Assembly (NCBI GenBank): GCA_903895195.1
Contig: CAITSZ010000029.1
Location: forward strand, 1-58,425
Reading direction: 5' to 3'
DNA: 58,425 bases
Source: an uncultured Chlorobiaceae bacterium
Lineage (GTDB): Bacteria; Bacteroidota; Chlorobiia; Chlorobiales; Chlorobiaceae
Below the pieces are notes generated by a model. The model did no database searches. It worked only from the letters and a program-made list of their open reading frames with translations, and was not told where the DNA came from. Position 1 is the stretch's first letter. Each line of letters starts with the position of its first letter. Of this stretch, positions 1-58,425 are shown in pieces. The position numbers and the translations under genes were made by a program.

Positions 1-1062
1 ATGGTGCGGGCAGTTCATCGGTTTAAGAAGATACTGCTCCTGCTTGCCGTCTTCATCGTGATAGGTCAGAGGCGGAAACTGCGAATCGCTGTAATACGGA
101 TAGTGGCCTGAACGCTTGTAGAGTTCAATATTGCCGATATGGGGAGTATAGACAGGCAGGTAGCCTCGCTTGCGCTGCTCCTCCTTTAAAAAAGACTCAA
201 GTTCATTACGGATTATGGCGCCGTTCGGCAGCCAAATCGGAAGACCGCTTCCAACCTCCGGGGTAAGCATAAAGAGCTCAAGTTCAGCACCAAGCTTCCG
301 GTGATCTCTTCGTTTAGCCTCTTCCATGCGGGTCACATACTCTTTCAGCAGTTTTTCCGATGGAAAGCTGATGCCGTAGATGCGCTGCATGTTTTCTCTT
401 GACGAATCGCCGCGCCAGTAGGAGGAGGAGATATTGGTCAAAAGAACTGCCTTGAGCTTCGAGGTTGTCGGCAGGTGAGGACCAATGCACAGATCGGTAA
501 AACCGTTCTGATGATAGAGTGAAACGGCGTCGACGTTTTTCAGGGTATCTTCAAGAATTTCAACCTTATAGGGGTCGGTTCTCGTATGCTTGAAAAACTC
601 TATGGCCGCTGTACGGGCCATCTCTTCCCGTTGAATATGTATGTCGCGTTGGCTTATCTCAAGCATTTTTGTCTCTATTGCGCGCAAATCCTCTTCGCGG
701 AAGCGGTGGAGCGATGCAACATCGTAATAGAAGCCCTGCTCTATAGATGGGCCGGCGCCGAATTTACTGCCGGGAAAAAGCTCTTCAATAGCCTGGGCCA
801 TGATATGGCTTGAGCTGTGCCAGAAAATATCTTTGCCGTCAGCTGAATCAAAGGTAATGATTTCAATCGCAGAGTCAGCGGTAACCGGGGCGGTCAGATC
901 AACAAGAGTAGCGTTAACCTTCAGCGCCAGGGCATCTTGCGCAAGTTTTCGTCCAATAGAAAGTGCAATATCCAGACCGGTACTGCCTGATGGGAATGAT
1001 TTAACTGTCCCGTCCGGCAGGGTAAGGGCTATCAAAGCCAGTTGTTCCTGATTTTCAGACAT
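1..1062 (-). CDS. thrS: threonyl-tRNA synthetase (5' part; continues off the window)
   Basis: Charges tRNA-Thr with threonine in the cytoplasm. Translation from the ATG at 1062 gives 354 codons without a stop and runs off the window edge. The first ~65 residues look like a TGS domain. An SAD editing domain follows, with its zinc-type motifs: HSSSH (HxxxH) and later CIGPH (CxxxH). The class II catalytic core then begins and the visible part ends at MNCPH, whose Cys is the known core zinc ligand. Start chosen because it matches the normal ThrRS N-terminus (MSENQEQLALI). The 3' end and the downstream neighbours are not visible. Confidence 0.96.
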   Translation of the reverse strand, partial: MSENQEQLALIALTLPDGTVKSFPSGSTGLDIALSIGRKLAQDALALKVNATLVDLTAPVTADSAIEIITFDSADGKDIFWHSSSHIMAQAIEELFPGSKFGAGPSIEQGFYYDVASLHRFREEDLRAIETKMLEISQRDIHIQREEMARTAAIEFFKHTRTDPYKVEILEDTLKNVDAVSLYHQNGFTDLCIGPHLPTTSKLKAVLLTNISSSYWRGDSSRENMQRIYGISFPSEKLLKEYVTRMEEAKRRDHRKLGAELELFMLTPEVGSGLPIWLPNGAIIRNELESFLKEEQRKRGYLPVYTPHIGNIELYKRSGHYPYYSDSQFPPLTYHDEDGKQEQYLLKPMNCPHH

Positions 1063-1246
1063 TCTGTTTCTTGTCGTTTCACTCCATGCCAAGCGTGCTG
1101 CAATCGCAACTTCTTCGTATGGAAAAATCTATACAGCCTCTTTTCGTTAGCAATGCCGGGCCGGGAGGGCTGAGCAGTTAATAACTGCATTCCCCGGTTC
1201 CGGAAAGTGGACTTGGACTATACACAAAAAAACAAAATATTCCAAA
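1063..1246. other. intergenic region thrS / bchZ with a 15-bp palindrome
   Basis: Noncoding stretch forming the thrS leader and the bchZ downstream region. It contains a perfect palindrome, GCAGTTA-A-TAACTGC, at 1174-1188. There is no T-run on either side, so it does not look like a terminator. It could be an operator or an RNA hairpin in the thrS leader. No T-box core sequence was seen. Confidence 0.4.
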
Positions 1247-2656
1247 TCAGTTCATCATTCGCATGATCTCAGGAGTGACGGTATCCTTACCCTGCTTCAG
1301 AGCCAACCGTTCGGCTTTTCTTTTCAGTTCGCGGCCGAACGAGATCTGGCTGATGAATGGTGCTTTTTTAACAATTTCATTTAAAATGGCATTAGCTTCA
1401 TTGCTCCACGCCACCTTGCCGGCACTCTCCTCGCCTCTTGTGCCTTGACGGTTGAGAGGGAGGAAGTTGAAGAGCATGTCATAGAGGGCATTGACAATTT
1501 CCTGGAGGAGATAGACCGCTCCGCTATGACCCATGAAGGGTGTTCCGAGAGCCCTGCGGACGATAGGGCCGGGAAAACCTGCCGGAATAAATCGTGTTTT
1601 GGCGTCAAGCTCGGCCAGATAGATTTTATCAACAATCCTGCCAAAGAGGAACTGCGGCTGTTTCTGTTTAATCTCTTCACGGATCAGGGTGTTGTCGGCT
1701 TCGGCGGTGTCGTGACTGAAAAGGCAGAGCATTCCCATCTCCCCGGCAAGAAAGGTGTTCAATCCGAGTGCGTAGGTTTTTGCGGCTGTTACTCCGAATC
1801 GTATAGTTGGAAACCACTCAGCCTGTGGGCCGCGCCAGAGATCCCATATTGGTTTCAGTGTGGTGCGTTTTTCTTTTTTCAAAAAAGCTTCAGCCTCTTC
1901 ATTTTTATTCAGCAGCCTTCCAAGCTCGAGAATAAAATTCTTAGTTTCATCAATGCCGAAAGGAGCCTGCAGCACAGGTCTTTTCAGTAACCCGGCAAGG
2001 CTGCTCCCGAATTCATGATACATCTGCACAATGACATCGGAGTTTTTCAGCTTCGCAACATCATGCAGTGAGCTTTCAAAGGGATAAACATGACGGAGGC
2101 GGCCTCCAACGCCCTCAACCAGGCGCTTGATTTCGGCAAGATCTGATGGACTGTTGAAGCAGCCGTAAGTTGGTCCGATAATGCTTACGGTACCCGGTTC
2201 AACCGCAGCGGGCTGATGATCATCAAATTGTTCATGGAGCCATTTTAGCGCTCGTTCCCGGCCCTTCCATTCATTTTCACCGAGTGAGTTCGATGGAAAA
2301 AATCGGACATCAGGGTATTTCATCTGCAGCATTCGTTGATGGTCGCTGCCGATCATTTCGCTCTCCGCACTCGATACCAGAATCAGTTGCCGTCCAGGCG
2401 CCTGCAGTTTTTCAATTGTCTCTCTGACAATCTCAGAACTGCCTGAAGAGGCGATTTCCTTTTCGGTAAGGCTTGACGGGGTAAGATTTTCAAGGTAGGG
2501 AACGGCATCGGTATAGTCAATGACAGCGACACCGACAAGATTGTAGCAGCCGACCGGTGCATCAGCAATGACATGAACGTCCTTCAGCGAACAAAAGGTA
2601 TTGACTGCCGCCCAGTAGGCGCTTGCGGTTGATTCGTCCCTAATGGTTTTTCCCAT
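1247..2656 (-). CDS. bchZ: chlorophyllide a reductase subunit Z
   Basis: Part of the nitrogenase-like chlorophyllide reductase (BchX/Y/Z) that reduces ring B of chlorophyllide during bacteriochlorophyll a synthesis. The 469-residue protein starts with the BchZ-like pattern AYWAAVNTFCSL...DAPVGCYNL. Cys37 sits where BchZ provides one ligand of the catalytic 4Fe-4S cluster. A second nitrogenase-type motif, GPTYGCFNSPSDL, lies near residue 160. The C-terminal ~45 residues look like the PCP_red helical domain shared by BchB and BchZ. The length is normal for BchZ (~490). BchB is the alternative, but the N-terminus fits BchZ better. bchX and bchY are not beside it. Confidence 0.82.
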   Translation of the reverse strand: MGKTIRDESTASAYWAAVNTFCSLKDVHVIADAPVGCYNLVGVAVIDYTDAVPYLENLTPSSLTEKEIASSGSSEIVRETIEKLQAPGRQLILVSSAESEMIGSDHQRMLQMKYPDVRFFPSNSLGENEWKGRERALKWLHEQFDDHQPAAVEPGTVSIIGPTYGCFNSPSDLAEIKRLVEGVGGRLRHVYPFESSLHDVAKLKNSDVIVQMYHEFGSSLAGLLKRPVLQAPFGIDETKNFILELGRLLNKNEEAEAFLKKEKRTTLKPIWDLWRGPQAEWFPTIRFGVTAAKTYALGLNTFLAGEMGMLCLFSHDTAEADNTLIREEIKQKQPQFLFGRIVDKIYLAELDAKTRFIPAGFPGPIVRRALGTPFMGHSGAVYLLQEIVNALYDMLFNFLPLNRQGTRGEESAGKVAWSNEANAILNEIVKKAPFISQISFGRELKRKAERLALKQGKDTVTPEIMRMMN

Positions 2657-2699
2657 AGTGATAATGCCGGTAAAGAGGTTGTTGATCGATCAATGTTGT

Positions 2700-4451
2700 T
2701 CAGCGGGGGTTTCCATGCAACGATACGGGAAGTACTCCCCGGGGTTTAAGTTTCCCTTTCAGTGCTTTTACAGCATACTCTTCACTTTCCTCTTTTGATG
2801 AATAGGTGCAGAGATAGGTTGTTAATTCAGGGAAATAGTTGATCAGGTAAGGAGTCCCGAGGGAAATGAAAATCAGCGGTTTTTCTTTCGGCATCATTGT
2901 CGCCAGAGAGTGGACAAACTCCTGCTGCTTTTCGGTAAGCTTCAGGGTTCCAGACCCGGAGAGCGCCTGGACATAGGAGGTTACAATAACCGCAGGTGCT
3001 TTCATTGCCATTTCGGTAGCATTTGCATAGCGAAGAGAGTCGGCCCCGGGATCAATCCTGATATGGTCGGCCGTATAATAGTTGTCGATGTTTTTGATAT
3101 ATCCTTTACCTACTTCAAGGTTGGTTTTATCCTGCAGAATAATATTGAGAAGGTTGCCTGACGAGACTCTTCTCAGAGGCATGAAGTGGTTGTCATCCTT
3201 GACGAGAGTCACGGAGGCTTCAGCTATTTCCTTTGCAAGATCGCGGTGGGATTCGGGACTTGCATTTTCCTGGACCCGGTTCAGATCGACGAGCTTGTGG
3301 TGTTCGATGTCGAGCCACTGTTTTGCCTGAAGGATTCTTCGTACAGAGGCATCAATCTGCTCTATCGGGACAAGGCCTTTTTCAACGGCCTGAACAATAG
3401 AGCGATGGGTCAGTTCAGGATCAGGGGAAAAGAGCAGAAGGTCGTTTCCAGCCTGAACGGCTTTAATGGATACATCCGGCACATTTTGACCATTGTACAG
3501 CGCTTTCATGTTCAGTGCGTCGGTAATGATCAGCCCCTGAAATCCAAGTTCATGTCGAAGCAGGTCGGTGACGATTATTTTTGAAATTGATGCAGGCTCC
3601 ATTGTGCCGGTTAATTTCGGCACAGCAAGATGCCCGATCATAACGCTGATGACTCCTTGTTCTATGGCAGCCTTAAAGGGCTTCAGTTCATAATCTTCCA
3701 GTTGCTGACGGTCAGCCCTGAGCACCGGAAGTGAAATATGGCTGTCAACGCTTACGTCTCCGTGCCCCGGGAAGTGCTTTGCGGTTGCAATAATTCCGTT
3801 CGACTGCAGTCCCTCGATAACCGCATGGGACATTTCAATGGTCAAAGCGACATTATCGCCGAACGAACGGGTGTTGATGATGGGGTTTAACGGATTGATG
3901 TTCAAATCAAGGGTTGGGCCATAGTCCTGCTGAAGTCCAACGACTTTTGCCTCTTTTGCAATGGCCTGTGCCATTTTAGCGGCAAATCTGGAATCCAGTG
4001 TTGCTGCCAGGGCCATATTCGGGGGGAACTCGGTAGCACCGCTCAATCTCATGGCCAGTCCCCGTTCCATATCGGCACTCATCAGGAGAGGACGCGGTGC
4101 AAGAGACTGAAAGTGGTTAGCCAGCATGGCAGCGCTGAAAGCGCCTCCCTTCAGAAACATGATGCCGCCAATTTTTTCTTCCTTTACCAGCTTGTCAAGA
4201 AGCCGGTAGGCGGAATCATCATCGCTGTTATAATGTCCATCTGACTCTGCTATAATCATCTGCCCGACCTTTTGTGAAAGGCTCAGACTTTTCAGTGTCT
4301 CTTCAATTCTGGTGTCTGTAACGTTGAAAATCTGCTGGGCAGCCCATGGTTCGCTCCCTGGTTTTATCGGAGTAGACCCGATTAGTGGTGCAGGTATGAA
4401 AAGCAGAATGCTGAAAAATCCAGAAAGCAGGCGAAAGTGGCGTTGTTTCAT
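2700..4451 (-). CDS. GH3 beta-N-acetylhexosaminidase-like glycosidase, exported
   Basis: Glycoside hydrolase family 3, NagZ/Bacteroidetes-type, probably cleaving N-acetylglucosamine from cell-wall fragments. An N-terminal hydrophobic segment (about residues 8-26) suggests a signal peptide, so it likely acts in the periplasm. The (beta/alpha)8 domain carries the family motif KHFPGHGDVSVDSH (225-238), with Asp236/His238 as the NagZ-type dyad, and the nucleophile region ITDALNM with Asp311. About 200 C-terminal residues form the second GH3 domain. The 583-residue length is above minimal NagZ (~340) and resembles the two-domain enzymes. Exact substrate is inferred. Confidence 0.85.
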   Translation of the reverse strand: MKQRHFRLLSGFFSILLFIPAPLIGSTPIKPGSEPWAAQQIFNVTDTRIEETLKSLSLSQKVGQMIIAESDGHYNSDDDSAYRLLDKLVKEEKIGGIMFLKGGAFSAAMLANHFQSLAPRPLLMSADMERGLAMRLSGATEFPPNMALAATLDSRFAAKMAQAIAKEAKVVGLQQDYGPTLDLNINPLNPIINTRSFGDNVALTIEMSHAVIEGLQSNGIIATAKHFPGHGDVSVDSHISLPVLRADRQQLEDYELKPFKAAIEQGVISVMIGHLAVPKLTGTMEPASISKIIVTDLLRHELGFQGLIITDALNMKALYNGQNVPDVSIKAVQAGNDLLLFSPDPELTHRSIVQAVEKGLVPIEQIDASVRRILQAKQWLDIEHHKLVDLNRVQENASPESHRDLAKEIAEASVTLVKDDNHFMPLRRVSSGNLLNIILQDKTNLEVGKGYIKNIDNYYTADHIRIDPGADSLRYANATEMAMKAPAVIVTSYVQALSGSGTLKLTEKQQEFVHSLATMMPKEKPLIFISLGTPYLINYFPELTTYLCTYSSKEESEEYAVKALKGKLKPRGVLPVSLHGNPR

Positions 4452-4540
4452 TCGGTTGAGATTGGTTCCGGTATTCCTGATGCAGTGTAAAAGCCTGCGG
4501 GTTCTGCATGAAAAGTAAAAAAATTCCTGACAATACTGAT

Positions 4541-5125
4541 TTATCGTCTTGGATTGCCATTATAGAGAAGCCCGCCCTCTGCGATGTAGTTCTGGATAAC
4601 CGACCTGGCTTTTAAGCGCTCCACACCGGTAATTACCTCGATTCCTCGTTGTTCAAGTTCTTCTATCCAATTATCAGGTTTAGGGCCTTCATCAAAACCG
4701 GCACTCTCGACATCGACGGTATAAGCTCCGCATACAAGACGCTTGATCCCTGACCAGATGATTGCTCCAAAACACATGATACATGGTTCAGAGGAAGTTA
4801 CAAGTTCATGGTCCGGCAGATCGGGATGGCTGAGAGTGTAACGCCGAAGACGATGCTCGGCCAGGGCTATCGCAACCATCTCGGCATGGTTGTGTGAGCA
4901 GTTGCTCTTTATCACGAGATTAACCCCGACAGCAACTAGCTTACCTGACAATCGCTCAAAAACCGCAGCACCAAAAGGACCGCCTGTTTTTTGGAGAGTG
5001 TTTTGCCTGGAAAGTTCAATTGCGAAGCTCATGCGCTCATTGTCAGACATGAAAAAGCCACTGTGTTCTGCTGTGAACGCATTAATCCATGAGGGTAGGA
5101 CTAATTTGGGATTACAGTCAGGCAT
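4541..5125 (-). CDS. guanine deaminase-like cytidine/deoxycytidylate deaminase family protein
   Basis: Zinc-dependent deaminase of the CMP/dCMP deaminase fold. The active-site motifs are visible: HAE (His80, Glu82) and SEPCIMC (Cys115, Cys118). GGPFGAAVF near residue 50 and AGFDEGP near residue 155 resemble bacterial GuaD-type guanine deaminases more than the tRNA deaminase TadA. The 194-residue protein has about 35 extra N-terminal residues compared with short GuaD, so a start at the internal Met26 (5050) or Met32 is possible. It lies between an HNH nuclease gene and the GH3 gene, with no obvious pathway link. Substrate is inferred from similarity only. Confidence 0.8.
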   Translation of the reverse strand: MPDCNPKLVLPSWINAFTAEHSGFFMSDNERMSFAIELSRQNTLQKTGGPFGAAVFERLSGKLVAVGVNLVIKSNCSHNHAEMVAIALAEHRLRRYTLSHPDLPDHELVTSSEPCIMCFGAIIWSGIKRLVCGAYTVDVESAGFDEGPKPDNWIEELEQRGIEVITGVERLKARSVIQNYIAEGGLLYNGNPRR

Positions 5126-5173
5126 CAGCAGCTTTATCTTGAAAAAATGGTTGAAGTCGAAGAGGATGTTTAT

Positions 5174-5686
5174 TCAGCTCATATATAGGTAAGGCTTCCA
5201 TTCATCGGAAAAAGTTGTTGTCGTCTGCTGCATGAACATCAGGTTATTAGGTCTGATCGGTTGTTTTAAAGGGTGCATCCCTGCTTCGCGAGGGGTTCGG
5301 TTTCCTTTTTTCGAATTACATCGGGGACAAGCTGTTATAAGGTTTTCCCATGTATATTCACCGCCTCTTGAACGGGGAAGTATGTGATCAATGGTTAATG
5401 GGTGATCTGTTTTGCCGCAATACTGGCACTGAAAACTGTCTCTGAGGAGAATATTTTTCCGGTTCAGTATGATTCTTTTGTAGGGTACCCTGACAAAAAA
5501 TGTCAGTCGGACAATACTCGGCAGGGGATAGCTTCGGGAAACGGTGCAGATGACCCGTTCCGGGTGATGAGCGACCGGCACTGCTTTACCTCCAAAGAGT
5601 AAAAGAACGGCTTTCTGGGCGTCACAAATACTTAAAGGTTCATAGCTGCTGTTGAGTACAAGAACTTTCGTGCGATGTAAGAGCAT
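5174..5686 (-). CDS. HNH endonuclease family protein
   Basis: Predicted HNH-type nuclease of about 170 residues. The core is CQYCG...[18 protein letters not shown]...CPRCN: two CxxC pairs for structural zinc around the DH...N...H metal-binding motif. The N-terminal half ([11 protein letters not shown] onwards) is typical of the small single-domain HNH proteins common in cyanobacteria and green sulfur bacteria. The ATG at 5686 was chosen over an upstream TTG (5734) because it has a GAGG ribosome site and the family starts near this residue. It stands alone, without a methylase or toxin partner, so a restriction role is not indicated. Function is unknown. Confidence 0.82.
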
Positions 5687-5775
5687 AGCCTCGAGTTTTT
5701 TTGAAGTATAACAACATGGATTCGTACTGCACAATAAGTCTGGTAAAGATTGAGTTAATTTTATTCTGCTGGTTC

Positions 5776-7236
5776 TTAGAGCGAGCAGCAGATGTTCAGT
5801 TGCCTTGAAGCAAGAGCCTCATCAAGTCGTTTGACCGGTGTCGTCACCGGGGCAGAAAGCACCAGCTCCGGGTTAGTTTCAGCTTCATCGGCGATGCTGA
5901 GCAGGGCATCGGCAAAGAGATCAAGAGTCTCTTTTGACTCGGTTTCTGTAGGCTCTATCATTATTGCTTCGCTGACAATGAGCGGAAAATAAATGGTCGG
6001 TGCATGAAAGCCATAATCAAGAAGCCTTTTGGCGATATCGAGCGTTCTTACACCGTGGGCTTTTTTCTGTCTGTCACCCGAGAGACAAAACTCGTGCAGA
6101 ACCGGCTTGGGATAAGGCAGATCATAGCGCTCAAGCAGGCGGCTCAACAGGTAGTTTGCATTAATGATTGCATTTTCAGAAACCCGGCGAAGCCCTTCAG
6201 GACCAAGCATTCGGATGTAGGTATATGCCCTTACAAGAACAGCAAAGTTTCCATAAAAATTCATCATCCGTCCTATGCTTTCAGGGCGGTCATAGCTGAG
6301 CGCATAGGTTGTTCCTTCAGAGGTCTCATGTTTTTCAACAATCGGCACCGGCAGGTAGGGAAGAAGCTTTTCGCTGACCCCGACCGGTCCGCTCCCCGGC
6401 CCTCCGCCGCCATGCGGAGTTGCAAATGTTTTGTGCAGGTTGTAATGAACGACATCAAAGCCCATGTCTCCGGGACGGGTAATGCCGAGAAGGGCATTCA
6501 TGTTGGCTCCGTCCATATAGAGGAGGCTGCCGTTATCATGCACCATACTGGCAATGCGCTGAATGTCTTTTTCAAAAAGCCCTATGGTATTCGGATTGGT
6601 CAGCATGAGTGCTGCAACATCGCTGTCCAGCTTCGAGCGGAGGTCATCGAGATCCGTTCTGCCGTCACTGTTGCCCTTTACAGAAATAATCTGATATCCG
6701 GCCAGTGCTGCCGAAGCGGGGTTGGTTCCATGAGCCGAGTCAACAACAAGCAGTTTGCTTCGTTTTGATCCACGTGATTCGTGATACTTTTTTATAAGAA
6801 GAATGCCGGTAAGTTCACCATGGGCACCAGCCGCCGGTTGAAGGGTTACGGCTGCCATTCCGGCAATTTCGCGCAGCATTTCAGCAAGTTCATACATAAG
6901 CTGCAATGCACCCTGGGTTGTTTCCGATGGCTGCAGCGGATGGAGTGCGCTGAATCCCTGCAGGTCGCAGGTATAATCATTGATCTTGGGATTGTACTTC
7001 ATTGTACAGCTTCCAAGAGGGTACATGTTTTTATCAACATGGTAGTTCATAGTCGAAAGGCGTACAAAATGCCTGACAACTTCACTTTCTGAAACTTCCG
7101 GAAGCTCTGCGGGTGTCTTGCGGAGAAACTTTGAGGGCAGAATGGAATCCAGTGGAGTTTCCGGCAGATCATGCCCGGAGAGGGTGTAGCCTTTGCGTCC
7201 AGAGCGGGATAAATCAAAAATCAGTTTTTCTCTCAT
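5776..7236 (-). CDS. gcvPB: glycine dehydrogenase (decarboxylating) subunit 2
   Basis: Beta half of the two-subunit P-protein of the glycine cleavage system. It decarboxylates glycine with pyridoxal phosphate and passes the aminomethyl group to the H-protein. The PLP lysine is Lys269 in [16 protein letters not shown], followed by the glycine-rich stretch typical of Gcv[11 protein letters not shown] (~168-176) and NPNTIGLFE (~214-222) are other conserved blocks. The 486-residue length is normal for GcvPB. The partner gcvPA, gcvT and gcvH are not in the window. On the minus strand, a TATAAT sequence (7266-7271) lies about 30 bases upstream of the ATG and may be the -10 element. Confidence 0.95.
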
Positions 7237-7352
7237 TGTGTTACTGCGTCAGCAGTGGGCGTTTTATTATAATAAAGAGGTGTTTCAATATAGAGGAAGG
7301 CTGACATAAGCTCAAAACAATCAGAAAAAAAAGAACAGCAAGAGTCGTTATT

Positions 7353-8174
7353 TCACTTCCACTCTACCTTTTCAGCAGTGATTCGCTCCATTGCCTCTTT
7401 TGCTGCAAATTGTTCCGCATCTTTTTTTCTTTGGGCAGAGCCTTGTCCAAGGAGGATATCGCCGCAGGTCACCCTTACCGTAAAAGTTTTGTCATGCTCA
7501 GCACCGGCTTCGCCCATAACCGAGTATACTGGCGGTGCGAGATGATGCGATTGTGTGTACTCGATCAGACGGCTTTTATAGTTATGCTCGGCAGCCACAA
7601 TCGTATTGAAATTCACATGTTGGATAATGTGGCGGCTGATAAAGTCTGAAGCTTCCTTGATTCCACGGTCAAGATAAATTGCTCCGATGAGTGACTCAAA
7701 AGCATCTGCAAGAGCAGATTCGCTGCTTCTGATTTTTTCTTCATCTGCCGAATCACCAATAAGAAGATGTTCGCCCAGGTTAATACTGCGCGCAAATCCG
7801 GCGAGAGATTTCCGGTTGACTATTTTAGCCCGATTGCTTGAAAGCTCGCCCTCTGCGTTTTCCGGGAAACTTTTGAAAAGATATTCAGAAATCAGCAGGT
7901 CAAGTACAGAGTCTCCAAGAAATTCAAGACGCTGGTTTGATTCAATAATGGCTGGTGTAGCAGGATCATGTACTACTGAACGGTGGGTCAGGGCAGTAAG
8001 GTATATCGGCAGATTGATATCTGAAAATCCTGCAAGCTTTTTCAGGTAATCGATAGTTTTCAGAGAAAGGCCGGCCGTAATCAAAGGATGAGTATCCTCG
8101 ATTTTGTATGGAATTGTGTTTTCCTCTGTTCGTGGAAATGCAAAGGATGTGATTTTTTGCCAGAATTGCTCCAT
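7353..8174 (-). CDS. rnc: ribonuclease III
   Basis: Double-strand-specific endoribonuclease used in rRNA and mRNA processing. The N-terminal catalytic domain has the signature NQRLEFLGDSVLDLL with its metal-binding acidic residues, and the second acidic patch lies at ALADAFESLIGAIYLD. The C-terminal ~70 residues form a dsRNA-binding domain (from about PPVYSVMGEAG to AKEAMERI). The 273-residue length includes ~40 extra N-terminal residues. It lies 17 bases after fabF and is the last gene of the fatty-acid cluster. Confidence 0.96.
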   Translation of the reverse strand: MEQFWQKITSFAFPRTEENTIPYKIEDTHPLITAGLSLKTIDYLKKLAGFSDINLPIYLTALTHRSVVHDPATPAIIESNQRLEFLGDSVLDLLISEYLFKSFPENAEGELSSNRAKIVNRKSLAGFARSINLGEHLLIGDSADEEKIRSSESALADAFESLIGAIYLDRGIKEASDFISRHIIQHVNFNTIVAAEHNYKSRLIEYTQSHHLAPPVYSVMGEAGAEHDKTFTVRVTCGDILLGQGSAQRKKDAEQFAAKEAMERITAEKVEWK

Positions 8175-8191
8175 TGGCAGGAATGGTTTTA

Positions 8192-9445
8192 TCAGAGAGA
8201 TGAACCGTTCCTGAAAATCAGTGAGGCGTTATGGCCTCCAAATCCGAAGCCATTATTGAGGACGTACTCTAAAGAGCGTTTTTTCGGAGTGTTTGGAGTC
8301 ACATCGAGATCAATCTCTGGATCAAGATTATCGCAGTTGATGGTCGGTGGAACAGTCTGGTTCTCCATGGCAAGTAGACAGGCGATAGATTCAACAACAC
8401 CTGCAGCACCCAGAAGATGCCCTGTCATGGACTTGGTTGAACTGATGCTCAGTTTGTAGGCGTGCTCACCAAAGACAGTTTTGATGGCCTTAATTTCAGC
8501 GATATCACCCAGTGGAGTGGATGTGCCGTGGGTATTGATATAATCGATTTTATCAGGAGTAATTCCTGCAAGAGCGAGTGCGCTTCTCATGGCATTGACT
8601 GCACCTATGCCCTCAGGGTGCGGCGCTGTCAGGTGATAGGCATCGGCAGTTGCTCCGACTCCAACAATTTCCCCATAAATTTTTGCACCACGGGCTTTTG
8701 CTGAATCAAGAGATTCAAGGATCAAGGATCCGCCTCCCTCACCCATGACAAAGCCATCGCGATCGCGGTCGTATGGGCGTGATGCCTGCTCGGGCCGGTC
8801 GTTAGCAGTAGAGAGTGCCTTGGCAGCATTGAAACCTCCTACACTCAACTGTGTGATAGGTGCTTCAGATCCACCGCAGACCATGTAGTCAGCCAATCCT
8901 GACTGAATAAGCATATAGGAGTCTATAATGGCATGCAACGATGTCGCACAGGCCGAAGCTGTGGCATAGTTTGGACCCATGAGTCCGTGACGTATTGAAA
9001 TCTGGCCAGCCGCAATATCCGGAATAAGCATGGGGATAAAGAACGGGCTGATCCGTCTTGGTCCACGTTCAAGATAGTTTCTGAACTGTTTATCGTAGGT
9101 GGTCATGCCTCCAATTCCAGAGCCATGTACAACTCCGATTCTGAGCGGGTCGATCTCCTCCAGATTGAGTCCTGAATCTGTCAATGCCTGAGTTGCTGCA
9201 CTGACTGCATACTGACAGTAGGGATCCATTCGGTCTGAGGATTTTCTGTCAATATAGGGTTCAGACGAAAACCCTTTCAATTCACAGGCAAAAGTTGTGG
9301 CAAAATCAGTAGTATCAAAATATGTGATAGGAGCAGCACCGCTCTTGCCGTGATACAGAGCGTCCCAGAACTCATCTTTATTAAGACCAACAGGTGCTAA
9401 CACACCTATTCCTGTAACGACTATTCGTTTGCGCTCCTGACCCAT
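8192..9445 (-). CDS. fabF: beta-ketoacyl-ACP synthase II
   Basis: Condensing enzyme that elongates acyl-ACP with malonyl-ACP in type II fatty acid synthesis. The catalytic Cys-His-His triad is visible: Cys166 in ASACATSL, His306 in [11 protein letters not shown] and His343 in GHLLGAAG. The 417-residue length and the [13 protein letters not shown] start are standard for FabF. It follows acpP directly, the usual acpP-fabF order, and precedes rnc. The cytoplasmic role is well supported; FabB is unlikely because the sequence pattern and gene order match FabF. Confidence 0.96.
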
Positions 9446-9490
9446 CTGTTTTGATTTAACGTTTGCCTGCTTATTGCTTGGAGATAATGA

Positions 9491-9730
9491 TTACTTAGCT
9501 TTAACGATGTAATCGATTGCCTGCTGAACTGTGCCGATCTTTTCAGCATCTTCATCAGGAATCTGCACACCGAATTCATTCTCAAGTTCCATGATCAGTT
9601 CAACGGTATCAAGTGAATCTGCACCGAGGTCATCGGAAAACTTTGATTCCGGTTTGATCTGATCTTTGTTAACGCCCATTTTGCTGACGATAATATCGTA
9701 TACCTTATCTTTGATTTCTGCTGCACTCAT
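9491..9730 (-). CDS. acpP: acyl carrier protein
   Basis: Small acidic carrier (79 residues) that holds growing acyl chains on a 4'-phosphopantetheine arm. The attachment serine is Ser39 in [13 protein letters not shown]. Helix II after this serine ([12 protein letters not shown]) is the usual contact surface for FAS enzymes. A good ribosome site, GGAGAAAC, lies just upstream on the minus strand. It sits between fabG and fabF, as in most bacteria. Confidence 0.97.
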
Positions 9731-9818
9731 TGTTTGTTTCTCCGGATTAATAGTTGGTTACTGATTTAAAAAAGTTGAAAAAGTCAGACAATATACAAAG
9801 AAAATAACCTTGCCCAAA

Positions 9819-10556
9819 TCACATGACCATTCCACCGCTGATGTTGATGACAACACCTGTTATATAGCCTGACTCTTCCCCGGCAAGGAACGATACAACG
9901 TTTGCTACATCATCAGGTTGACCGAAGCGCGCAAGCGGAATAACGTCAAGCATTTTCTGCTTGACCTCTTCAGAAAGTGCATCTGTCATTTTGGATGCTA
10001 TGAACCCTGGAGCGACGGCATTTACTCGGATGTTGCGCGAGGCAAGCTCTTTGGCGATCGATTTGGTAAAAGCGATTACTCCGCCCTTTGATGCAGCATA
10101 GTTTGCCTGTCCGGCATTTCCCATAATGCCGATAACCGATGCGATATTGACGATAGAGCCCGAACGCTGCTTCATCATCGTGCGGCTGACCGCTTTTGTA
10201 CAAGCAAAGGTCCCTTTAAGGTTGACCGTCAGAACGGCATCCCAATCCTCTTCGCTCATTCTCATCAGAAGACCGTCTCGGGTAATGCCCGCATTGTTGA
10301 TAAGAATATCAATCCTTCCTGTTTCAGCCGCAATGTCGGCAAAGACGCTTTGCACGGCCTCTGTGTTGGTGACGTCAAGTTCAAAGCAGAATACTTTCCG
10401 GCCAAGTTTTTTAACGCCCTCGGCGGTTTCAGTAAGCCATTCAGCCTTGATGTCGCAAAGGACAATGTCGGCTCCTTTAGATGCAAGATTAAAAGCTATA
10501 GCCTGGCCTATTCCTCTGGCGGCTCCCGTTACAACGGCAATTTTTCCTTCAAACAT
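9819..10556 (-). CDS. fabG: 3-oxoacyl-ACP reductase
   Basis: NADPH-dependent short-chain dehydrogenase that reduces beta-ketoacyl-ACP. The Rossmann cofactor motif TGAARGIG lies at 10-17 and NNAG at 87-90. The catalytic residues are Ser140, Tyr153 and Lys157 (YAASK). The 245-residue length and the C-terminal [12 protein letters not shown] are typical of FabG. It sits between fabD and acpP, which supports the assignment over other short-chain dehydrogenases. Confidence 0.96.
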
Positions 10557-10597
10557 AGTTTCTCTCGGTTGATGTTAATGGCCTCTTGGTAGAACTG

Positions 10598-11506
10598 TCA
10601 AACAAGCGATTGAATATCCGCAGCGTTATCAACGCCCCGTGCGGTAACCGTTTTATCGATTCGTTTAATCAGCCCCTGCAAAACTTTTTGAGGTCCGATT
10701 TCAACAAATTCTGTAATGCCGTTCTGGATCATAGTCTCAATCGATTGTGTCCATAATACAGAACTGGTAAGCTGTAAAATCAGGTTTTTTCTTATGTCAG
10801 CCGCACTGGTTACCGGTTGGGCAATGGCATTCATGCAAACAGGTATGGCAGCAGGCTTTATGTCAATGAGATCCAGTGCTGCTGAAAGCTCATGCTCGGC
10901 TGGTTTCATGAGCGGTGAGTGAAATGCGCCAGACACAACCAGCTCTTTTGCCATGCGGGAACCCTTGGAAGGTGCAAGTTCAACGGCTTTTTTTACAGCG
11001 GCAATGTCACCGGAAAGAACTACCTGTCCGGGAGAGTTGAAATTAGCCGCCTGAATGATTCCTTCCCGGCCGGCTTCAGCAAGCAGGCTATCGAGAGCAT
11101 TATCGGGCATACCGATAATTGCGGCCATGGTTCCGGGGTTTTGTATTCCGGCATTCTGCATGAGATCGCCACGCTTTGCCACAATACGCAAGGCATCATC
11201 AAATCCGATAGCTCCGGCAAAGCAGAGTGCAGTGTACTCTCCGAGGCTGTGTCCGGCAGTCATGGTTATATCTGTGCCGCCGATAAGTGTTGCTACAGCT
11301 ATACTGTGCAGAAATATAGCCGGCTGGGTATATTTCGTCTGACGCAACTCCTCTTCACTGCCTGAAAACATAATATCGGTTATTGAATAACCGAGGAGCT
11401 CATTCGCCCGATCCATCAAGGTGCGGGCAGCGGGGAAAGCTTCAAAAATATCCCTGCCCATGCCGCAATACTGGGATCCCTGTCCCGGAAATACAAATGC
11501 CTTCAT
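10598..11506 (-). CDS. fabD: malonyl-CoA:ACP transacylase
   Basis: Loads malonate from CoA onto ACP. The nucleophile elbow GHSLGE carries Ser87, and the partner histidine is His196 in SGAFHSPLM. The N-terminal [12 protein letters not shown] is the usual oxyanion-loop motif. The length of 302 is standard. It is placed between fabH and fabG in the same orientation, with spacings of tens of bases, so co-transcription is likely. Confidence 0.96.
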
Positions 11507-11541
11507 GAGTGCAATTGTTCAGATAAATGGGTGAAACGAGA

Positions 11542-12531
11542 TTACTGCCATTTTAAGTAGATGCCGCCCCAGGTATATCCTGCACCGAAACTGACCAGTA
11601 CCAGGTTTGATCCGCTGTGCAGTTTCTGCTCTTCATCAAGTTCTGCAAGGCAGATCGGGATGGTGCCTGCTGTCGTATTGCCATAGCGAGCAACGTTCGA
11701 GACGACCTTTGAGTCATCAAGTCCCATGCGTTCTGCTGTGGCGGTAATGATTCTTTGATTTGCCTGGTGAGGGACAAGGTAGTCTATATCTTCAGCCTTG
11801 AGGTTGTTGCGGTTCATGATTTCAGCAGCTACTTCGGCCATAGAGATAACAGCTGACTTGAACACCTGACGACCATCCTGATAGATGTAGTGCATTCGCT
11901 TATCGATGGTTTCATGTGAAGCCGGATTAAGGCTCCCTCCGCCAGTCATAAGAAGATGATGCTTGCCGTTCTCACCATCTGAATACATGCGCGTATCGAG
12001 AATACCGAATTCCTCACTCTTTGAAGGCTCAAGTATTACACCGCCGGCTCCGTCTCCGAAAAGAATGGCTGTAGAGCGATCGGTATAATCAATAACCGAC
12101 GACATCTTGTCGGCACCGATAACCATGATTTTCTTATGGGCACCGCACTCAATAAATCGTGAAGCTGTATTCAGTGCAAAAATAAAACCGGAGCAGGCGG
12201 CATTAAGGTCAAAAGCCCAGGCTTTCGTAGCGCCGATGATGCTCTGAACAAGACATGCTGTCGATGGAAAGAGCATATCCGGGGTCATGGTTGCAACAAT
12301 AATCAAATCGATTTCATCAGCAGATATCTGCCGTTTTTCCAGAAGCTGCCGGGCAACCTCTCCGCACATATACGATGTTGCTTTTTCCGGATCCTTGAGT
12401 ATCCTGCGCTCGCTGATGCCTGTTCTCGATCGAATCCACTCGTCATTGGTTTCGAGCATGATTTCGAGGTCATGATTACTCAGAATGTTTTCAGGTAAAT
12501 ATTTTGCTGTGGTCGTAATTGCAGCTTTCAT
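11542..12531 (-). CDS. fabH: beta-ketoacyl-ACP synthase III
   Basis: Starts fatty acid synthesis by condensing acetyl-CoA (or another short acyl-CoA) with malonyl-ACP. The Cys-His-Asn triad is visible: Cys113 in NAACSGF, His255 in VPHQANQR and Asn285 in RYGNTTAGT. At 329 residues it has the standard length. It follows plsX and precedes fabD, the usual order of this cluster. The starter-unit preference cannot be read from the sequence. Confidence 0.96.
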
Positions 12532-12629
12532 GCGTTGTTGGCAGTTATTTCATGCAGGATAAAATAGAAAAAATAACCTGCGGCTTTGTGCTGATGACTC
12601 AGCTGCAGAGGGGTGCTGATAGAAAAATC

Positions 12630-13655
12630 CTACTGTTCAGAAAGAACATCCGCGATATGTTCATTCACACGCTTTTCGATCATATGTTCAGCCATATAGA
12701 TCATATTTTTAATAGCCCTTGAAGTTGATCGCCCATGCCCGACAATCGATATGCCGTCAACTCCGAGAAAAGGGACACCACCGAATATTTCGACATCAAA
12801 AGGTTCGAACATTGCCTTGAATATTCCTCCGGTAAGCTTTGCTGTCGACTGGTCCATCTGGCCAGAAGCAAGAAGGTTATCGACTGACTGCTTGAAAAGG
12901 GTTCCAAGAAACTCCGGGATGCTTTCACCGAATTTCAGGATAGTATTGCCCACAAGCCCGTCACAAACTACGATACTTGCCCGCCCTTTTAAGATATCAT
13001 GACCCTCAATGTTTCCTATAAATGAAATCTTCCCCTTGCTGTCGGCCTCTTTAAGCAGTTTGAATGTCTGTTTGAGCATTTCAGATCCCTTGCCATCTTC
13101 CTCTCCGATATTGAGTAGTCCTGTCAGAGGCTTTTCTATTCCAGCACCGTAGCGCTGATAGATGGTCAACATCTCAGCAAACTGGACAAGATTCTCTGGT
13201 TTACAGTCAACATTTGCACCTACATCGACAATATTGGTCAATCCTTCCCCAAGACGCGGGAAATATGCATAAATGGTAGGACGGAGTACACCCGGAATCC
13301 GACCGAGGACAAAAAGCGACGCAGCCATCTGTGCGCCGGTATTGCCGGCACTGACGAAGGCATGAGCCTGTTTTGTCTTGCAGAGTTGCAAGCCTTTTAC
13401 AAGTGATGATTCCTGTTTCGTTTTGACAGCAGTGGCCGGAATATCTTCCATCGTCACCACTTCGGGGGCGTGCAGAAACCTGAGGTTAAGCGCACTGATA
13501 TCTCTTTCTGCGAGCAGTGGTTCAACTTTTTCGGATTGGCCGATAAGTACGATTTCAAACCTGTTATTGCTTTCCTGCAAAGCTTGAATCGTTCCCTCTA
13601 TCACACAGGCAGGAGCATTATCTCCGCCCATGGCGTCAACAACAATGGTCAACAT
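12630..13655 (-). CDS. plsX: phosphate acyltransferase PlsX
   Basis: Makes acyl-phosphate from acyl-ACP for phosphatidic acid synthesis and so links the fatty-acid genes to phospholipids. The opening [10 protein letters not shown] is the family signature. Other PlsX blocks are SAGNTGA (~102-108) and [13 protein letters not shown] (~240-252). The length of 341 is normal. It lies between rpmF and fabH, as in many bacteria. It is a peripheral membrane enzyme in characterised species. Confidence 0.96.
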
Positions 13656-13683
13656 GATGGGGTTTTTGTCTTGTTAGGGATTA

Positions 13684-13875
13684 TCAGCTCTTTGCTAATT
13701 TATTGACAACACATCTTCCCCTGTAGTGACCGCAATGACGGCATGCACGGTGCGGAAGAGTTGGTTCTCCGCAGTTAGCACAAAGGACTGTGGTCGCCGG
13801 CTTTGTACGGGCAATGAACTGGGCACGTCTTTTATCCCTTCTGGACTTAGACATTTTGGCTTTAGGATTGGCCAT
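13684..13875 (-). CDS. rpmF: 50S ribosomal protein L32
   Basis: Small basic ribosomal protein of 63 residues. The N-terminus [20 protein letters not shown] is typical of L32. Two zinc-ribbon cysteine pairs are visible (CANCG and CRHCG, the second within HRACRHCG), so this is the zinc-binding (C+) form. It sits between the DUF177 gene and plsX, the conserved yceD-rpmF-plsX order. Confidence 0.97.
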
Positions 13876-13897
13876 GGTACTCTTTATTTATAATCAG

Positions 13898-14425
13898 TTA
13901 ACGATACTTATTTTTCAGCTGTTCAAGTGACTCCTGCCAGGCACTTATCTCCTCAGCATGAGACTCTTCATTTTTCCCATCAATTCCGTATAGCTTGCAA
14001 AGCGGATTATCAGTACAGGTTACCTTCAATGGCAGCGACAGCAACAGGGTTTCACAAACATCTCCAGTCAGATCTATGGCGTCAGCGTTCTTGTCGAGCA
14101 GGCGGTACTCTTCACTCAAATGCTCAGCCTCTTCAACAGGTACACCGAACATATAATAGAGCTTGAGCGATCCCGAAAGAGTTCTTGATATCGGAGCAAG
14201 ACATCTGTCACAGGTAAAATCTGCTACAGTATATGTTTCAATGGTGACGATGACTTCCTCTTCTTTCTTATCAACAACTGCTTTTATCTGTATATCCCGG
14301 GTAAAACCGGCCTCAGCCAACTGCCAGCCTTTAAAATCAGAGGCTTTGCAGGTAAAATCAAATTCATGGATTTCCTGCACAAGATCCGCAATCCGGATCG
14401 CTATTTGCGATTTATCTTTATGCAT
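13898..14425 (-). CDS. DUF177 / YceD family protein
   Basis: A 175-residue protein of the YceD (DUF177) family, which almost always precedes rpmF. The family core is visible in DFTCDRCLAPISRTLSGSLKLYYMFG (about residues 88-113). It has the CxxC pair at this point and a further cysteine pair-like element near VTCTDNPLCKLYG. In other bacteria the family has been linked to 23S rRNA maturation; here that is inference. It is the first gene of the plsX-fab cluster, and its start lies 177 bases from the divergent tRNA-Asn gene. Confidence 0.88.
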   Translation of the reverse strand: MHKDKSQIAIRIADLVQEIHEFDFTCKASDFKGWQLAEAGFTRDIQIKAVVDKKEEEVIVTIETYTVADFTCDRCLAPISRTLSGSLKLYYMFGVPVEEAEHLSEEYRLLDKNADAIDLTGDVCETLLLSLPLKVTCTDNPLCKLYGIDGKNEESHAEEISAWQESLEQLKNKYR

Positions 14426-14537
14426 ATACCTGCCTTTTCAGTAAAAGAACACCAATGTACAAAAATTATTATGGAAAATGAAAATGGATGATGGTACAAC
14501 TTTTAACACAAATCAGACAAAAAAAACCGGCGGGGGT

Positions 14538-14565
14538 TTGTATTTAAAAAAAACGGAATTATATT
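14538..14565 (+). promoter_or_regulatory. putative promoter for tRNA-Asn
   Basis: TTGTAT at 14538-14543 and TATATT at 14560-14565 are separated by 16 bases. Transcription would start near 14573, about 30 bases before the tRNA. Based only on resemblance to sigma-70-type elements. Confidence 0.4.
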
Positions 14566-14602
14566 GATCGCCAATCAGCAGTAAACAATGCTGTTCCGAG
14601 AT

Positions 14603-14677
14603 TCCGCGGTAGCTCAATGGTAGAGCATGCGACTGTTAATCGCAGGGTTGTAGGTTCGAGTCCTTCCCGCGGAGCCA
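14603..14677 (+). tRNA. tRNA-Asn (GUU)
   Basis: A cloverleaf can be folded by eye. The acceptor stem is TCCGCGG (14603-14609) with CCGCGGA (14667-14673). The D arm is GCTC...GAGC and the anticodon stem is TGCGA/TCGCA around CTGTTAA with anticodon GTT. The T arm has loop TTCGAGT, with one mismatch in its stem. Discriminator G and an encoded CCA (14675-14677) follow. The anticodon GUU reads Asn codons. Confidence 0.95.
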
Positions 14678-14680
14678 AAA

Positions 14681-14719
14681 AAGGAAGACCCTTCGAAAGG
14701 AGATCTTCCTTTTTTCTTT
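14681..14719 (+). terminator. rho-independent terminator after tRNA-Asn
   Basis: Stem AAGGAAGA (14681-14688) with TCTTCCTT (14704-14711), followed by a run of T. It lies immediately downstream of the tRNA CCA end. Confidence 0.85.
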
Positions 14720-15035
14720 TCTTACACATCCTCTTTATTTCTTTTTCCTGACTGTAACCGATTAACCTTATTGCTTTATCAGGATATTGGGGCATGCGTA
14801 TCTTACCTCTCCCGTATTCTTATTGAGAAGGATGACTGTTCGACTTCATTATTGCAGGTGCTAATAATCTATTCAGGCGGATAAAAGTGTTTGTACTTGG
14901 CGGAGCTGGTTTTGTTATCACTTAAGGCCTTGGGCAGTTCGCAGGAACAGAAAATGGTTTCGATAGTATTGCAAGCTGTAGCATTTTTTGTATTTTTACT
15001 ACATCAATATTGATTTTATCGACTGAATATTTGTA
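14720..15035 (+). other. noncoding leader/promoter region upstream of the leu leader ORF
   Basis: No convincing gene was found between the tRNA terminator and the leu leader ORF. A possible promoter lies at its end: TTGCAA (14969-14974), 16 bases, then TATTTT (14991-14996). That would place a transcript start about 30 bases before the leader ATG. The rest shows no clear structure. Confidence 0.35.
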
Positions 15036-15128
15036 ATGACCATGCGCATAGCGAACCTGAAGAACCTTCTGCTTACCCAGAGCCTGCTGCTCCGGAGTCT
15101 TTCGGCTCTAAGGGGAGGTGCTTTTTAG
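15036..15128 (+). CDS. putative leucine leader peptide (leuL-like)
   Basis: A 30-codon ORF upstream of leuA, too short for routine gene calling. It encodes nine leucines, including two Leu-Leu-Leu runs (codons 15066-15074 and 15084-15092), plus Leu at 15099 and 15108. The stop TAG is at 15126-15128. It may start at ATG 15036 or at the in-frame ATG 15042; neither has a clear Shine-Dalgarno site. The position before a terminator hairpin and the leucine biosynthesis gene fits a ribosome-stalling leader of the E. coli leuL kind. This is a prediction from arrangement and codon content; translation has not been shown. Confidence 0.75.
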   Translation: MTMRIANLKNLLLTQSLLLRSLSALRGGAF

Positions 15129-15193
15129 TTCGTTGTTATCGACAGAAATGACGTTGTTAAAGCCACCAGCCTCTTAGGGTTGGTGGCTTTTTT
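15076..15193 (+). promoter_or_regulatory. putative leucine attenuator with antiterminator and terminator hairpins
   Basis: Three competing pairings are visible. (1:2) AGAGCC 15079-15084 pairs with GGCTCT 15104-15109 inside the leader ORF. (2:3) GGTGCTTT 15117-15124 pairs with 15159-15167 (AAAGCCACC) with one bulged C, acting as antiterminator. (3:4) AAAGCCACCA 15159-15168 pairs with TGGTGGCTTT 15181-15190, extending inward to about 13 pairs and followed by T to 15193, a standard terminator. A ribosome stalled on the Leu codons would cover segment 1 and free segment 2 to form 2:3. A ribosome reaching the stop at 15126 would cover segment 2 and allow termination before leuA. Confidence 0.78.
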
Positions 15194-15227
15194 CATGTAA
15201 AAGGGAACAAAAGGAGAGTGACCGGCA

Positions 15228-16910
15228 ATGAAAAAGATGAATTATAAAAAATATGCAGCCTATCCTGCGGTTAATCTTACGGGAAGGAGCTGGCCTGACA
15301 ACACTATCACAAAAGCACCGAAATGGTGCAGCGTGGATCTTCGAGACGGCAATCAGGCTCTTCCTGTGCCAATGAGCGTTGAAGAAAAAGTCTCCATGTT
15401 TCAGCTTCTCGTCTCAGTGGGGTTCAAGGAAATCGAGGTCGGCTTTCCATCAGCTTCTGCTACTGAGTATGCATTTGTCCGCAGATTGATCAATGAAAAT
15501 CTGATTCCAGACGATGTTACCATTCAGGTGTTGACCCAGTCTCGTGAACACCTTATCAGAAAAACGTTTGACGCCATCAAGGGAGCGAAGCGGGCGATTG
15601 TGCACCTTTACAATTCGACCTCACAGTTGCAGCGGGATATTGTGTTTCGTAAAGACAAGAAGGAGATCAAAGCGATTGCTGTCGAGGGAACTGCTCTTGT
15701 TCGTCGCCTGAAAGATCAGTCGGGCAATGCAGGCATTCGCTTCGAGTACAGCCCTGAAAGTTTTACCGGTACCGAGCTCGACTATGCCCTTGAAGTCTGT
15801 CACGCAGTCATGGATACATGGGGAGCATCTTCGGATGAAAAAATCGTCCTCAATCTGCCATCAACGGTTGAAATGTCCCGCCCGAATATATACGCCGACC
15901 GGATCGAGTGGTTCTGCCGTCATATCAAAGATCGGGATGCTGTCCTTATAAGTGTTCATGCCCATAATGATCGTGGTACAGCAGTAGCAACTGCTGAATT
16001 AGCTCTTTTGGCCGGGGCAGATCGTATTGAAGGAGCTTTATTTGGAAATGGCGAACGCTGTGGCAACATGGATATCATAGTCATGGCATTGAATCTTTTC
16101 AGTCAGGGTGTTGATCCGGAACTTGATTTTTCCGATCTGCCACGGGTACGCGAGGTTTATCGCCGCTGTACCCGTCTGGATATTCATCCTCGCCATCCTT
16201 ATGCCGGAGAGCTTGTGTATACTGCTTTTTCCGGTTCTCATCAGGACGCGATCAGCAAAGGAATGAAAGCGCATGCCTTGTCCCCTGATGGGTTATGGGC
16301 TGTTCCTTATCTGCCAATCGATCCTCAGGATGTCGGTTGTACCTATGAGGCGATTGTTCGCATCAACAGTCAGTCCGGAAAAGGCGGAATGGCTTATGTG
16401 CTTGAGAAGGATTTCGGGATTCAGATTCCGAAATGGATGCAGCCCGATTTTGCCGAAGCTGTTCAGGCTGTTGCCGACACTACAGGTGAAGAGCTTTCGT
16501 CAGAGCAGATCCATGACCTTTTTCATACTGAGTATGTGAAACTCAAGGAACCTGTTACACTCAAAAAGTGTCATTTCAGCTGGGACGATGAGGATCCTCT
16601 ACGGAGCAATGAAGAGTCGACGACTATCAACTGCATCGTGCAGATGAGGGAGGAGGAATTCAGTTTTGAGGCCAGGGGCAACGGCCCTCTCGATGCGTTT
16701 GTCAAGGGCTTTATCAAGGAGAGTGGCCTTGAATTCAGCGTTGATGAATATGCCGAGCATGCTATCGGGCACAGCGCCAAGGCTCTTGCCATAGCATATA
16801 TCAAGATTGGCAGCGCTGATGGACGGATTGCATTTGGCGCAGGAATCGATTCAAATATCAGTCTTGCGTCCATCAAGGCCACGGTCAGTGCCCTGAACCG
16901 TCTGCCCTGA
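15228..16910 (+). CDS. leuA: 2-isopropylmalate synthase
   Basis: First committed enzyme of leucine synthesis: condenses acetyl-CoA with 2-oxoisovalerate. The 560-residue protein is the longer LeuA type, with start region RSWPDNTITKAPKWCSVDLRDGNQAL. A TIM-barrel domain carries the metal-binding motif HAHNDRGTA (about 244-252), and GNGERCGN follows. The C-terminal ~130 residues look like the LeuA regulatory domain, including ISLASIKATVSALNRL, so leucine feedback inhibition is expected. A strong AAGGAG ribosome site (15211-15216) supports the start; the in-frame ATG at 15237 is possible. It sits behind the putative leucine attenuator, so it may be regulated at both enzyme and transcript level. 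Confidence 0.95.
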   Translation: MKKMNYKKYAAYPAVNLTGRSWPDNTITKAPKWCSVDLRDGNQALPVPMSVEEKVSMFQLLVSVGFKEIEVGFPSASATEYAFVRRLINENLIPDDVTIQVLTQSREHLIRKTFDAIKGAKRAIVHLYNSTSQLQRDIVFRKDKKEIKAIAVEGTALVRRLKDQSGNAGIRFEYSPESFTGTELDYALEVCHAVMDTWGASSDEKIVLNLPSTVEMSRPNIYADRIEWFCRHIKDRDAVLISVHAHNDRGTAVATAELALLAGADRIEGALFGNGERCGNMDIIVMALNLFSQGVDPELDFSDLPRVREVYRRCTRLDIHPRHPYAGELVYTAFSGSHQDAISKGMKAHALSPDGLWAVPYLPIDPQDVGCTYEAIVRINSQSGKGGMAYVLEKDFGIQIPKWMQPDFAEAVQAVADTTGEELSSEQIHDLFHTEYVKLKEPVTLKKCHFSWDDEDPLRSNEESTTINCIVQMREEEFSFEARGNGPLDAFVKGFIKESGLEFSVDEYAEHAIGHSAKALAIAYIKIGSADGRIAFGAGIDSNISLASIKATVSALNRLP

Positions 16911-16929
16911 ATATGGTTGGGGGAGCATG

Positions 16930-16982
16930 ATTGTAACGATCTGTTGCCGGGCTTTTTTTCTGGAGAATGCCCGGGCGGCAGG
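16930..16982. terminator. hairpin between convergent leuA and usp genes
   Basis: An imperfect inverted repeat (CTGTTGCCGGGC at about 16940-16951 with GCCCGGGCGGCAG at about 16970-16982) encloses a loop containing seven T. The convergent position suggests a transcription stop for leuA or for the usp gene. The T-run is in the loop, so this is not a classical terminator. Confidence 0.35.
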
Positions 16983-17447
16983 TCAGTGCTGTATTGACGG
17001 CACAATGATGACCGGGCAGACTGCCCGCCGGATTACCCCCTCTGAGACACTGCCAACGATGAGGTGAAAGAGCGCTCCATGTCTGTGGGATCCCATCATT
17101 ATCCAGTCAGCACCTATTTTTTTACTTTCGTCGATAATAGCCGAAACTTCATCGTTTTGAGCAGCTATTACTGTTGTATCAATGCCGCTCTCCTGCAGTC
17201 TTTTGGCAATCGAAATAAGTTTTGCTGATTCAGGGATATCGAATGGCGAGGGCATGCTTGTTTTCCTGAACACTTCCTCAGGGGGGATCAGTGTTTCTAC
17301 ATCAGGATGTGCGTCAATGATCGGTGAAGCTGGCGGCACTACATGAAGCAGAAAAACTTTCGCCTGAAGGACTTTGGCAAGTTTTTCCGCTTCAGCAATA
17401 ATCTGCTCTGCAAGTTCCGAAAAATCGATGGCGACAAGAAGCTTCAT
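16983..17447 (-). CDS. universal stress protein (UspA family)
   Basis: Single-domain Usp of 154 residues. It opens with KLLVAIDFSELAEQII and ends with CPVIIVP, as in UspA-fold proteins. The nucleotide loop reads MGSHRHGALFHLIVGSVSEGVI. Compared with the ATP-binding consensus G-2x-G-9x-G-S, the second glycine is an Arg, though the final GS is kept. ATP binding is therefore uncertain. It lies downstream of the Pmp3-type gene on the same strand; a strong inverted repeat is in its leader. Cytoplasmic; its precise role cannot be read from sequence. Confidence 0.88.
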   Translation of the reverse strand: MKLLVAIDFSELAEQIIAEAEKLAKVLQAKVFLLHVVPPASPIIDAHPDVETLIPPEEVFRKTSMPSPFDIPESAKLISIAKRLQESGIDTTVIAAQNDEVSAIIDESKKIGADWIMMGSHRHGALFHLIVGSVSEGVIRRAVCPVIIVPSIQH

Positions 17448-17476
17448 GGCGTTGTCTCTCCTTGACGCAGAAGATT

Positions 17477-17511
17477 AAGCAAAACTGCAGAATTTCTTGC
17501 TGCAGTTGCTT
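17477..17511. repeat. inverted repeat in the usp leader
   Basis: ACTGCAG (17484-17490) pairs with CTGCAGT (17500-17506), and the flanking AAGCA/TGCTT extends the stem after a two-base bulge. It lies 30-64 bases upstream of the usp ATG and just downstream of the Pmp3-type gene. It could be a weak terminator, an RNA stem or an operator. No T-run follows on the minus strand. Confidence 0.45.
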
Positions 17512-17566
17512 GATATGAAAAGCTATAACTATAGTTAATAATTACCTCACCTTCAGAACGTAGCGC

Positions 17567-17743
17567 TCAGGCTTTAACTTCGCATTTGCATTGTTCCTGC
17601 GATATCAGGAAAAGCGCAAAAACGACTCCAGGCAGCCATCCAAGCAGAGTAAGAAGTCCGGTCAGCATAATGGTTCCGGCTTCCTTGTTCATAATTGCAG
17701 CAGGTGGAAGAATAACGGCGAGAATCAATCTGCGAATATCCAT
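17567..17743 (-). CDS. Pmp3/YqaE-family small membrane protein
   Basis: A 58-residue hydrophobic protein with two membrane segments (LILAVILPPAAIM and a second segment around GWLPGVVFALFLI). LPP followed by GWLPGVVFAL is the typical pattern of the Pmp3/YqaE (UPF0057) family, associated with salt and membrane stress in other organisms. The ATG at 17743 was chosen over upstream codons because AAGGAG lies just before it and the family starts there. The C-terminus has two cysteines (QCKCEVKA). It precedes the usp gene, so both may belong to a stress response; that is inference. Confidence 0.85.
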   Translation of the reverse strand: MDIRRLILAVILPPAAIMNKEAGTIMLTGLLTLLGWLPGVVFALFLISQEQCKCEVKA

Positions 17744-17943
17744 GGCAATCTCCTTTTTATTAAAATAAGTAAAAGTTACCACTTAAACTGACAACAAGCA
17801 ACGCAAAAACATAAACATGAATTCCATCACTATTTCGTGGTAGTAAAGCTTGCATTATTAAACTAAATTAGTAAATTGAACTCCCTTCAGAAGAATCGTG
17901 AGTGAAAAGTGCTCTTGATTTGTTCAACATAAATTGAAATAAC

Positions 17944-18255
17944 TTGCCTAATAAAGTTCATCCCGAAGTGGTTTTGGATGATGTAGATGAGGTCATTGAA
18001 GAGCCCAATTTTAATAACTACAATACCTCGCCAGAGCCGCCAAGTCCTTACGCTGACCTTGAAAAAAAGTATCGAAAAAACCGTTTTAACAAAGGAAGAA
18101 GCAAAAATCCTTCCGAGTTTTTCAGCGTAAGCGCTACAGCTTCACGTCCTGCATCAAAAAGTGCTGACGGCAACAAGCTGCAGCAAAAAAGAAAACCGAA
18201 AAAAAAGACATCCTCCAAAGTATATCGATCCACTTCCGGCAAACGAAACGCATAA
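17944..18255 (+). CDS. hypothetical low-complexity basic-tail protein
   Basis: A 103-codon ORF that must begin at or near a TTG at 17944, because an in-frame stop lies seven bases upstream and no internal Met exists. No clear ribosome site is seen. The N-terminal third is acidic (VVLDDVDEVIEEP) and the C-terminal half is very rich in Lys, Arg and Ser (QQKRKPKKKTSSK). It looks disordered and possibly nucleic-acid binding. No family is recognised. It stands alone, 150 bases before the RsbRD-N gene on the same strand. It may be a real small protein or a chance ORF. Confidence 0.5.
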   Translation: MPNKVHPEVVLDDVDEVIEEPNFNNYNTSPEPPSPYADLEKKYRKNRFNKGRSKNPSEFFSVSATASRPASKSADGNKLQQKRKPKKKTSSKVYRSTSGKRNA

Positions 18256-18402
18256 GCTGCTCTGCTGAATCAAAACACCACATCTTTTATCCTCAACTTT
18301 TTTCTGAGGTCAGGATTGTGCGTTCAATTTCAGCTATTGAACTCTTCAAAGAAGATTCGTAGCTTACATAAGTTGTAACTTCATCATTACATCGTTTGTA
18401 CT

Positions 18403-18918
18403 ATGCTGCTTATCAATCGCTTCATTCGTCTTATTGAGGATCATGCTGAATCCCTTTCACTGCAATGGGTACAGAATGTCCGCAATAATCCACTCACAAC
18501 AGGATACGCCAGGCTCTCAAAAGAAGCTCTTCACGATATTGTCTACAGCCGGTTCAGAAAACTGGGCCAGTGGATAGGCAAACAAGAGGGTCGAGATCGT
18601 GAAATCGCTGAGCAGTTCTGTGAAATAGGCGTTCAGAGCGCAAAATCAGGTCTTAAAGTCAGTGAAATGGTCTATTCGTTCATGCTTGAACGGGATCTTC
18701 TCTGGAGCTACCTTCTGGATGAAGGGATTGTTACAGAAGGTGTCGATTTAAACCGTGCTATCGAATTTTCCCACCAGTTGAACTACTTTTACGAAAAGGC
18801 TATCTATTTTGCCATTGTTGGCCACGAAGGTCAGCATCTCTCTTCGCCTGACATCAAGGCTCAAGGCGTTTTCGATAAAATTTTTGAAGGTTTCAAGCAC
18901 TGGATTGTTGTTAAATAA
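18403..18918 (+). CDS. RsbRD-N-terminal-like domain protein
   Basis: A 171-residue, mostly helical protein. The opening INRFIRLIEDHAESLSLQWVQ and the block around FCEIGVQSAKSGLKVSEMVYSF resemble the RsbRD_N domain, usually the N-terminal sensor of RsbR-type stressosome proteins or histidine kinases. Here it stands alone, without a STAS, kinase or output domain. It may be a free-standing sensor or regulator. A 19-base inverted repeat (GTTCAAT...ATTGAAC, arms 18322-18328 and 18336-18342) lies about 60 bases upstream. Function is not known. Confidence 0.72.
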   Translation: MLLINRFIRLIEDHAESLSLQWVQNVRNNPLTTGYARLSKEALHDIVYSRFRKLGQWIGKQEGRDREIAEQFCEIGVQSAKSGLKVSEMVYSFMLERDLLWSYLLDEGIVTEGVDLNRAIEFSHQLNYFYEKAIYFAIVGHEGQHLSSPDIKAQGVFDKIFEGFKHWIVVK

Positions 18919-18973
18919 CGAGTGTGTAAAGCCCTCTACAGCATGCCTTTGATGTTCCTTTTATTTCCTCACT

Positions 18974-19813
18974 ATGGGTTTTGAAATACAGGCTCATCGT
19001 GGGGCAAGATCGTTCTTCCCTGAAAATACCCTTCAGGCATTCTGCAAGGCAGCCGATCTTGGCGTCAGAGTCGTAGAACTTGATCTTGTAGTTTCCAAAG
19101 ATCACGAAATTGTTGTTTCGCACGATCCCTGGCTCTCCGGCCCCCATTGTTCTGATCCTCATGGAAATCCATTGAGTCCCGAAGATCGGCAGCAATATCT
19201 GTATGATATGGCATATCGTGATATCGCGACCTATGATTGCGGTTTGCCGCATCCGTCATTCACTCTTCAACAGCGTATTGTCTCCTCTAAGCCTCTTCTT
19301 TCTATGGTGTTCACAAGAGTTGACGCATGGATGGCTTCGTTGGGGATGGAGGGTCGGATGATCTATAATCTTGAAATAAAGTCATGGCCGGATAAGGATG
19401 GAATCTTTCATCCTGCACCCGACTGCTATGCCGCACTTGTTGTTCGTCTTGTTGAGGCTTCCGGGTTGTCGGATCGTGTCCGTATTCAGTCTTTCGATTA
19501 TCGTGTGGTTCGTGAGGCGTGGAAGCTCAACTCTCAACTCTGTTACGGATTGCTGATTGAAGAATCCCAAAACATGGACCAGGTTCTGCGAACGCTCGGT
19601 TTCCTGCCTCACTATGTAAATCCCCATTTTGCTCTTGTTGATTGTACGCTGGCAGAATATCTCCATGCTCAGAGTATCAGGATGATTCCCTGGACGGTGA
19701 ACAGAAAGGAAGATATGCTTGCGATGAAGCATAGAGGTGCCGACGGCATTATTACCGATTATCCTGAACTTGCGTTTTCACTCTTCGGTTCGCAGCAGGA
19801 GCCTTCAGTATAG
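18974..19813 (+). CDS. glycerophosphodiester phosphodiesterase family protein
   Basis: GDPD/UgpQ-type enzyme that hydrolyses glycerophosphodiesters to glycerol-3-phosphate and an alcohol. The N-terminal AHRGARSFFPENTLQAF contains the catalytic HRG and the ENT motif, VVELDLVVSKD supplies metal-binding acidic residues, and VVSHDPWL holds the second catalytic His. The C-terminal VNRKEDMLAMKHRGADGIITDYP is also diagnostic. It has 279 residues and no signal peptide, so it is likely cytoplasmic. It starts 55 bases after the RsbRD-N gene. Confidence 0.92.
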   Translation: MGFEIQAHRGARSFFPENTLQAFCKAADLGVRVVELDLVVSKDHEIVVSHDPWLSGPHCSDPHGNPLSPEDRQQYLYDMAYRDIATYDCGLPHPSFTLQQRIVSSKPLLSMVFTRVDAWMASLGMEGRMIYNLEIKSWPDKDGIFHPAPDCYAALVVRLVEASGLSDRVRIQSFDYRVVREAWKLNSQLCYGLLIEESQNMDQVLRTLGFLPHYVNPHFALVDCTLAEYLHAQSIRMIPWTVNRKEDMLAMKHRGADGIITDYPELAFSLFGSQQEPSV

Positions 19814-19849
19814 CGGCGTCGGGGCAATATGGGGGTGTGGTGCTTTTTA

Positions 19850-21175
19850 TTATCTGCTACCGCTAATGCTGCTCAATGCTTGCCGGAGAGAGTTTACCCT
19901 CTCTGTAATCGAGTCAGGAGTGGCAGCGTCTTTTTTTCCTGTCGGACAGTAGAGTATTCTGTCCAGTGAGTCAAGAACCGCAGGGAGTTCCGCTTGAACG
20001 TCATCAGGGAGCCCCAACTTCAGCAGAGCATTTTTCAGTTCCACTCTTGTCAGTCCTCCGGGACTTTTAATCCCGGCGTTTTCCAGCAGCAAAAAAAGTT
20101 CAAGCTTAAGGCTTGCCGGAGAGGTGTCACTGCCAGTCTGGCCCTTTGCCTTTTCCGGGTTCATCTGTTTTCTTCTTATAAGTATTGTGGTGGCCCGGGC
20201 CATTAAAAAGAGTAATGCGACAGCGGTTACTATGAGCAGCGGCGATATCAAGGGTTTTTTTTCAGGAACAGAGCTGCGAGGTGCGGCTTTATTTGTTATT
20301 CCTTCTGATGCAGGCGCTACGGTTATGGATATTGGTTTTGAAAAAAGGGTGCTGTATTGCCTTGTCTCGGGATTGAAGGTAACCGTGCGTAGTGATGCAA
20401 TCTCGTATTCACCTGCTGATTGCGGCCAGGCAGTAATTGTTGCTGTTATCGTACCGGTCGAAGGGACTGAGTTTGCAGATAACGATGAGATTATTTCGGG
20501 TGGATTCTGTCGAAAGCTTTCAGGCAGGTGAATATCCGGCTGTTTAAGGGTAAGCAGACTGCCGGTTCCAGTGAGCACAAGCTTCAATGATAAAGGCTCG
20601 CCGACTTTGAGCTTGAGCTTATCTGCCGCAAACTCCTGCCTGAATGTGCCAATAGCACCGGCAAATCCTGCAGGAACCGGTTCAGGAAGGGCGCGGACGG
20701 ATAGAACTACATCAGGCGCTGTAATCCTTTCGTGGGTTTCAGCTCTCTCCTGTCCGCCAGAAGCATCATGATCCTGGGGCAGGCTACATAAAATTCTATA
20801 ACCTGAAACAGTGATTTTTCCGCTTTGAAGAGGCACAAGCTTGAACTGCTTTACAACAGCATATCTGAACAGTTCACCCTGAATTGATGTCGGGGAGCTT
20901 TTAATAAAGCGCTCCGGGACGGTTTCCTTTGTCCAGACTCCTTTGAGCAGCGGGGCGGTTTCATTGGAGATTTTTGGTGCAACCTCTTTGAAATAAAGCG
21001 TATAGGTCAGAAAAACTTCCTGGCCTATATAAGGGAGGCTGTTGTTTATTGTAGCACCAATAAAGAGTTTGCCCGTCCGGTTTACTGCTGCTCCAGCTAT
21101 TGACGGAACAGCAGTAAATGCTATCACGAGCATGCATAGAGCTCTGTATAGGGTACGAACAACTCCTCTTCTCAT
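19850..21175 (-). CDS. BatD family protein
   Basis: A 441-residue envelope protein. It has an N-terminal signal peptide (hydrophobic stretch ALCMLVIAFTAVPSIAGA), and tandem beta-rich domains of BatD type follow (KLFIGATINNSLPYIGQEVFLTYTLYF; later LKLKVGEPLSLKLVLTGTGSL). A single membrane segment (ISPLLIVTAVALLFLMARAT) precedes a cytoplasmic tail. BatD belongs to the Bacteroides aerotolerance system with BatA, BatB and MoxR. It is followed on the minus strand by nothing closely linked, and proC lies upstream with its stop only 5 bases away. It is separated by 8-20 kb from the other Bat genes. Confidence 0.8.
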   Translation of the reverse strand: MRRGVVRTLYRALCMLVIAFTAVPSIAGAAVNRTGKLFIGATINNSLPYIGQEVFLTYTLYFKEVAPKISNETAPLLKGVWTKETVPERFIKSSPTSIQGELFRYAVVKQFKLVPLQSGKITVSGYRILCSLPQDHDASGGQERAETHERITAPDVVLSVRALPEPVPAGFAGAIGTFRQEFAADKLKLKVGEPLSLKLVLTGTGSLLTLKQPDIHLPESFRQNPPEIISSLSANSVPSTGTITATITAWPQSAGEYEIASLRTVTFNPETRQYSTLFSKPISITVAPASEGITNKAAPRSSVPEKKPLISPLLIVTAVALLFLMARATTILIRRKQMNPEKAKGQTGSDTSPASLKLELFLLLENAGIKSPGGLTRVELKNALLKLGLPDDVQAELPAVLDSLDRILYCPTGKKDAATPDSITERVNSLRQALSSISGSR

Positions 21176-21180
21176 AGTGT

Positions 21181-21981
21181 TTATTTCATCAATTCCATGG
21201 ATCGTGCCGCTGCAGCAGCAACGGTTTCAACCAGAATCAGCCGGATATTTTTTTCATCAAGCACCTTCAGTCCTGCTTCTGTGGTGCCACCCGGTGTTGT
21301 GACTTCCCGTATGAGTACGTCCGGGCTTTTCCCGCCAGAAAGCACCATTTTTGCTGCACCAAGCATGGTCTGAGCGCTTAACAGGAGCGCTTCTTTATGG
21401 GTAAGGCCGCACTGCACGCCACCTTGGGCAAGGGAATCAAGAATATGGAACATATATGCCGGTCCGCTGCCGGAGAGTGCAGTTGCCGCATCCATTTGCG
21501 ATTCATTGAGAATGGCTACCCGGCCGATCGAGCTGAACAGGTCACACGCAAGGGCAACATCATCGTCTGAAGCCATCTTTCCTTTGCTGACAGCCGTCAT
21601 CCCTTCGCCTACGAATGCAGGGGTATTGGGCATTACCCTGATAACTTTAAGGGTATCTATTGAGTTCTGCAAGATGAACTCCGAGGAAATTCCCGCTGCT
21701 ACGCTTATCAGCAGGTGATCAGCACTGAGAGCGGGTTTCAGTTCCGCAAGCACCTCAGCGATCTGGTAGGGTTTGACGGCAAGGATGATGACCTTTGAGG
21801 TAAGGGCAATCTCTTCAATAGAGAGGCAGGGATGAACGGGGTATTCGGCAGCAACGGACGCCAGAGCGGCGGCTTCTTTGTCAAAGCCGGAAATTACTGT
21901 GTATTTTTTCCCGCTAAGTCCGGCTATAAGTGCCCGGGCAATTCTTCCCGTTCCAACAAAGCCGATATGAAGTTGATTCAT
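21181..21981 (-). CDS. proC: pyrroline-5-carboxylate reductase
   Basis: Last step of proline synthesis. The NAD(P) motif GFVGTGRIARALIAGL starts at residue 6. The C-terminal signature ALSGSGPAYMFHILDSLAQGGVQCG (about 167-191) and the block TTPGGTTEAGL near 229 are diagnostic. The length of 266 residues is standard. Its stop lies five bases before the batD start, so it may be co-transcribed with batD. Confidence 0.95.
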   Translation of the reverse strand: MNQLHIGFVGTGRIARALIAGLSGKKYTVISGFDKEAAALASVAAEYPVHPCLSIEEIALTSKVIILAVKPYQIAEVLAELKPALSADHLLISVAAGISSEFILQNSIDTLKVIRVMPNTPAFVGEGMTAVSKGKMASDDDVALACDLFSSIGRVAILNESQMDAATALSGSGPAYMFHILDSLAQGGVQCGLTHKEALLLSAQTMLGAAKMVLSGGKSPDVLIREVTTPGGTTEAGLKVLDEKNIRLILVETVAAAAARSMELMK

Positions 21982-22073
21982 TGAAAAACTGTAATATTAA
22001 AATGAGTAGCCGGTTCTGGTATTTACGTTTTTTCCGCTGATTTACCATCCTCTGCCGGGTTAGTTTCCTCTCT

Positions 22074-22331
22074 CTATTTGTAGCGCACCTTGAAGTACAG
22101 AATTATCATAAGCAGAACCAGAGTTATGCTGTTTGCTGTAATGATAGGCAGATCTTTTTTTACAATACCATACAGAAGCCAGAGAATAATCCCGAGATTC
22201 ATCGAAAAAGCCCAAAGAAGGCTGATATCCCGGGTTTGCCTGGTTCTGAAAATCCTTATGGCTTGAGGTAAAAATGCCAGCGTGGTAATGATTCCGGCGG
22301 CATAGCCAAGGTATTCTGTTTGATGCGTCAT
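22074..22331 (-). CDS. SemiSWEET (PQ-loop) transporter
   Basis: An 85-residue membrane protein with three hydrophobic helices. The PQ-loop motif is in GIITTLAFLPQAIRIFRTRQT, and NLGIILWLLYGIVKKDLPIITANSITLVL fits the MtN3/saliva SemiSWEET fold. These proteins dimerise to move small sugars. The start MTHQTEYLG at 22331 was chosen because the upstream in-frame codons run through the terminator of the cytochrome gene. No sugar-related genes are next to it; substrate is unknown. Confidence 0.88.
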   Translation of the reverse strand: MTHQTEYLGYAAGIITTLAFLPQAIRIFRTRQTRDISLLWAFSMNLGIILWLLYGIVKKDLPIITANSITLVLLMIILYFKVRYK

Positions 22332-22360
22332 AATGAGGTTGCGGACTGTTTTTGGCTGAA

Positions 22361-22391
22361 AACCAAAAAGGCGGGAGATCATCCCGCCTTT
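22361..22391 (-). terminator. rho-independent terminator of the cytochrome c-555 gene
   Basis: On the minus strand a stem AAGGCGGGA/TCCCGCCTT (arms 22382-22390 and 22368-22376, five-base loop) is followed by T-rich sequence. It lies 22 bases after the stop of the c-555 gene and 38 bases before the SemiSWEET ATG. Confidence 0.85.
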
Positions 22392-22412
22392 CAGCCTTAC
22401 ATGCAAATAGTT

Positions 22413-22748
22413 TTACTTGCTCACCTGGACGATGTAGGCTACAGCATCACCAATCTGGGCGTCAGTGAGTTTCGGATTACCACCTTTTGGCATCATCATT
22501 CCTACTTTCCCCTTGAATCCTTTGATTGAATTGCTGTTCAATACAGCAATACCCTGCTTGATGCGTGGAGCCCATGCAGCCTTATCACCTAATTTCGGTG
22601 CATTCATAACGCCATCCTTGTGGCAGGTTGCGCAGTTCGTGTCATAAATAGCTTTACCTGCTTTGGCATCACTGGCAGCCTTGGCATCTGCAGAGGTCAT
22701 GGAACAGACAAATAGTGCACACAGTGCAGCTGACAGAAAACGAGACAT
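22413..22748 (-). CDS. cytochrome c-555 (soluble, class I c5-type)
   Basis: Periplasmic electron carrier of green sulfur bacteria, passing electrons to the photosynthetic reaction centre. The 111-residue precursor has a signal peptide (SRFLSAALCALFVCSMTSADAKA) and one heme site CATCH (Cys39, Cys42, His43). The Met ligand lies in KVGMMMPKGGNPKLTD. DKAAWAPRIKQG, SIKGFKGK and KGGNPKLTDAQIG closely match what I recall of Chlorobium c-555. The ATG at 22748 was chosen because it has a GGAGG ribosome site. It lies downstream of a lipoprotein paralog. Redox potential and partner are inferred. Confidence 0.92.
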   Translation of the reverse strand: MSRFLSAALCALFVCSMTSADAKAASDAKAGKAIYDTNCATCHKDGVMNAPKLGDKAAWAPRIKQGIAVLNSNSIKGFKGKVGMMMPKGGNPKLTDAQIGDAVAYIVQVSK

Positions 22749-22827
22749 GGAAAATCCTCCCTTATAATGATTGTTGGTTTTTGGAAACGGGTGTTGTGTG
22801 GATGTAAATATCAAAGTTATGTTCCGG

Positions 22828-23271
22828 TTATTTCGACTTGTCGACCATAAACGCAACAGCATTTGTTATAGCTTCGTCGGTCAGTGAGGCGTTTCCACCC
22901 TTTGGAGGCATAGCGCCAACCTTACCCTGGAAGCCGGTAATTGATTTTTTTGCCATTGTCTCTACACCCTGAGGGATACGTGCACTCCATCCAGCCTTGT
23001 CGCCTGGTTTCGGGGCACCCATCATTCCGGCATCGTGACATGCGGCACAGTTCGTATCATACACAGCTTTGCCGGCAGCAAGTTTTGGATCAGCAGGAGC
23101 TTTTTCTGCCACTGGTGCGGCTGCAGGAGCAACGGGAGCGGCAGGAGCATTAGCTGCAGCTTCTTTCTTTTCCTCAGGGAATTTAAGACTTGCAGGAGGT
23201 TTTTCAAGACCGCATGCACCAAGGAAAACAAGACCCAAGGTCAAACAAGGCAGAAAAGGTTTCATGTTCAT
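22828..23271 (-). CDS. lipid-anchored cytochrome c (c-555 paralog)
   Basis: A 147-residue c-type cytochrome. The N-terminus ends in a lipobox (LGAC, Cys20), so it is a predicted lipoprotein. A 40-residue Ala/Pro/Lys/Glu linker (about 30-65) precedes a c-555-like domain. The heme site is CAACH (Cys75, Cys78, His79) and the Met ligand is in GAMPPKGGN (Met121). It is the close paralog of the soluble c-555 encoded downstream (80-base gap). The tether suggests it reaches from the membrane to a donor or acceptor, possibly as a partner or duplicate of c-555. The biochemical role is not known from the sequence. Confidence 0.88.
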   Translation of the reverse strand: MNMKPFLPCLTLGLVFLGACGLEKPPASLKFPEEKKEAAANAPAAPVAPAAAPVAEKAPADPKLAAGKAVYDTNCAACHDAGMMGAPKPGDKAGWSARIPQGVETMAKKSITGFQGKVGAMPPKGGNASLTDEAITNAVAFMVDKSK

Positions 23272-23337
23272 ATGCGTAATACTGTTTTAGTTGTTGTGCA
23301 GGGTATGTACGGAAATTTATAACCAACAGTTTAAAAA

Positions 23338-24783
23338 TTATTCAGCGTATGGCAAAATGGTTTTTTTATAGGCATCTTTTTCCAACTGTTGCTTTAAGTC
23401 ATTACGGGAGAGGCTGTAGAGGTGAGTGTAAAAAAGATTAAAGAGCAGGACTGCGGCTTTAGCGCTGGGAGCATTAACTCCTCTACTGATTGAGTTTTTT
23501 ATGGTGAAAATCTCTCTGGTAAGAGCGGAATAACTCTCTATAAAGCTGTCGAGCGGAATGTTTTTGGGAGTATAGAGCATTTCCTGACCGAAAGTATATC
23601 GGTAGGCGGTAATGTCGAGGGGATCAAACAGCAGCCGTCCCTCTTCCCTGAGTCGATCGAAAACTCTTGTTCCTGGAATGGGCCGAAGGATGTTGATGCC
23701 GGGAACATCAAGTTTTGTGTCGCTGATGAAATCAAGGATTGCAGCAGGAGTTTCAAGCGTATCGCCGTCGAGTCCGTATATAAAGCTCCCGTAGAGGCTT
23801 ATCCCCGAATTTCTGATGGTTTTAATGGACTGAGAAAGTTCGCTGGCTTTATTCTGGTTCTTTTTGTGAGCATTCCGGCTTGTTGTTTCTATGCTTTCTA
23901 TCCCCACCAGCAAAGCCTGACATCCCGAACGGGCAAAAGTTTCGAGCAGTTCCTGCTGCTTCCCGAGTGTCGTGGTGGCTTGGCCGAACCATTTGATTTT
24001 CAGGGGAGTAAGCTGCCCGAAAAGTTCACGGGCATAGGCCGGGTCGGCATTGATAGAATCGTCGACAAAAAAGAATATTCTACGGTCATGCGTTTTGAAT
24101 CGCGCAACTTCCGCGACAATATCGCTGATAGTTCTTCTGCGCAGGGTATGACCGTTGAGCACATGTACATTACAGAAGTCGCAGCTATGCTGACACCCGC
24201 GTCCTGTCTGGATAAGGTTGGTGGTAAAGTAGCGGCTGTTGATCAGTGATGTTTTCATCACAGGTCTTGAGAGTGCCAGATCAGGAAAACTATCGGATTG
24301 GTAATGTGGCTTGAGAGTGCATGTTGTAAGATCGGTAAGCACCTCTTTCCAAAGATCGTCAGCTTCGCCCACTACCAGAACATCGGCATGTGCTCTGCAC
24401 GATTCTGCAAAAAGAGTTACATGGGCACCTCCAAGTACTACAGTGATTCCCCGCGAACGGAGGGCGTCGGCCAGTGCAAACGCCTTTTTTGCCATTCCGG
24501 TCTGTACGCTGATGCCCACCAGATCCCATTTTTCTTTATAGGGGAACTCTTCAAACCGCATATCACAGATTGACTGCTCAACTCCCTGCACCTCAATAGA
24601 ACTGAGAATCATGAGAGAAAGCGGAGGGATAGCGAACTGGCTTTGCTTGATGACGTTTCTCAGCGAACGGTTGAACCATGAGAACAAGGCATTGCTATCA
24701 TTTTCGCTGTAGAGTGATCGAGCACCGTCCACGCCGCTTTCCGAAGGCAGAAAAACCAGCAGGACTTTTTTGGTTGCTTGCAT
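23338..24783 (-). CDS. B12-binding radical SAM protein
   Basis: A 481-residue protein. An N-terminal cobalamin-binding-like domain (about 5-150, with VGISVQTGMAKKAFALADALRS and VVLGGAHVTLF) precedes a radical SAM domain with GCQHSCDFC (Cys197, Cys201, Cys204), giving CxxxCxxC. Such proteins in green sulfur bacteria include enzymes of bacteriochlorophyll modification (BchE-like, BchQ, BchR), so a pigment role is possible. Reaction and substrate cannot be read from sequence. It ends 66 bases upstream of the lipid-anchored cytochrome and starts 3 bases after the TPR gene stop. Confidence 0.85.
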   Translation of the reverse strand: MQATKKVLLVFLPSESGVDGARSLYSENDSNALFSWFNRSLRNVIKQSQFAIPPLSLMILSSIEVQGVEQSICDMRFEEFPYKEKWDLVGISVQTGMAKKAFALADALRSRGITVVLGGAHVTLFAESCRAHADVLVVGEADDLWKEVLTDLTTCTLKPHYQSDSFPDLALSRPVMKTSLINSRYFTTNLIQTGRGCQHSCDFCNVHVLNGHTLRRRTISDIVAEVARFKTHDRRIFFFVDDSINADPAYARELFGQLTPLKIKWFGQATTTLGKQQELLETFARSGCQALLVGIESIETTSRNAHKKNQNKASELSQSIKTIRNSGISLYGSFIYGLDGDTLETPAAILDFISDTKLDVPGINILRPIPGTRVFDRLREEGRLLFDPLDITAYRYTFGQEMLYTPKNIPLDSFIESYSALTREIFTIKNSISRGVNAPSAKAAVLLFNLFYTHLYSLSRNDLKQQLEKDAYKKTILPYAE

Positions 24784-24786
24784 TCT

Positions 24787-25455
24787 CTACCAGTCCAGGT
24801 TGTTGCTGCGGCTTTTTGCCGCTGTTGATTTGTTTCGGGGAAGCTGCCTCATCAGTGAGGACTCATCCTGTTGTGTATGTTCTAGCATCCGTTGTGCCAT
24901 ATCCTGACTGATGCCGGATTTAGGCTCAGTTTTACCGTTATTGTCGGCGCTTGATGACGAAGAGTGTTGAGGGGGCTCAAGCTCATGAAGGTAACGTCGT
25001 ACAATTTCGTAATTGATTTTTGCATCACCGTCATTCGGGTTGCTCAGTAAAACTGATTTGAGGCGATCGAGAGAATTACGGAACAACGCTGTTTTGCGCG
25101 ACTTTACAGGGGTTCCTATGGCACTCATGGCAAGTGAGTTCCCTTCGTTGAAAAGTGATTGCAGCTCTATATCACGACTTTTGCCTGCCGTTGCCTGTTT
25201 GTGTGCAAACATCACCGAAGCGTCCATAAATTTGCCTTGCATATATTGGGCGCAGGCAAGATTGTAGGTGGTCGATGTTTTTTTTCTTCCTTCCGGGAGG
25301 GTGCTCAAAAGTTGTCGAAACGTTCTTTCTGCCTTGCCATACTCTCGTTTTTCATAGAGTGAATTGGCGCGAAGTTGCAAACGGTAGTCCTGCATCATCT
25401 CCTGCATGGAAGAGACTATGGTCACAATAAGCAGAAGTGCAGGCAGTCTGATCAT
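24787..25455 (-). CDS. TPR-repeat protein, possible BatC
   Basis: A 222-residue protein with a hydrophobic N-terminus (RLPALLLIVTIVSS) and tetratricopeptide-like repeats (SLYEKREYGKAERTFRQLL; YNLACAQYMQGKFMDAS; SLFNEGNSLA). The C-terminal MAQRMLEHTQQDESSLMRQ resembles the conserved end of BatC. Together with the Bat genes nearby, it is a plausible BatC, probably periplasmic and membrane-anchored. It is separated from batD by 3.6 kb and from batA/B by 12 kb. Its stop lies 3 bases before the radical SAM start, so the two are likely co-transcribed. Confidence 0.6.
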   Translation of the reverse strand: MIRLPALLLIVTIVSSMQEMMQDYRLQLRANSLYEKREYGKAERTFRQLLSTLPEGRKKTSTTYNLACAQYMQGKFMDASVMFAHKQATAGKSRDIELQSLFNEGNSLAMSAIGTPVKSRKTALFRNSLDRLKSVLLSNPNDGDAKINYEIVRRYLHELEPPQHSSSSSADNNGKTEPKSGISQDMAQRMLEHTQQDESSLMRQLPRNKSTAAKSRSNNLDW

Positions 25456-25489
25456 AATCTGAGCACTTTTTAAAAAGATAGAAAGCTAC

Positions 25490-25513
25490 AAAAAAACCGC
25501 CCCGAAGGGCGGC
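25490..25513 (-). terminator. rho-independent terminator after the aminotransferase gene
   Basis: On the minus strand, CCGCCC TTCG GGGCGG (25507-25512 with 25497-25502) is followed by a T-run (A-run at 25491-25496 on plus). It ends the class V aminotransferase transcript. Confidence 0.85.
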
Positions 25514-25536
25514 TGTTTCATAAGGAAGTTTCCTGT

Positions 25537-26676
25537 TCAGTTGCCAAGAAATGCTTTCTGAACTGCGCTGACACCAACTCCGATTTCAAAATCGTAGTTG
25601 ATCTCTTTCAACGCTCTTTCCAGGCCGCCGATCACAGTCAGCATGTCAAGTTCATCGTAATAGCCGAGGTGAGCAATGCGGAAAATCTTGTCTTTATACT
25701 CATCCTGACCCGCAGCAACAGTGATACCGTTGTTGATCTTCAGTGCTTTATTGAATGCTGACCATTTTACACCTTCAGGCAGCCATACAGGAGTGACGGC
25801 AAATGAAGGGGAGTTGCTGAACAGCTTCATGCCAAGAGCGTTACATCCCTGTCGGCAGGCACTTGCCAGGCTTTCATGGCGTTTCCAGATTGTTTCAATG
25901 CCTTCATCCTTAATCATCTGCAGGGCTTCATCAAGGCCGATAACCAGCGAAACTGCCGGGGTGAACGGTGTGTCGTCTCCGGCATGGGCTTTCAGTGCTT
26001 TTTTAAGACTCAGGTAGTACTGGGTTTTGCCGCTCTGGGCATTAATGATATCCTGTGCTCGTTCAGATATAGCAACAAGGGCAAGGCCTGGAGGCATCAT
26101 CAGTCCTTTCTGGGAGCCGGTAATGCAGATATCGACGCCCCAGTCATCAAAATGAAACTCGTGAGCTCCGACAGCAGTAATGCCGTCTACAAGGACAAGG
26201 GCCTCAGAGTGTTCGCGAATGAGAGCACTGAGAGTCTGAATATCGGCTGCGGTGCCGGTTGATGTTTCCGAATGTGTCAGGCAGACGCCCTTTGCATCAG
26301 GGTTTTCTTTAAGCAGTTCCAGCAATCGCTCGGGTTGAATGGCAGTGCCCCAGGCAACTTTTTCCTCAACACAGTTGCCTGTGAAGATTCTCACAAGCTC
26401 CCCCCAGCGTTCACCGAACTTGCCGGCGTTGATGGTTATGACCTTGTCGCCCTGCTTGAAGATGCTTGAAATCGATGCTTCCATACCTCCGGTTCCCGAA
26501 CAACTGAGTACAACAACCGGTTGCGTGGTTCTAAAGAGATACTTGAGATCCTCATGAACCCTGGTCAGAATCTCCATGAACTCGGGGTTCCTGTGGTGGA
26601 TAATCGGCGCAGCCATGCGTAGCATGACATTTTCTGGCACAGGGGTCGGCCCTGGTGTGAATAATCTTTTTTTCAT
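25537..26676 (-). CDS. class V aminotransferase (serine/alanine-glyoxylate type)
   Basis: A PLP enzyme of 379 residues in the small-subunit family of alanine- and serine-glyoxylate aminotransferases. The start LFTPGPTPVPENV and the block LSCSGTGGMEASI (~57-69) bind cofactor. The PLP lysine is Lys190 in TGSQKGLMMPPGL. THSETSTG and VDGITAVGA are conserved active-site elements. Members are often annotated as serine-pyruvate or alanine-glyoxylate aminotransferase, and in autotrophs the substrate is unclear. It has its own terminator, so it is probably monocistronic or the last gene after carA, 46 bases upstream. Confidence 0.88.
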   Translation of the reverse strand: MKKRLFTPGPTPVPENVMLRMAAPIIHHRNPEFMEILTRVHEDLKYLFRTTQPVVVLSCSGTGGMEASISSIFKQGDKVITINAGKFGERWGELVRIFTGNCVEEKVAWGTAIQPERLLELLKENPDAKGVCLTHSETSTGTAADIQTLSALIREHSEALVLVDGITAVGAHEFHFDDWGVDICITGSQKGLMMPPGLALVAISERAQDIINAQSGKTQYYLSLKKALKAHAGDDTPFTPAVSLVIGLDEALQMIKDEGIETIWKRHESLASACRQGCNALGMKLFSNSPSFAVTPVWLPEGVKWSAFNKALKINNGITVAAGQDEYKDKIFRIAHLGYYDELDMLTVIGGLERALKEINYDFEIGVGVSAVQKAFLGN

Positions 26677-26722
26677 CTCTTCAGAAAGTGGGTTGAATTG
26701 TAATTAAAGAGATTCTTTGAAA

Positions 26723-27844
26723 TTAGTTTTTTGCCTTGTCCATAAGAGCGGTGAACTGTTCAAACAGATAGTGCGAGTCATGAGGACCCGGCGCTGCTTC
26801 AGGATGGTACTGTACTGAAAAACAAGGCAGCTCGCGGTGCCTGACACCTTCGACAGTATTATCGTAAAGATTCAGATGGGTCATTTCCAGACTCTCAGGC
26901 AGCGACTCCATTGTAACAGCAAAACCATGGTTCTGGGATGTTATTTCTATCTGCTTGCTGGTAAGGTTTTTTACAGGATGATTGCTTCCGTGGTGCCCGA
27001 ATTTCAGTTTATAGGTTTCAGCGCCAAAAGCCAGCGATAGCAGCTGATGGCCAAGGCAGATACCGAAAATCGGAAGTTTTCTTGTTGTGCGGTTATACTC
27101 TGCAAGTTTTTTTATGGTCTCGATTGCATAACCCACCGCTGACGGATCGCCTGGGCCGTTCGACAGAAAGACACCGTCAGGATTAAGTGCTATAACCTCT
27201 TCGGCTGTTGTTCCGGCCTTCAGGACAGTAACCCTGCATCCTGCATCCTGAAGCATCCGCAGAATATTTGTTTTGATGCCATAATCAAAAGCCGCCACAT
27301 GGAAGCGGGCATTTTCATTTTCAAGGGTATAGTTTTCGCTGACCGTCACAGTTTTTGCCAGATCACTGCCACTCATTTCAGGGATTGCAAGAGCTTTCGT
27401 TTTCAGAACATCATCGCTCTCTTCAAGCGCAGAAATAATGCCTCTCATGGCTCCTTTTTCACGGATCTCACGAACAAGCTTACGGGTATCGATACCGGCC
27501 AGTCCCATGACGCCTGCCTCCTTGAGGTATGAGTCAAGAGTTTGAGTAGCTTCATAGTTGCTGTATACCCGTGAGACTTCACGCACGATAAAGGCTGAAG
27601 CCCATACCTTTGTTGATTCGTTATCGGTAGGATTGATGCCGTAATTTCCTATCAGCGGATAGGTCATCAACACCATCTGACCGGCATACGAAGGGTCGGT
27701 AAGAATTTCCTGATAGCCTGTAAGCGAAGTATTGAATACAACTTCTCCAGTTGCCTCTCCAATATGGCCGAATGCAGTCCCGTTATAGACTGATCCGTTT
27801 TCTAATACCAATTTAGCCGGTCTTGGCTGCATTATACTTGTCAC
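26723..27844 (-). CDS. carA: carbamoyl-phosphate synthase small subunit
   Basis: Glutamine amidotransferase subunit supplying ammonia to CarB for carbamoyl-phosphate, used in arginine and pyrimidine synthesis. The C-terminal class I glutaminase domain has the nucleophile motif [10 protein letters not shown] and [10 protein letters not shown] for the triad. The N-terminal domain begins [18 protein letters not shown]. The length of 373 is normal. Its first codon overlaps the yajC stop by four bases (27841-27844), or a start at the internal Met5 would leave no overlap. carB is not in the window. Confidence 0.96.
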
Positions 27845-28194
27845 TCCTTGGTCGCGAGTTTATCGCCCGATTCCTGTTTGTCGATATTGGCAATAGCAGT
27901 GCGGTCGAATTTGATTTTTGTCGTTTCGGATACCTGAACCAGAACGGTTTTTTTGTCTGGATCAATTCCGGCAACAGTACCGTGAACACCGCCTATGGTA
28001 ATAATTTTATCACCTCTTTTTAAACTGTCGAGTACTTTTTCTCTATCCTTCTGCTTTTTCTGCTGAGGACGGATCATAAAGAAGTAAAAGACAACGAAAA
28101 TAAGGACAAGAGGGACAAGCTGTATAAACTGGTTCGGTGTCTGGCCACCTGCGGGAGCTGCAAAGAGGAACAGAGAGTGTATATGATTGTGCAT
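27841..28194 (-). CDS. yajC: preprotein translocase subunit YajC
   Basis: Small membrane protein of the SecDF-YajC complex. It has 117 residues with one membrane segment ([15 protein letters not shown]), followed by the YajC signature [17 protein letters not shown] and a [18 protein letters not shown] block. It overlaps carA by four bases, which suggests translational coupling. secD/secF are not next to it. Confidence 0.93.
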
Positions 28195-28266
28195 AGTAGC
28201 GTTGTGATATTATATAAAAATCCAGGATCGTTTTTTGATGATCAACAATGTAATGTATTTATACAA

Positions 28267-29328
28267 CTATTTCAATCCTGCCTTCCGTGCTCCGGCCGCA
28301 AAGCTTGCATAAGGCGCTACGTTGTAGGAGCGCTCTCCACTCATGCCTCTAGAGAGTTTTACACCGGCAAGAGTTGCAATCATTGCGGCATTATCAGTCG
28401 AGTAAACGGTGCCGGGGATATAAAGGGTTATACCCTCCCTATCGCACGCCTCTTTCATCGCTTTTCTGAGTCCCGAGTTAGCGCTGACTCCTCCGGCAAT
28501 TGAAACACTTTTTATACCCCGGCTTCTGGCAGCGATGATAGTTTTTTCGACCAGGACGCTGACTATTGCCCATTGGATCGATGCGGCAATATCCGGGAGA
28601 TGGAGCTCTATGAACTCGGGTGTTTGCTTCTGCAGCCAGGTGAGTACAGATGTTTTGAGGCCTGAAAAGCTGAAATCAAAATTCCCAAGATAACTTTTAC
28701 TTGTCTGGGATTGCGATGTAAGCGCACGGGGAAACTTGTGAAAAAGAGGGTCGCCCTTCTCCGCAAGCTTGTCAATTAACGGTCCGGCCGGATAGGGGAG
28801 CCCGAGCATTTTTCCTGTTTTATCAAACGCCTCTCCAGCTGCATCATCCAGTGTCCGCCCGATAACTTCGTAGCTAAGGTCCTGCGCTACAACCGACAGC
28901 AGCGTATGTCCTCCCGAAACCGTCAGAGAGACAAATGACCCCTCAGGGGCATGATGAGCCTCACCCTCATTTATAAAGGGCGAAAATATATGGGCCTCGA
29001 TGTGATTGACCGGCACAAAAGGTTTTCCCAGTGCATATGCCAGGCCTTGTGCAAAGCAGAGGCCTACCATGACGGCGCCGATAAGGCCCGGACCGGCAGT
29101 GGCAGCTATGACATCAAGTTCATTTTTTGTTATATTGGCTTCAGTTACGGCAGAATCTGTAATTGAAACGATAAGCCGTTCATGTTCTCTCGAAGCCAGT
29201 TCCGGCACCACTCCACCAAAGGCTGAATGACAGCGCTGTGAACTGACAATATTCGATTCCACCCTGCCGTCACGAACTATGGCCGCAGAGGTTTCGTCAC
29301 AGCTGGTTTCTATGCCTAAAATAATCAT
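28267..29328 (-). CDS. tsaD: tRNA N6-adenosine threonylcarbamoyltransferase
   Basis: Transfers the threonylcarbamoyl group in t6A modification at tRNA position 37. The 353-residue protein starts [16 protein letters not shown] (ATG 29328), and the N-terminal extension upstream is dropped because all family members begin here. NHIEAH provides the metal-binding HxxxH, and SGGHTLL and SIAGGVSAN are the ASKHA phosphate loops. Its start lies only 24 bases from a divergent small membrane protein gene. Confidence 0.96.
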
Positions 29329-29352
29329 GGAATAAATTTTTTTCAAAGAGCT

Positions 29353-29580
29353 ATGGGCAAAGCTAACAAACCGGGCAATAATAGCAAACCGAACGTCAAG
29401 GTAAGCGTTTTTCATGTCTTTGTGATTCTCGCAGGCGCCGACTTGATTCTTCTTCTTGCTCCCGACTTCGGTATTCTTAACAGTATTCTTATTCTCCCCG
29501 ATATCTATTCATGGTCGGCTGTCATCGGTGGTCTTATTATGCTGGTTTATGGCTTTAACGGTCTCTATAAAAAGCTGTAG
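29353..29580 (+). CDS. small two-helix membrane protein, unknown
   Basis: A 75-residue protein. A positively charged N-terminus ([15 protein letters not shown]) precedes two hydrophobic segments (about residues 20-35, [15 protein letters not shown], and 52-70, [19 protein letters not shown]). No family is recognised. It is divergent from tsaD with a 24-base gap and lies 68 bases upstream of moxR on the same strand, so it could be the first gene of the moxR operon. An AAAGAGC sequence before the ATG may serve as ribosome site. Confidence 0.65.
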
Positions 29581-29648
29581 CAATTGTTCGGCAGGCCGAT
29601 AGCCGGAAAAGACGTTACGTTAACAAGTATAAGACAAGAGGAGGCTCA

Positions 29649-30647
<999 letters not shown>

Positions 30648-30695
30648 CCTCTGCACAAGATGCTGTTGAGGGCTGAACAATGAGTGGAGTCTATA

Positions 30696-31586
30696 ATGGA
30701 AAGGAATGAAGATCATCTGAAAGAGCTTCAGAAAATCATACGACGGGTTGAAATTCGATCGAAGCGCATGGCCAGTGAACAGTTCAGTGGCGAATACCAC
30801 TCTTCGTTCAAAGGAAAAGGGATCGAATTCAGCAATGTCAGGGAGTACCAGTACGGTGACGATGTCCGTTCGATTGACTGGAACACCTCTGCCCGGAAGT
30901 ATGAACTCTATGTCAAGCTTTTCACTGAAGAGCGTGAGCGTACTCTGCTGCTTGTTGTGGACGGTTCTGATTCAATGCTTTTCGGGAGCCGGCAGCGTCG
31001 CAAAAAGGAGCTTGCGCTCGAAGTAAGCGCAGTGCTCGCCTTCAGTGCCATCCAGAATAATGACAAGGTTGGGCTTCTTATCTTTACCGATCAGGTTGAA
31101 ACCTTTATTGCTCCCCGAAAAGGCAGAGATCATGTTTTGGTCATTCTTGAAGAGCTTTTCCGCTTTAAACCTCAAAACCGCAACACCGACATTAATCCGG
31201 CACTCTCCTTTATCCGCTATACGCTCCGCAGGCAATCGATCATTTTTCTTATCACTGATCTGGTTGCCAGTGACTACGAAAAAGGTATGAAGCAGCTTAA
31301 TGCCCGCCACGACTTTATACTCGTACACATCAGCGATCCGCTGGACAAGGCACTTCCTCACAGCGCCCTTCTTGACCTTGAAGAACCCGAAACCGGGTTA
31401 CGTATAACGGTTGATGCCGCCAGTCGCCCCGAAGTCGCCCGTTACCGCAAAGAGCAGTCAAGGATGCATGAAGAGCTTCGGCTGCGTCTCCGGCGAATGC
31501 GCATCGACACGGTTTTTCTCGATACAGACCGCTCTTTTATCGGCGATCTTAACGCTTTTTTCCGGTTCCGTGAACGTAAGGTCTGA
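30696..31586 (+). CDS. DUF58 domain protein (VWA-like)
   Basis: A 296-residue protein with the DUF58 signature FSNVREYQYGDDVRSIDWNTSARKYELYVKLF, followed by a VWA-like domain with the MIDAS-type DGSDSM. This family usually accompanies MoxR ATPases. The ATG at 30696 was chosen because GGAG lies at good spacing; an upstream GTG at 30684 is also possible. It lies 48 bases after moxR and overlaps the next gene's proposed start, so the three genes probably form one unit. No membrane segment is visible. Confidence 0.88.
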   Translation: MERNEDHLKELQKIIRRVEIRSKRMASEQFSGEYHSSFKGKGIEFSNVREYQYGDDVRSIDWNTSARKYELYVKLFTEERERTLLLVVDGSDSMLFGSRQRRKKELALEVSAVLAFSAIQNNDKVGLLIFTDQVETFIAPRKGRDHVLVILEELFRFKPQNRNTDINPALSFIRYTLRRQSIIFLITDLVASDYEKGMKQLNARHDFILVHISDPLDKALPHSALLDLEEPETGLRITVDAASRPEVARYRKEQSRMHEELRLRLRRMRIDTVFLDTDRSFIGDLNAFFRFRERKV

Positions 31587-32532
31587 ACGGCATGCATCCG
31601 GTTCGCTCAAGTGGCGGCTTTTACTGCTGCTTGCTGCGCTTCCGATGGTGACAGTCTCCCTGTTTTCAGCGGAGGCATCGGGAGCTCTTTCCGGGGTAAC
31701 GGTATCTTTTAAACCCGACAGCATTCTTGTCGGTGATCGTATCCATTGCGCCATTGGTGTCCGCCACTCAGCAAACGATCTTGTTTCGCTTGAAGGTTTA
31801 GACAGCCTGTCGGCCTCTCCATTCGAGCTGGTCAATCGCAAACAGTCCTCCGCAGTCGTATCACCGGGTAAGCGTCAGGAACGTTTTGATTTTGAGCTTG
31901 CAGTGTTCGGAAGTGGACGGCAACCTCTTCCCCGTTTTACTGTGGTGCTTCGCAACAGCCAGGGTAAGGTCATAAGCCGTGAGCCCTACCGCCCATCAAG
32001 TGCAGTGTTTGTCAGGTCGCTTACAGACTCAACCATGAGGGAACTCAGGCCGATAAAGCCACCCTTAAAGCCAATGATTCCCCTGTTGCTCATATTGCCT
32101 GTTCTACTTGGGGTGTTTGGTATTGCCGGAATTGTGCTGCTCCTGCTCTTTCTTCTCAAACGCACAGTGCGCACGAGCGCTGAAAAGGTCGATCCCGGTC
32201 AGGTTGCCCAGCGAAAGCTTCGCAAGCTTGGTTCAAGGCTTTCAGCAGGCATGCCGCCGCCGGAATGCTACGAAGAGCTCAGCAATATCATGCGAACTTT
32301 CCTTGAAAAGCATTACCGCATCAGGGCGCTTGAGGCTGTGACTCAGGAGATTGAACGCGATTTGAAAAAGCTTGGCGTCGCGGGTTTTGAAAGCATTATG
32401 AATCTTCTCGCACAGGCCGATCTGGTTAAATTTGCCGATAGTCGTCCGGATGCCGAGGAGTCCCGCCAGTCACTCCGAAAGGCTGAAGAAGTTATTCGTT
32501 CCGCTCGCATTCCGCACTCCCCCGATGAATAA
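31570..32532 (+). CDS. membrane protein of the moxR-DUF58 operon
   Basis: About 320 residues with no ATG at its beginning. A GTG at 31570, overlapping the last 17 bases of the DUF58 gene, is the best start and gives a signal-like segment (WRLLLLLAALPMVTVSLFSAEA). A beta-rich periplasmic region follows (VSFKPDSILVGDRIHCAIGV), then a membrane helix (PLLLILPVLLGVFGIAGIVLLLLFLL) and a helical cytoplasmic tail (CYEELSNIMRTFLEKHYRI). This layout resembles BatD and DUF4381-like proteins, which sit in this position between DUF58 and batA in Bacteroidetes. It is likely part of the Bat complex. Confidence 0.65.
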   Translation: MNVRSERHASGSLKWRLLLLLAALPMVTVSLFSAEASGALSGVTVSFKPDSILVGDRIHCAIGVRHSANDLVSLEGLDSLSASPFELVNRKQSSAVVSPGKRQERFDFELAVFGSGRQPLPRFTVVLRNSQGKVISREPYRPSSAVFVRSLTDSTMRELRPIKPPLKPMIPLLLILPVLLGVFGIAGIVLLLLFLLKRTVRTSAEKVDPGQVAQRKLRKLGSRLSAGMPPPECYEELSNIMRTFLEKHYRIRALEAVTQEIERDLKKLGVAGFESIMNLLAQADLVKFADSRPDAEESRQSLRKAEEVIRSARIPHSPDE

Positions 32533-32580
32533 ACTCATCCAGTTTGAAAAAAAAGAAACAGCTATATTGGCAAAACGAAT

Positions 32581-32606
32581 GGGGCTGCCGGCCCCGATTA
32601 TTTTTT
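32581..32606 (+). terminator. rho-independent terminator after the moxR operon
   Basis: Stem GGGGC (32581-32585) with GCCCC (32591-32595), then a T-rich tail. It lies between the moxR operon and the M16 protease gene. Confidence 0.75.
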
Positions 32607-32634
32607 TAAACAGACGCTATACTCCTGCCTTTGT

Positions 32635-35580
32635 ATGAGGAACAGCTTTTCAGTATGCCGCAAAAGCCCGATCACAATGCTGATGATAGGGATATGTTTA
32701 TTGCAGTTACTATCCTGCACTTCCATTAAAAACGGAAAAACTGCTTACCCATACACCTCAGTTCCCGGCGACTCACTCCATACAAGAATCTACAAGCTCA
32801 ATAACGGGCTGACGGTCTACATGAGTCCGTATAAGGACAAACCGAAAATCTATACCTCTATTGCCGTACGCGCCGGGAGCAAAAATGATCCCCCCGCGTC
32901 AACCGGTCTTGCTCACTATCTGGAACATATGCTCTTCAAGGGCACCGATTTATTAGGCTCTCTTGACTATGAAAAGGAGCGTATCGAGCTCGATAAGATT
33001 ACTGCGCTCTATGAAAAGTACCGTTTGACCTCCGACATCCACCAGCGAGCTTCGATCTACAAGGATATTGACAGTATTTCCAATGTTGCTGCACGATTTA
33101 CAGCGCCCAACGAGTACGACAAGCTTTTGAACTCGATCGGAGCCCGGGGAACCAATGCATATACATGGAAAGAAGAGACCGTCTATTTAAACGAAATTCC
33201 CTCAAACAAGCTCGAACAGTGGCTGACCATCGAAGCAGAGCGCTTCCGCAATCCGGTCATGCGACTCTTTCATACCGAACTTGAAACTGTCTATGAAGAG
33301 AAAAACAGAAACATGGACAGTGACCAGAGCAAAATATTCGAAACCCTCTTTGCCGGGCTGTTCAAAAAACATACCTACGGCACCCAGACAACTATCGGCA
33401 AGGCGGAGCATCTGAAAAACCCGTCGATAAAAAATGTCATTGACTATTACCACTCATGGTATCTCCCTAACAACATGGCCCTCTGCATTGCCGGTGACTT
33501 TGATCCTGATGCCGCTATAAAAATGATCGATCAAAAATTCTCACTCCTCACGCCAAAAGCAATTCCCTTTTTTACTCCGCCAGATGAAGAGCCGATCACG
33601 AAACCACTGATTATCAAAATTAAAGGGCCGGAAGCTGAAGAGCTTGCCCTTGGATATCGCTTTAACGGAATCAACAGTTCAGATACCGATTACCTGACGC
33701 TTATCGATAAGGTCTTATATAACAATGCGGCAGGACTGATGGACCTCAACCTTAATCAGCAGCAGAAAGTGCTTGATGCCAGCTCAAGTCTGGTCTTGAT
33801 GAAAGATTACTCCGTTCATCTCCTCTCCGCGAAACCGAGGAAAGACCAAAGTCTCGACCAGGTCCGAGCGCTCTTGTTTGAGCAGATCGAACGCCTCAAG
33901 GAGGGGAACTTTCCTGATTGGCTGATGGAAGCTGCCATCAATGATATGAAAATCGAACAGATGAAGCGCTATGAACTCAATCATGGCCGAGTCGAGTCCT
34001 ATGTAAATGTCTATACGTCAGGTATGGAGTGGTCGCACCATGTCAGCCAGTTTGAACGGCTTCAGAAAATCACAAAAAATGAACTTGTGGCTTTTGCCCG
34101 CAAGCACTATGGTTCAAATTATGTAGCCGTCTACAAGGAAAACGGCAAGGCTGCAAGCGAAGCTAAAATCCAGAAGCCAGCCATTACGCCCCTTAAGGTA
34201 AACAGGGATGCCGCCTCCCCCTTTGCAGAAAAAGTTCTTGCCCTGAAATCAAACAAACTCGAGCCGGCCTTTGTTGACTACCAAAAGGACATCACCTTTG
34301 CAGATATCAATCCATCGGTAAAGCTGCACTATGTGCAAAATCGGGAAGACGATCTTTTTTCGCTCTACTATATGTTTGATGTTGGAAAAAACAACAGCCG
34401 AAAACTCGATCTTGCCCTGAATTACCTTTCCTATCTTGGAACATCGACAATGACTCATGCCGAGTTCAGCAGGGAACTCTATAAAATTGGAGCCAGCTTT
34501 TCTGTTTCCACCTCTGACCGTAATGTTTCTCTTTCGATGACGGGCCTCGGAAAAAACGCTCCGGCAGCGATAAGGCTGCTTGAAAATCTGCTTGTCGACG
34601 CAAAGCCCGATGAAGCAACTCTTGTAAAACTCAAGGCAGGTGTTCTCAAAGAGAGAGCCGACGCCAAACTTTCGAAAAACAAGATTCTTTTCGAAGGCTT
34701 GATCAATTACGGAAAATACGGGCCGATCTCGCCATTCACCAACCTGCTCAGCAGTGAGGAGCTTGACAAAGTGACATCTCAAGAGCTTCTTGATGAAGTT
34801 CGTAACCTTCTGCAATACAGCCATCGGGTACTCTATTTCGGGCCGGCATCCTCCGAAGAGGTGCTCAGTGAGCTGCATGCTGTTCGTCATTATCCGCAGT
34901 CGTTCAAAAATCCGCCGGACTCTGACTCTTTTATTGAGCTTGAACAGCAGGATAATCTTGTTTACGTTGTAGACTACGATATGACGCAGGCGGAAGTTAT
35001 CATGTTGACCAGAGATAAGTTGTACGACCCTTCAATGGTGCCGGTTGTTACTCTTTTCAATGAATATTACGGTGGCGGGATGTCCTCCGTTGTTTTCCAG
35101 GAACTGAGAGAAGCTAAAGCCCTTGCCTATGCAGTTTTTTCCGGCTACAGCGCTCCCAAGCAAAAAGGGAAGTCAAACTATATTTTCAGTTACATCGGCA
35201 CCCAGTCAGACAAACTTCCCGAAGCGCTCGAAGGAATGAGCAAGCTGATGACCGATTTGCCAAAATCAGCTAAACTTTTTGATTCGGCGAAAAGCGCTGC
35301 TCTTCAGGAAAAATCCACCAATCGATTAACAAAAACAGAAATCCTGCTGAATTATGAAGAAGCTCTCAAGCTTGGGCACCATCATGATATCAGAAAAGAT
35401 ATCTGCCGCGAAGTTCCTGCAATGAGTCTGGACGATATCGCAGACTTTCACAGAAAACGCTTCCGCGACAAAAAACAAGTCATGCTTGTCCTTGGCAAAT
35501 CAGGCAATCTCAATATGGAAACCCTGAAAAAATATGGAACGGTAAGGGAGTTGACGCTTAAAGATGTTTTTGGGTATTAA
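32635..35580 (+). CDS. M16 family zinc protease lipoprotein (two-domain)
   Basis: A 981-residue insulinase-type metallopeptidase. The N-terminus ends in a lipobox (LLSC, Cys28), suggesting a lipoprotein facing the periplasm or outer membrane. The N-terminal active half carries HYLEHMLF (His94, Glu97, His98), with the downstream glutamate in ETVYEEKN. The C-terminal half starts around [19 protein letters not shown] and lacks HxxEH, as is usual for the inactive half of the clamp. Length matches pitrilysin-like proteases. It is flanked by terminators on both sides, so it is probably a single-gene unit. Target peptides are unknown. Confidence 0.9.
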
Positions 35581-35583
35581 AAC

Positions 35584-35630
35584 AGGTCGGCTTGCCGCGA
35601 AATGCTTTCGCGGCAGCGGGGACCTTTTTT
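35584..35630 (+). terminator. rho-independent terminator after the M16 protease
   Basis: A nested hairpin: TGCCGCGAAA (35593-35602) with TTTCGCGGCA (35606-35615), and outer AGGTC/GACCT (35584-35588 with 35621-35625), followed by T to 35630. It ends at the stop codon of the convergent small secreted gene. Confidence 0.8.
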
Positions 35631-35832
35631 ACAGTGGCTTCAGCTCACCCATTGTGCAGCACTCATCTACTTTAGACTCATTTTTTTCGGCCGCAGGCGC
35701 TTCAGCTTTTGCTTCGGAAGTAACAACCTGTCTGGTATCAGCAGCCTGATTGTCTTCGGCAATTGCGACTCCGCCAAAGAGGCCGGCCATTGCAAGAGAT
35801 ACGATAAAACCGGCAATAAAATTCTTTTTCAT
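35629..35832 (-). CDS. small secreted protein, unknown
   Basis: A 67-residue precursor with a clear signal peptide (MKKNFIAGFIVSLAMAGLFGGVAIA, cut before EDN). The mature part has about 42 residues, is acidic and Ala/Lys-rich, and contains a Cys-Cys pair (VDECCTMGELKPL). No family is recognised. It lies 29 bases downstream of the PepSY gene on the same strand. The start at 35832 was chosen because the upstream codons lie in the PepSY gene and the signal peptide begins here. Metal binding or a redox role is possible but not shown. Confidence 0.7.
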   Translation of the reverse strand: MKKNFIAGFIVSLAMAGLFGGVAIAEDNQAADTRQVVTSEAKAEAPAAEKNESKVDECCTMGELKPL

Positions 35833-35861
35833 AGGGCTTCGTTTGTTTGATTTATTGATGT

Positions 35862-37058
35862 TCAGACCTTTTCCGCAGACGGGCGACGGCTGATTTTTCC
35901 TATATAAACATTCAGGCCTGTTACGCAAATGACACAAAGAAAAATGGCTCCAAGAAAAAAAGCTACTTGACCAAAAAGCCCGAAAGCTTTTCCGCTATGC
36001 AACGGACGCATCCAATTGATAAACCGATCTCCCGCGCTGCCGGTTGCAGCTAATTTTAAATATTCTACATGACCGGTTGCCATGGAGATGTAAGCATAGT
36101 TGTTTCCATTTGGCGAAACATCGCCGGGCAAAAGAAAGCGAATATTATAGACGCCATTCTTCAGATCACGATTCACTGAGAATACCGATGTTTTCGGAAA
36201 AGTGCTTTGCACAATCCCGATGGCATCATTCACACTGCAGCCGATACCCGTCGGTTGAAGTGGGCTCGTTGACTTGATGTGAGGGATCGGAGTTACCGGT
36301 GCCACGATATTTGTAATCTGCGTTACAACTTCAGGCAAATTCAAATACATTGCTGAAAAAGAAACTATCACCATTATCGGAAAAATCAAAACCGACGCAA
36401 ACTGGTGCAGGTCGGAGTTGATTTTAAAGTTTCCCTCTTTCAACCGCACCTTCAGCAGCGAAAGCCATGATGCCACTCTACGGCTCTTCGCAGGCCAACT
36501 CAACGTCAGACCGAAAAACAGAGTAACCAGCCAGACAACCGCACACCATCCCATAACGAGAATGCCTGTTTTGCCGAGAAAGAGTGAATAATGAAGGCGG
36601 CTTAAGAGCGGCAGCAGATTCGTTCTCGACAGAACAAACTGTGTTGTATTGCGTTCGCCAAGTATTTTTCCGGTATAGGGGTTGACCATCACCTGATCGA
36701 ACCTTGTTGAGCTTTCCATTACTGCTGGTGGCTTTTGCTTTCCAAGGACATCCTGTTTTGGTCGCAACGATACCACCAAAGCATCATCACTTCTTTTGGG
36801 CAGCCTCAACATGCCTGCCACTGCATCGGGAAATCGCGATTCAACATTGGTAATTATTTCAGCATAAGGGCGCGCGTTGTTCCCCGGCTCAACCACAAAA
36901 AGATCTGGATTGATAATTCTCTCCAGTTCAGCGCGAAAAGAGATCGCCGCACCGGTAAATCCGGCAATAAACAGGAAAGCAAGGAGCACTAATCCAGTCC
37001 AACGATGTAATTTTATCAACACCTTTCGTGGTGTTTTTTTAACAGCAGGCATACTCAT
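35862..37058 (-). CDS. PepSY-associated membrane protein (PiuB-like)
   Basis: A 398-residue membrane protein with an N-terminal helix LHRWTGLVLLAFLFIAGFTGAAISF, the typical start of PepSY-associated TM proteins. Three further helices are visible (MGWCAVVWLVTLFFGL; VLIFPIMVIVSFSAMYL; FGQVAFFLGAIFLCVICVTGL). The periplasmic loops contain PepSY-like segments. Members occur in iron-uptake loci and may reduce or move iron complexes. Here no TonB receptor is adjacent; the only partner is the small secreted protein. Function is inferred from family resemblance. Confidence 0.8.
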   Translation of the reverse strand: MSMPAVKKTPRKVLIKLHRWTGLVLLAFLFIAGFTGAAISFRAELERIINPDLFVVEPGNNARPYAEIITNVESRFPDAVAGMLRLPKRSDDALVVSLRPKQDVLGKQKPPAVMESSTRFDQVMVNPYTGKILGERNTTQFVLSRTNLLPLLSRLHYSLFLGKTGILVMGWCAVVWLVTLFFGLTLSWPAKSRRVASWLSLLKVRLKEGNFKINSDLHQFASVLIFPIMVIVSFSAMYLNLPEVVTQITNIVAPVTPIPHIKSTSPLQPTGIGCSVNDAIGIVQSTFPKTSVFSVNRDLKNGVYNIRFLLPGDVSPNGNNYAYISMATGHVEYLKLAATGSAGDRFINWMRPLHSGKAFGLFGQVAFFLGAIFLCVICVTGLNVYIGKISRRPSAEKV

Positions 37059-37400
37059 CGTAACAGCTCTTCGTTTATTGGTTAAAGAACTAATCTAAGA
37101 AGGGAGCCAAGTAAATGGCATTCTATAAGGTATTCCCGCCACATATTTAATATGTAGATGATTTATTGGGCTTTCTTGCGCAACAATTCTTTAAAGGCTG
37201 GTCAGGGGAACAATTGATGCTAAACAAATATCAAGGTTTTTCCTTGTCAGCTTTTGATTTAATTCAGGGTGCACAATGTTGTGCACTATGCAGCAGAGAT
37301 TGAATCTGAAAAACTTGCGGCTCTTTAGAGTTATCGAGTTCAAGCGGTTAGAGGGAATTTAACCGGGGATTTTGCATCTTTGAGGTAAAATATTTCGCTT
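37059..37400. promoter_or_regulatory. divergent intergenic region PepSY / batA with two palindromes
   Basis: A 342-base region without a substantial gene. ACATATT-T-AATATGT at 37141-37155 is a perfect 15-base palindrome. GTGCACAA-TG-TTGTGCAC at 37269-37286 has perfect 8-base arms around two bases. Both are plausible protein-binding sites for the divergent PepSY and batA genes. A tiny ORF of 11 codons (ATG at 37115, stop at 37148) with an AGGGAG site before it is probably chance. Confidence 0.45.
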
Positions 37401-38411
37401 ATGCAGGAGTGGTTTGCTCGTATACCAGGCATTGAGCTTGCGGAGCCTTGGTGGCTGCTCCTTTTGCCTCTGCTTCTTCTGGCAGCGTGGTTCAAGGAGA
37501 GGCATGAACGGCTTCGTAAAGGTCCGACAATACTCTTCCCCGGTCTTGAGTCCTTGCGCGACTTGGGATTCGGAGCTGGCCGCGTCTTGCGTTTACTGCC
37601 TCAATGGCTGCGCTGGAGCGCTCTTTTTCTCTCAGTTATCGCCCTTACCGGCCCCCATCTGCTTTACCGACAGACTGACGCCGAAGCGAAGGGTATAGAT
37701 GTCATGCTGGTGCTCGATATTTCAGACTCAATGCTGCAGAAGGATTTTGCCGGTGAAAGCCGTCTTGATGCAGCAAAAGAAGTTGCCCGAAACTTTGTAC
37801 TGCATCGTTCGAACGACAGAATTGGGCTTGTGGTGTTTCGCGGTAAAGGATATACGCAGTGTCCGCTGACGATTGATCATGAGGTGCTTGCTATGCTGCT
37901 TGACCGTCTTACCCCGACAGTGATACAGGATGAAGGGACCGCCATCGGGACCGCAATTCTCATAGCCGTCAACAGGCTTAAGGCCTCGGAATCGTCAAAT
38001 AAGGCAGTCATTCTTGTTACCGATGGTGAAAATAATACCGGAGAGGTTGGCCCCGCAACGGCTGCAGGCTTCGCCCTGCAGAGCGGTATCAGGATATATG
38101 CAATTAATGCCGGAGTTATCAGCCATGGTAATCGTCTGGATCTATCCGGGGAAAAAGGCAATCATCCGGTGATGGATGAAGAGTCGCTTCGCGGGATTGC
38201 CCGCACGACGGGCGGCAGGTATTTTGAAGTGAAAGATCATGCGGCATTTGGTGAAACAATGAAAGCTATCGGCCGTTTGGAGAAAAAACGGACGTCAGGG
38301 ACGATTATTGAGGGCCGTTCAGGATTGTTTACCCGATTGGTGTTGACTCTCCTCGCACTCATTTTTCTTGAAGTCATAGTGTCAAATACCAGATTATTGC
38401 GGATCCCGTAA
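37401..38411 (+). CDS. batA: BatA-type VWA membrane protein
   Basis: A 336-residue inner-membrane protein of the aerotolerance (Bat) system. Two membrane helices lie at the N-terminus (residues 17-30 and 72-88) and one near the C-terminus (LVLTLLALIFLEVIVS). A von Willebrand A domain has the MIDAS motif DISDS (Asp106, Ser108, Ser110), with GTAIGTA and VTDGENN as the other metal-site elements. It lies 30 bases upstream of batB. The start at 37401 has only a distant GAGG, so initiation is not strong. Confidence 0.88.
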   Translation: MQEWFARIPGIELAEPWWLLLLPLLLLAAWFKERHERLRKGPTILFPGLESLRDLGFGAGRVLRLLPQWLRWSALFLSVIALTGPHLLYRQTDAEAKGIDVMLVLDISDSMLQKDFAGESRLDAAKEVARNFVLHRSNDRIGLVVFRGKGYTQCPLTIDHEVLAMLLDRLTPTVIQDEGTAIGTAILIAVNRLKASESSNKAVILVTDGENNTGEVGPATAAGFALQSGIRIYAINAGVISHGNRLDLSGEKGNHPVMDEESLRGIARTTGGRYFEVKDHAAFGETMKAIGRLEKKRTSGTIIEGRSGLFTRLVLTLLALIFLEVIVSNTRLLRIP

Positions 38412-38441
38412 CCGGAATGCTCACAGGATGAAATTACACAT

Positions 38442-39464
38442 ATGAGTTTTGCCTGGCCTGAAAATATTGGCTACATGCTTCTTCTGATTCCACTTGCCGT
38501 TATTCTTGGCTATGGGGTTATGAGGCAGCTTCAGGCTCGCGAAGCGATTGCCACTCCGCTACTGTCGAGTGCCATAATGCCCGATGCCCGGTTATGGGTT
38601 CTCATTCTGAAAAAAGTCATGCTATTTTGCGGCATTGGTCTTGTGTTGTTTTCATTGAGCGGTCCACGCCTAACCGGTGGCGGTCGCCCGGTATTGCGAA
38701 AAGGTGCGGATCTGGTTTTTCTGCTTGATATTTCCCGCAGTATGAAGGCCCGGGATGTGCCGCCGGATCGTCTTGGTCAGGCTAAACAAGAAATTGCCAG
38801 CATCAGTCGTGCTGTTAAGGGAGGCCGGAGAGCGATCCTCCTTTTTGCGGCTTCTCCTCTTGTGCAGTGCCCCCTCACCACTGATCAGGAAGCTTTTGAT
38901 GCGCTGCTTGGCATGGCGTCACCCGATTTGATCGAAGAGCAGGGAACTGTATTTCGCTCGGCACTTAAGCTTTCCAGAAAACTCCTGAAACCGGAAACGG
39001 AAAACCAGACGCAGTCAGGTATAAAAGGAGAGAAGATAGTGGTGCTGCTGAGTGACGGTGAAGATCATGCCGGTGATTTTCTGGCTGAAGCCAAAAGGAT
39101 AAAGCAAGAGGGAATCCATGTTTTTGTCCTTGGAGTGGGCATGACTTCGCCTGTTACGATTCCCTTGGGAGGTACCGGAGAAGGAGTGAAGCGTGATGAA
39201 CGTGGACGCGCCATAGCGACAAGCTTCCATAGTGAAACATTGCAGAAGCTGGCTCATGAGGCAGGCGGATTATATTTCCGCCTTAAGGCTGATAATACCG
39301 TGAGCAGTGACATATCTGAACGGATTAACCATATCGAAGATGCCTCCCGCTGGGTGATGGAGCCTGTTGAGCGTGTGCCGCTTTCCCAGTATTTTCTTGC
39401 AGCCGGTCTTTTTTTTCTGCTTGCTGAAGCCCTTATTGGAAGAGGCGGAGGTAAGCTCCGGTAG
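38442..39464 (+). CDS. batB: BatB-type VWA membrane protein
   Basis: A 340-residue partner of BatA with the same layout: N-terminal helices (YMLLLIPLAVILGYGV and VMLFCGIGLVLFSLSGP), a VWA domain with DISRS (Asp96, Ser98, Ser100) and LLSDGEDHAG, and a C-terminal helix (YFLAAGLFFLLAEALIG). The block MKARDVPPDRLGQAKQEI is typical of BatB. It follows batA after 30 bases and is probably co-transcribed with it. In Bacteroidetes batC and batD follow here; in this window they lie elsewhere. Confidence 0.88.
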   Translation: MSFAWPENIGYMLLLIPLAVILGYGVMRQLQAREAIATPLLSSAIMPDARLWVLILKKVMLFCGIGLVLFSLSGPRLTGGGRPVLRKGADLVFLLDISRSMKARDVPPDRLGQAKQEIASISRAVKGGRRAILLFAASPLVQCPLTTDQEAFDALLGMASPDLIEEQGTVFRSALKLSRKLLKPETENQTQSGIKGEKIVVLLSDGEDHAGDFLAEAKRIKQEGIHVFVLGVGMTSPVTIPLGGTGEGVKRDERGRAIATSFHSETLQKLAHEAGGLYFRLKADNTVSSDISERINHIEDASRWVMEPVERVPLSQYFLAAGLFFLLAEALIGRGGGKLR

Positions 39465-39577
39465 TGGCTGTATCGTGTTTGTTACTTTCTGATAGTTGTT
39501 GAAAAACATTGTTATATTTACTTTATTATCAGGTGGTTGGAGTCATTTATTCTATAGACGAAAAAAACAGAAATGTT

Positions 39578-39877
39578 ATGGAGCAGCAGAATACTGGTCT
39601 GAAAGCTCTTGACTCTCTTGAGAGAGCGAAGCTTGGTTTCAGGGTTTTCAACTTGCCTTTTGATGAGGCCGAAGAGGTAATTGATGCTTACGTCAGCCAG
39701 GGAAATTATGATCCGGCGAGTGTTGAGCTTTTCAAGGATCAGCTCGATACGCAGAGGAACATTCAGGAAAAAGGTGCGGAGCTGCTTTCTACCAGCGCCC
39801 AGATTCTCCGTCATGTCGTAAGTTCTGTGATCAAGAATTGGCCGAAACCGCCAGAGGAAGAAACCTCTCATTCCTGA
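39578..39877 (+). CDS. hypothetical protein
   Basis: A ~99-residue, mostly helical protein starting MEQQNTGLKALDSLER. No family is recognised. It has no signal peptide or membrane segment, and the C-terminus ends in Pro/Glu (NWPKPPEEETSHS). The ATG at 39578 was preferred over an upstream start at 39509, but no ribosome site is evident. It lies 113 bases after batB, before a strong terminator, so it may be the last gene of the batA-batB unit. Confidence 0.6.
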   Translation: MEQQNTGLKALDSLERAKLGFRVFNLPFDEAEEVIDAYVSQGNYDPASVELFKDQLDTQRNIQEKGAELLSTSAQILRHVVSSVIKNWPKPPEEETSHS

Positions 39878-39930
39878 TAAGGGGAGAGGTATGTCTGGAG
39901 AAGTTGAAACCTCGTTTTAACAGTTATTTA

Positions 39931-39967
39931 AAAGGTTGCGGCAGTATTGTGCCGTAGCCTTTTTTCC
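39931..39967 (+). terminator. rho-independent terminator after batA-batB and the hypothetical gene
   Basis: An 11-pair stem (39933-39943 with 39950-39960, including G-T pairs), a six-base loop and a T-run. It lies between the hypothetical gene and clpB. Confidence 0.9.
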
Positions 39968-40117
39968 TTTCCGGTATCGCGGGCATTCAAGACGCAGGTG
40001 TTAACTTTTTTACCATCTTCATTGTTATACAGGAAGTAGTTTCTATGGCTTGCGGTAATGTTCCCCGAAGAGGGAAGCTGTATGTTTAAGAACCGAAAAC
40101 AAAAAACAATCACAATT

Positions 40118-41440
40118 ATGCAGTTTGATCCAAACAAATTTACGGTAAAAGCTCAGGAGGCCTTACAGTCGGCTTCAACGCTTGCCAGCAGCAGGCAGCA
40201 TCAGCAGATAGAGCCGGAACATTTGCTTTTGGCCATGCTTGAAGATAAAAGCAGTATTGCTGTCCAGATAGCGCAGAAGCTTGAAGCTCCTTCAGAGACT
40301 CTGCTTGCGGCACTTGATCGTGAAATAGAGAGAATTCCGAAGGTGACAGGCGCTTCGGCAACGGGGCAGTATCTTTCACAGAATCTCGGCAAGGTCTTTG
40401 ACGTAGCCTTGAAAGAGGCTGAAAAGCTGAAAGATGACTATATCAGCTCCGAGCATCTGCTTATTGCCATGAGTGAAGCAGGGCTCAACGTTTCGCGTAT
40501 GCTGAAGGATTCCGGTATTAACCGCGAAGCAATTCTCAAGGTGCTTACCACCATCAGGGGAACGCAGCGCGTGACCAGTCAGAGTGCCGAGGAGACCTAT
40601 AATTCACTGAAAAAATATTCGCGCAACCTCAACGATCAGGCCCGCAAAGGAAAGCTCGATCCGGTTATCGGTCGTGATGAAGAAATTCGCAGGGTGTTGC
40701 AGATTCTCAGCCGACGCACCAAAAATAATCCGGTGTTGATTGGTGAGCCTGGAGTTGGTAAAACAGCTATTGTGGAGGGAATCGCCCAGCGCATTGTTGC
40801 CGGTGATGTGCCTGAAAACCTGAAGAGCAAACAGATAGCAGCGCTTGACATTGCTCAGCTTGTTGCCGGTGCAAAGTTTCGCGGTGAGTTCGAGGAACGG
40901 CTTAAGGCAGTCGTTCGTGAAGTGCAGTCGTCTGATGGAGAGATTATTCTCTTTATTGATGAAATCCATCTGCTTGTCGGCGCGGGTTCTGCCGAAGGCT
41001 CAATGGATGCTGCAAATATCCTCAAGCCCGCGCTTGCCCGCGGAGAGCTTCGCTGCATAGGCGCTACAACTCTCGATGAGTACCGCAAGCATATTGAAAA
41101 AGATGCCGCTCTCGAGCGCCGCTTTCAGACCGTTGTGGTCGATCAGCCGAGCGTGGATGACACCGTCTCAATTCTGCGCGGCCTCAAGGAGAAATATGAG
41201 ATTCATCATGGAGTAAGAATCAAGGATGCCGCAATTGTTGCAGCTGCCGAACTCTCCAACCGCTATATTTCAGATCGTTTTCTTCCCGATAAGGCAATCG
41301 ATCTGATTGACGAGGCATCGTCCCGATTGAGGCTCGAAATAGACAGCAGCCCCGAAGAACTCGACCGAATCAACCGCGAGATTCGCCGTCTCGAAATCGA
41401 ACGCGAAGCCCTGAAACGCGAACTCGAAGCCGGAGGTTAA
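40118..41440 (+). CDS. clpB: short ClpB-like chaperone with one AAA+ module
   Basis: A 440-residue protein with the ClpB N-domain (two Clp repeats, about 1-145) and the first nucleotide-binding domain. Walker A is GEPGVGKT (209-216), Walker B LFIDEI (278-283), and the Arg finger pair ERRF lies near 334. It stops inside the start of the coiled-coil middle domain ([15 protein letters not shown]), so the second AAA+ module is absent. The sequence after the stop does not resume ClpB coding, so this is not a simple frameshift. I recall similarly short ClpB proteins in other Chlorobi. ATG 40118 matches the family start; ATG 40082, with a better ribosome site, would add 12 residues. Confidence 0.9.
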
Positions 41441-41585
41441 CCCAATCAAGTCCCCGTCTGCTCTTTGTCATCCCGACCAAAAGGAGGGATCTATGATTTA
41501 TTGCAGTGAAAATTGTACATTACCGGTTGCATATCATTGGATGTTTTCTATACCTGGATCTTATTAAACAAGTAAATACGCCCAA
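41441..41585 (+). other. intergenic region clpB / SYLF gene with an imperfect repeat and a tiny ORF
   Basis: CATCCCGACC...GGAGGGATC (about 41469-41491) is a short imperfect inverted repeat (ATCCC/GGGAT) resembling dispersed repeats of other genomes. Immediately after it, an AAGGAGGG sequence precedes ATG 41493, opening a 24-codon ORF to 41567. The ORF may be chance, with the ribosome-site-like bases coming from the repeat. Confidence 0.35.
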
Positions 41586-42131
41586 ATGATGAAGAAGATG
41601 ATGATCATGAAAATTGCTGTGCTGGCATGTATGCTTGCGGGATTGGTTTTTTCCACTGCTAGGGCAGGATGGGACCCGGCTGATGAGGATCATGCAAAAG
41701 CCGGGGTTGAGTTTTTCAAAAAGAATGCTCCCGTGCTTGATCGTTTTTTTGAAAAAGCCTACGGTTATGTAGTTTTTCCTGATGTTTTCAAGGGAGGATA
41801 TTTTATTGTCGGAGGGGGACATGGTAATGGTTATGTCTATGAGCTTAATACTCTTGTCGGACATTCATCGATTACGCAGTTCAATGTAGGCCCTCAGCTT
41901 GGCGGACAGTCATTTTCGGAAATCATATTTTTTAAGGACAAGGCAGAGCTCGATAATTTCAAAAAGGGAAATTATGAGTTGAATGCTCAGGTAGAGGGAG
42001 TCGTGGCTACTACGGGAGCGGCTACCACAATTGATTATTCTCATGGTGTAGCTGTTTTTGTGCTTCCTAAGGCTGGGATTATGGCTGAAGCGACGGTGGG
42101 CGGCCAGAAGTTTTCTTATCGGCAGTACTGA
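41586..42131 (+). CDS. SYLF-domain protein, secreted
   Basis: A 181-residue protein with a signal peptide (IMKIAVLACMLAGLVFSTARA), then the SYLF/Ysc84 fold. The first block (AYGYVVFPDVFKGGYFIVGGGHGNGYVYE) and the later one (HGVAVFVLPKAGIMAEATVGGQKFSY) are diagnostic. SYLF proteins bind lipids in eukaryotes; bacterial members are periplasmic or membrane-associated and of unknown function. Several N-terminal Met codons (41586, 41589, 41598, 41601, 41607) leave the exact start open. It is a lone gene between clpB and gatB. Confidence 0.85.
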   Translation: MMKKMMIMKIAVLACMLAGLVFSTARAGWDPADEDHAKAGVEFFKKNAPVLDRFFEKAYGYVVFPDVFKGGYFIVGGGHGNGYVYELNTLVGHSSITQFNVGPQLGGQSFSEIIFFKDKAELDNFKKGNYELNAQVEGVVATTGAATTIDYSHGVAVFVLPKAGIMAEATVGGQKFSYRQY

Positions 42132-42200
42132 AAAGTTTTTATAAGCAGGAGAGACCTCGGTGATAGCGAACTGGTGTTTTTCAATAACGTTATTTTTGCA

Positions 42201-43628
42201 ATGAACTATGAATTAGTAGTGGGCCTTGAGGTCCATTGTCAGCTGAATACAGCAAGCAAGGCTTTCTGCGGTTGTTCTGCTCTTTTTGGCAAACCCGCCA
42301 ACAGCAATGTCTGTCCGGTTTGTCTTGCTCTTCCGGGAGCACTGCCAGTCCTTAACCGCCGAGTTGTCGAGGACGCGGTCAAACTGGGACTTGCAATGGG
42401 CTGTACTATTGCACCCAGTTCGGTTCTCGCCCGTAAAAACTATTTTTATCCTGATCTGCCGAAAGGCTACCAGATTTCACAGTTTGAAGAGCCTATCTGC
42501 AGTGAAGGAGTTCTCAAAATTGAGGCCGGTGAGGGCGAAAAGGTTATCAGGCTGATCAGAATTCATATTGAAGAGGATGCAGGCAAGTCGATCCATGATA
42601 TCGGCGAGGATACCTACATCGATCTGAACAGAAGTGGTGTGCCGTTGCTGGAAATAGTCAGTTACCCGGATATGCGCACTCCAAAGGAGGCTTCCGCATA
42701 TCTGCAGAAAGTGCGGCAGATTGTTAAGTACCTTGGTATTTCTGATGGGAACATGGAGGAAGGAAGCTTGCGCTGTGATGCCAACGTTTCTCTGCGTCCT
42801 GTAGGGTCGACGGAGTATGGTACCCGTACCGAAATCAAGAATATGAACTCCTTCAAGAATGTTGAAAAAGCCATTGAGTTTGAGGCTGATCGCCATAAGG
42901 AGATTCTGGAAGGTGGCGGCGTTATCATCCAGGAAACCAGGCTTTGGGATGCAGATAAGGGAGAGACTCGTTCAATGAGGGGTAAGGAATTTGCGCATGA
43001 TTATCGTTACTTCCCTGATCCTGATCTGATTCCTGTGCTTGTTGACCAGGATATGCTTGACCGTATGCAGAGTGAGCTGCCTGAATTTCCTGAAGTTCGT
43101 GCAAACCGTTTTGTTTCGGAGTATGCCATTCCAGCCTATGATGCCGGCGTTCTTACTGTTGAAAGAGAGGTTGCAGATTATTTTGAGGCTACCGTCAAGG
43201 TTTCGGGTGATACAAAAGCATCCTCAAACTGGGTGATGGGTGAGGTGCTGCGCACGCTGAAAGAAAAGTATCTTGATATTTCGGAGTTTTCGATTGCGCC
43301 CGACCGTCTTGGCGGGCTTGTTCGTCTTATTGGCGAAGGGATGATCAGCAATACCATCGCTAAACAGGTGTTCGAACTCATGCTGGATAATGGTGCCACT
43401 GCGCTTGAGATTGTTCAGCGTGATGGTCTGGCCCAGGTTTCAGACAGTGGCGCTATTGAGAGTGTTATAGATGAAATTCTCGCGGCTAATCCCGCTCAGC
43501 TTGCTGCCTATCGCAGCGGAAAGACTCAGCTGCTTGGCTTTTTTGTAGGACAGTGCATGAGCCGTATGAAAGGCAAGGCTAATCCCAAAATGGTCAATGA
43601 GGTTCTTCTGAAGAAGCTTGAGGTGTGA
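42201..43628 (+). CDS. gatB: Asp/Glu-tRNA amidotransferase subunit B
   Basis: Kinase/transferase subunit of the GatCAB complex that converts Glu-tRNA(Gln) or Asp-tRNA(Asn) to the amide. The start [15 protein letters not shown] and [18 protein letters not shown] (about 186-203) are signature regions. The C-terminal YqeY-like tail (about 330-475) contacts tRNA. The length of 475 residues is standard. The ATG at 42201 was chosen over 42174 for family match. gatA and gatC are elsewhere. Confidence 0.96.
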
Positions 43629-43635
43629 CAGGGTT

Positions 43636-43893
43636 TCAGCCTTCGCTGTCGAAGAGATCTTTGATGCGGGGTGTATCAGGCCAGGTTTTGGCAAGTTCCG
43701 GATTGATGACCTCTATTTTTTTTCTGGCTTCCTGCAGCCTTTTTTTGCAGTTGTCGGCAATGGTAAGCCCCTCTTCGTAGAGTGATATGGATTTTTCGAG
43801 GCCGGTTTCTGGATTTTCAATGTTCCGGGTTATTTCCTCAAGTCTCGATATGAGTTCTTCGATAGCGGGTTTTCCGGAATTTTGTGCAGTCAT
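43636..43893 (-). CDS. xseB: exodeoxyribonuclease VII small subunit
   Basis: An 85-residue helical protein with the XseB core AIEELISRLEEITRNIENPETGLEKSISLYEEG, whose LEEI...IENPE...LEKSISLYEEG pattern is diagnostic. It works with XseA in degrading single-stranded DNA; xseA is not adjacent. It is convergent with gatB with only 7 bases between stop codons. Confidence 0.92.
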   Translation of the reverse strand: MTAQNSGKPAIEELISRLEEITRNIENPETGLEKSISLYEEGLTIADNCKKRLQEARKKIEVINPELAKTWPDTPRIKDLFDSEG

Positions 43894-43966
43894 GTGGTGT
43901 AAGAGTTTATTATAGTGTGTATGAAAATAGGTAAAGCGAAAGATTATTCAAAAGGCAGGTGTGTGA

Positions 43967-44980
43967 GTGAAGTTTGTTGATAGTGCGTCAATTTATGTTC
44001 AGGCTGGAGACGGCGGAAAAGGTTGTGTGAGTTTTCGTAGGGAAAAGTTTGTGCCCAAGGGGGGACCTGATGGCGGCGATGGCGGCCGTGGAGGTCATAT
44101 ATGGCTGAGAACCAACCGCCAGCTTACAACTCTTCTTGATTTCAAATATAAAAAGAAGTATCTGGCAGTTCGCGGTGTCCATGGACAGGGTGCCAGGAAA
44201 ACAGGAAAAGATGGTGGCGATGTTACTATAGATGTTCCATGCGGAACCATTGTAAGAAACGCTGAAACCCAGGAAATCATTGCTGATCTGACAGGTGTGG
44301 ATCAGGAAATTTTAATTGCCAGAGGCGGAAAAGGCGGCAGGGGAAACCAGCATTTTGCCACCCCGACGCGTCAGGCTCCGCGGTATGCCGAGCCCGGCCA
44401 AAAGGGTGAAGAGTTTACGCTCGAAATGGAGCTGAAGCTTATGGCCGATGTCGGTCTGGTTGGTTTTCCAAATGCGGGAAAGTCCACGCTTATCTCTGTG
44501 ATCAGTGCGGCGAAACCAAAAATTGCCGATTATCCGTTTACCACTCTGGTGCCGAATCTCGGTATCGTGCGTTATGAAGAGTACAAGTCGTTTGTTATGG
44601 CTGATATTCCGGGAATCATTGAGGGTGCGGCAGAGGGTAAGGGGCTTGGTATTCAGTTCCTGCGCCATATAGAACGCACTAAAATACTTGCTGTTCTTGT
44701 TTCGGCAGATTCTCCTGACATAGCCGAAGAGTACCGGACGCTTCTCGGAGAGCTTGGTAAATTTAACACAGGGCTTCTTGACAAGCCGCGGATAGTGGTT
44801 ATTACAAAAATGGATATTGCGGCTGAAGATCTTGAAATTCCCGTCTTTGAAGAAGGTATCAAGGTACTTCCCATTTCCGCTGTTTCAGGACAGGGATTGA
44901 AGGAGCTTAAAGATGAACTCTGGAAAGAGGTATCGATTCGCATCAGGGCTGACGAACCGTTGGAAGAGGGTCTCGAGTAG
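43967..44980 (+). CDS. obg: GTPase Obg
   Basis: Essential ribosome-assembly GTPase. The glycine-rich N-terminal Obg fold is visible ([25 protein letters not shown]), followed by the G domain with GFPNAGKST (G1), [12 protein letters not shown] (G3) and TKMD (G4). The length of 337 is typical of the minimal form without the C-terminal extension. It starts at GTG 43967, supported by the family N-terminus [16 protein letters not shown] and by AAAGGCAGG upstream. It is followed after two bases by the acetyltransferase gene. Confidence 0.96.
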
Positions 44981-44982
44981 TC

Positions 44983-45450
44983 ATGCAGCAAAGTGAACTC
45001 CATGTGAGGTATGCGCGTCTTGCTGATGCAACGGCAATTTCCGCGATTACTGCGGAGTATGCCCGTCAGGGAATTATGCTGGAGCGTTCGGGTGAGAATA
45101 TTGTCGAAAATATCCGTAATTTTTTTGTCGCTGAATATAGCGGTGAGGTCATAGGATGCTGCGCTATTGCATTTTATACCTCAAAGCTTGCTGAAATTCG
45201 CTCTCTTGCTGTTTTTAACCGTTACAAAATGAAGGGGATCGGGCGCCTGCTGGTTGAAAAGGCGGAGTCGGTTCTTGGTGAGGAGGGGGTGAGTGAGGTT
45301 TTTGTTTTGACTTTGAGCAGTGAGTTTTTCAGGCGTCTTGGGTACCGTGAAATTCAAAAAGAGTATTTTCCGCAGAAAATATGGAGGGATTGCACTCATT
45401 GCCCTAAGCTGATGGCGTGTGATGAGATAGCTATGGTGAAAACGCTCTGA
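44983..45450 (+). CDS. short ArgA-type N-acetyltransferase
   Basis: A 155-residue GNAT acetyltransferase. The CoA site lies in RSLAVFNRYKMKGIGRLLVEKAE. The C-terminus FFRRLGYREIQKEYFPQKIWRDCTHCPKLMACDEIAMVK has the CxxC...C pattern seen in the short N-acetylglutamate synthases that lack the kinase-like domain of classic ArgA. It could therefore perform the first arginine step. It is coupled to obg by a 2-base gap, which is not an arginine locus. A general amino-acid acetyltransferase is the alternative. Confidence 0.8.
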   Translation: MQQSELHVRYARLADATAISAITAEYARQGIMLERSGENIVENIRNFFVAEYSGEVIGCCAIAFYTSKLAEIRSLAVFNRYKMKGIGRLLVEKAESVLGEEGVSEVFVLTLSSEFFRRLGYREIQKEYFPQKIWRDCTHCPKLMACDEIAMVKTL

Positions 45451-45508
45451 GGTATAGTATAACGATTGTGGGTAGTGGGTTAATCAACCAAAAAGGTAAC
45501 AGACATAC

Positions 45509-45775
45509 GTGATTGTAAAGGAAGTTGTTGTTAAAAACAAGGCGGGGCTGCATACGAGGCCTGCAGCGTCGGTGGTTAAGCTTGCGTCGCGGTTTAAGTC
45601 GGATTTTTATATTGAGATGCAGGGTGTTGAGATTAATGCGAAGTCAATTATTGGTGTTATGAGCCTTGCGGCTCCTAAAGGAACCAGGTTGACGCTCAAG
45701 CTGGAGGGTGAGGATGCTGATGAAGCTGCCCGTCAACTGGTAGAGTTTTTTGAACAGGGATTTGGAGAACAATAG
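45509..45775 (+). CDS. HPr-family phosphocarrier protein
   Basis: An 88-residue HPr. The phosphorylated His is in NKAGLHTRPAAS (residue 15), and the regulatory Ser motif is NAKSIIGVMSLAAPKG (~46). It starts at GTG 45509 with an AAAAGG sequence before it. No PTS enzyme I or sugar permease is nearby, and green sulfur bacteria are autotrophs, so it is likely regulatory (an HPr-kinase type system) rather than for sugar uptake. It lies 24 bases upstream of a polysaccharide operon. Confidence 0.9.
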   Translation: MIVKEVVVKNKAGLHTRPAASVVKLASRFKSDFYIEMQGVEINAKSIIGVMSLAAPKGTRLTLKLEGEDADEAARQLVEFFEQGFGEQ

Positions 45776-45799
45776 ATTGAAAACTGTCCAAGTGCGTTA

Positions 45800-46942
45800 T
45801 TGAAACCGTTGCGGATTGCATTCATCACTCCCTTTTTTCCTCTGAAAGGCGGCATTGCCCGTTTCAGCGGACTGTTGAGGGATGCCCTTCTTCAAAGGGG
45901 TTATGATGTTGTTTCCATTTCATTTAAGGCACTCTACCCTGAGTTTTTATCAAAGGGCGCCGTTGTTGCTCCCCATGCAGCAGATGCTGTTATTTCCGAA
46001 GCTTGTCGCCTGGTTCTCTATAACCCCTTTTCCTGGTTTGGAGCAATCCGCTCGATAAGGGTATTGAAACCCGATATCCTTTTAGCAGCATACTGGACTG
46101 GTCTATTGGCTCCCTTCTATTATCTGTTGCGCCGCTTGACCGGCATCCGGATTGTTGTGCTGCTCCATAATTTTTCCTCTCATGAATCATTCTTTTTTGA
46201 TTCCTTCATGCGCTGGTTGCTTCGGGCTTTTGCTGATGGATTTGTGACACTCTCGAAAGCTGTTTCAGAGCAGGTTAGTCTCGCTATGCCCCATATTCCG
46301 ATGCTGACGCTTTTTCACCCTCTCTATGAACCGGAAGGAGGCGCTTGTTCAATGCTTGATGCACGAGGTGAACTTCACCTTGCGGAAGAGTCTCCTGTTC
46401 TGCTTTTTTTTGGGTATGTGCGTCGCTATAAGGGGCTCGATATGTTGCTCCATGCCATGCCGGAAATTTTGAAAAAGAACCCGGCGCTCAGGCTGGTTGT
46501 TGCGGGACAGTTTTTTCAGTCTCAGGATACCTACAAGGAGATGATCAGTCAGCTGGGTATTGGCGGCAGTGTCGATCTCTATCCGGAGTATGTTTCTCCG
46601 GAACGCACAGCCCTTTTTTTTGCAGCAGCTGATGCTGTAGTGCTTCCTTATCGCAGTGCAACCCAGTCGGGAGTGCTGCAGCTTGCGTACGGTCATGGAT
46701 TGCCTGTTATTGTTACTCCTGCAGGTGCTCTCCCTGAGATGGTGCGGCAGGGCGAAACCGGTTTTATCGCCCGTGATTGTTCGTCAGAGGGGATTGCGGA
46801 AGCGGTCGGTGAGTTCCTTGAATGCAGAATGGATTTGACCGGGGTGCGTTCAGCTATTGAAGTGTTGTGTAAAGATTTTTCCTGGGACTTTTTTGCGGCT
46901 GCCACAGGTGCTTTTCTTGAAGCACAAGCTTCCGGGAGGTAA
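45800..46942 (+). CDS. glycosyltransferase family 4
   Basis: A 380-residue GT-B enzyme. It starts at TTG 45800 with LRIAFITPFFPLKGGIARFSGLL, a typical GT4 N-terminus. The donor domain shows LFFGYVRRYKGLDMLLHA and the nucleotide-sugar motif ADAVVLPYRSATQSGVLQLAYGHGLPVI. It transfers an activated sugar in surface polysaccharide synthesis; donor and acceptor are unknown. First gene of the six-gene operon, 24 bases after HPr. Confidence 0.85.
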   Translation: MKPLRIAFITPFFPLKGGIARFSGLLRDALLQRGYDVVSISFKALYPEFLSKGAVVAPHAADAVISEACRLVLYNPFSWFGAIRSIRVLKPDILLAAYWTGLLAPFYYLLRRLTGIRIVVLLHNFSSHESFFFDSFMRWLLRAFADGFVTLSKAVSEQVSLAMPHIPMLTLFHPLYEPEGGACSMLDARGELHLAEESPVLLFFGYVRRYKGLDMLLHAMPEILKKNPALRLVVAGQFFQSQDTYKEMISQLGIGGSVDLYPEYVSPERTALFFAAADAVVLPYRSATQSGVLQLAYGHGLPVIVTPAGALPEMVRQGETGFIARDCSSEGIAEAVGEFLECRMDLTGVRSAIEVLCKDFSWDFFAAATGAFLEAQASGR

Positions 46943-46946
46943 TCTC

Positions 46947-47843
46947 ATGTATCCTCTGACCTGGATTGTGGTATTGAACTGGAATGGCGCAGAGGATACT
47001 CTTGCCTGCCTCAGCTCCCTTGCAGGGGTCATGTCGCCTTCATGCAGGGTGCTTGTTGTCGATAACGGTTCGACGGATGGATCGCCCAGTCGTATAAAGG
47101 ATGCATTCCCGGATATTGAGCTGCTTCTTTTGCCCGTCAATTGCGGATATGCGGCAGGAAACAATGCCGGGTTCAGGCGGGTTATGGAGCTGCATGCTGA
47201 GTATGTGATATTTTTGAACAATGATACTGTTGTCGATGCGGGTTTTTGTCTCCCGCTTGTCGAAACCCTGAGGAGAAATCCTGCCGCTGGCATTGCAGTG
47301 CCGAAGATATACTATTGGGACCGACCCGATATCCTCTGGTATGCGGGTGGCATTGTCAGACTGTCGATCGGGCTCATCAGCCATGTCGGGCTCCGGAAAA
47401 AAGATGCACCTGAATTTGATTGTCCAGGGCCTACCGGGTATGCAACTGGATGCTGTCTTGCGATCCGATCCAGAGATTTTATTGCGGTCGGGGGTTTCGA
47501 CGAAACGTTTCGGATGTATGCCGAAGATGTTGACCTCTCTCTTCGGGTCTCCGCTTTGGGTTTGAGTATAGAATATGTTCCATCTTCAAGGGTGTGGCAT
47601 AAGGTATCGGCGTCAATGCATGGCAATGCCTCATTGAAAGTGATAAAGAAAACGACTAAAAAAAGCTTTGGCGTGCTTCGTCTTCTCAGAAAGCATCGGG
47701 CATGGAGAGGGACGCTCTGTTATATTCTCCTGCTTCCTGTGCGCCTTGCCCCCAGTTTCGTGGAGTTAATGAAAGGGAGGCTTTCAGGCGTAAACAAAAT
47801 AGGGGGGGTGCAGGATGCAAGGCACATTCAGAACCGTCATTGA
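46947..47843 (+). CDS. glycosyltransferase family 2
   Basis: About 298 residues, GT-A fold. The start YPLTWIVVLNWNGAEDTLACL, with VVDNGSTDGSP and the metal-binding region LNNDTVVDAGF, is typical of GT2 rhamnosyl- and related transferases. GGFDETFRMYAEDVDLSLR holds the ED motif. The ATG at 46947 has a GGGAGG site; upstream codons in frame are coding of the previous gene. The next gene overlaps its end by 29 bases. Confidence 0.88.
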   Translation: MYPLTWIVVLNWNGAEDTLACLSSLAGVMSPSCRVLVVDNGSTDGSPSRIKDAFPDIELLLLPVNCGYAAGNNAGFRRVMELHAEYVIFLNNDTVVDAGFCLPLVETLRRNPAAGIAVPKIYYWDRPDILWYAGGIVRLSIGLISHVGLRKKDAPEFDCPGPTGYATGCCLAIRSRDFIAVGGFDETFRMYAEDVDLSLRVSALGLSIEYVPSSRVWHKVSASMHGNASLKVIKKTTKKSFGVLRLLRKHRAWRGTLCYILLLPVRLAPSFVELMKGRLSGVNKIGGVQDARHIQNRH

Positions 47844-48375
47844 CGGGCAATATCTCACTGAACGGGCCCACACTATCCGGTGGCAGCATACTATCGACTT
47901 TATCAGGCGATCTTCTTTTTCAGGCACTCTTACTGTCAAAGGCCTTGATCTGGGTGACCGTACCCCTTTTACCGCTTCACTTGAACAGCTATTCGGCTGT
48001 ACGTTCGACAATACAACTGCTGATCTTGACGTAGCTTCGCTTGAAGGATCGTTTGATGTGGTTACTGCTTTCGAAGTGCTCGAGCATCTTTATAATCCAC
48101 TCCATGCCCTGTTTGAAGTCAGGCGGATTTTACATGGAAAGGACGCGAGGCTTTATCTCTCCATGCCTCTCAGGAAACCCGCATCTCTTGCAAGTCCGGA
48201 TCATTTTCATGAGATGAGTCGTCAATCGGCACTTGCTCTCTTTCATCGTGCGGGGTTCAGGATTGTCAGAAGCGAAGAGTTTCGTATACGCCCCCTCTTG
48301 TTTTATCTTACAGGGTTAAAGCCGCTTTTGCGGGGACTGTTCGAAAAAGTGCAGATTTATGAACTTACCGTATGA
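47815..48375 (+). CDS. SAM-dependent methyltransferase
   Basis: A 186-residue class I methyltransferase. The core shows VKGLDLGDRTPF as a weak SAM loop and FDVVTAFEVLEHLYNPLHALFEVRRIL as the motif typical of Methyltransf_11/23 proteins. The glycine motif is poorly conserved (LDLGD, without a full GxGxG). Within this operon it probably methylates a sugar residue or a lipid-linked intermediate; that is inference. It overlaps the next gene by four bases (ATGA). Confidence 0.78.
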   Translation: MQGTFRTVIDGQYLTERAHTIRWQHTIDFIRRSSFSGTLTVKGLDLGDRTPFTASLEQLFGCTFDNTTADLDVASLEGSFDVVTAFEVLEHLYNPLHALFEVRRILHGKDARLYLSMPLRKPASLASPDHFHEMSRQSALALFHRAGFRIVRSEEFRIRPLLFYLTGLKPLLRGLFEKVQIYELTV

Positions 48376-49538
48376 CCTTGCCTTTCACAAAGAGACTGCC
48401 CGGCACTCCATACAGGCTGGTCTGGTTTTCAGAGATACAGTGGGACTTTCTCTCGACACGGAAACAGCGTATCCTTGGGCGGTTTCCGGAAAACTGGAGG
48501 ATTCTCTTTATTGAGCCCTATGCGCTTGGGCGCAAGCATCACTGGATTCCGGTAAAAAGGGGGCGGGTATGGGTCGTCAGCGTGCCGTTTTTGAAAACTG
48601 TGCCATTCAGGATCGGGCGCCTGCTTGATAACCCGCTCTTGCGTTTGTTGGTATCCTTGCCCGGCATCGTGCTGATGCTCTTCTGGGTAACTCTTTTAGG
48701 GTTTTCTCCCAGTGAAAGAATCATCGGGTTGAGTAACGCCTATTGGGGCAGGGTGGCAGCTTTTTTGTCCTGCCGGCTCCGTTTTTATGATGCCAATGAC
48801 GATCATCTGGCTTTCCCGGGAACTCCTCAGTGGCTTGAGGGGTATCTCAAGACCTATCTTTCAAGCGTGCAGCTGCTGTTCAGTGTCAGCCCGGAGTTGA
48901 CCGCCCGGCTTCCTGTGCCGTCCGGTGTGCGGTGTATTGAACTTGGCAACGGCGTTGAGTTTACTCATTTCGCCACCCCTGCTCGCCTCATTCCGGTCGG
49001 ACTCTCCTCTCTGAACCGGCCGATTCTCGGCTACGCGGGGGCCATGGACTGGATTGATACGGCTCTTGTTGCTGCAACTGCCCGTGAATGGCCTGATTAC
49101 TCGATTGTTCTTATTGGTCCGGCTTATGAACGGGATTGGTGGAAAAATCAGGCTATTATTAATACGATGCCGAATGTACACTATGTTGGCAAGGTGGACT
49201 ATAGGGAACTGCCGGCATGGATTCAGCACTTCGATCTTGCGCTGATGCCCCTGCTCCGTAATGAGCTGAAAGGCGTTTCTCATCCGAATAAACTCTATGA
49301 ATATAGTGCAACCGGTGTGCCTGTGCTTTCGATGAACTATTGCAGCGCTGTCGAGAGGGCGGGGGATGTGGTGCATGTTGCCGCTTCGCTCGAAGAATTT
49401 GTACGCATGGTTCCCGAAGCCCTTGCTGACCAGAGAAGGGAGGCTCGACAGGCATTTGCCCGGCAGCATAGCTGGGATGTGCTTACTGCAACTATGGTGC
49501 AGGAGCTGCAGAACGCTTACGAGGAGCATTTCATTTGA
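48372..49538 (+). CDS. glycosyltransferase (GT-B, family 1/4-like)
   Basis: A 388-residue GT-B protein with an atypical N-terminus (RLPGTPYRLVWFSEIQWDFL) and a hydrophobic internal segment (LLRLLVSLPGIVLMLFWVTLLGF), which suggests membrane contact. The C-terminal region has YVGKVDYRELPAWIQHFDLALMPLLRNELKGVSHPNKLYEYSATGVPV, the donor-sugar EX7E-type region. Substrate unknown. Its last four bases overlap the flippase start. Confidence 0.82.
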   Translation: MTLPFTKRLPGTPYRLVWFSEIQWDFLSTRKQRILGRFPENWRILFIEPYALGRKHHWIPVKRGRVWVVSVPFLKTVPFRIGRLLDNPLLRLLVSLPGIVLMLFWVTLLGFSPSERIIGLSNAYWGRVAAFLSCRLRFYDANDDHLAFPGTPQWLEGYLKTYLSSVQLLFSVSPELTARLPVPSGVRCIELGNGVEFTHFATPARLIPVGLSSLNRPILGYAGAMDWIDTALVAATAREWPDYSIVLIGPAYERDWWKNQAIINTMPNVHYVGKVDYRELPAWIQHFDLALMPLLRNELKGVSHPNKLYEYSATGVPVLSMNYCSAVERAGDVVHVAASLEEFVRMVPEALADQRREARQAFARQHSWDVLTATMVQELQNAYEEHFI

Positions 49539-51025
49539 ATCGCAATAGCGTCATAGCAGGTCAGGCCGGTTTTTCCTTTGCCGGATTTCTTTTCGGCCAG
49601 GCTTCCCGGTTTGGCTTTAACCTGCTTGTTGCAAGAGTGCTTGATGCTGATGCGCTTGGCACTTACGCTCTTGCTGTTGCTGTTATCCAGATTTCAGAGG
49701 TCTTTGCAATAGCCGGGCTTGATTCAGGGTTATTGCGCTTTGTGAGCATCAACAGCAGCGATCCTCTCCGTCAGCGTGAAGTGATTGGTTCGGCCCTCAA
49801 AACGAGTCTTTTTCTTTCACTCGCGGTAGCACTTCTTCTCCTTTTTTTTTCAGGGAACATAGCCTCAATGCTCCACGGAAGCCACCTACTGCAGCTCACT
49901 CTCTGCTGCTATGCTGCGGCAATTCCTTTCAATGTCGCGACCATGCTCTATGGACATGCGATTCAGGGCTTCAGGAAACTCCAGCCGAAAATTATTGCGA
50001 CCCAGATGGTGAGTCCTCTGTTGCTCCTTCTTTTAACACTGCTCTTTCGCTACACGGCGGGACAGAAAGCAGCTCTGTTTTTCCCTTTTGCCCTGTCGGC
50101 AGCCATTGCATTTTTCTGGATTCGACCCTATTTGTCGAAAATCAGCGGAGTGCTTCCCCTTGACATTATTCGTGCCGCTTCCGATAGAAGCATGATGCGC
50201 TACGCCTTGCCGTTTATGGTGGTCTCGCTTTTGAGTATGATGACACACTGGCTCGATGTCGTCATGCTTGGTATGCTTACCGATACAGCAACAGTTGGTC
50301 TTTATCATCCGGCAGCGAGAACTGCGGGCCTTATTCGGGCAGTGCTTCTTGCTTTTGCCGGAATTGCTGCACCCATGATCGCTTCACTGCATACCGGGCG
50401 GGAGAGTGCAGAGATAGGAAGGATCTATAAAATGGTGACTCGCTGGATTCTCGGGCTTGTTGTTCCTCCGGTTATTCTATTCATGCTGCTTCCTGAACCG
50501 GTGCTCGGAGTATTCGGTACAAGGTTTACCGCCAGCAGTAACGCCCTCATTCTGTTGACAGCGGCCTCTTTTCTGCAGGTCTCTTTTGGGCTCTCTTCAA
50601 CTGTTCTTGCTATGACTGGGTATGCGCGGCTCAGTCTTTATAACGCTCTCGGAGCCCTTGGATTGCAGGTTGTCCTCAACCTTCTTCTGATACCGCGGTT
50701 TGGAATAACCGGTGCAGCTTTAGCGTCATTGCTGGTATTTTTTCTGCTTTCAGCTGTCCGGCTTTCCGAAGTGTTTATTCTGTTAAAGATTCATCCATTC
50801 GGTTATGCGTTGTGGAAACCCCTTGCAGCAGGGCTTTTCGCAGCTCTGCTTCTTGTGGCTGCCCGTTCCTGGTTGCTCACTCTGCCGGTGTTTGCGGCAT
50901 TTTTGGCAGGTTCCCTGCTCTCTGTTTGCAGTTATACCGCGATGATGCTGCTCCTCAAGTTGGAGCGTGAGGAGAGAGAAATTATTTTCAAAGTCATCCC
51001 CTTTATGAACAAGGAAACAAAGTGA
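49535..51025 (+). CDS. polysaccharide flippase (Wzx/MOP type)
   Basis: A 496-residue protein with about 12-14 hydrophobic helices. The N-terminal AGFSFAGFLFGQASRFGFNLLVARVLDADALGTYALAVA fits MOP-superfamily Wzx-like exporters, with ITGAALASLLVFFLLSAVRL near the C-terminus. It would flip lipid-linked oligosaccharides across the inner membrane. It starts at TTG 49535 and overlaps both neighbours by four bases, indicating tight translational coupling. Confidence 0.85.
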   Translation: MNRNSVIAGQAGFSFAGFLFGQASRFGFNLLVARVLDADALGTYALAVAVIQISEVFAIAGLDSGLLRFVSINSSDPLRQREVIGSALKTSLFLSLAVALLLLFFSGNIASMLHGSHLLQLTLCCYAAAIPFNVATMLYGHAIQGFRKLQPKIIATQMVSPLLLLLLTLLFRYTAGQKAALFFPFALSAAIAFFWIRPYLSKISGVLPLDIIRAASDRSMMRYALPFMVVSLLSMMTHWLDVVMLGMLTDTATVGLYHPAARTAGLIRAVLLAFAGIAAPMIASLHTGRESAEIGRIYKMVTRWILGLVVPPVILFMLLPEPVLGVFGTRFTASSNALILLTAASFLQVSFGLSSTVLAMTGYARLSLYNALGALGLQVVLNLLLIPRFGITGAALASLLVFFLLSAVRLSEVFILLKIHPFGYALWKPLAAGLFAALLLVAARSWLLTLPVFAAFLAGSLLSVCSYTAMMLLLKLEREEREIIFKVIPFMNKETK

Positions 51026-53400
51026 TAGCGCAAGTGAAGAAATCTCTGCAGATGTTTCTTATTGTTTTTGCCAGCTATACGGTTCTGGCAGTCTTACTTT
51101 TTTGCCCGCTCGTTTTTCAGGAGAATATCCTTGTTGCGCCCGACAGTCTGGTTCCTCTGGCCTCTACGATGGCTTTGGACAGGGTTCATGAGGCAACCGG
51201 AAGCTATCCGCTCTGGCAGCCCTGGATTTTTTCAGGGATGCCGACCGTGGAGGCATTCAGTTATCTGAGTGGGCTCTACTATCCAAACCTCTTTTTTAAC
51301 CTCTTTCATACCGGCACTATTTCCCTTCAGCTGCTTCATCTTGCATTTGCAGGGTTCGGACTCTTTCTTTTTTTGCGGGACTGCCGACTGACAGCAATTG
51401 CTGCGATTTTCGGCGGAGCTGTTTTTATGCTCAACCCCTATATGACGGCCATGCTTGTCCATGGTCATGGCAGTCAGCTCATGACAGTGGCATATATTCC
51501 CTGGATGCTCTGGGCGATGCTGCGGCTTGTTGAGCGGAAAGGACTCACTGACGCAGGTATTTTCGCTCTTGTTGCCGGTTTTCAGCTGCAGCGGGCTCAT
51601 GTGCAGATTGCATACTATTCGTGGATGCTTGCGTTGCTCTTTCTCCTGTTTCTTCTCATTTCCCGCAGGGATTCTCTGCAGAAAAACATCAAACTTACTC
51701 TGCTCATTCTGCTGGCACTTGTCTGCGGTCTCGGTATGTCAGCTTCGATTTATCTGCCGGCATCGCAGTATGCCGCCTATTCAGTCAGAGGAATGGCGGC
51801 CGCTGGCGGAGGTGCTTCGTGGGAGTATGCCACACTCTGGTCTATGCACCCAATGGAACTTCTGACCTTTCTCTGTCCGGGAAGTTTTGGTTTTGGAGGG
51901 GTTACCTACTGGGGATTTATGCCCTTTACCGACTTTCCGCATTATGCGGGAATTGTTGTGCTTCTGCTTGCAATTGGAGGTGCTGTATCGCGCAGAAAGG
52001 AGCCGATGACCTGGTTTTTGATGTTCGGAGTGCTGCTTTTTCTGTTCTTGTCGTTCGGGAGTTTTTTTACTCCAGTTTTTAACCTCTTCTATTATGCAGC
52101 TCCTTTATTCAGCAAGTTCAGGGTGCCATCGATGGCCCTTATCATGGTGTATCTTGTTCTGGCCTTTTTTGCTGCTTCAGGAGTTCATGAGCTGATTCAC
52201 TGCCAGTCGGATCGCCTGAAGAAACCTCTTTATAAAGGAGCTCTTGCTGTTGCGGCGCTCCTTCTTCTTTTTCTTGTTTTTGAGCAGAGCATTGAAGTTT
52301 TTTTCCGTTCACTCTTTCCTGACCCATCCGTTGGAAGCTTTAATCTGGCCTTTATGGTCAATAAAGTGAGATGGGAGAACCTGAAGGAAAGTTTCTTGCT
52401 CCTTATGCTCCTGATAACGTTATCGTTCGGCGTGCTCTGGCTGATCATAAAAAACATGCTTTCCCGGAAGTTGTCGGTCGTAATGCTTCTTCTTATAGCG
52501 ATTGGCGACATACTCTGGATTGATCTGCAGATAGTTAACCCCTCCGGAGCTTCTCTGCGCCCTCCTGTTTATTCCGACAGCACTACGGTGGATCGTGCCT
52601 TCCGCCATGATGACATTACCCGCTATCTTGCGTCGAGGCGAGGGCTGTTCAGGGTCTATCCTGCCGGACCGCTTTTTGCGGAAAACAAGTTTGCTCTTTT
52701 CGGTATCGAGTCAGCAGGCGGCTACCACCCGGCAAAACTCAAGCTCTATGAAGAGTTTCTTGCAAAAACAGGTAACCTTGCCAGTCTGAATATCCTCAGA
52801 ATGCTGAATGTCGTCTATGTCATCACTCCGGAACCTGTTGAAAATCCTGCACTCGAACTGGTCAAGAGCGGTTCACTTCAGCTAGCAGGCGGTGGGCTTA
52901 TGGTCTATGTTTACAGGCTTCAGGGAGCGCTTCCAAGAGCATGGTTTGCCACTCGGCTGACTGCGTTAAAAGCAGACGAAGATCTGTTTCAGAGGCTTCT
53001 TGATGAGCATGCGGCTTCTGGAGAGGCCTATGTCGATGCAGCTGCCTGGACAGGAGGACGGAGGTTTTCGGCAGCAACAGTGACATCTGTCAGTGTCAAG
53101 CCTGAGGTGATGGATCTGGTTGTTTCAGCCCCGGGTGAGGCATTTCTTGTTGTCAGTGAACTCTATTATCCCTTGCGGTGGAAGGTTAAGGTTGACGGTC
53201 GTGATGCTTCAATGATGAAGGTGAATGGATTGCTTCGGGGGGTGGTAGTTCCTGCAGGAAGCCGGCGTATACAGTTTTATTATGACAGAAGCGGCTTTGA
53301 AAAAGGCCGATGGATATCTCTTGGCGCGTTCACCATTGCCGTGCTGCTCATTACAGTTGGAGCGGTAGGGGATCGTTTTCGCCCGAAGCAGGGGATATGA
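51022..53400 (+). CDS. YfhO-type multi-pass membrane protein
   Basis: A 792-residue protein, starting at GTG 51022. About 11-12 membrane helices occupy the first ~520 residues, with a large extracytoplasmic region after them (NPSGASLRPPVYSDSTTVDRAF...) and one C-terminal helix (WISLGAFTIAVLLITVGAVG). The PMLA-like, YfhO-like pattern WIFSGMPTVEAFSYLSGLYYPN is recognisable. YfhO proteins are linked to glycosylation of cell-wall polymers and have GT-C-like folds. It probably modifies or transfers a sugar outside the membrane. Last gene of the polysaccharide operon. Confidence 0.8.
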   Translation: MIAQVKKSLQMFLIVFASYTVLAVLLFCPLVFQENILVAPDSLVPLASTMALDRVHEATGSYPLWQPWIFSGMPTVEAFSYLSGLYYPNLFFNLFHTGTISLQLLHLAFAGFGLFLFLRDCRLTAIAAIFGGAVFMLNPYMTAMLVHGHGSQLMTVAYIPWMLWAMLRLVERKGLTDAGIFALVAGFQLQRAHVQIAYYSWMLALLFLLFLLISRRDSLQKNIKLTLLILLALVCGLGMSASIYLPASQYAAYSVRGMAAAGGGASWEYATLWSMHPMELLTFLCPGSFGFGGVTYWGFMPFTDFPHYAGIVVLLLAIGGAVSRRKEPMTWFLMFGVLLFLFLSFGSFFTPVFNLFYYAAPLFSKFRVPSMALIMVYLVLAFFAASGVHELIHCQSDRLKKPLYKGALAVAALLLLFLVFEQSIEVFFRSLFPDPSVGSFNLAFMVNKVRWENLKESFLLLMLLITLSFGVLWLIIKNMLSRKLSVVMLLLIAIGDILWIDLQIVNPSGASLRPPVYSDSTTVDRAFRHDDITRYLASRRGLFRVYPAGPLFAENKFALFGIESAGGYHPAKLKLYEEFLAKTGNLASLNILRMLNVVYVITPEPVENPALELVKSGSLQLAGGGLMVYVYRLQGALPRAWFATRLTALKADEDLFQRLLDEHAASGEAYVDAAAWTGGRRFSAATVTSVSVKPEVMDLVVSAPGEAFLVVSELYYPLRWKVKVDGRDASMMKVNGLLRGVVVPAGSRRIQFYYDRSGFEKGRWISLGAFTIAVLLITVGAVGDRFRPKQGI

Positions 53401-53628
53401 TCCTGAAGGGAAAGTTATTGTTTAGAAAGTTTTAACAGGGTTTACAGGCTTTGCGAGATCTCCGTGAAGGGGTAATGGCGGCGAGTATAGAAATTTTGTC
53501 AAGAGAACAAAAATGATGAATTAGGTTTTGTTTTTTTTTATAATTCTCTTACATTGGTTGTCCTTATGGAATTTTTAGGATTGCATCTTTTGTAATCAGA
53601 GGTTTTTAAATAGAAAGAGAGTTTCAGT
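53401..53628 (+). promoter_or_regulatory. str operon leader with a possible -10
   Basis: No gene or clear terminator was seen. TATAAT at 53539-53544, preceded by a T-run, is a likely -10 element. No good -35 lies 17 bases upstream, so the assignment is weak. A transcript would have a leader of about 80 bases before rpsL. Confidence 0.4.
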
Positions 53629-54036
53629 ATGCCGACGATTCAGCAGCTCATCAGGCTCGGAAGAAGTGTAAAAGTAGTAAAGACAGCGTCACCGGCGCTT
53701 GATAAATGCCCGCAAAAGCGTGGTGTTTGTACTCGCGTTTACACGACTACACCAAAAAAACCAAACTCTGCGTTGCGTAAAGTTGCGCGTGTCAGGTTGT
53801 CTAATAAAATTGAGGTTACAGCATATATCCCGGGAGAAGGCCATAACCTGCAGGAGCATTCAATCGTTTTGATTAGAGGCGGCAGGGTCAAGGATCTTCC
53901 TGGTGTACGTTATCATATTGTCCGTGGTTCACTGGATACGTCCGGTGTTGCTGATCGTAAGCAGAGTCGTTCGAAGTATGGGGCCAAGCAGCCGAAAGCC
54001 GGTGCAGCTGCTCCTGTCAAGGGTAAAGGCAGATAG
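53629..54036 (+). CDS. rpsL: 30S ribosomal protein S12
   Basis: A 135-residue S12. [41 protein letters not shown] and [13 protein letters not shown] are conserved; the Lys in PKKPNS and the region around KDLPGV are the known streptomycin-response sites and look wild type. The C-terminal tail ([14 protein letters not shown]) is a short Ala/Pro/Lys extension. First gene of the str operon. Confidence 0.98.
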
Positions 54037-54062
54037 GTCCAATCATAAATTTATAGAAGAAT

Positions 54063-54530
54063 ATGCCGAAAAAAGGTGGCTATAAAAGAATAGGTGTTGA
54101 TTTTCGTTACGGGGATGAAAGTGTTGCCCGTTTTATCAACGCTGTAATGCTTGATGGTAAGAAAGCTGTTGCGACAAAAATTGTTTACGATGCTTTTGCT
54201 ATTATTGCCGAGAAAATGACAGGTGAAGATCCTCTTGAGGTTTACCGCAAGGCCATGTCGCATATTGCGCCGGTCGTTGAGGTTCGCAGCAAAAGGGTTG
54301 GCGGTGCGACTTACCAGATTCCAATGGAAGTTAAGGCTTCAAGAAGAGGTGCGCTTGCGTTCCGCTGGTTGAAGATGTATGCGGCTAAGCGCGGTGGTAA
54401 ATCCATGGCGGAAAAGCTTGCTGCTGAACTGATGGATGCTGCCAACGAGCAGGGTGCTTCGGTGAAAAAGCGTGATGAAGTACACAGAATGGCGGATGCT
54501 AACAAGGCATTTGCGCATTTCAGGTTCTAA
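54063..54530 (+). CDS. rpsG: 30S ribosomal protein S7
   Basis: A 155-residue protein with the S7 core ([71 protein letters not shown]). It binds the 3' domain of 16S rRNA. It follows rpsL after 26 bases in the usual order. Confidence 0.98.
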
Positions 54531-54570
54531 GTAATTGATTAAGTGTTGATAAAAGGTCTAAAATTTTGTT

Positions 54571-56685
54571 ATGGCAAGGCTGGTTGATTTAGATAAAGTA
54601 CGCAACATCGGTATCATGGCCCACATTGATGCCGGAAAGACGACAACGACAGAGAGGATTTTGTTTTACACTGGCCGGTTGCACCGGATGGGTGAGGTGC
54701 ATGATGGTGGTGCGACGATGGACTGGATGGATCAGGAGAAAGAGCGTGGCATTACAATCACCTCTGCCGCAACAACTTGTTTTTGGACTCCAAAGTTTGG
54801 TAACTATACCGGTATTAATCACAGGATTAATATTATAGATACGCCTGGTCACGTAGATTTCACTGTTGAGGTTGAGCGCTCACTTCGAGTGCTTGATGGT
54901 GCTGTTGCACTTTTCTGTGCTGTTGGTGGTGTTGAGCCGCAGTCTGAAACAGTCTGGCGTCAAGCTAACAAGTATGGCGTTCCGAGGATTGCCTATGTCA
55001 ATAAGATGGACAGGACCGGTGCAAACTTTTTTGATACTGTCAAGGCAATAAAAGAGAGATTAAGTGCCAACCCTGTACCTCTGCAGATCCCGATTGGCGA
55101 GGGTGAGATTTTTGCGGGCTTCGTTGATCTTATCAGAATGAAAGGTATCATTTATGATAAGGAAGACGGCAGTACCTACGAAGAGGTCGAAATTCCTCAT
55201 GACCTGCAGAACGAAGCGCGTACATGGCGTATCAATATGCTTGAGGCTGTTTCCGAGCATGATGACACTCTGCTTGAAAAGTATTTGAACGGTGAGGAAA
55301 TAACTGAGGAAGAGGTAAGAAACGTTCTTCGTCAGGCAACGCTTAAGGTTACTATTATACCGGTACTGTGCGGCTCATCCTTCAAGAATAAAGGTGTTCA
55401 GTTTATGCTGGATGCAGTGGTCGAGTATCTTGCATCTCCTGTTGATGTCGGTGCTGTCGAAGGTCACCACCCGCGTACTGAGGAGTCGATAACTCGTGAG
55501 CCAAAAGATGATGAGCCTTTTGCTGCTCTTGCCTTTAAGATTGCTACTGACCCTTTTGTCGGAAAACTTACATTTATCAGGGTTTATTCCGGAGTTCTCA
55601 AGGCCGGCAGTTATGTGTTGAATACCATGACTGGCAAGAAAGAACGTATTGGCCGAATCCTTCAGATGCACTCCAATAAGAGAGAGGATATAGATTTTGT
55701 TTATTGTGGCGATATCGCAGCGGCTGTTGGATTGAAGGATGTTAGGACAGGCGATACAATCTGTGAAGAAAACAATCCGGTTGTTCTCGAAAAAATGATT
55801 TTTCCAGAGCCGGTTATAGAAATCGCTATTGAGCCTAAAACCAAGGCAGATTCCGACAAGCTCGGTATGTCGCTTGCAAAGCTTGCTGAAGAGGACCCTA
55901 CTTTTAAAGTAAAGACCGATGATGAAACAGGTCAGACTTTGATTGCCGGTATGGGTGAACTCCATCTTGAGATTCTGGTTGACAGGCTTCGCCGTGAATT
56001 TAAGGTTGAGGCGAATGTTGGGCAGCCGCAGGTTGCTTACCGCGAGACTATCAGAAAGAAAGTTGATTTTGAAGGTAAGTTTGTTCGCCAGTCAGGTGGT
56101 AAGGGTCAGTTCGGTCTGGTTAATATTACTGTTGAGCCGCTTGAGGAAGGAAAAGGATACGAATTTGTTGATGCTGTCAAAGGTGGAGTTATCCCGAGAG
56201 AGTATATACCCGCAGTTAATGCCGGTGTGCAGCAGGCCATGAAGAGCGGTGTTGTTGCTGGCTATCCGATGCAGGATATCAAGGTGACACTCTATGACGG
56301 TAAGTACCATGAAGTTGACTCTTCAGAAATGGCATTCAAGATTGCCGGTTCTATAGGTTTCAAAGGAGCTGCCAAAAAGGCGGACCCTGTGCTCCTTGAG
56401 CCGATCATGAAGGTTGAAGTCGTAACACCTGACGAGTACCTCGGTGACGTTATGGGTGATCTCTCCAGTCGCCGTGGCCATATTGAAGGTATGGGGCAGA
56501 GAGCAGGAGCTCAGTTTGTCAACGCCAAGGTTCCTCTTTCAGCGATGTTCGGATATTCAACTGATCTTCGTTCTATGAGTCAGGGAAGGGCTAATTATTC
56601 TATGGAGTTTGACTGTTATCGCGAAGTTCCCCGCAATATTGCGGAAGCTTTGCAGGAGAAGAGAGTAAGCAAGGATTCGGACTAA
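54571..56685 (+). CDS. fusA: elongation factor G
   Basis: Translocation GTPase of 704 residues. The GTPase motifs are visible: [15 protein letters not shown] (G1), DTPGHVDFT (G3) and NKMD (G4). The remaining domains follow normal EF-G order, including [13 protein letters not shown] in domain IV and [13 protein letters not shown] in domain V. It lies 40 bases after rpsG and 68 before tuf. Confidence 0.98.
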
Positions 56686-56753
56686 GCGAGAAGCAGAGAT
56701 TATCAGTTTTAACTACTACAATCAATAATAGATAACCGTCACGGAGATAAGTT

Positions 56754-57935
56754 ATGGCAAAAGAGTCCTACAAAAGGGATAAACCCCACGTCAATATAGG
56801 AACCATTGGTCACGTTGACCATGGTAAGACAACCTTGACTGCTGCAATTACCTCGGTTCTTGCAAAGCAGGGTCTTGCAACGCAGCGAGATTTCGGAAGT
56901 ATCGATAAGGCTCCTGAAGAGAGAGAACGCGGTATTACCATTTCAACTGCACACGTTGAGTACCAGACCAAAAAACGTCACTACGCACACATCGACTGTC
57001 CTGGTCACGCTGATTACATTAAAAACATGATCACAGGTGCTGCCCAGATGGATGGCGCTATTCTTGTTGTAGCAGGTACAGACGGTCCTATGCCTCAGAC
57101 TCGTGAGCACATTCTGCTTGCCCGTCAGGTTAACGTTCCTGCACTTGTTGTATTTCTTAATAAAGTCGACATTGCAGATCCTGAACTTATCGAGCTTGTT
57201 GAACTTGAGCTCAGAGAGCTTTTGACGCAGTATGATTTCCCTGGCGATGATATCCCGATTATCAAAGGTTCAGCATTGAAAGCACTTGAAGGCGATCCAG
57301 AAGGCGAAAAAGCTATTATGGAGCTTATGGATGCTGTAGATGAATTTATTCCAGAGCCTCTTCGCGACGTTGACAAGCCTTTCTTGATGCCTGTTGAAGA
57401 TGTTTTCTCTATCTCAGGTCGTGGTACAGTCGGTACTGGAAGAATCGAAAGAGGTGTTATAAAGATCAACGAAGAGGTGGAAATTGTCGGTATCAGACCT
57501 ACCCGTAAGTCTGTTGTTACCGGTATTGAAATGTTCCAGAAGCTTCTTGATCAAGGTCAGGCAGGTGATAACGCTGGTCTTCTTCTTAGAGGTGTTGACA
57601 AAACTGAACTTGAGCGTGGTATGGTTATCGCCAAACCAGGCACAATCAAGCCGCACACCAAGTTTACAGCAGAGGTTTATATCCTTAAAAAAGAAGAGGG
57701 TGGTCGTCATACACCGTTCTTCAACGGCTACCGTCCGCAGTTCTATTTCCGTACAACAGACGTGACTGGTTCAGTCACCTTGCCTGAAGGCGTTGAAATG
57801 GTTATGCCTGGCGATAACCTTCAGGTTAATGTCGAGCTGCTCGCTCCTATCGCAATGGATGAAGCACTTCGTTTCGCTATCCGTGAGGGCGGTCGTACCG
57901 TCGGTGCGGGTTCCGTAACCAAGATCATCGAATAA
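56754..57935 (+). CDS. tuf: elongation factor Tu
   Basis: A 393-residue EF-Tu with [14 protein letters not shown] (G1), [26 protein letters not shown] (G3) and NKVD (G4). The C-terminal [14 protein letters not shown] is typical. It is the last gene of the str operon. A terminator-like hairpin lies 20 bases downstream, before rpsJ. Confidence 0.98.
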
Positions 57936-57953
57936 TAGATTGTATGGCGTCTC

Positions 57954-57984
57954 GGGGCGGGGCCTTAAATCCCGTCCTTTTTTT
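57954..57984 (+). terminator. terminator-like hairpin between tuf and rpsJ
   Basis: GGGCGGG (57955-57961) pairs with CCCGTCC (57971-57977) with one G-T pair, nine-base loop, then a run of T. It may end or attenuate str-operon transcription before the S10 operon, although the genes are only 76 bases apart. Confidence 0.75.
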
Positions 57985-58011
57985 ATTGATAACACGAAAC
58001 AGGGTTGACAA

Positions 58012-58323
58012 GTGGCTGTACAGCAAAAGATCAGAATAAAGCTCAAGTCTTATGACCATAGTCTGGTTGATAAGTGGGCGTTAAGGATTATTGATGTAGT
58101 CAAGCAGACAGATGCTATCATCTTTGGTCCAATACCGCTGCCTACAAAATCTCATGTGTATACCGTTAACCGGTCTCCGCATGTTGATAAGAAGTCACGT
58201 GAGCAGTTTTCTTTCTCCTCTCATAAGAGGTTGATCGAAATAATAAACCCGACATCCAGAACCATTGATATGCTGATGAAGCTGGAGCTTCCAAGTGGTG
58301 TTGATGTTGAAATTAAGTCTTAA
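58012..58323 (+). CDS. rpsJ: 30S ribosomal protein S10
   Basis: A 103-residue S10, starting at GTG 58012 with [49 protein letters not shown] and [21 protein letters not shown] are signature blocks. First gene of the S10 operon, followed after 23 bases by rplC. Confidence 0.98.
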
Positions 58324-58346
58324 AGAATTAGAATAGTTAATTCAAT

Positions 58347-58425
58347 ATGGGTGCGATTCTTGGAAAGAAAATCGGCATGACCCGTTTATTCAATGATAAA
58401 CGCGAAGCAGTATCCTGCACGATTA
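58347..58425 (+). CDS. rplC: 50S ribosomal protein L3 (5' end only)
   Basis: The first 26 codons read MGAILGKKIGMTRLFNDKRE, the L3 start, and the gene runs off the window. It is in its usual place after rpsJ. Confidence 0.95.
   Translation, partial: MGAILGKKIGMTRLFNDKREAVSCTI

Follow-up and report, generated by a model that had tools for sequence, protein, structure and literature searches.

A 2013 survey regarded amino acid attenuators as essentially gammaproteobacterial (PMC3766115), and a 2010 survey stated that, its own Firmicutes case aside, only Proteobacteria and Actinobacteria had been shown to have leader-peptide systems (PMC2965389). The ilv-leu attenuator of Staphylococcus aureus has a Leu-rich leader peptide that is conserved in the genus, a terminator, and a predicted antiterminator (PMC5794164). 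The actinobacterial LEU element has a leader open reading frame (ORF) with a Leu run before leuA but no terminator; its Leu run pairs with the Shine-Dalgarno (SD) sequence of leuA (PMC1262725). For Flavobacterium psychrophilum, a transcriptome study presents strong clues to leader peptides, with no leuA case in the passages considered here (PMC9723704).

We analyzed the region upstream of leuA in a 58,425-nucleotide stretch of DNA (the window) from an uncultured Chlorobiaceae bacterium, whose genome comprises 2.49 Mb in 49 contigs. A prediction made from the sequence alone had described an ORF at 15036 with nine Leu codons and two Leu-Leu-Leu runs, directly upstream of a strong terminator and leuA. 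The letters and coordinates all checked (Table 1). Read from ATG 15036, the ORF encodes MTMRIANLKNLLLTQSLLLRSLSALRGGAF, in which nine residues are Leu. The locus has regulatory codons for the amino acid that the pathway makes and a terminator between the leader ORF and the first structural gene, and the regulated gene encodes a leucine-pathway enzyme (TIGR00970). An SD-like AAAGGAG lies at ~15210-15217, just 5' of leuA. The same genome has a second leuA, of the bacterial type, on another contig, inside an ilvD-ilvB-ilvN-ilvC-leuB-leuA-leuC-cimA cluster. We consider it very probable (roughly 92%) that the leuA of the window is controlled by a leucine-responsive, ribosome-mediated transcription attenuator that senses charged tRNA-Leu.

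Table 1. Features of the leuA leader region (positions in the window)
Feature	Position	Strand	Details
Predicted promoter	14969-14996	+	-35 TTGCAA 14969-14974, 16-nt spacer, -10 TATTTT 14991-14996
Leader ORF	15036-15128	+	ATG 15036, stop TAG 15126-15128; nine Leu codons; counterparts at 77 loci
Segment 1 (AGCGAAC), codons just 5' of the Leu runs	15050-15056	+	Partner 15128-15134; RNAalifold, swap test
Leu run 1, CUU CUG CUU, predicted stall site	15066-15074	+	
Inner part of 1:2	15079-15109	+	Stem 15079-15084:15104-15109; consensus fold
Leu run 2, CUG CUG CUC, predicted stall site	15084-15092	+	
Segment 2, 5' strand of antiterminator, CUAAGGGGAGGUGCUUU	15108-15124	+	Falls in the final six sense codons of the ORF
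GUUCGUU at stop codon	15128-15134	+	Partner is segment 1
Segment 3, terminator 5' arm and loop	15159-15177	+	Partner of segment 2 in the antiterminator
Intrinsic terminator (3:4)	15159-15190	+	14 bp, -22.9 kcal/mol, then U run to 15193
leuA, 2-isopropylmalate synthase, yeast-type, 560 aa	15228-16910	+	NCBIfam TIGR00970, 739 bits (cut-off 697)

Of 86 genomes of the family, 83 proved to have this leuA, and the upstream DNA was read at 83 loci. Two were left out, L027 (cut by a contig end) and L082 (partly cut), leaving 81 assessable loci. Named relatives of the window's leuA are from Chlorobium, Pelodictyon, and Chlorobaculum, and our labels Chlorobium (the genus of the window) and Chlorobaculum (the other genus of the family) are inferred from named leuA relatives. 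The original prediction had staked itself on conservation of the Leu-rich ORF in close relatives. Such an ORF, short and followed ~20-50 bases on by a terminator, was present together with the alternative pairings at 77 of the 81 loci, in both Chlorobium and Chlorobaculum. The 77 ORFs have a median length of 28 aa and a median of 8 Leu; 74 have at least five Leu, and 70 contain Leu-Leu-Leu. Among 20,000 dinucleotide shuffles, an ATG ORF 10-50 aa long and containing nine or more Leu arose 89 times, and one of that length with two Leu-Leu-Leu runs arose 11 times. The 30-codon ORF first proposed is real, but the conserved start is its second ATG, at 15042 (50 of 53 ungapped Chlorobium sequences), which gives 28 aa.

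Leu is kept as an amino acid across these relatives by means of several synonymous codons. Among ~58 aligned Chlorobium sequences, the three codons of run 1 specify Leu in 48, 43, and 36, with synonymous variation, and those of run 2 do so in 54, 47, and 49, again through several synonymous codons. Variability within the ORF is highest at third codon positions (0.496 versus 0.406 and 0.388), and gaps in the alignment of the ORF are mostly multiples of three. This codon-level conservation supports the view that the leader ORF is translated. In 73 of 77 species, the leader ORF lacks a preceding SD-like tetramer, whereas leuA has one in 74 of 77; therefore, translation of the leader is not assured. 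The missing SD sequence would also suit a leucine-binding riboswitch, a T-box, or an RNA-binding protein that flips the hairpins, with the ORF as a mere by-product, and the same pairings would serve any sensor. However, conservation 5' of segment 2 takes the form of Leu codons that change synonymously and not of an invariant block of unpaired nucleotides. Furthermore, neither the Leu_leader family (RF00512), the T-box model, nor any other Rfam riboswitch or leader family matched near the site at E values up to 5. We regard a sensor of this kind as very unlikely.

The predicted promoter would place the transcription start at ~15003. The motif TTGCAR-15..17-TATWT is found upstream of 33 of 77 leaders, with 0.06 expected from shuffles. 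A leaderless start at the ORF was rejected because this conserved -35/-10-like motif places the start ~33 bases upstream. The terminator is the sole terminator-like site in a scan of 14660-15240, it has a counterpart upstream of the leuA SD sequence at all 77 leader-bearing loci, and the leader folds better than its shuffles (z -3.0). A tRNA-Asn gene (14603-14674) lies upstream, and the hairpin might be the ordinary terminator of an upstream transcript such as this one, with the Leu-rich ORF there by chance. Three loci (L042, L056, and L058) have kept the leuA terminator but lost the leader ORF along with the helices and antiterminator, and in L042 and L056 the terminator stands directly behind tRNA-Asn, as that explanation would have it. 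(L045 has neither leader nor terminator.) However, the tRNA gene is followed by an inverted repeat and a T run of its own (~14680-14720), the conserved promoter-like motif lies between it and the leader, and the Leu-rich ORF recurs with exclusive helices in 77 genomes of two genera. Chance association with a tRNA terminator is an extremely improbable explanation.

At E 1e-60, this leuA was found in none of 12 genomes from other families of the order, so the element is untraceable outside the Chlorobiaceae. The nearest leuA relatives found outside Chlorobiota are in Elusimicrobia (L153, 62% identical) and Omnitrophota (L156, 59%), a similarity that suggests gene transfer. Inspection by eye of the 300 bases 5' of leuA in these two and in Psychrobacter revealed no Leu leader.

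Three stems had been proposed originally: 15079-15084:15104-15109, 15117-15124:15159-15167 (with one bulged C), and 15159-15168:15181-15190. All of them exist, but they are not mutually exclusive as listed because the first does not overlap the 2:3 strand at 15117-15124. That first stem is part of a real 1:2 structure, the outer helix of which had been missed. RNAalifold, given 58 Chlorobium sequences and no prior knowledge, returned this outer helix (15050-15056:15128-15134), which surrounds the Leu codons and shows co-variation among species. Inside it were 15066-15069:15115-15118, a helix that sequesters segment 2 within the 1:2 structure, and 15076-15084:15104-15114. When applied to the region that begins with segment 2 and ends with the terminator loop, RNAalifold returned the antiterminator. 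This has 16 bp (15108-15115:15170-15177, 15117-15120:15164-15167, and 15121-15124:15159-15162), so that segment 2 pairs with the entire 5' arm and loop of the terminator, and its duplex with segment 3 has an energy of -19.3 kcal/mol. Because the 2:3 helix reaches 15108 and the 1:2 structure gains the outer helix and the one that sequesters segment 2, the set is exclusive. At three Chlorobaculum-like loci (L065, L068, and L069), a 4-base gap shifts the reading frame, and the stop codon used, UGA, lies at the 5' edge of segment 2.

Column-wise pair counts showed little excess over shuffles for conserved pairs. Therefore, we added a swap test, in which each species' strand was scored with its own partner and with the partners of all other species. 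Compensatory change in the stems had been put forward as a check on the original prediction, and matched partners did pair better. For 1:2, in which segment 1 pairs with bases 3' of the stop codon, mean energies were -13.8 kcal/mol with own and -12.2 kcal/mol with foreign partners (z -5.6; 0 of 20,000 permutations, in a test inflated by the shared ancestry of the sequences), and the preference was also seen within Chlorobium (z -4.1). For 2:3 in all species, they were -19.3 and -18.4 kcal/mol (z -3.3; 10 of 20,000 permutations, with the same inflation). This signal was seen between genera; within Chlorobium alone, 2:3 showed no partner preference (z -0.1). A control pairing of segments 1 and 3 showed no preference, and a second control went in the opposite direction. 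The 2:3 duplex was only moderately better than duplexes with shuffled segment 2 (median z -1.46). Both strands are conserved as well as G- or C-rich, which explains this moderate advantage and the lack of partner preference within Chlorobium. In the inner 1:2 structure, 20 double-change cells were counted over five pairs among the Chlorobium sequences. Compensation could also be found by eye: CUAAG:CUUAG in the window versus CUGAG:CUCAG in Chlorobaculum, CGGAA:UUCCG in L049 versus CAGAA:UUCUG in L038, and AACACAAA:UUUGUGUU in L018.

We folded the window RNA at successive nascent lengths, with the ribosome footprint represented by a mask with an assumed edge. Untranslated nascent RNA formed the 1:2 structure and the terminator. 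With a mask to 15105, the antiterminator (-21.2 to -27.9 kcal/mol) formed before segment 4 was complete, whereas a mask to 15141 left only the terminator. Across species, the antiterminator was the minimum-energy fold before segment 4 in 70 of 76, and masking to 12 bases beyond the stop codon gave the terminator alone in all 76. The stop codon is within or near segment 2 at all 77 loci. Nascent folding reproduced the geometry first proposed, in which stalling frees segment 2 and reading to the stop covers it. Together, folding and comparison give an exclusive antiterminator freed by a stall, a stop codon at which the ribosome masks segment 2, and a 1:2 structure that hides segment 2. In the full-length RNA, the terminator was thermodynamically favored even with a stalled ribosome. 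Therefore, the switch has to work kinetically, as other attenuators do.

The full-length fold also has the U run paired with downstream bases around the leuA start region. This would fit a leader that acts not through termination but by gating the ribosome-binding site of leuA, the way the actinobacterial LEU element does. However, a complete terminator with its U run precedes the SD sequence at every leader-bearing locus, and the partner of the Leu runs is segment 2, not the SD sequence. We give translational control hardly any weight.

For the transcription attenuator that we favor, we infer that the ORF is translated, that transcription and translation are coupled, and that the leader responds to leucine. 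The leader ORF would be translated behind an RNA polymerase that had started at ~15003. With ample charged tRNA-Leu, the ribosome would reach the stop codon and cover the end of the ORF, namely segment 2; the terminator would then form, and transcription would stop. With scarce charged tRNA-Leu, it would stall on the Leu runs (15066-15092), disrupting 1:2 and freeing segment 2 to pair with the terminator's 5' arm and loop. This would block the terminator and allow leuA to be transcribed. Without translation, the 1:2 structure would form and transcription would terminate. The terminated RNA of ~190 nt would be small, structured, and conserved, but an additional action of it or of the peptide in trans has a negligible probability because the cis switch accounts in full for the codons and pairings that are conserved.

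A second conserved leader ORF (L168:3756-3927; G000:C47, ~23755-23926) is found upstream of ilvD (L168:4044), at the head of the ilvD-B-N-C-leuB-leuA-leuC-cimA cluster. It is rich in Ile, Val, and Leu and ends in MIGFFVTVVISSLSIAVL followed by the stop codon. An ORF end rich in these residues occurs at about the same place in most of 30 family loci that were read upstream of ilvD. Downstream of the ORF, the conserved sequences GCCGNUCCCAAGUCC and GGCUUCGGGAACGGC pair together, and the terminator is weak. No leaders were seen before trpE, hisG, or the prephenate dehydratase gene of this genome. It is a tentative suggestion, at a little under even odds, that green sulfur bacteria have separate leader-peptide control of both leucine-synthase genes (Leu only for the yeast-type leuA and Ile/Val/Leu for ilvDB-ilvN-ilvC-leuB-leuA-leuC-cimA), with leader ORFs that start without an SD sequence and that evolved independently of the proteobacterial arrangement.

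Attenuation at leuA would extend leader-peptide control to Chlorobiota, a phylum in which it is scarcely documented. It would imply coupling of transcription to translation in these phototrophs, and also the ability of a leader ORF that lacks an SD sequence to act as a sensor. The 77 aligned natural variants and the clean leader losses provide material on the evolution of such a switch.

We found no description of leucine attenuation in Chlorobi in the open-access literature searched. The abstract of Vitreschak et al. 2004 (FEMS Microbiol Lett 234:357) is said to mention attenuation candidates in "Bacteroidetes/Chlorobi," and a Chlorobium attenuator may already have been predicted there. For F. 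psychrophilum, which belongs to the same superphylum as Chlorobium but a different phylum, leader-peptide attenuation has been proposed in the portion of the work considered here. Like the Chlorobium locus, the LEU element places a leader ORF containing a Leu codon run 5' of leuA, but Chlorobium has a terminator, and its Leu runs are not paired with the SD sequence in the full fold. The S. aureus ilv-leu leader shares the Leu-rich peptide, terminator, and antiterminator. However, its gene is ilvD, its sequence is different, and its predicted antiterminator captures the poly-U tail, whereas that of Chlorobium captures the terminator 5' arm and loop. In the enteric attenuator layout, the stop codon lies between segments 1 and 2. 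Unlike in Proteobacteria, the Chlorobium stop codon is at the 3' end of segment 2, so the ORF ends in the antiterminator strand. Also unlike enteric leu, the Chlorobium leader has no SD sequence, and its target is a stand-alone yeast-type leuA in place of a leuABCD operon. Even so, it has what the proteobacterial attenuators have (leuL of E. coli and Salmonella, trpL, hisL, and ilvL): a short ORF rich in codons for the pathway amino acid, the 1:2, 2:3, and 3:4 pairings, and an intrinsic terminator before the first structural gene. The mechanism is a known one. Its member in Chlorobiota, an unusual lineage for it, has very strong comparative support and, although an earlier Chlorobium prediction is possible, is probably new.
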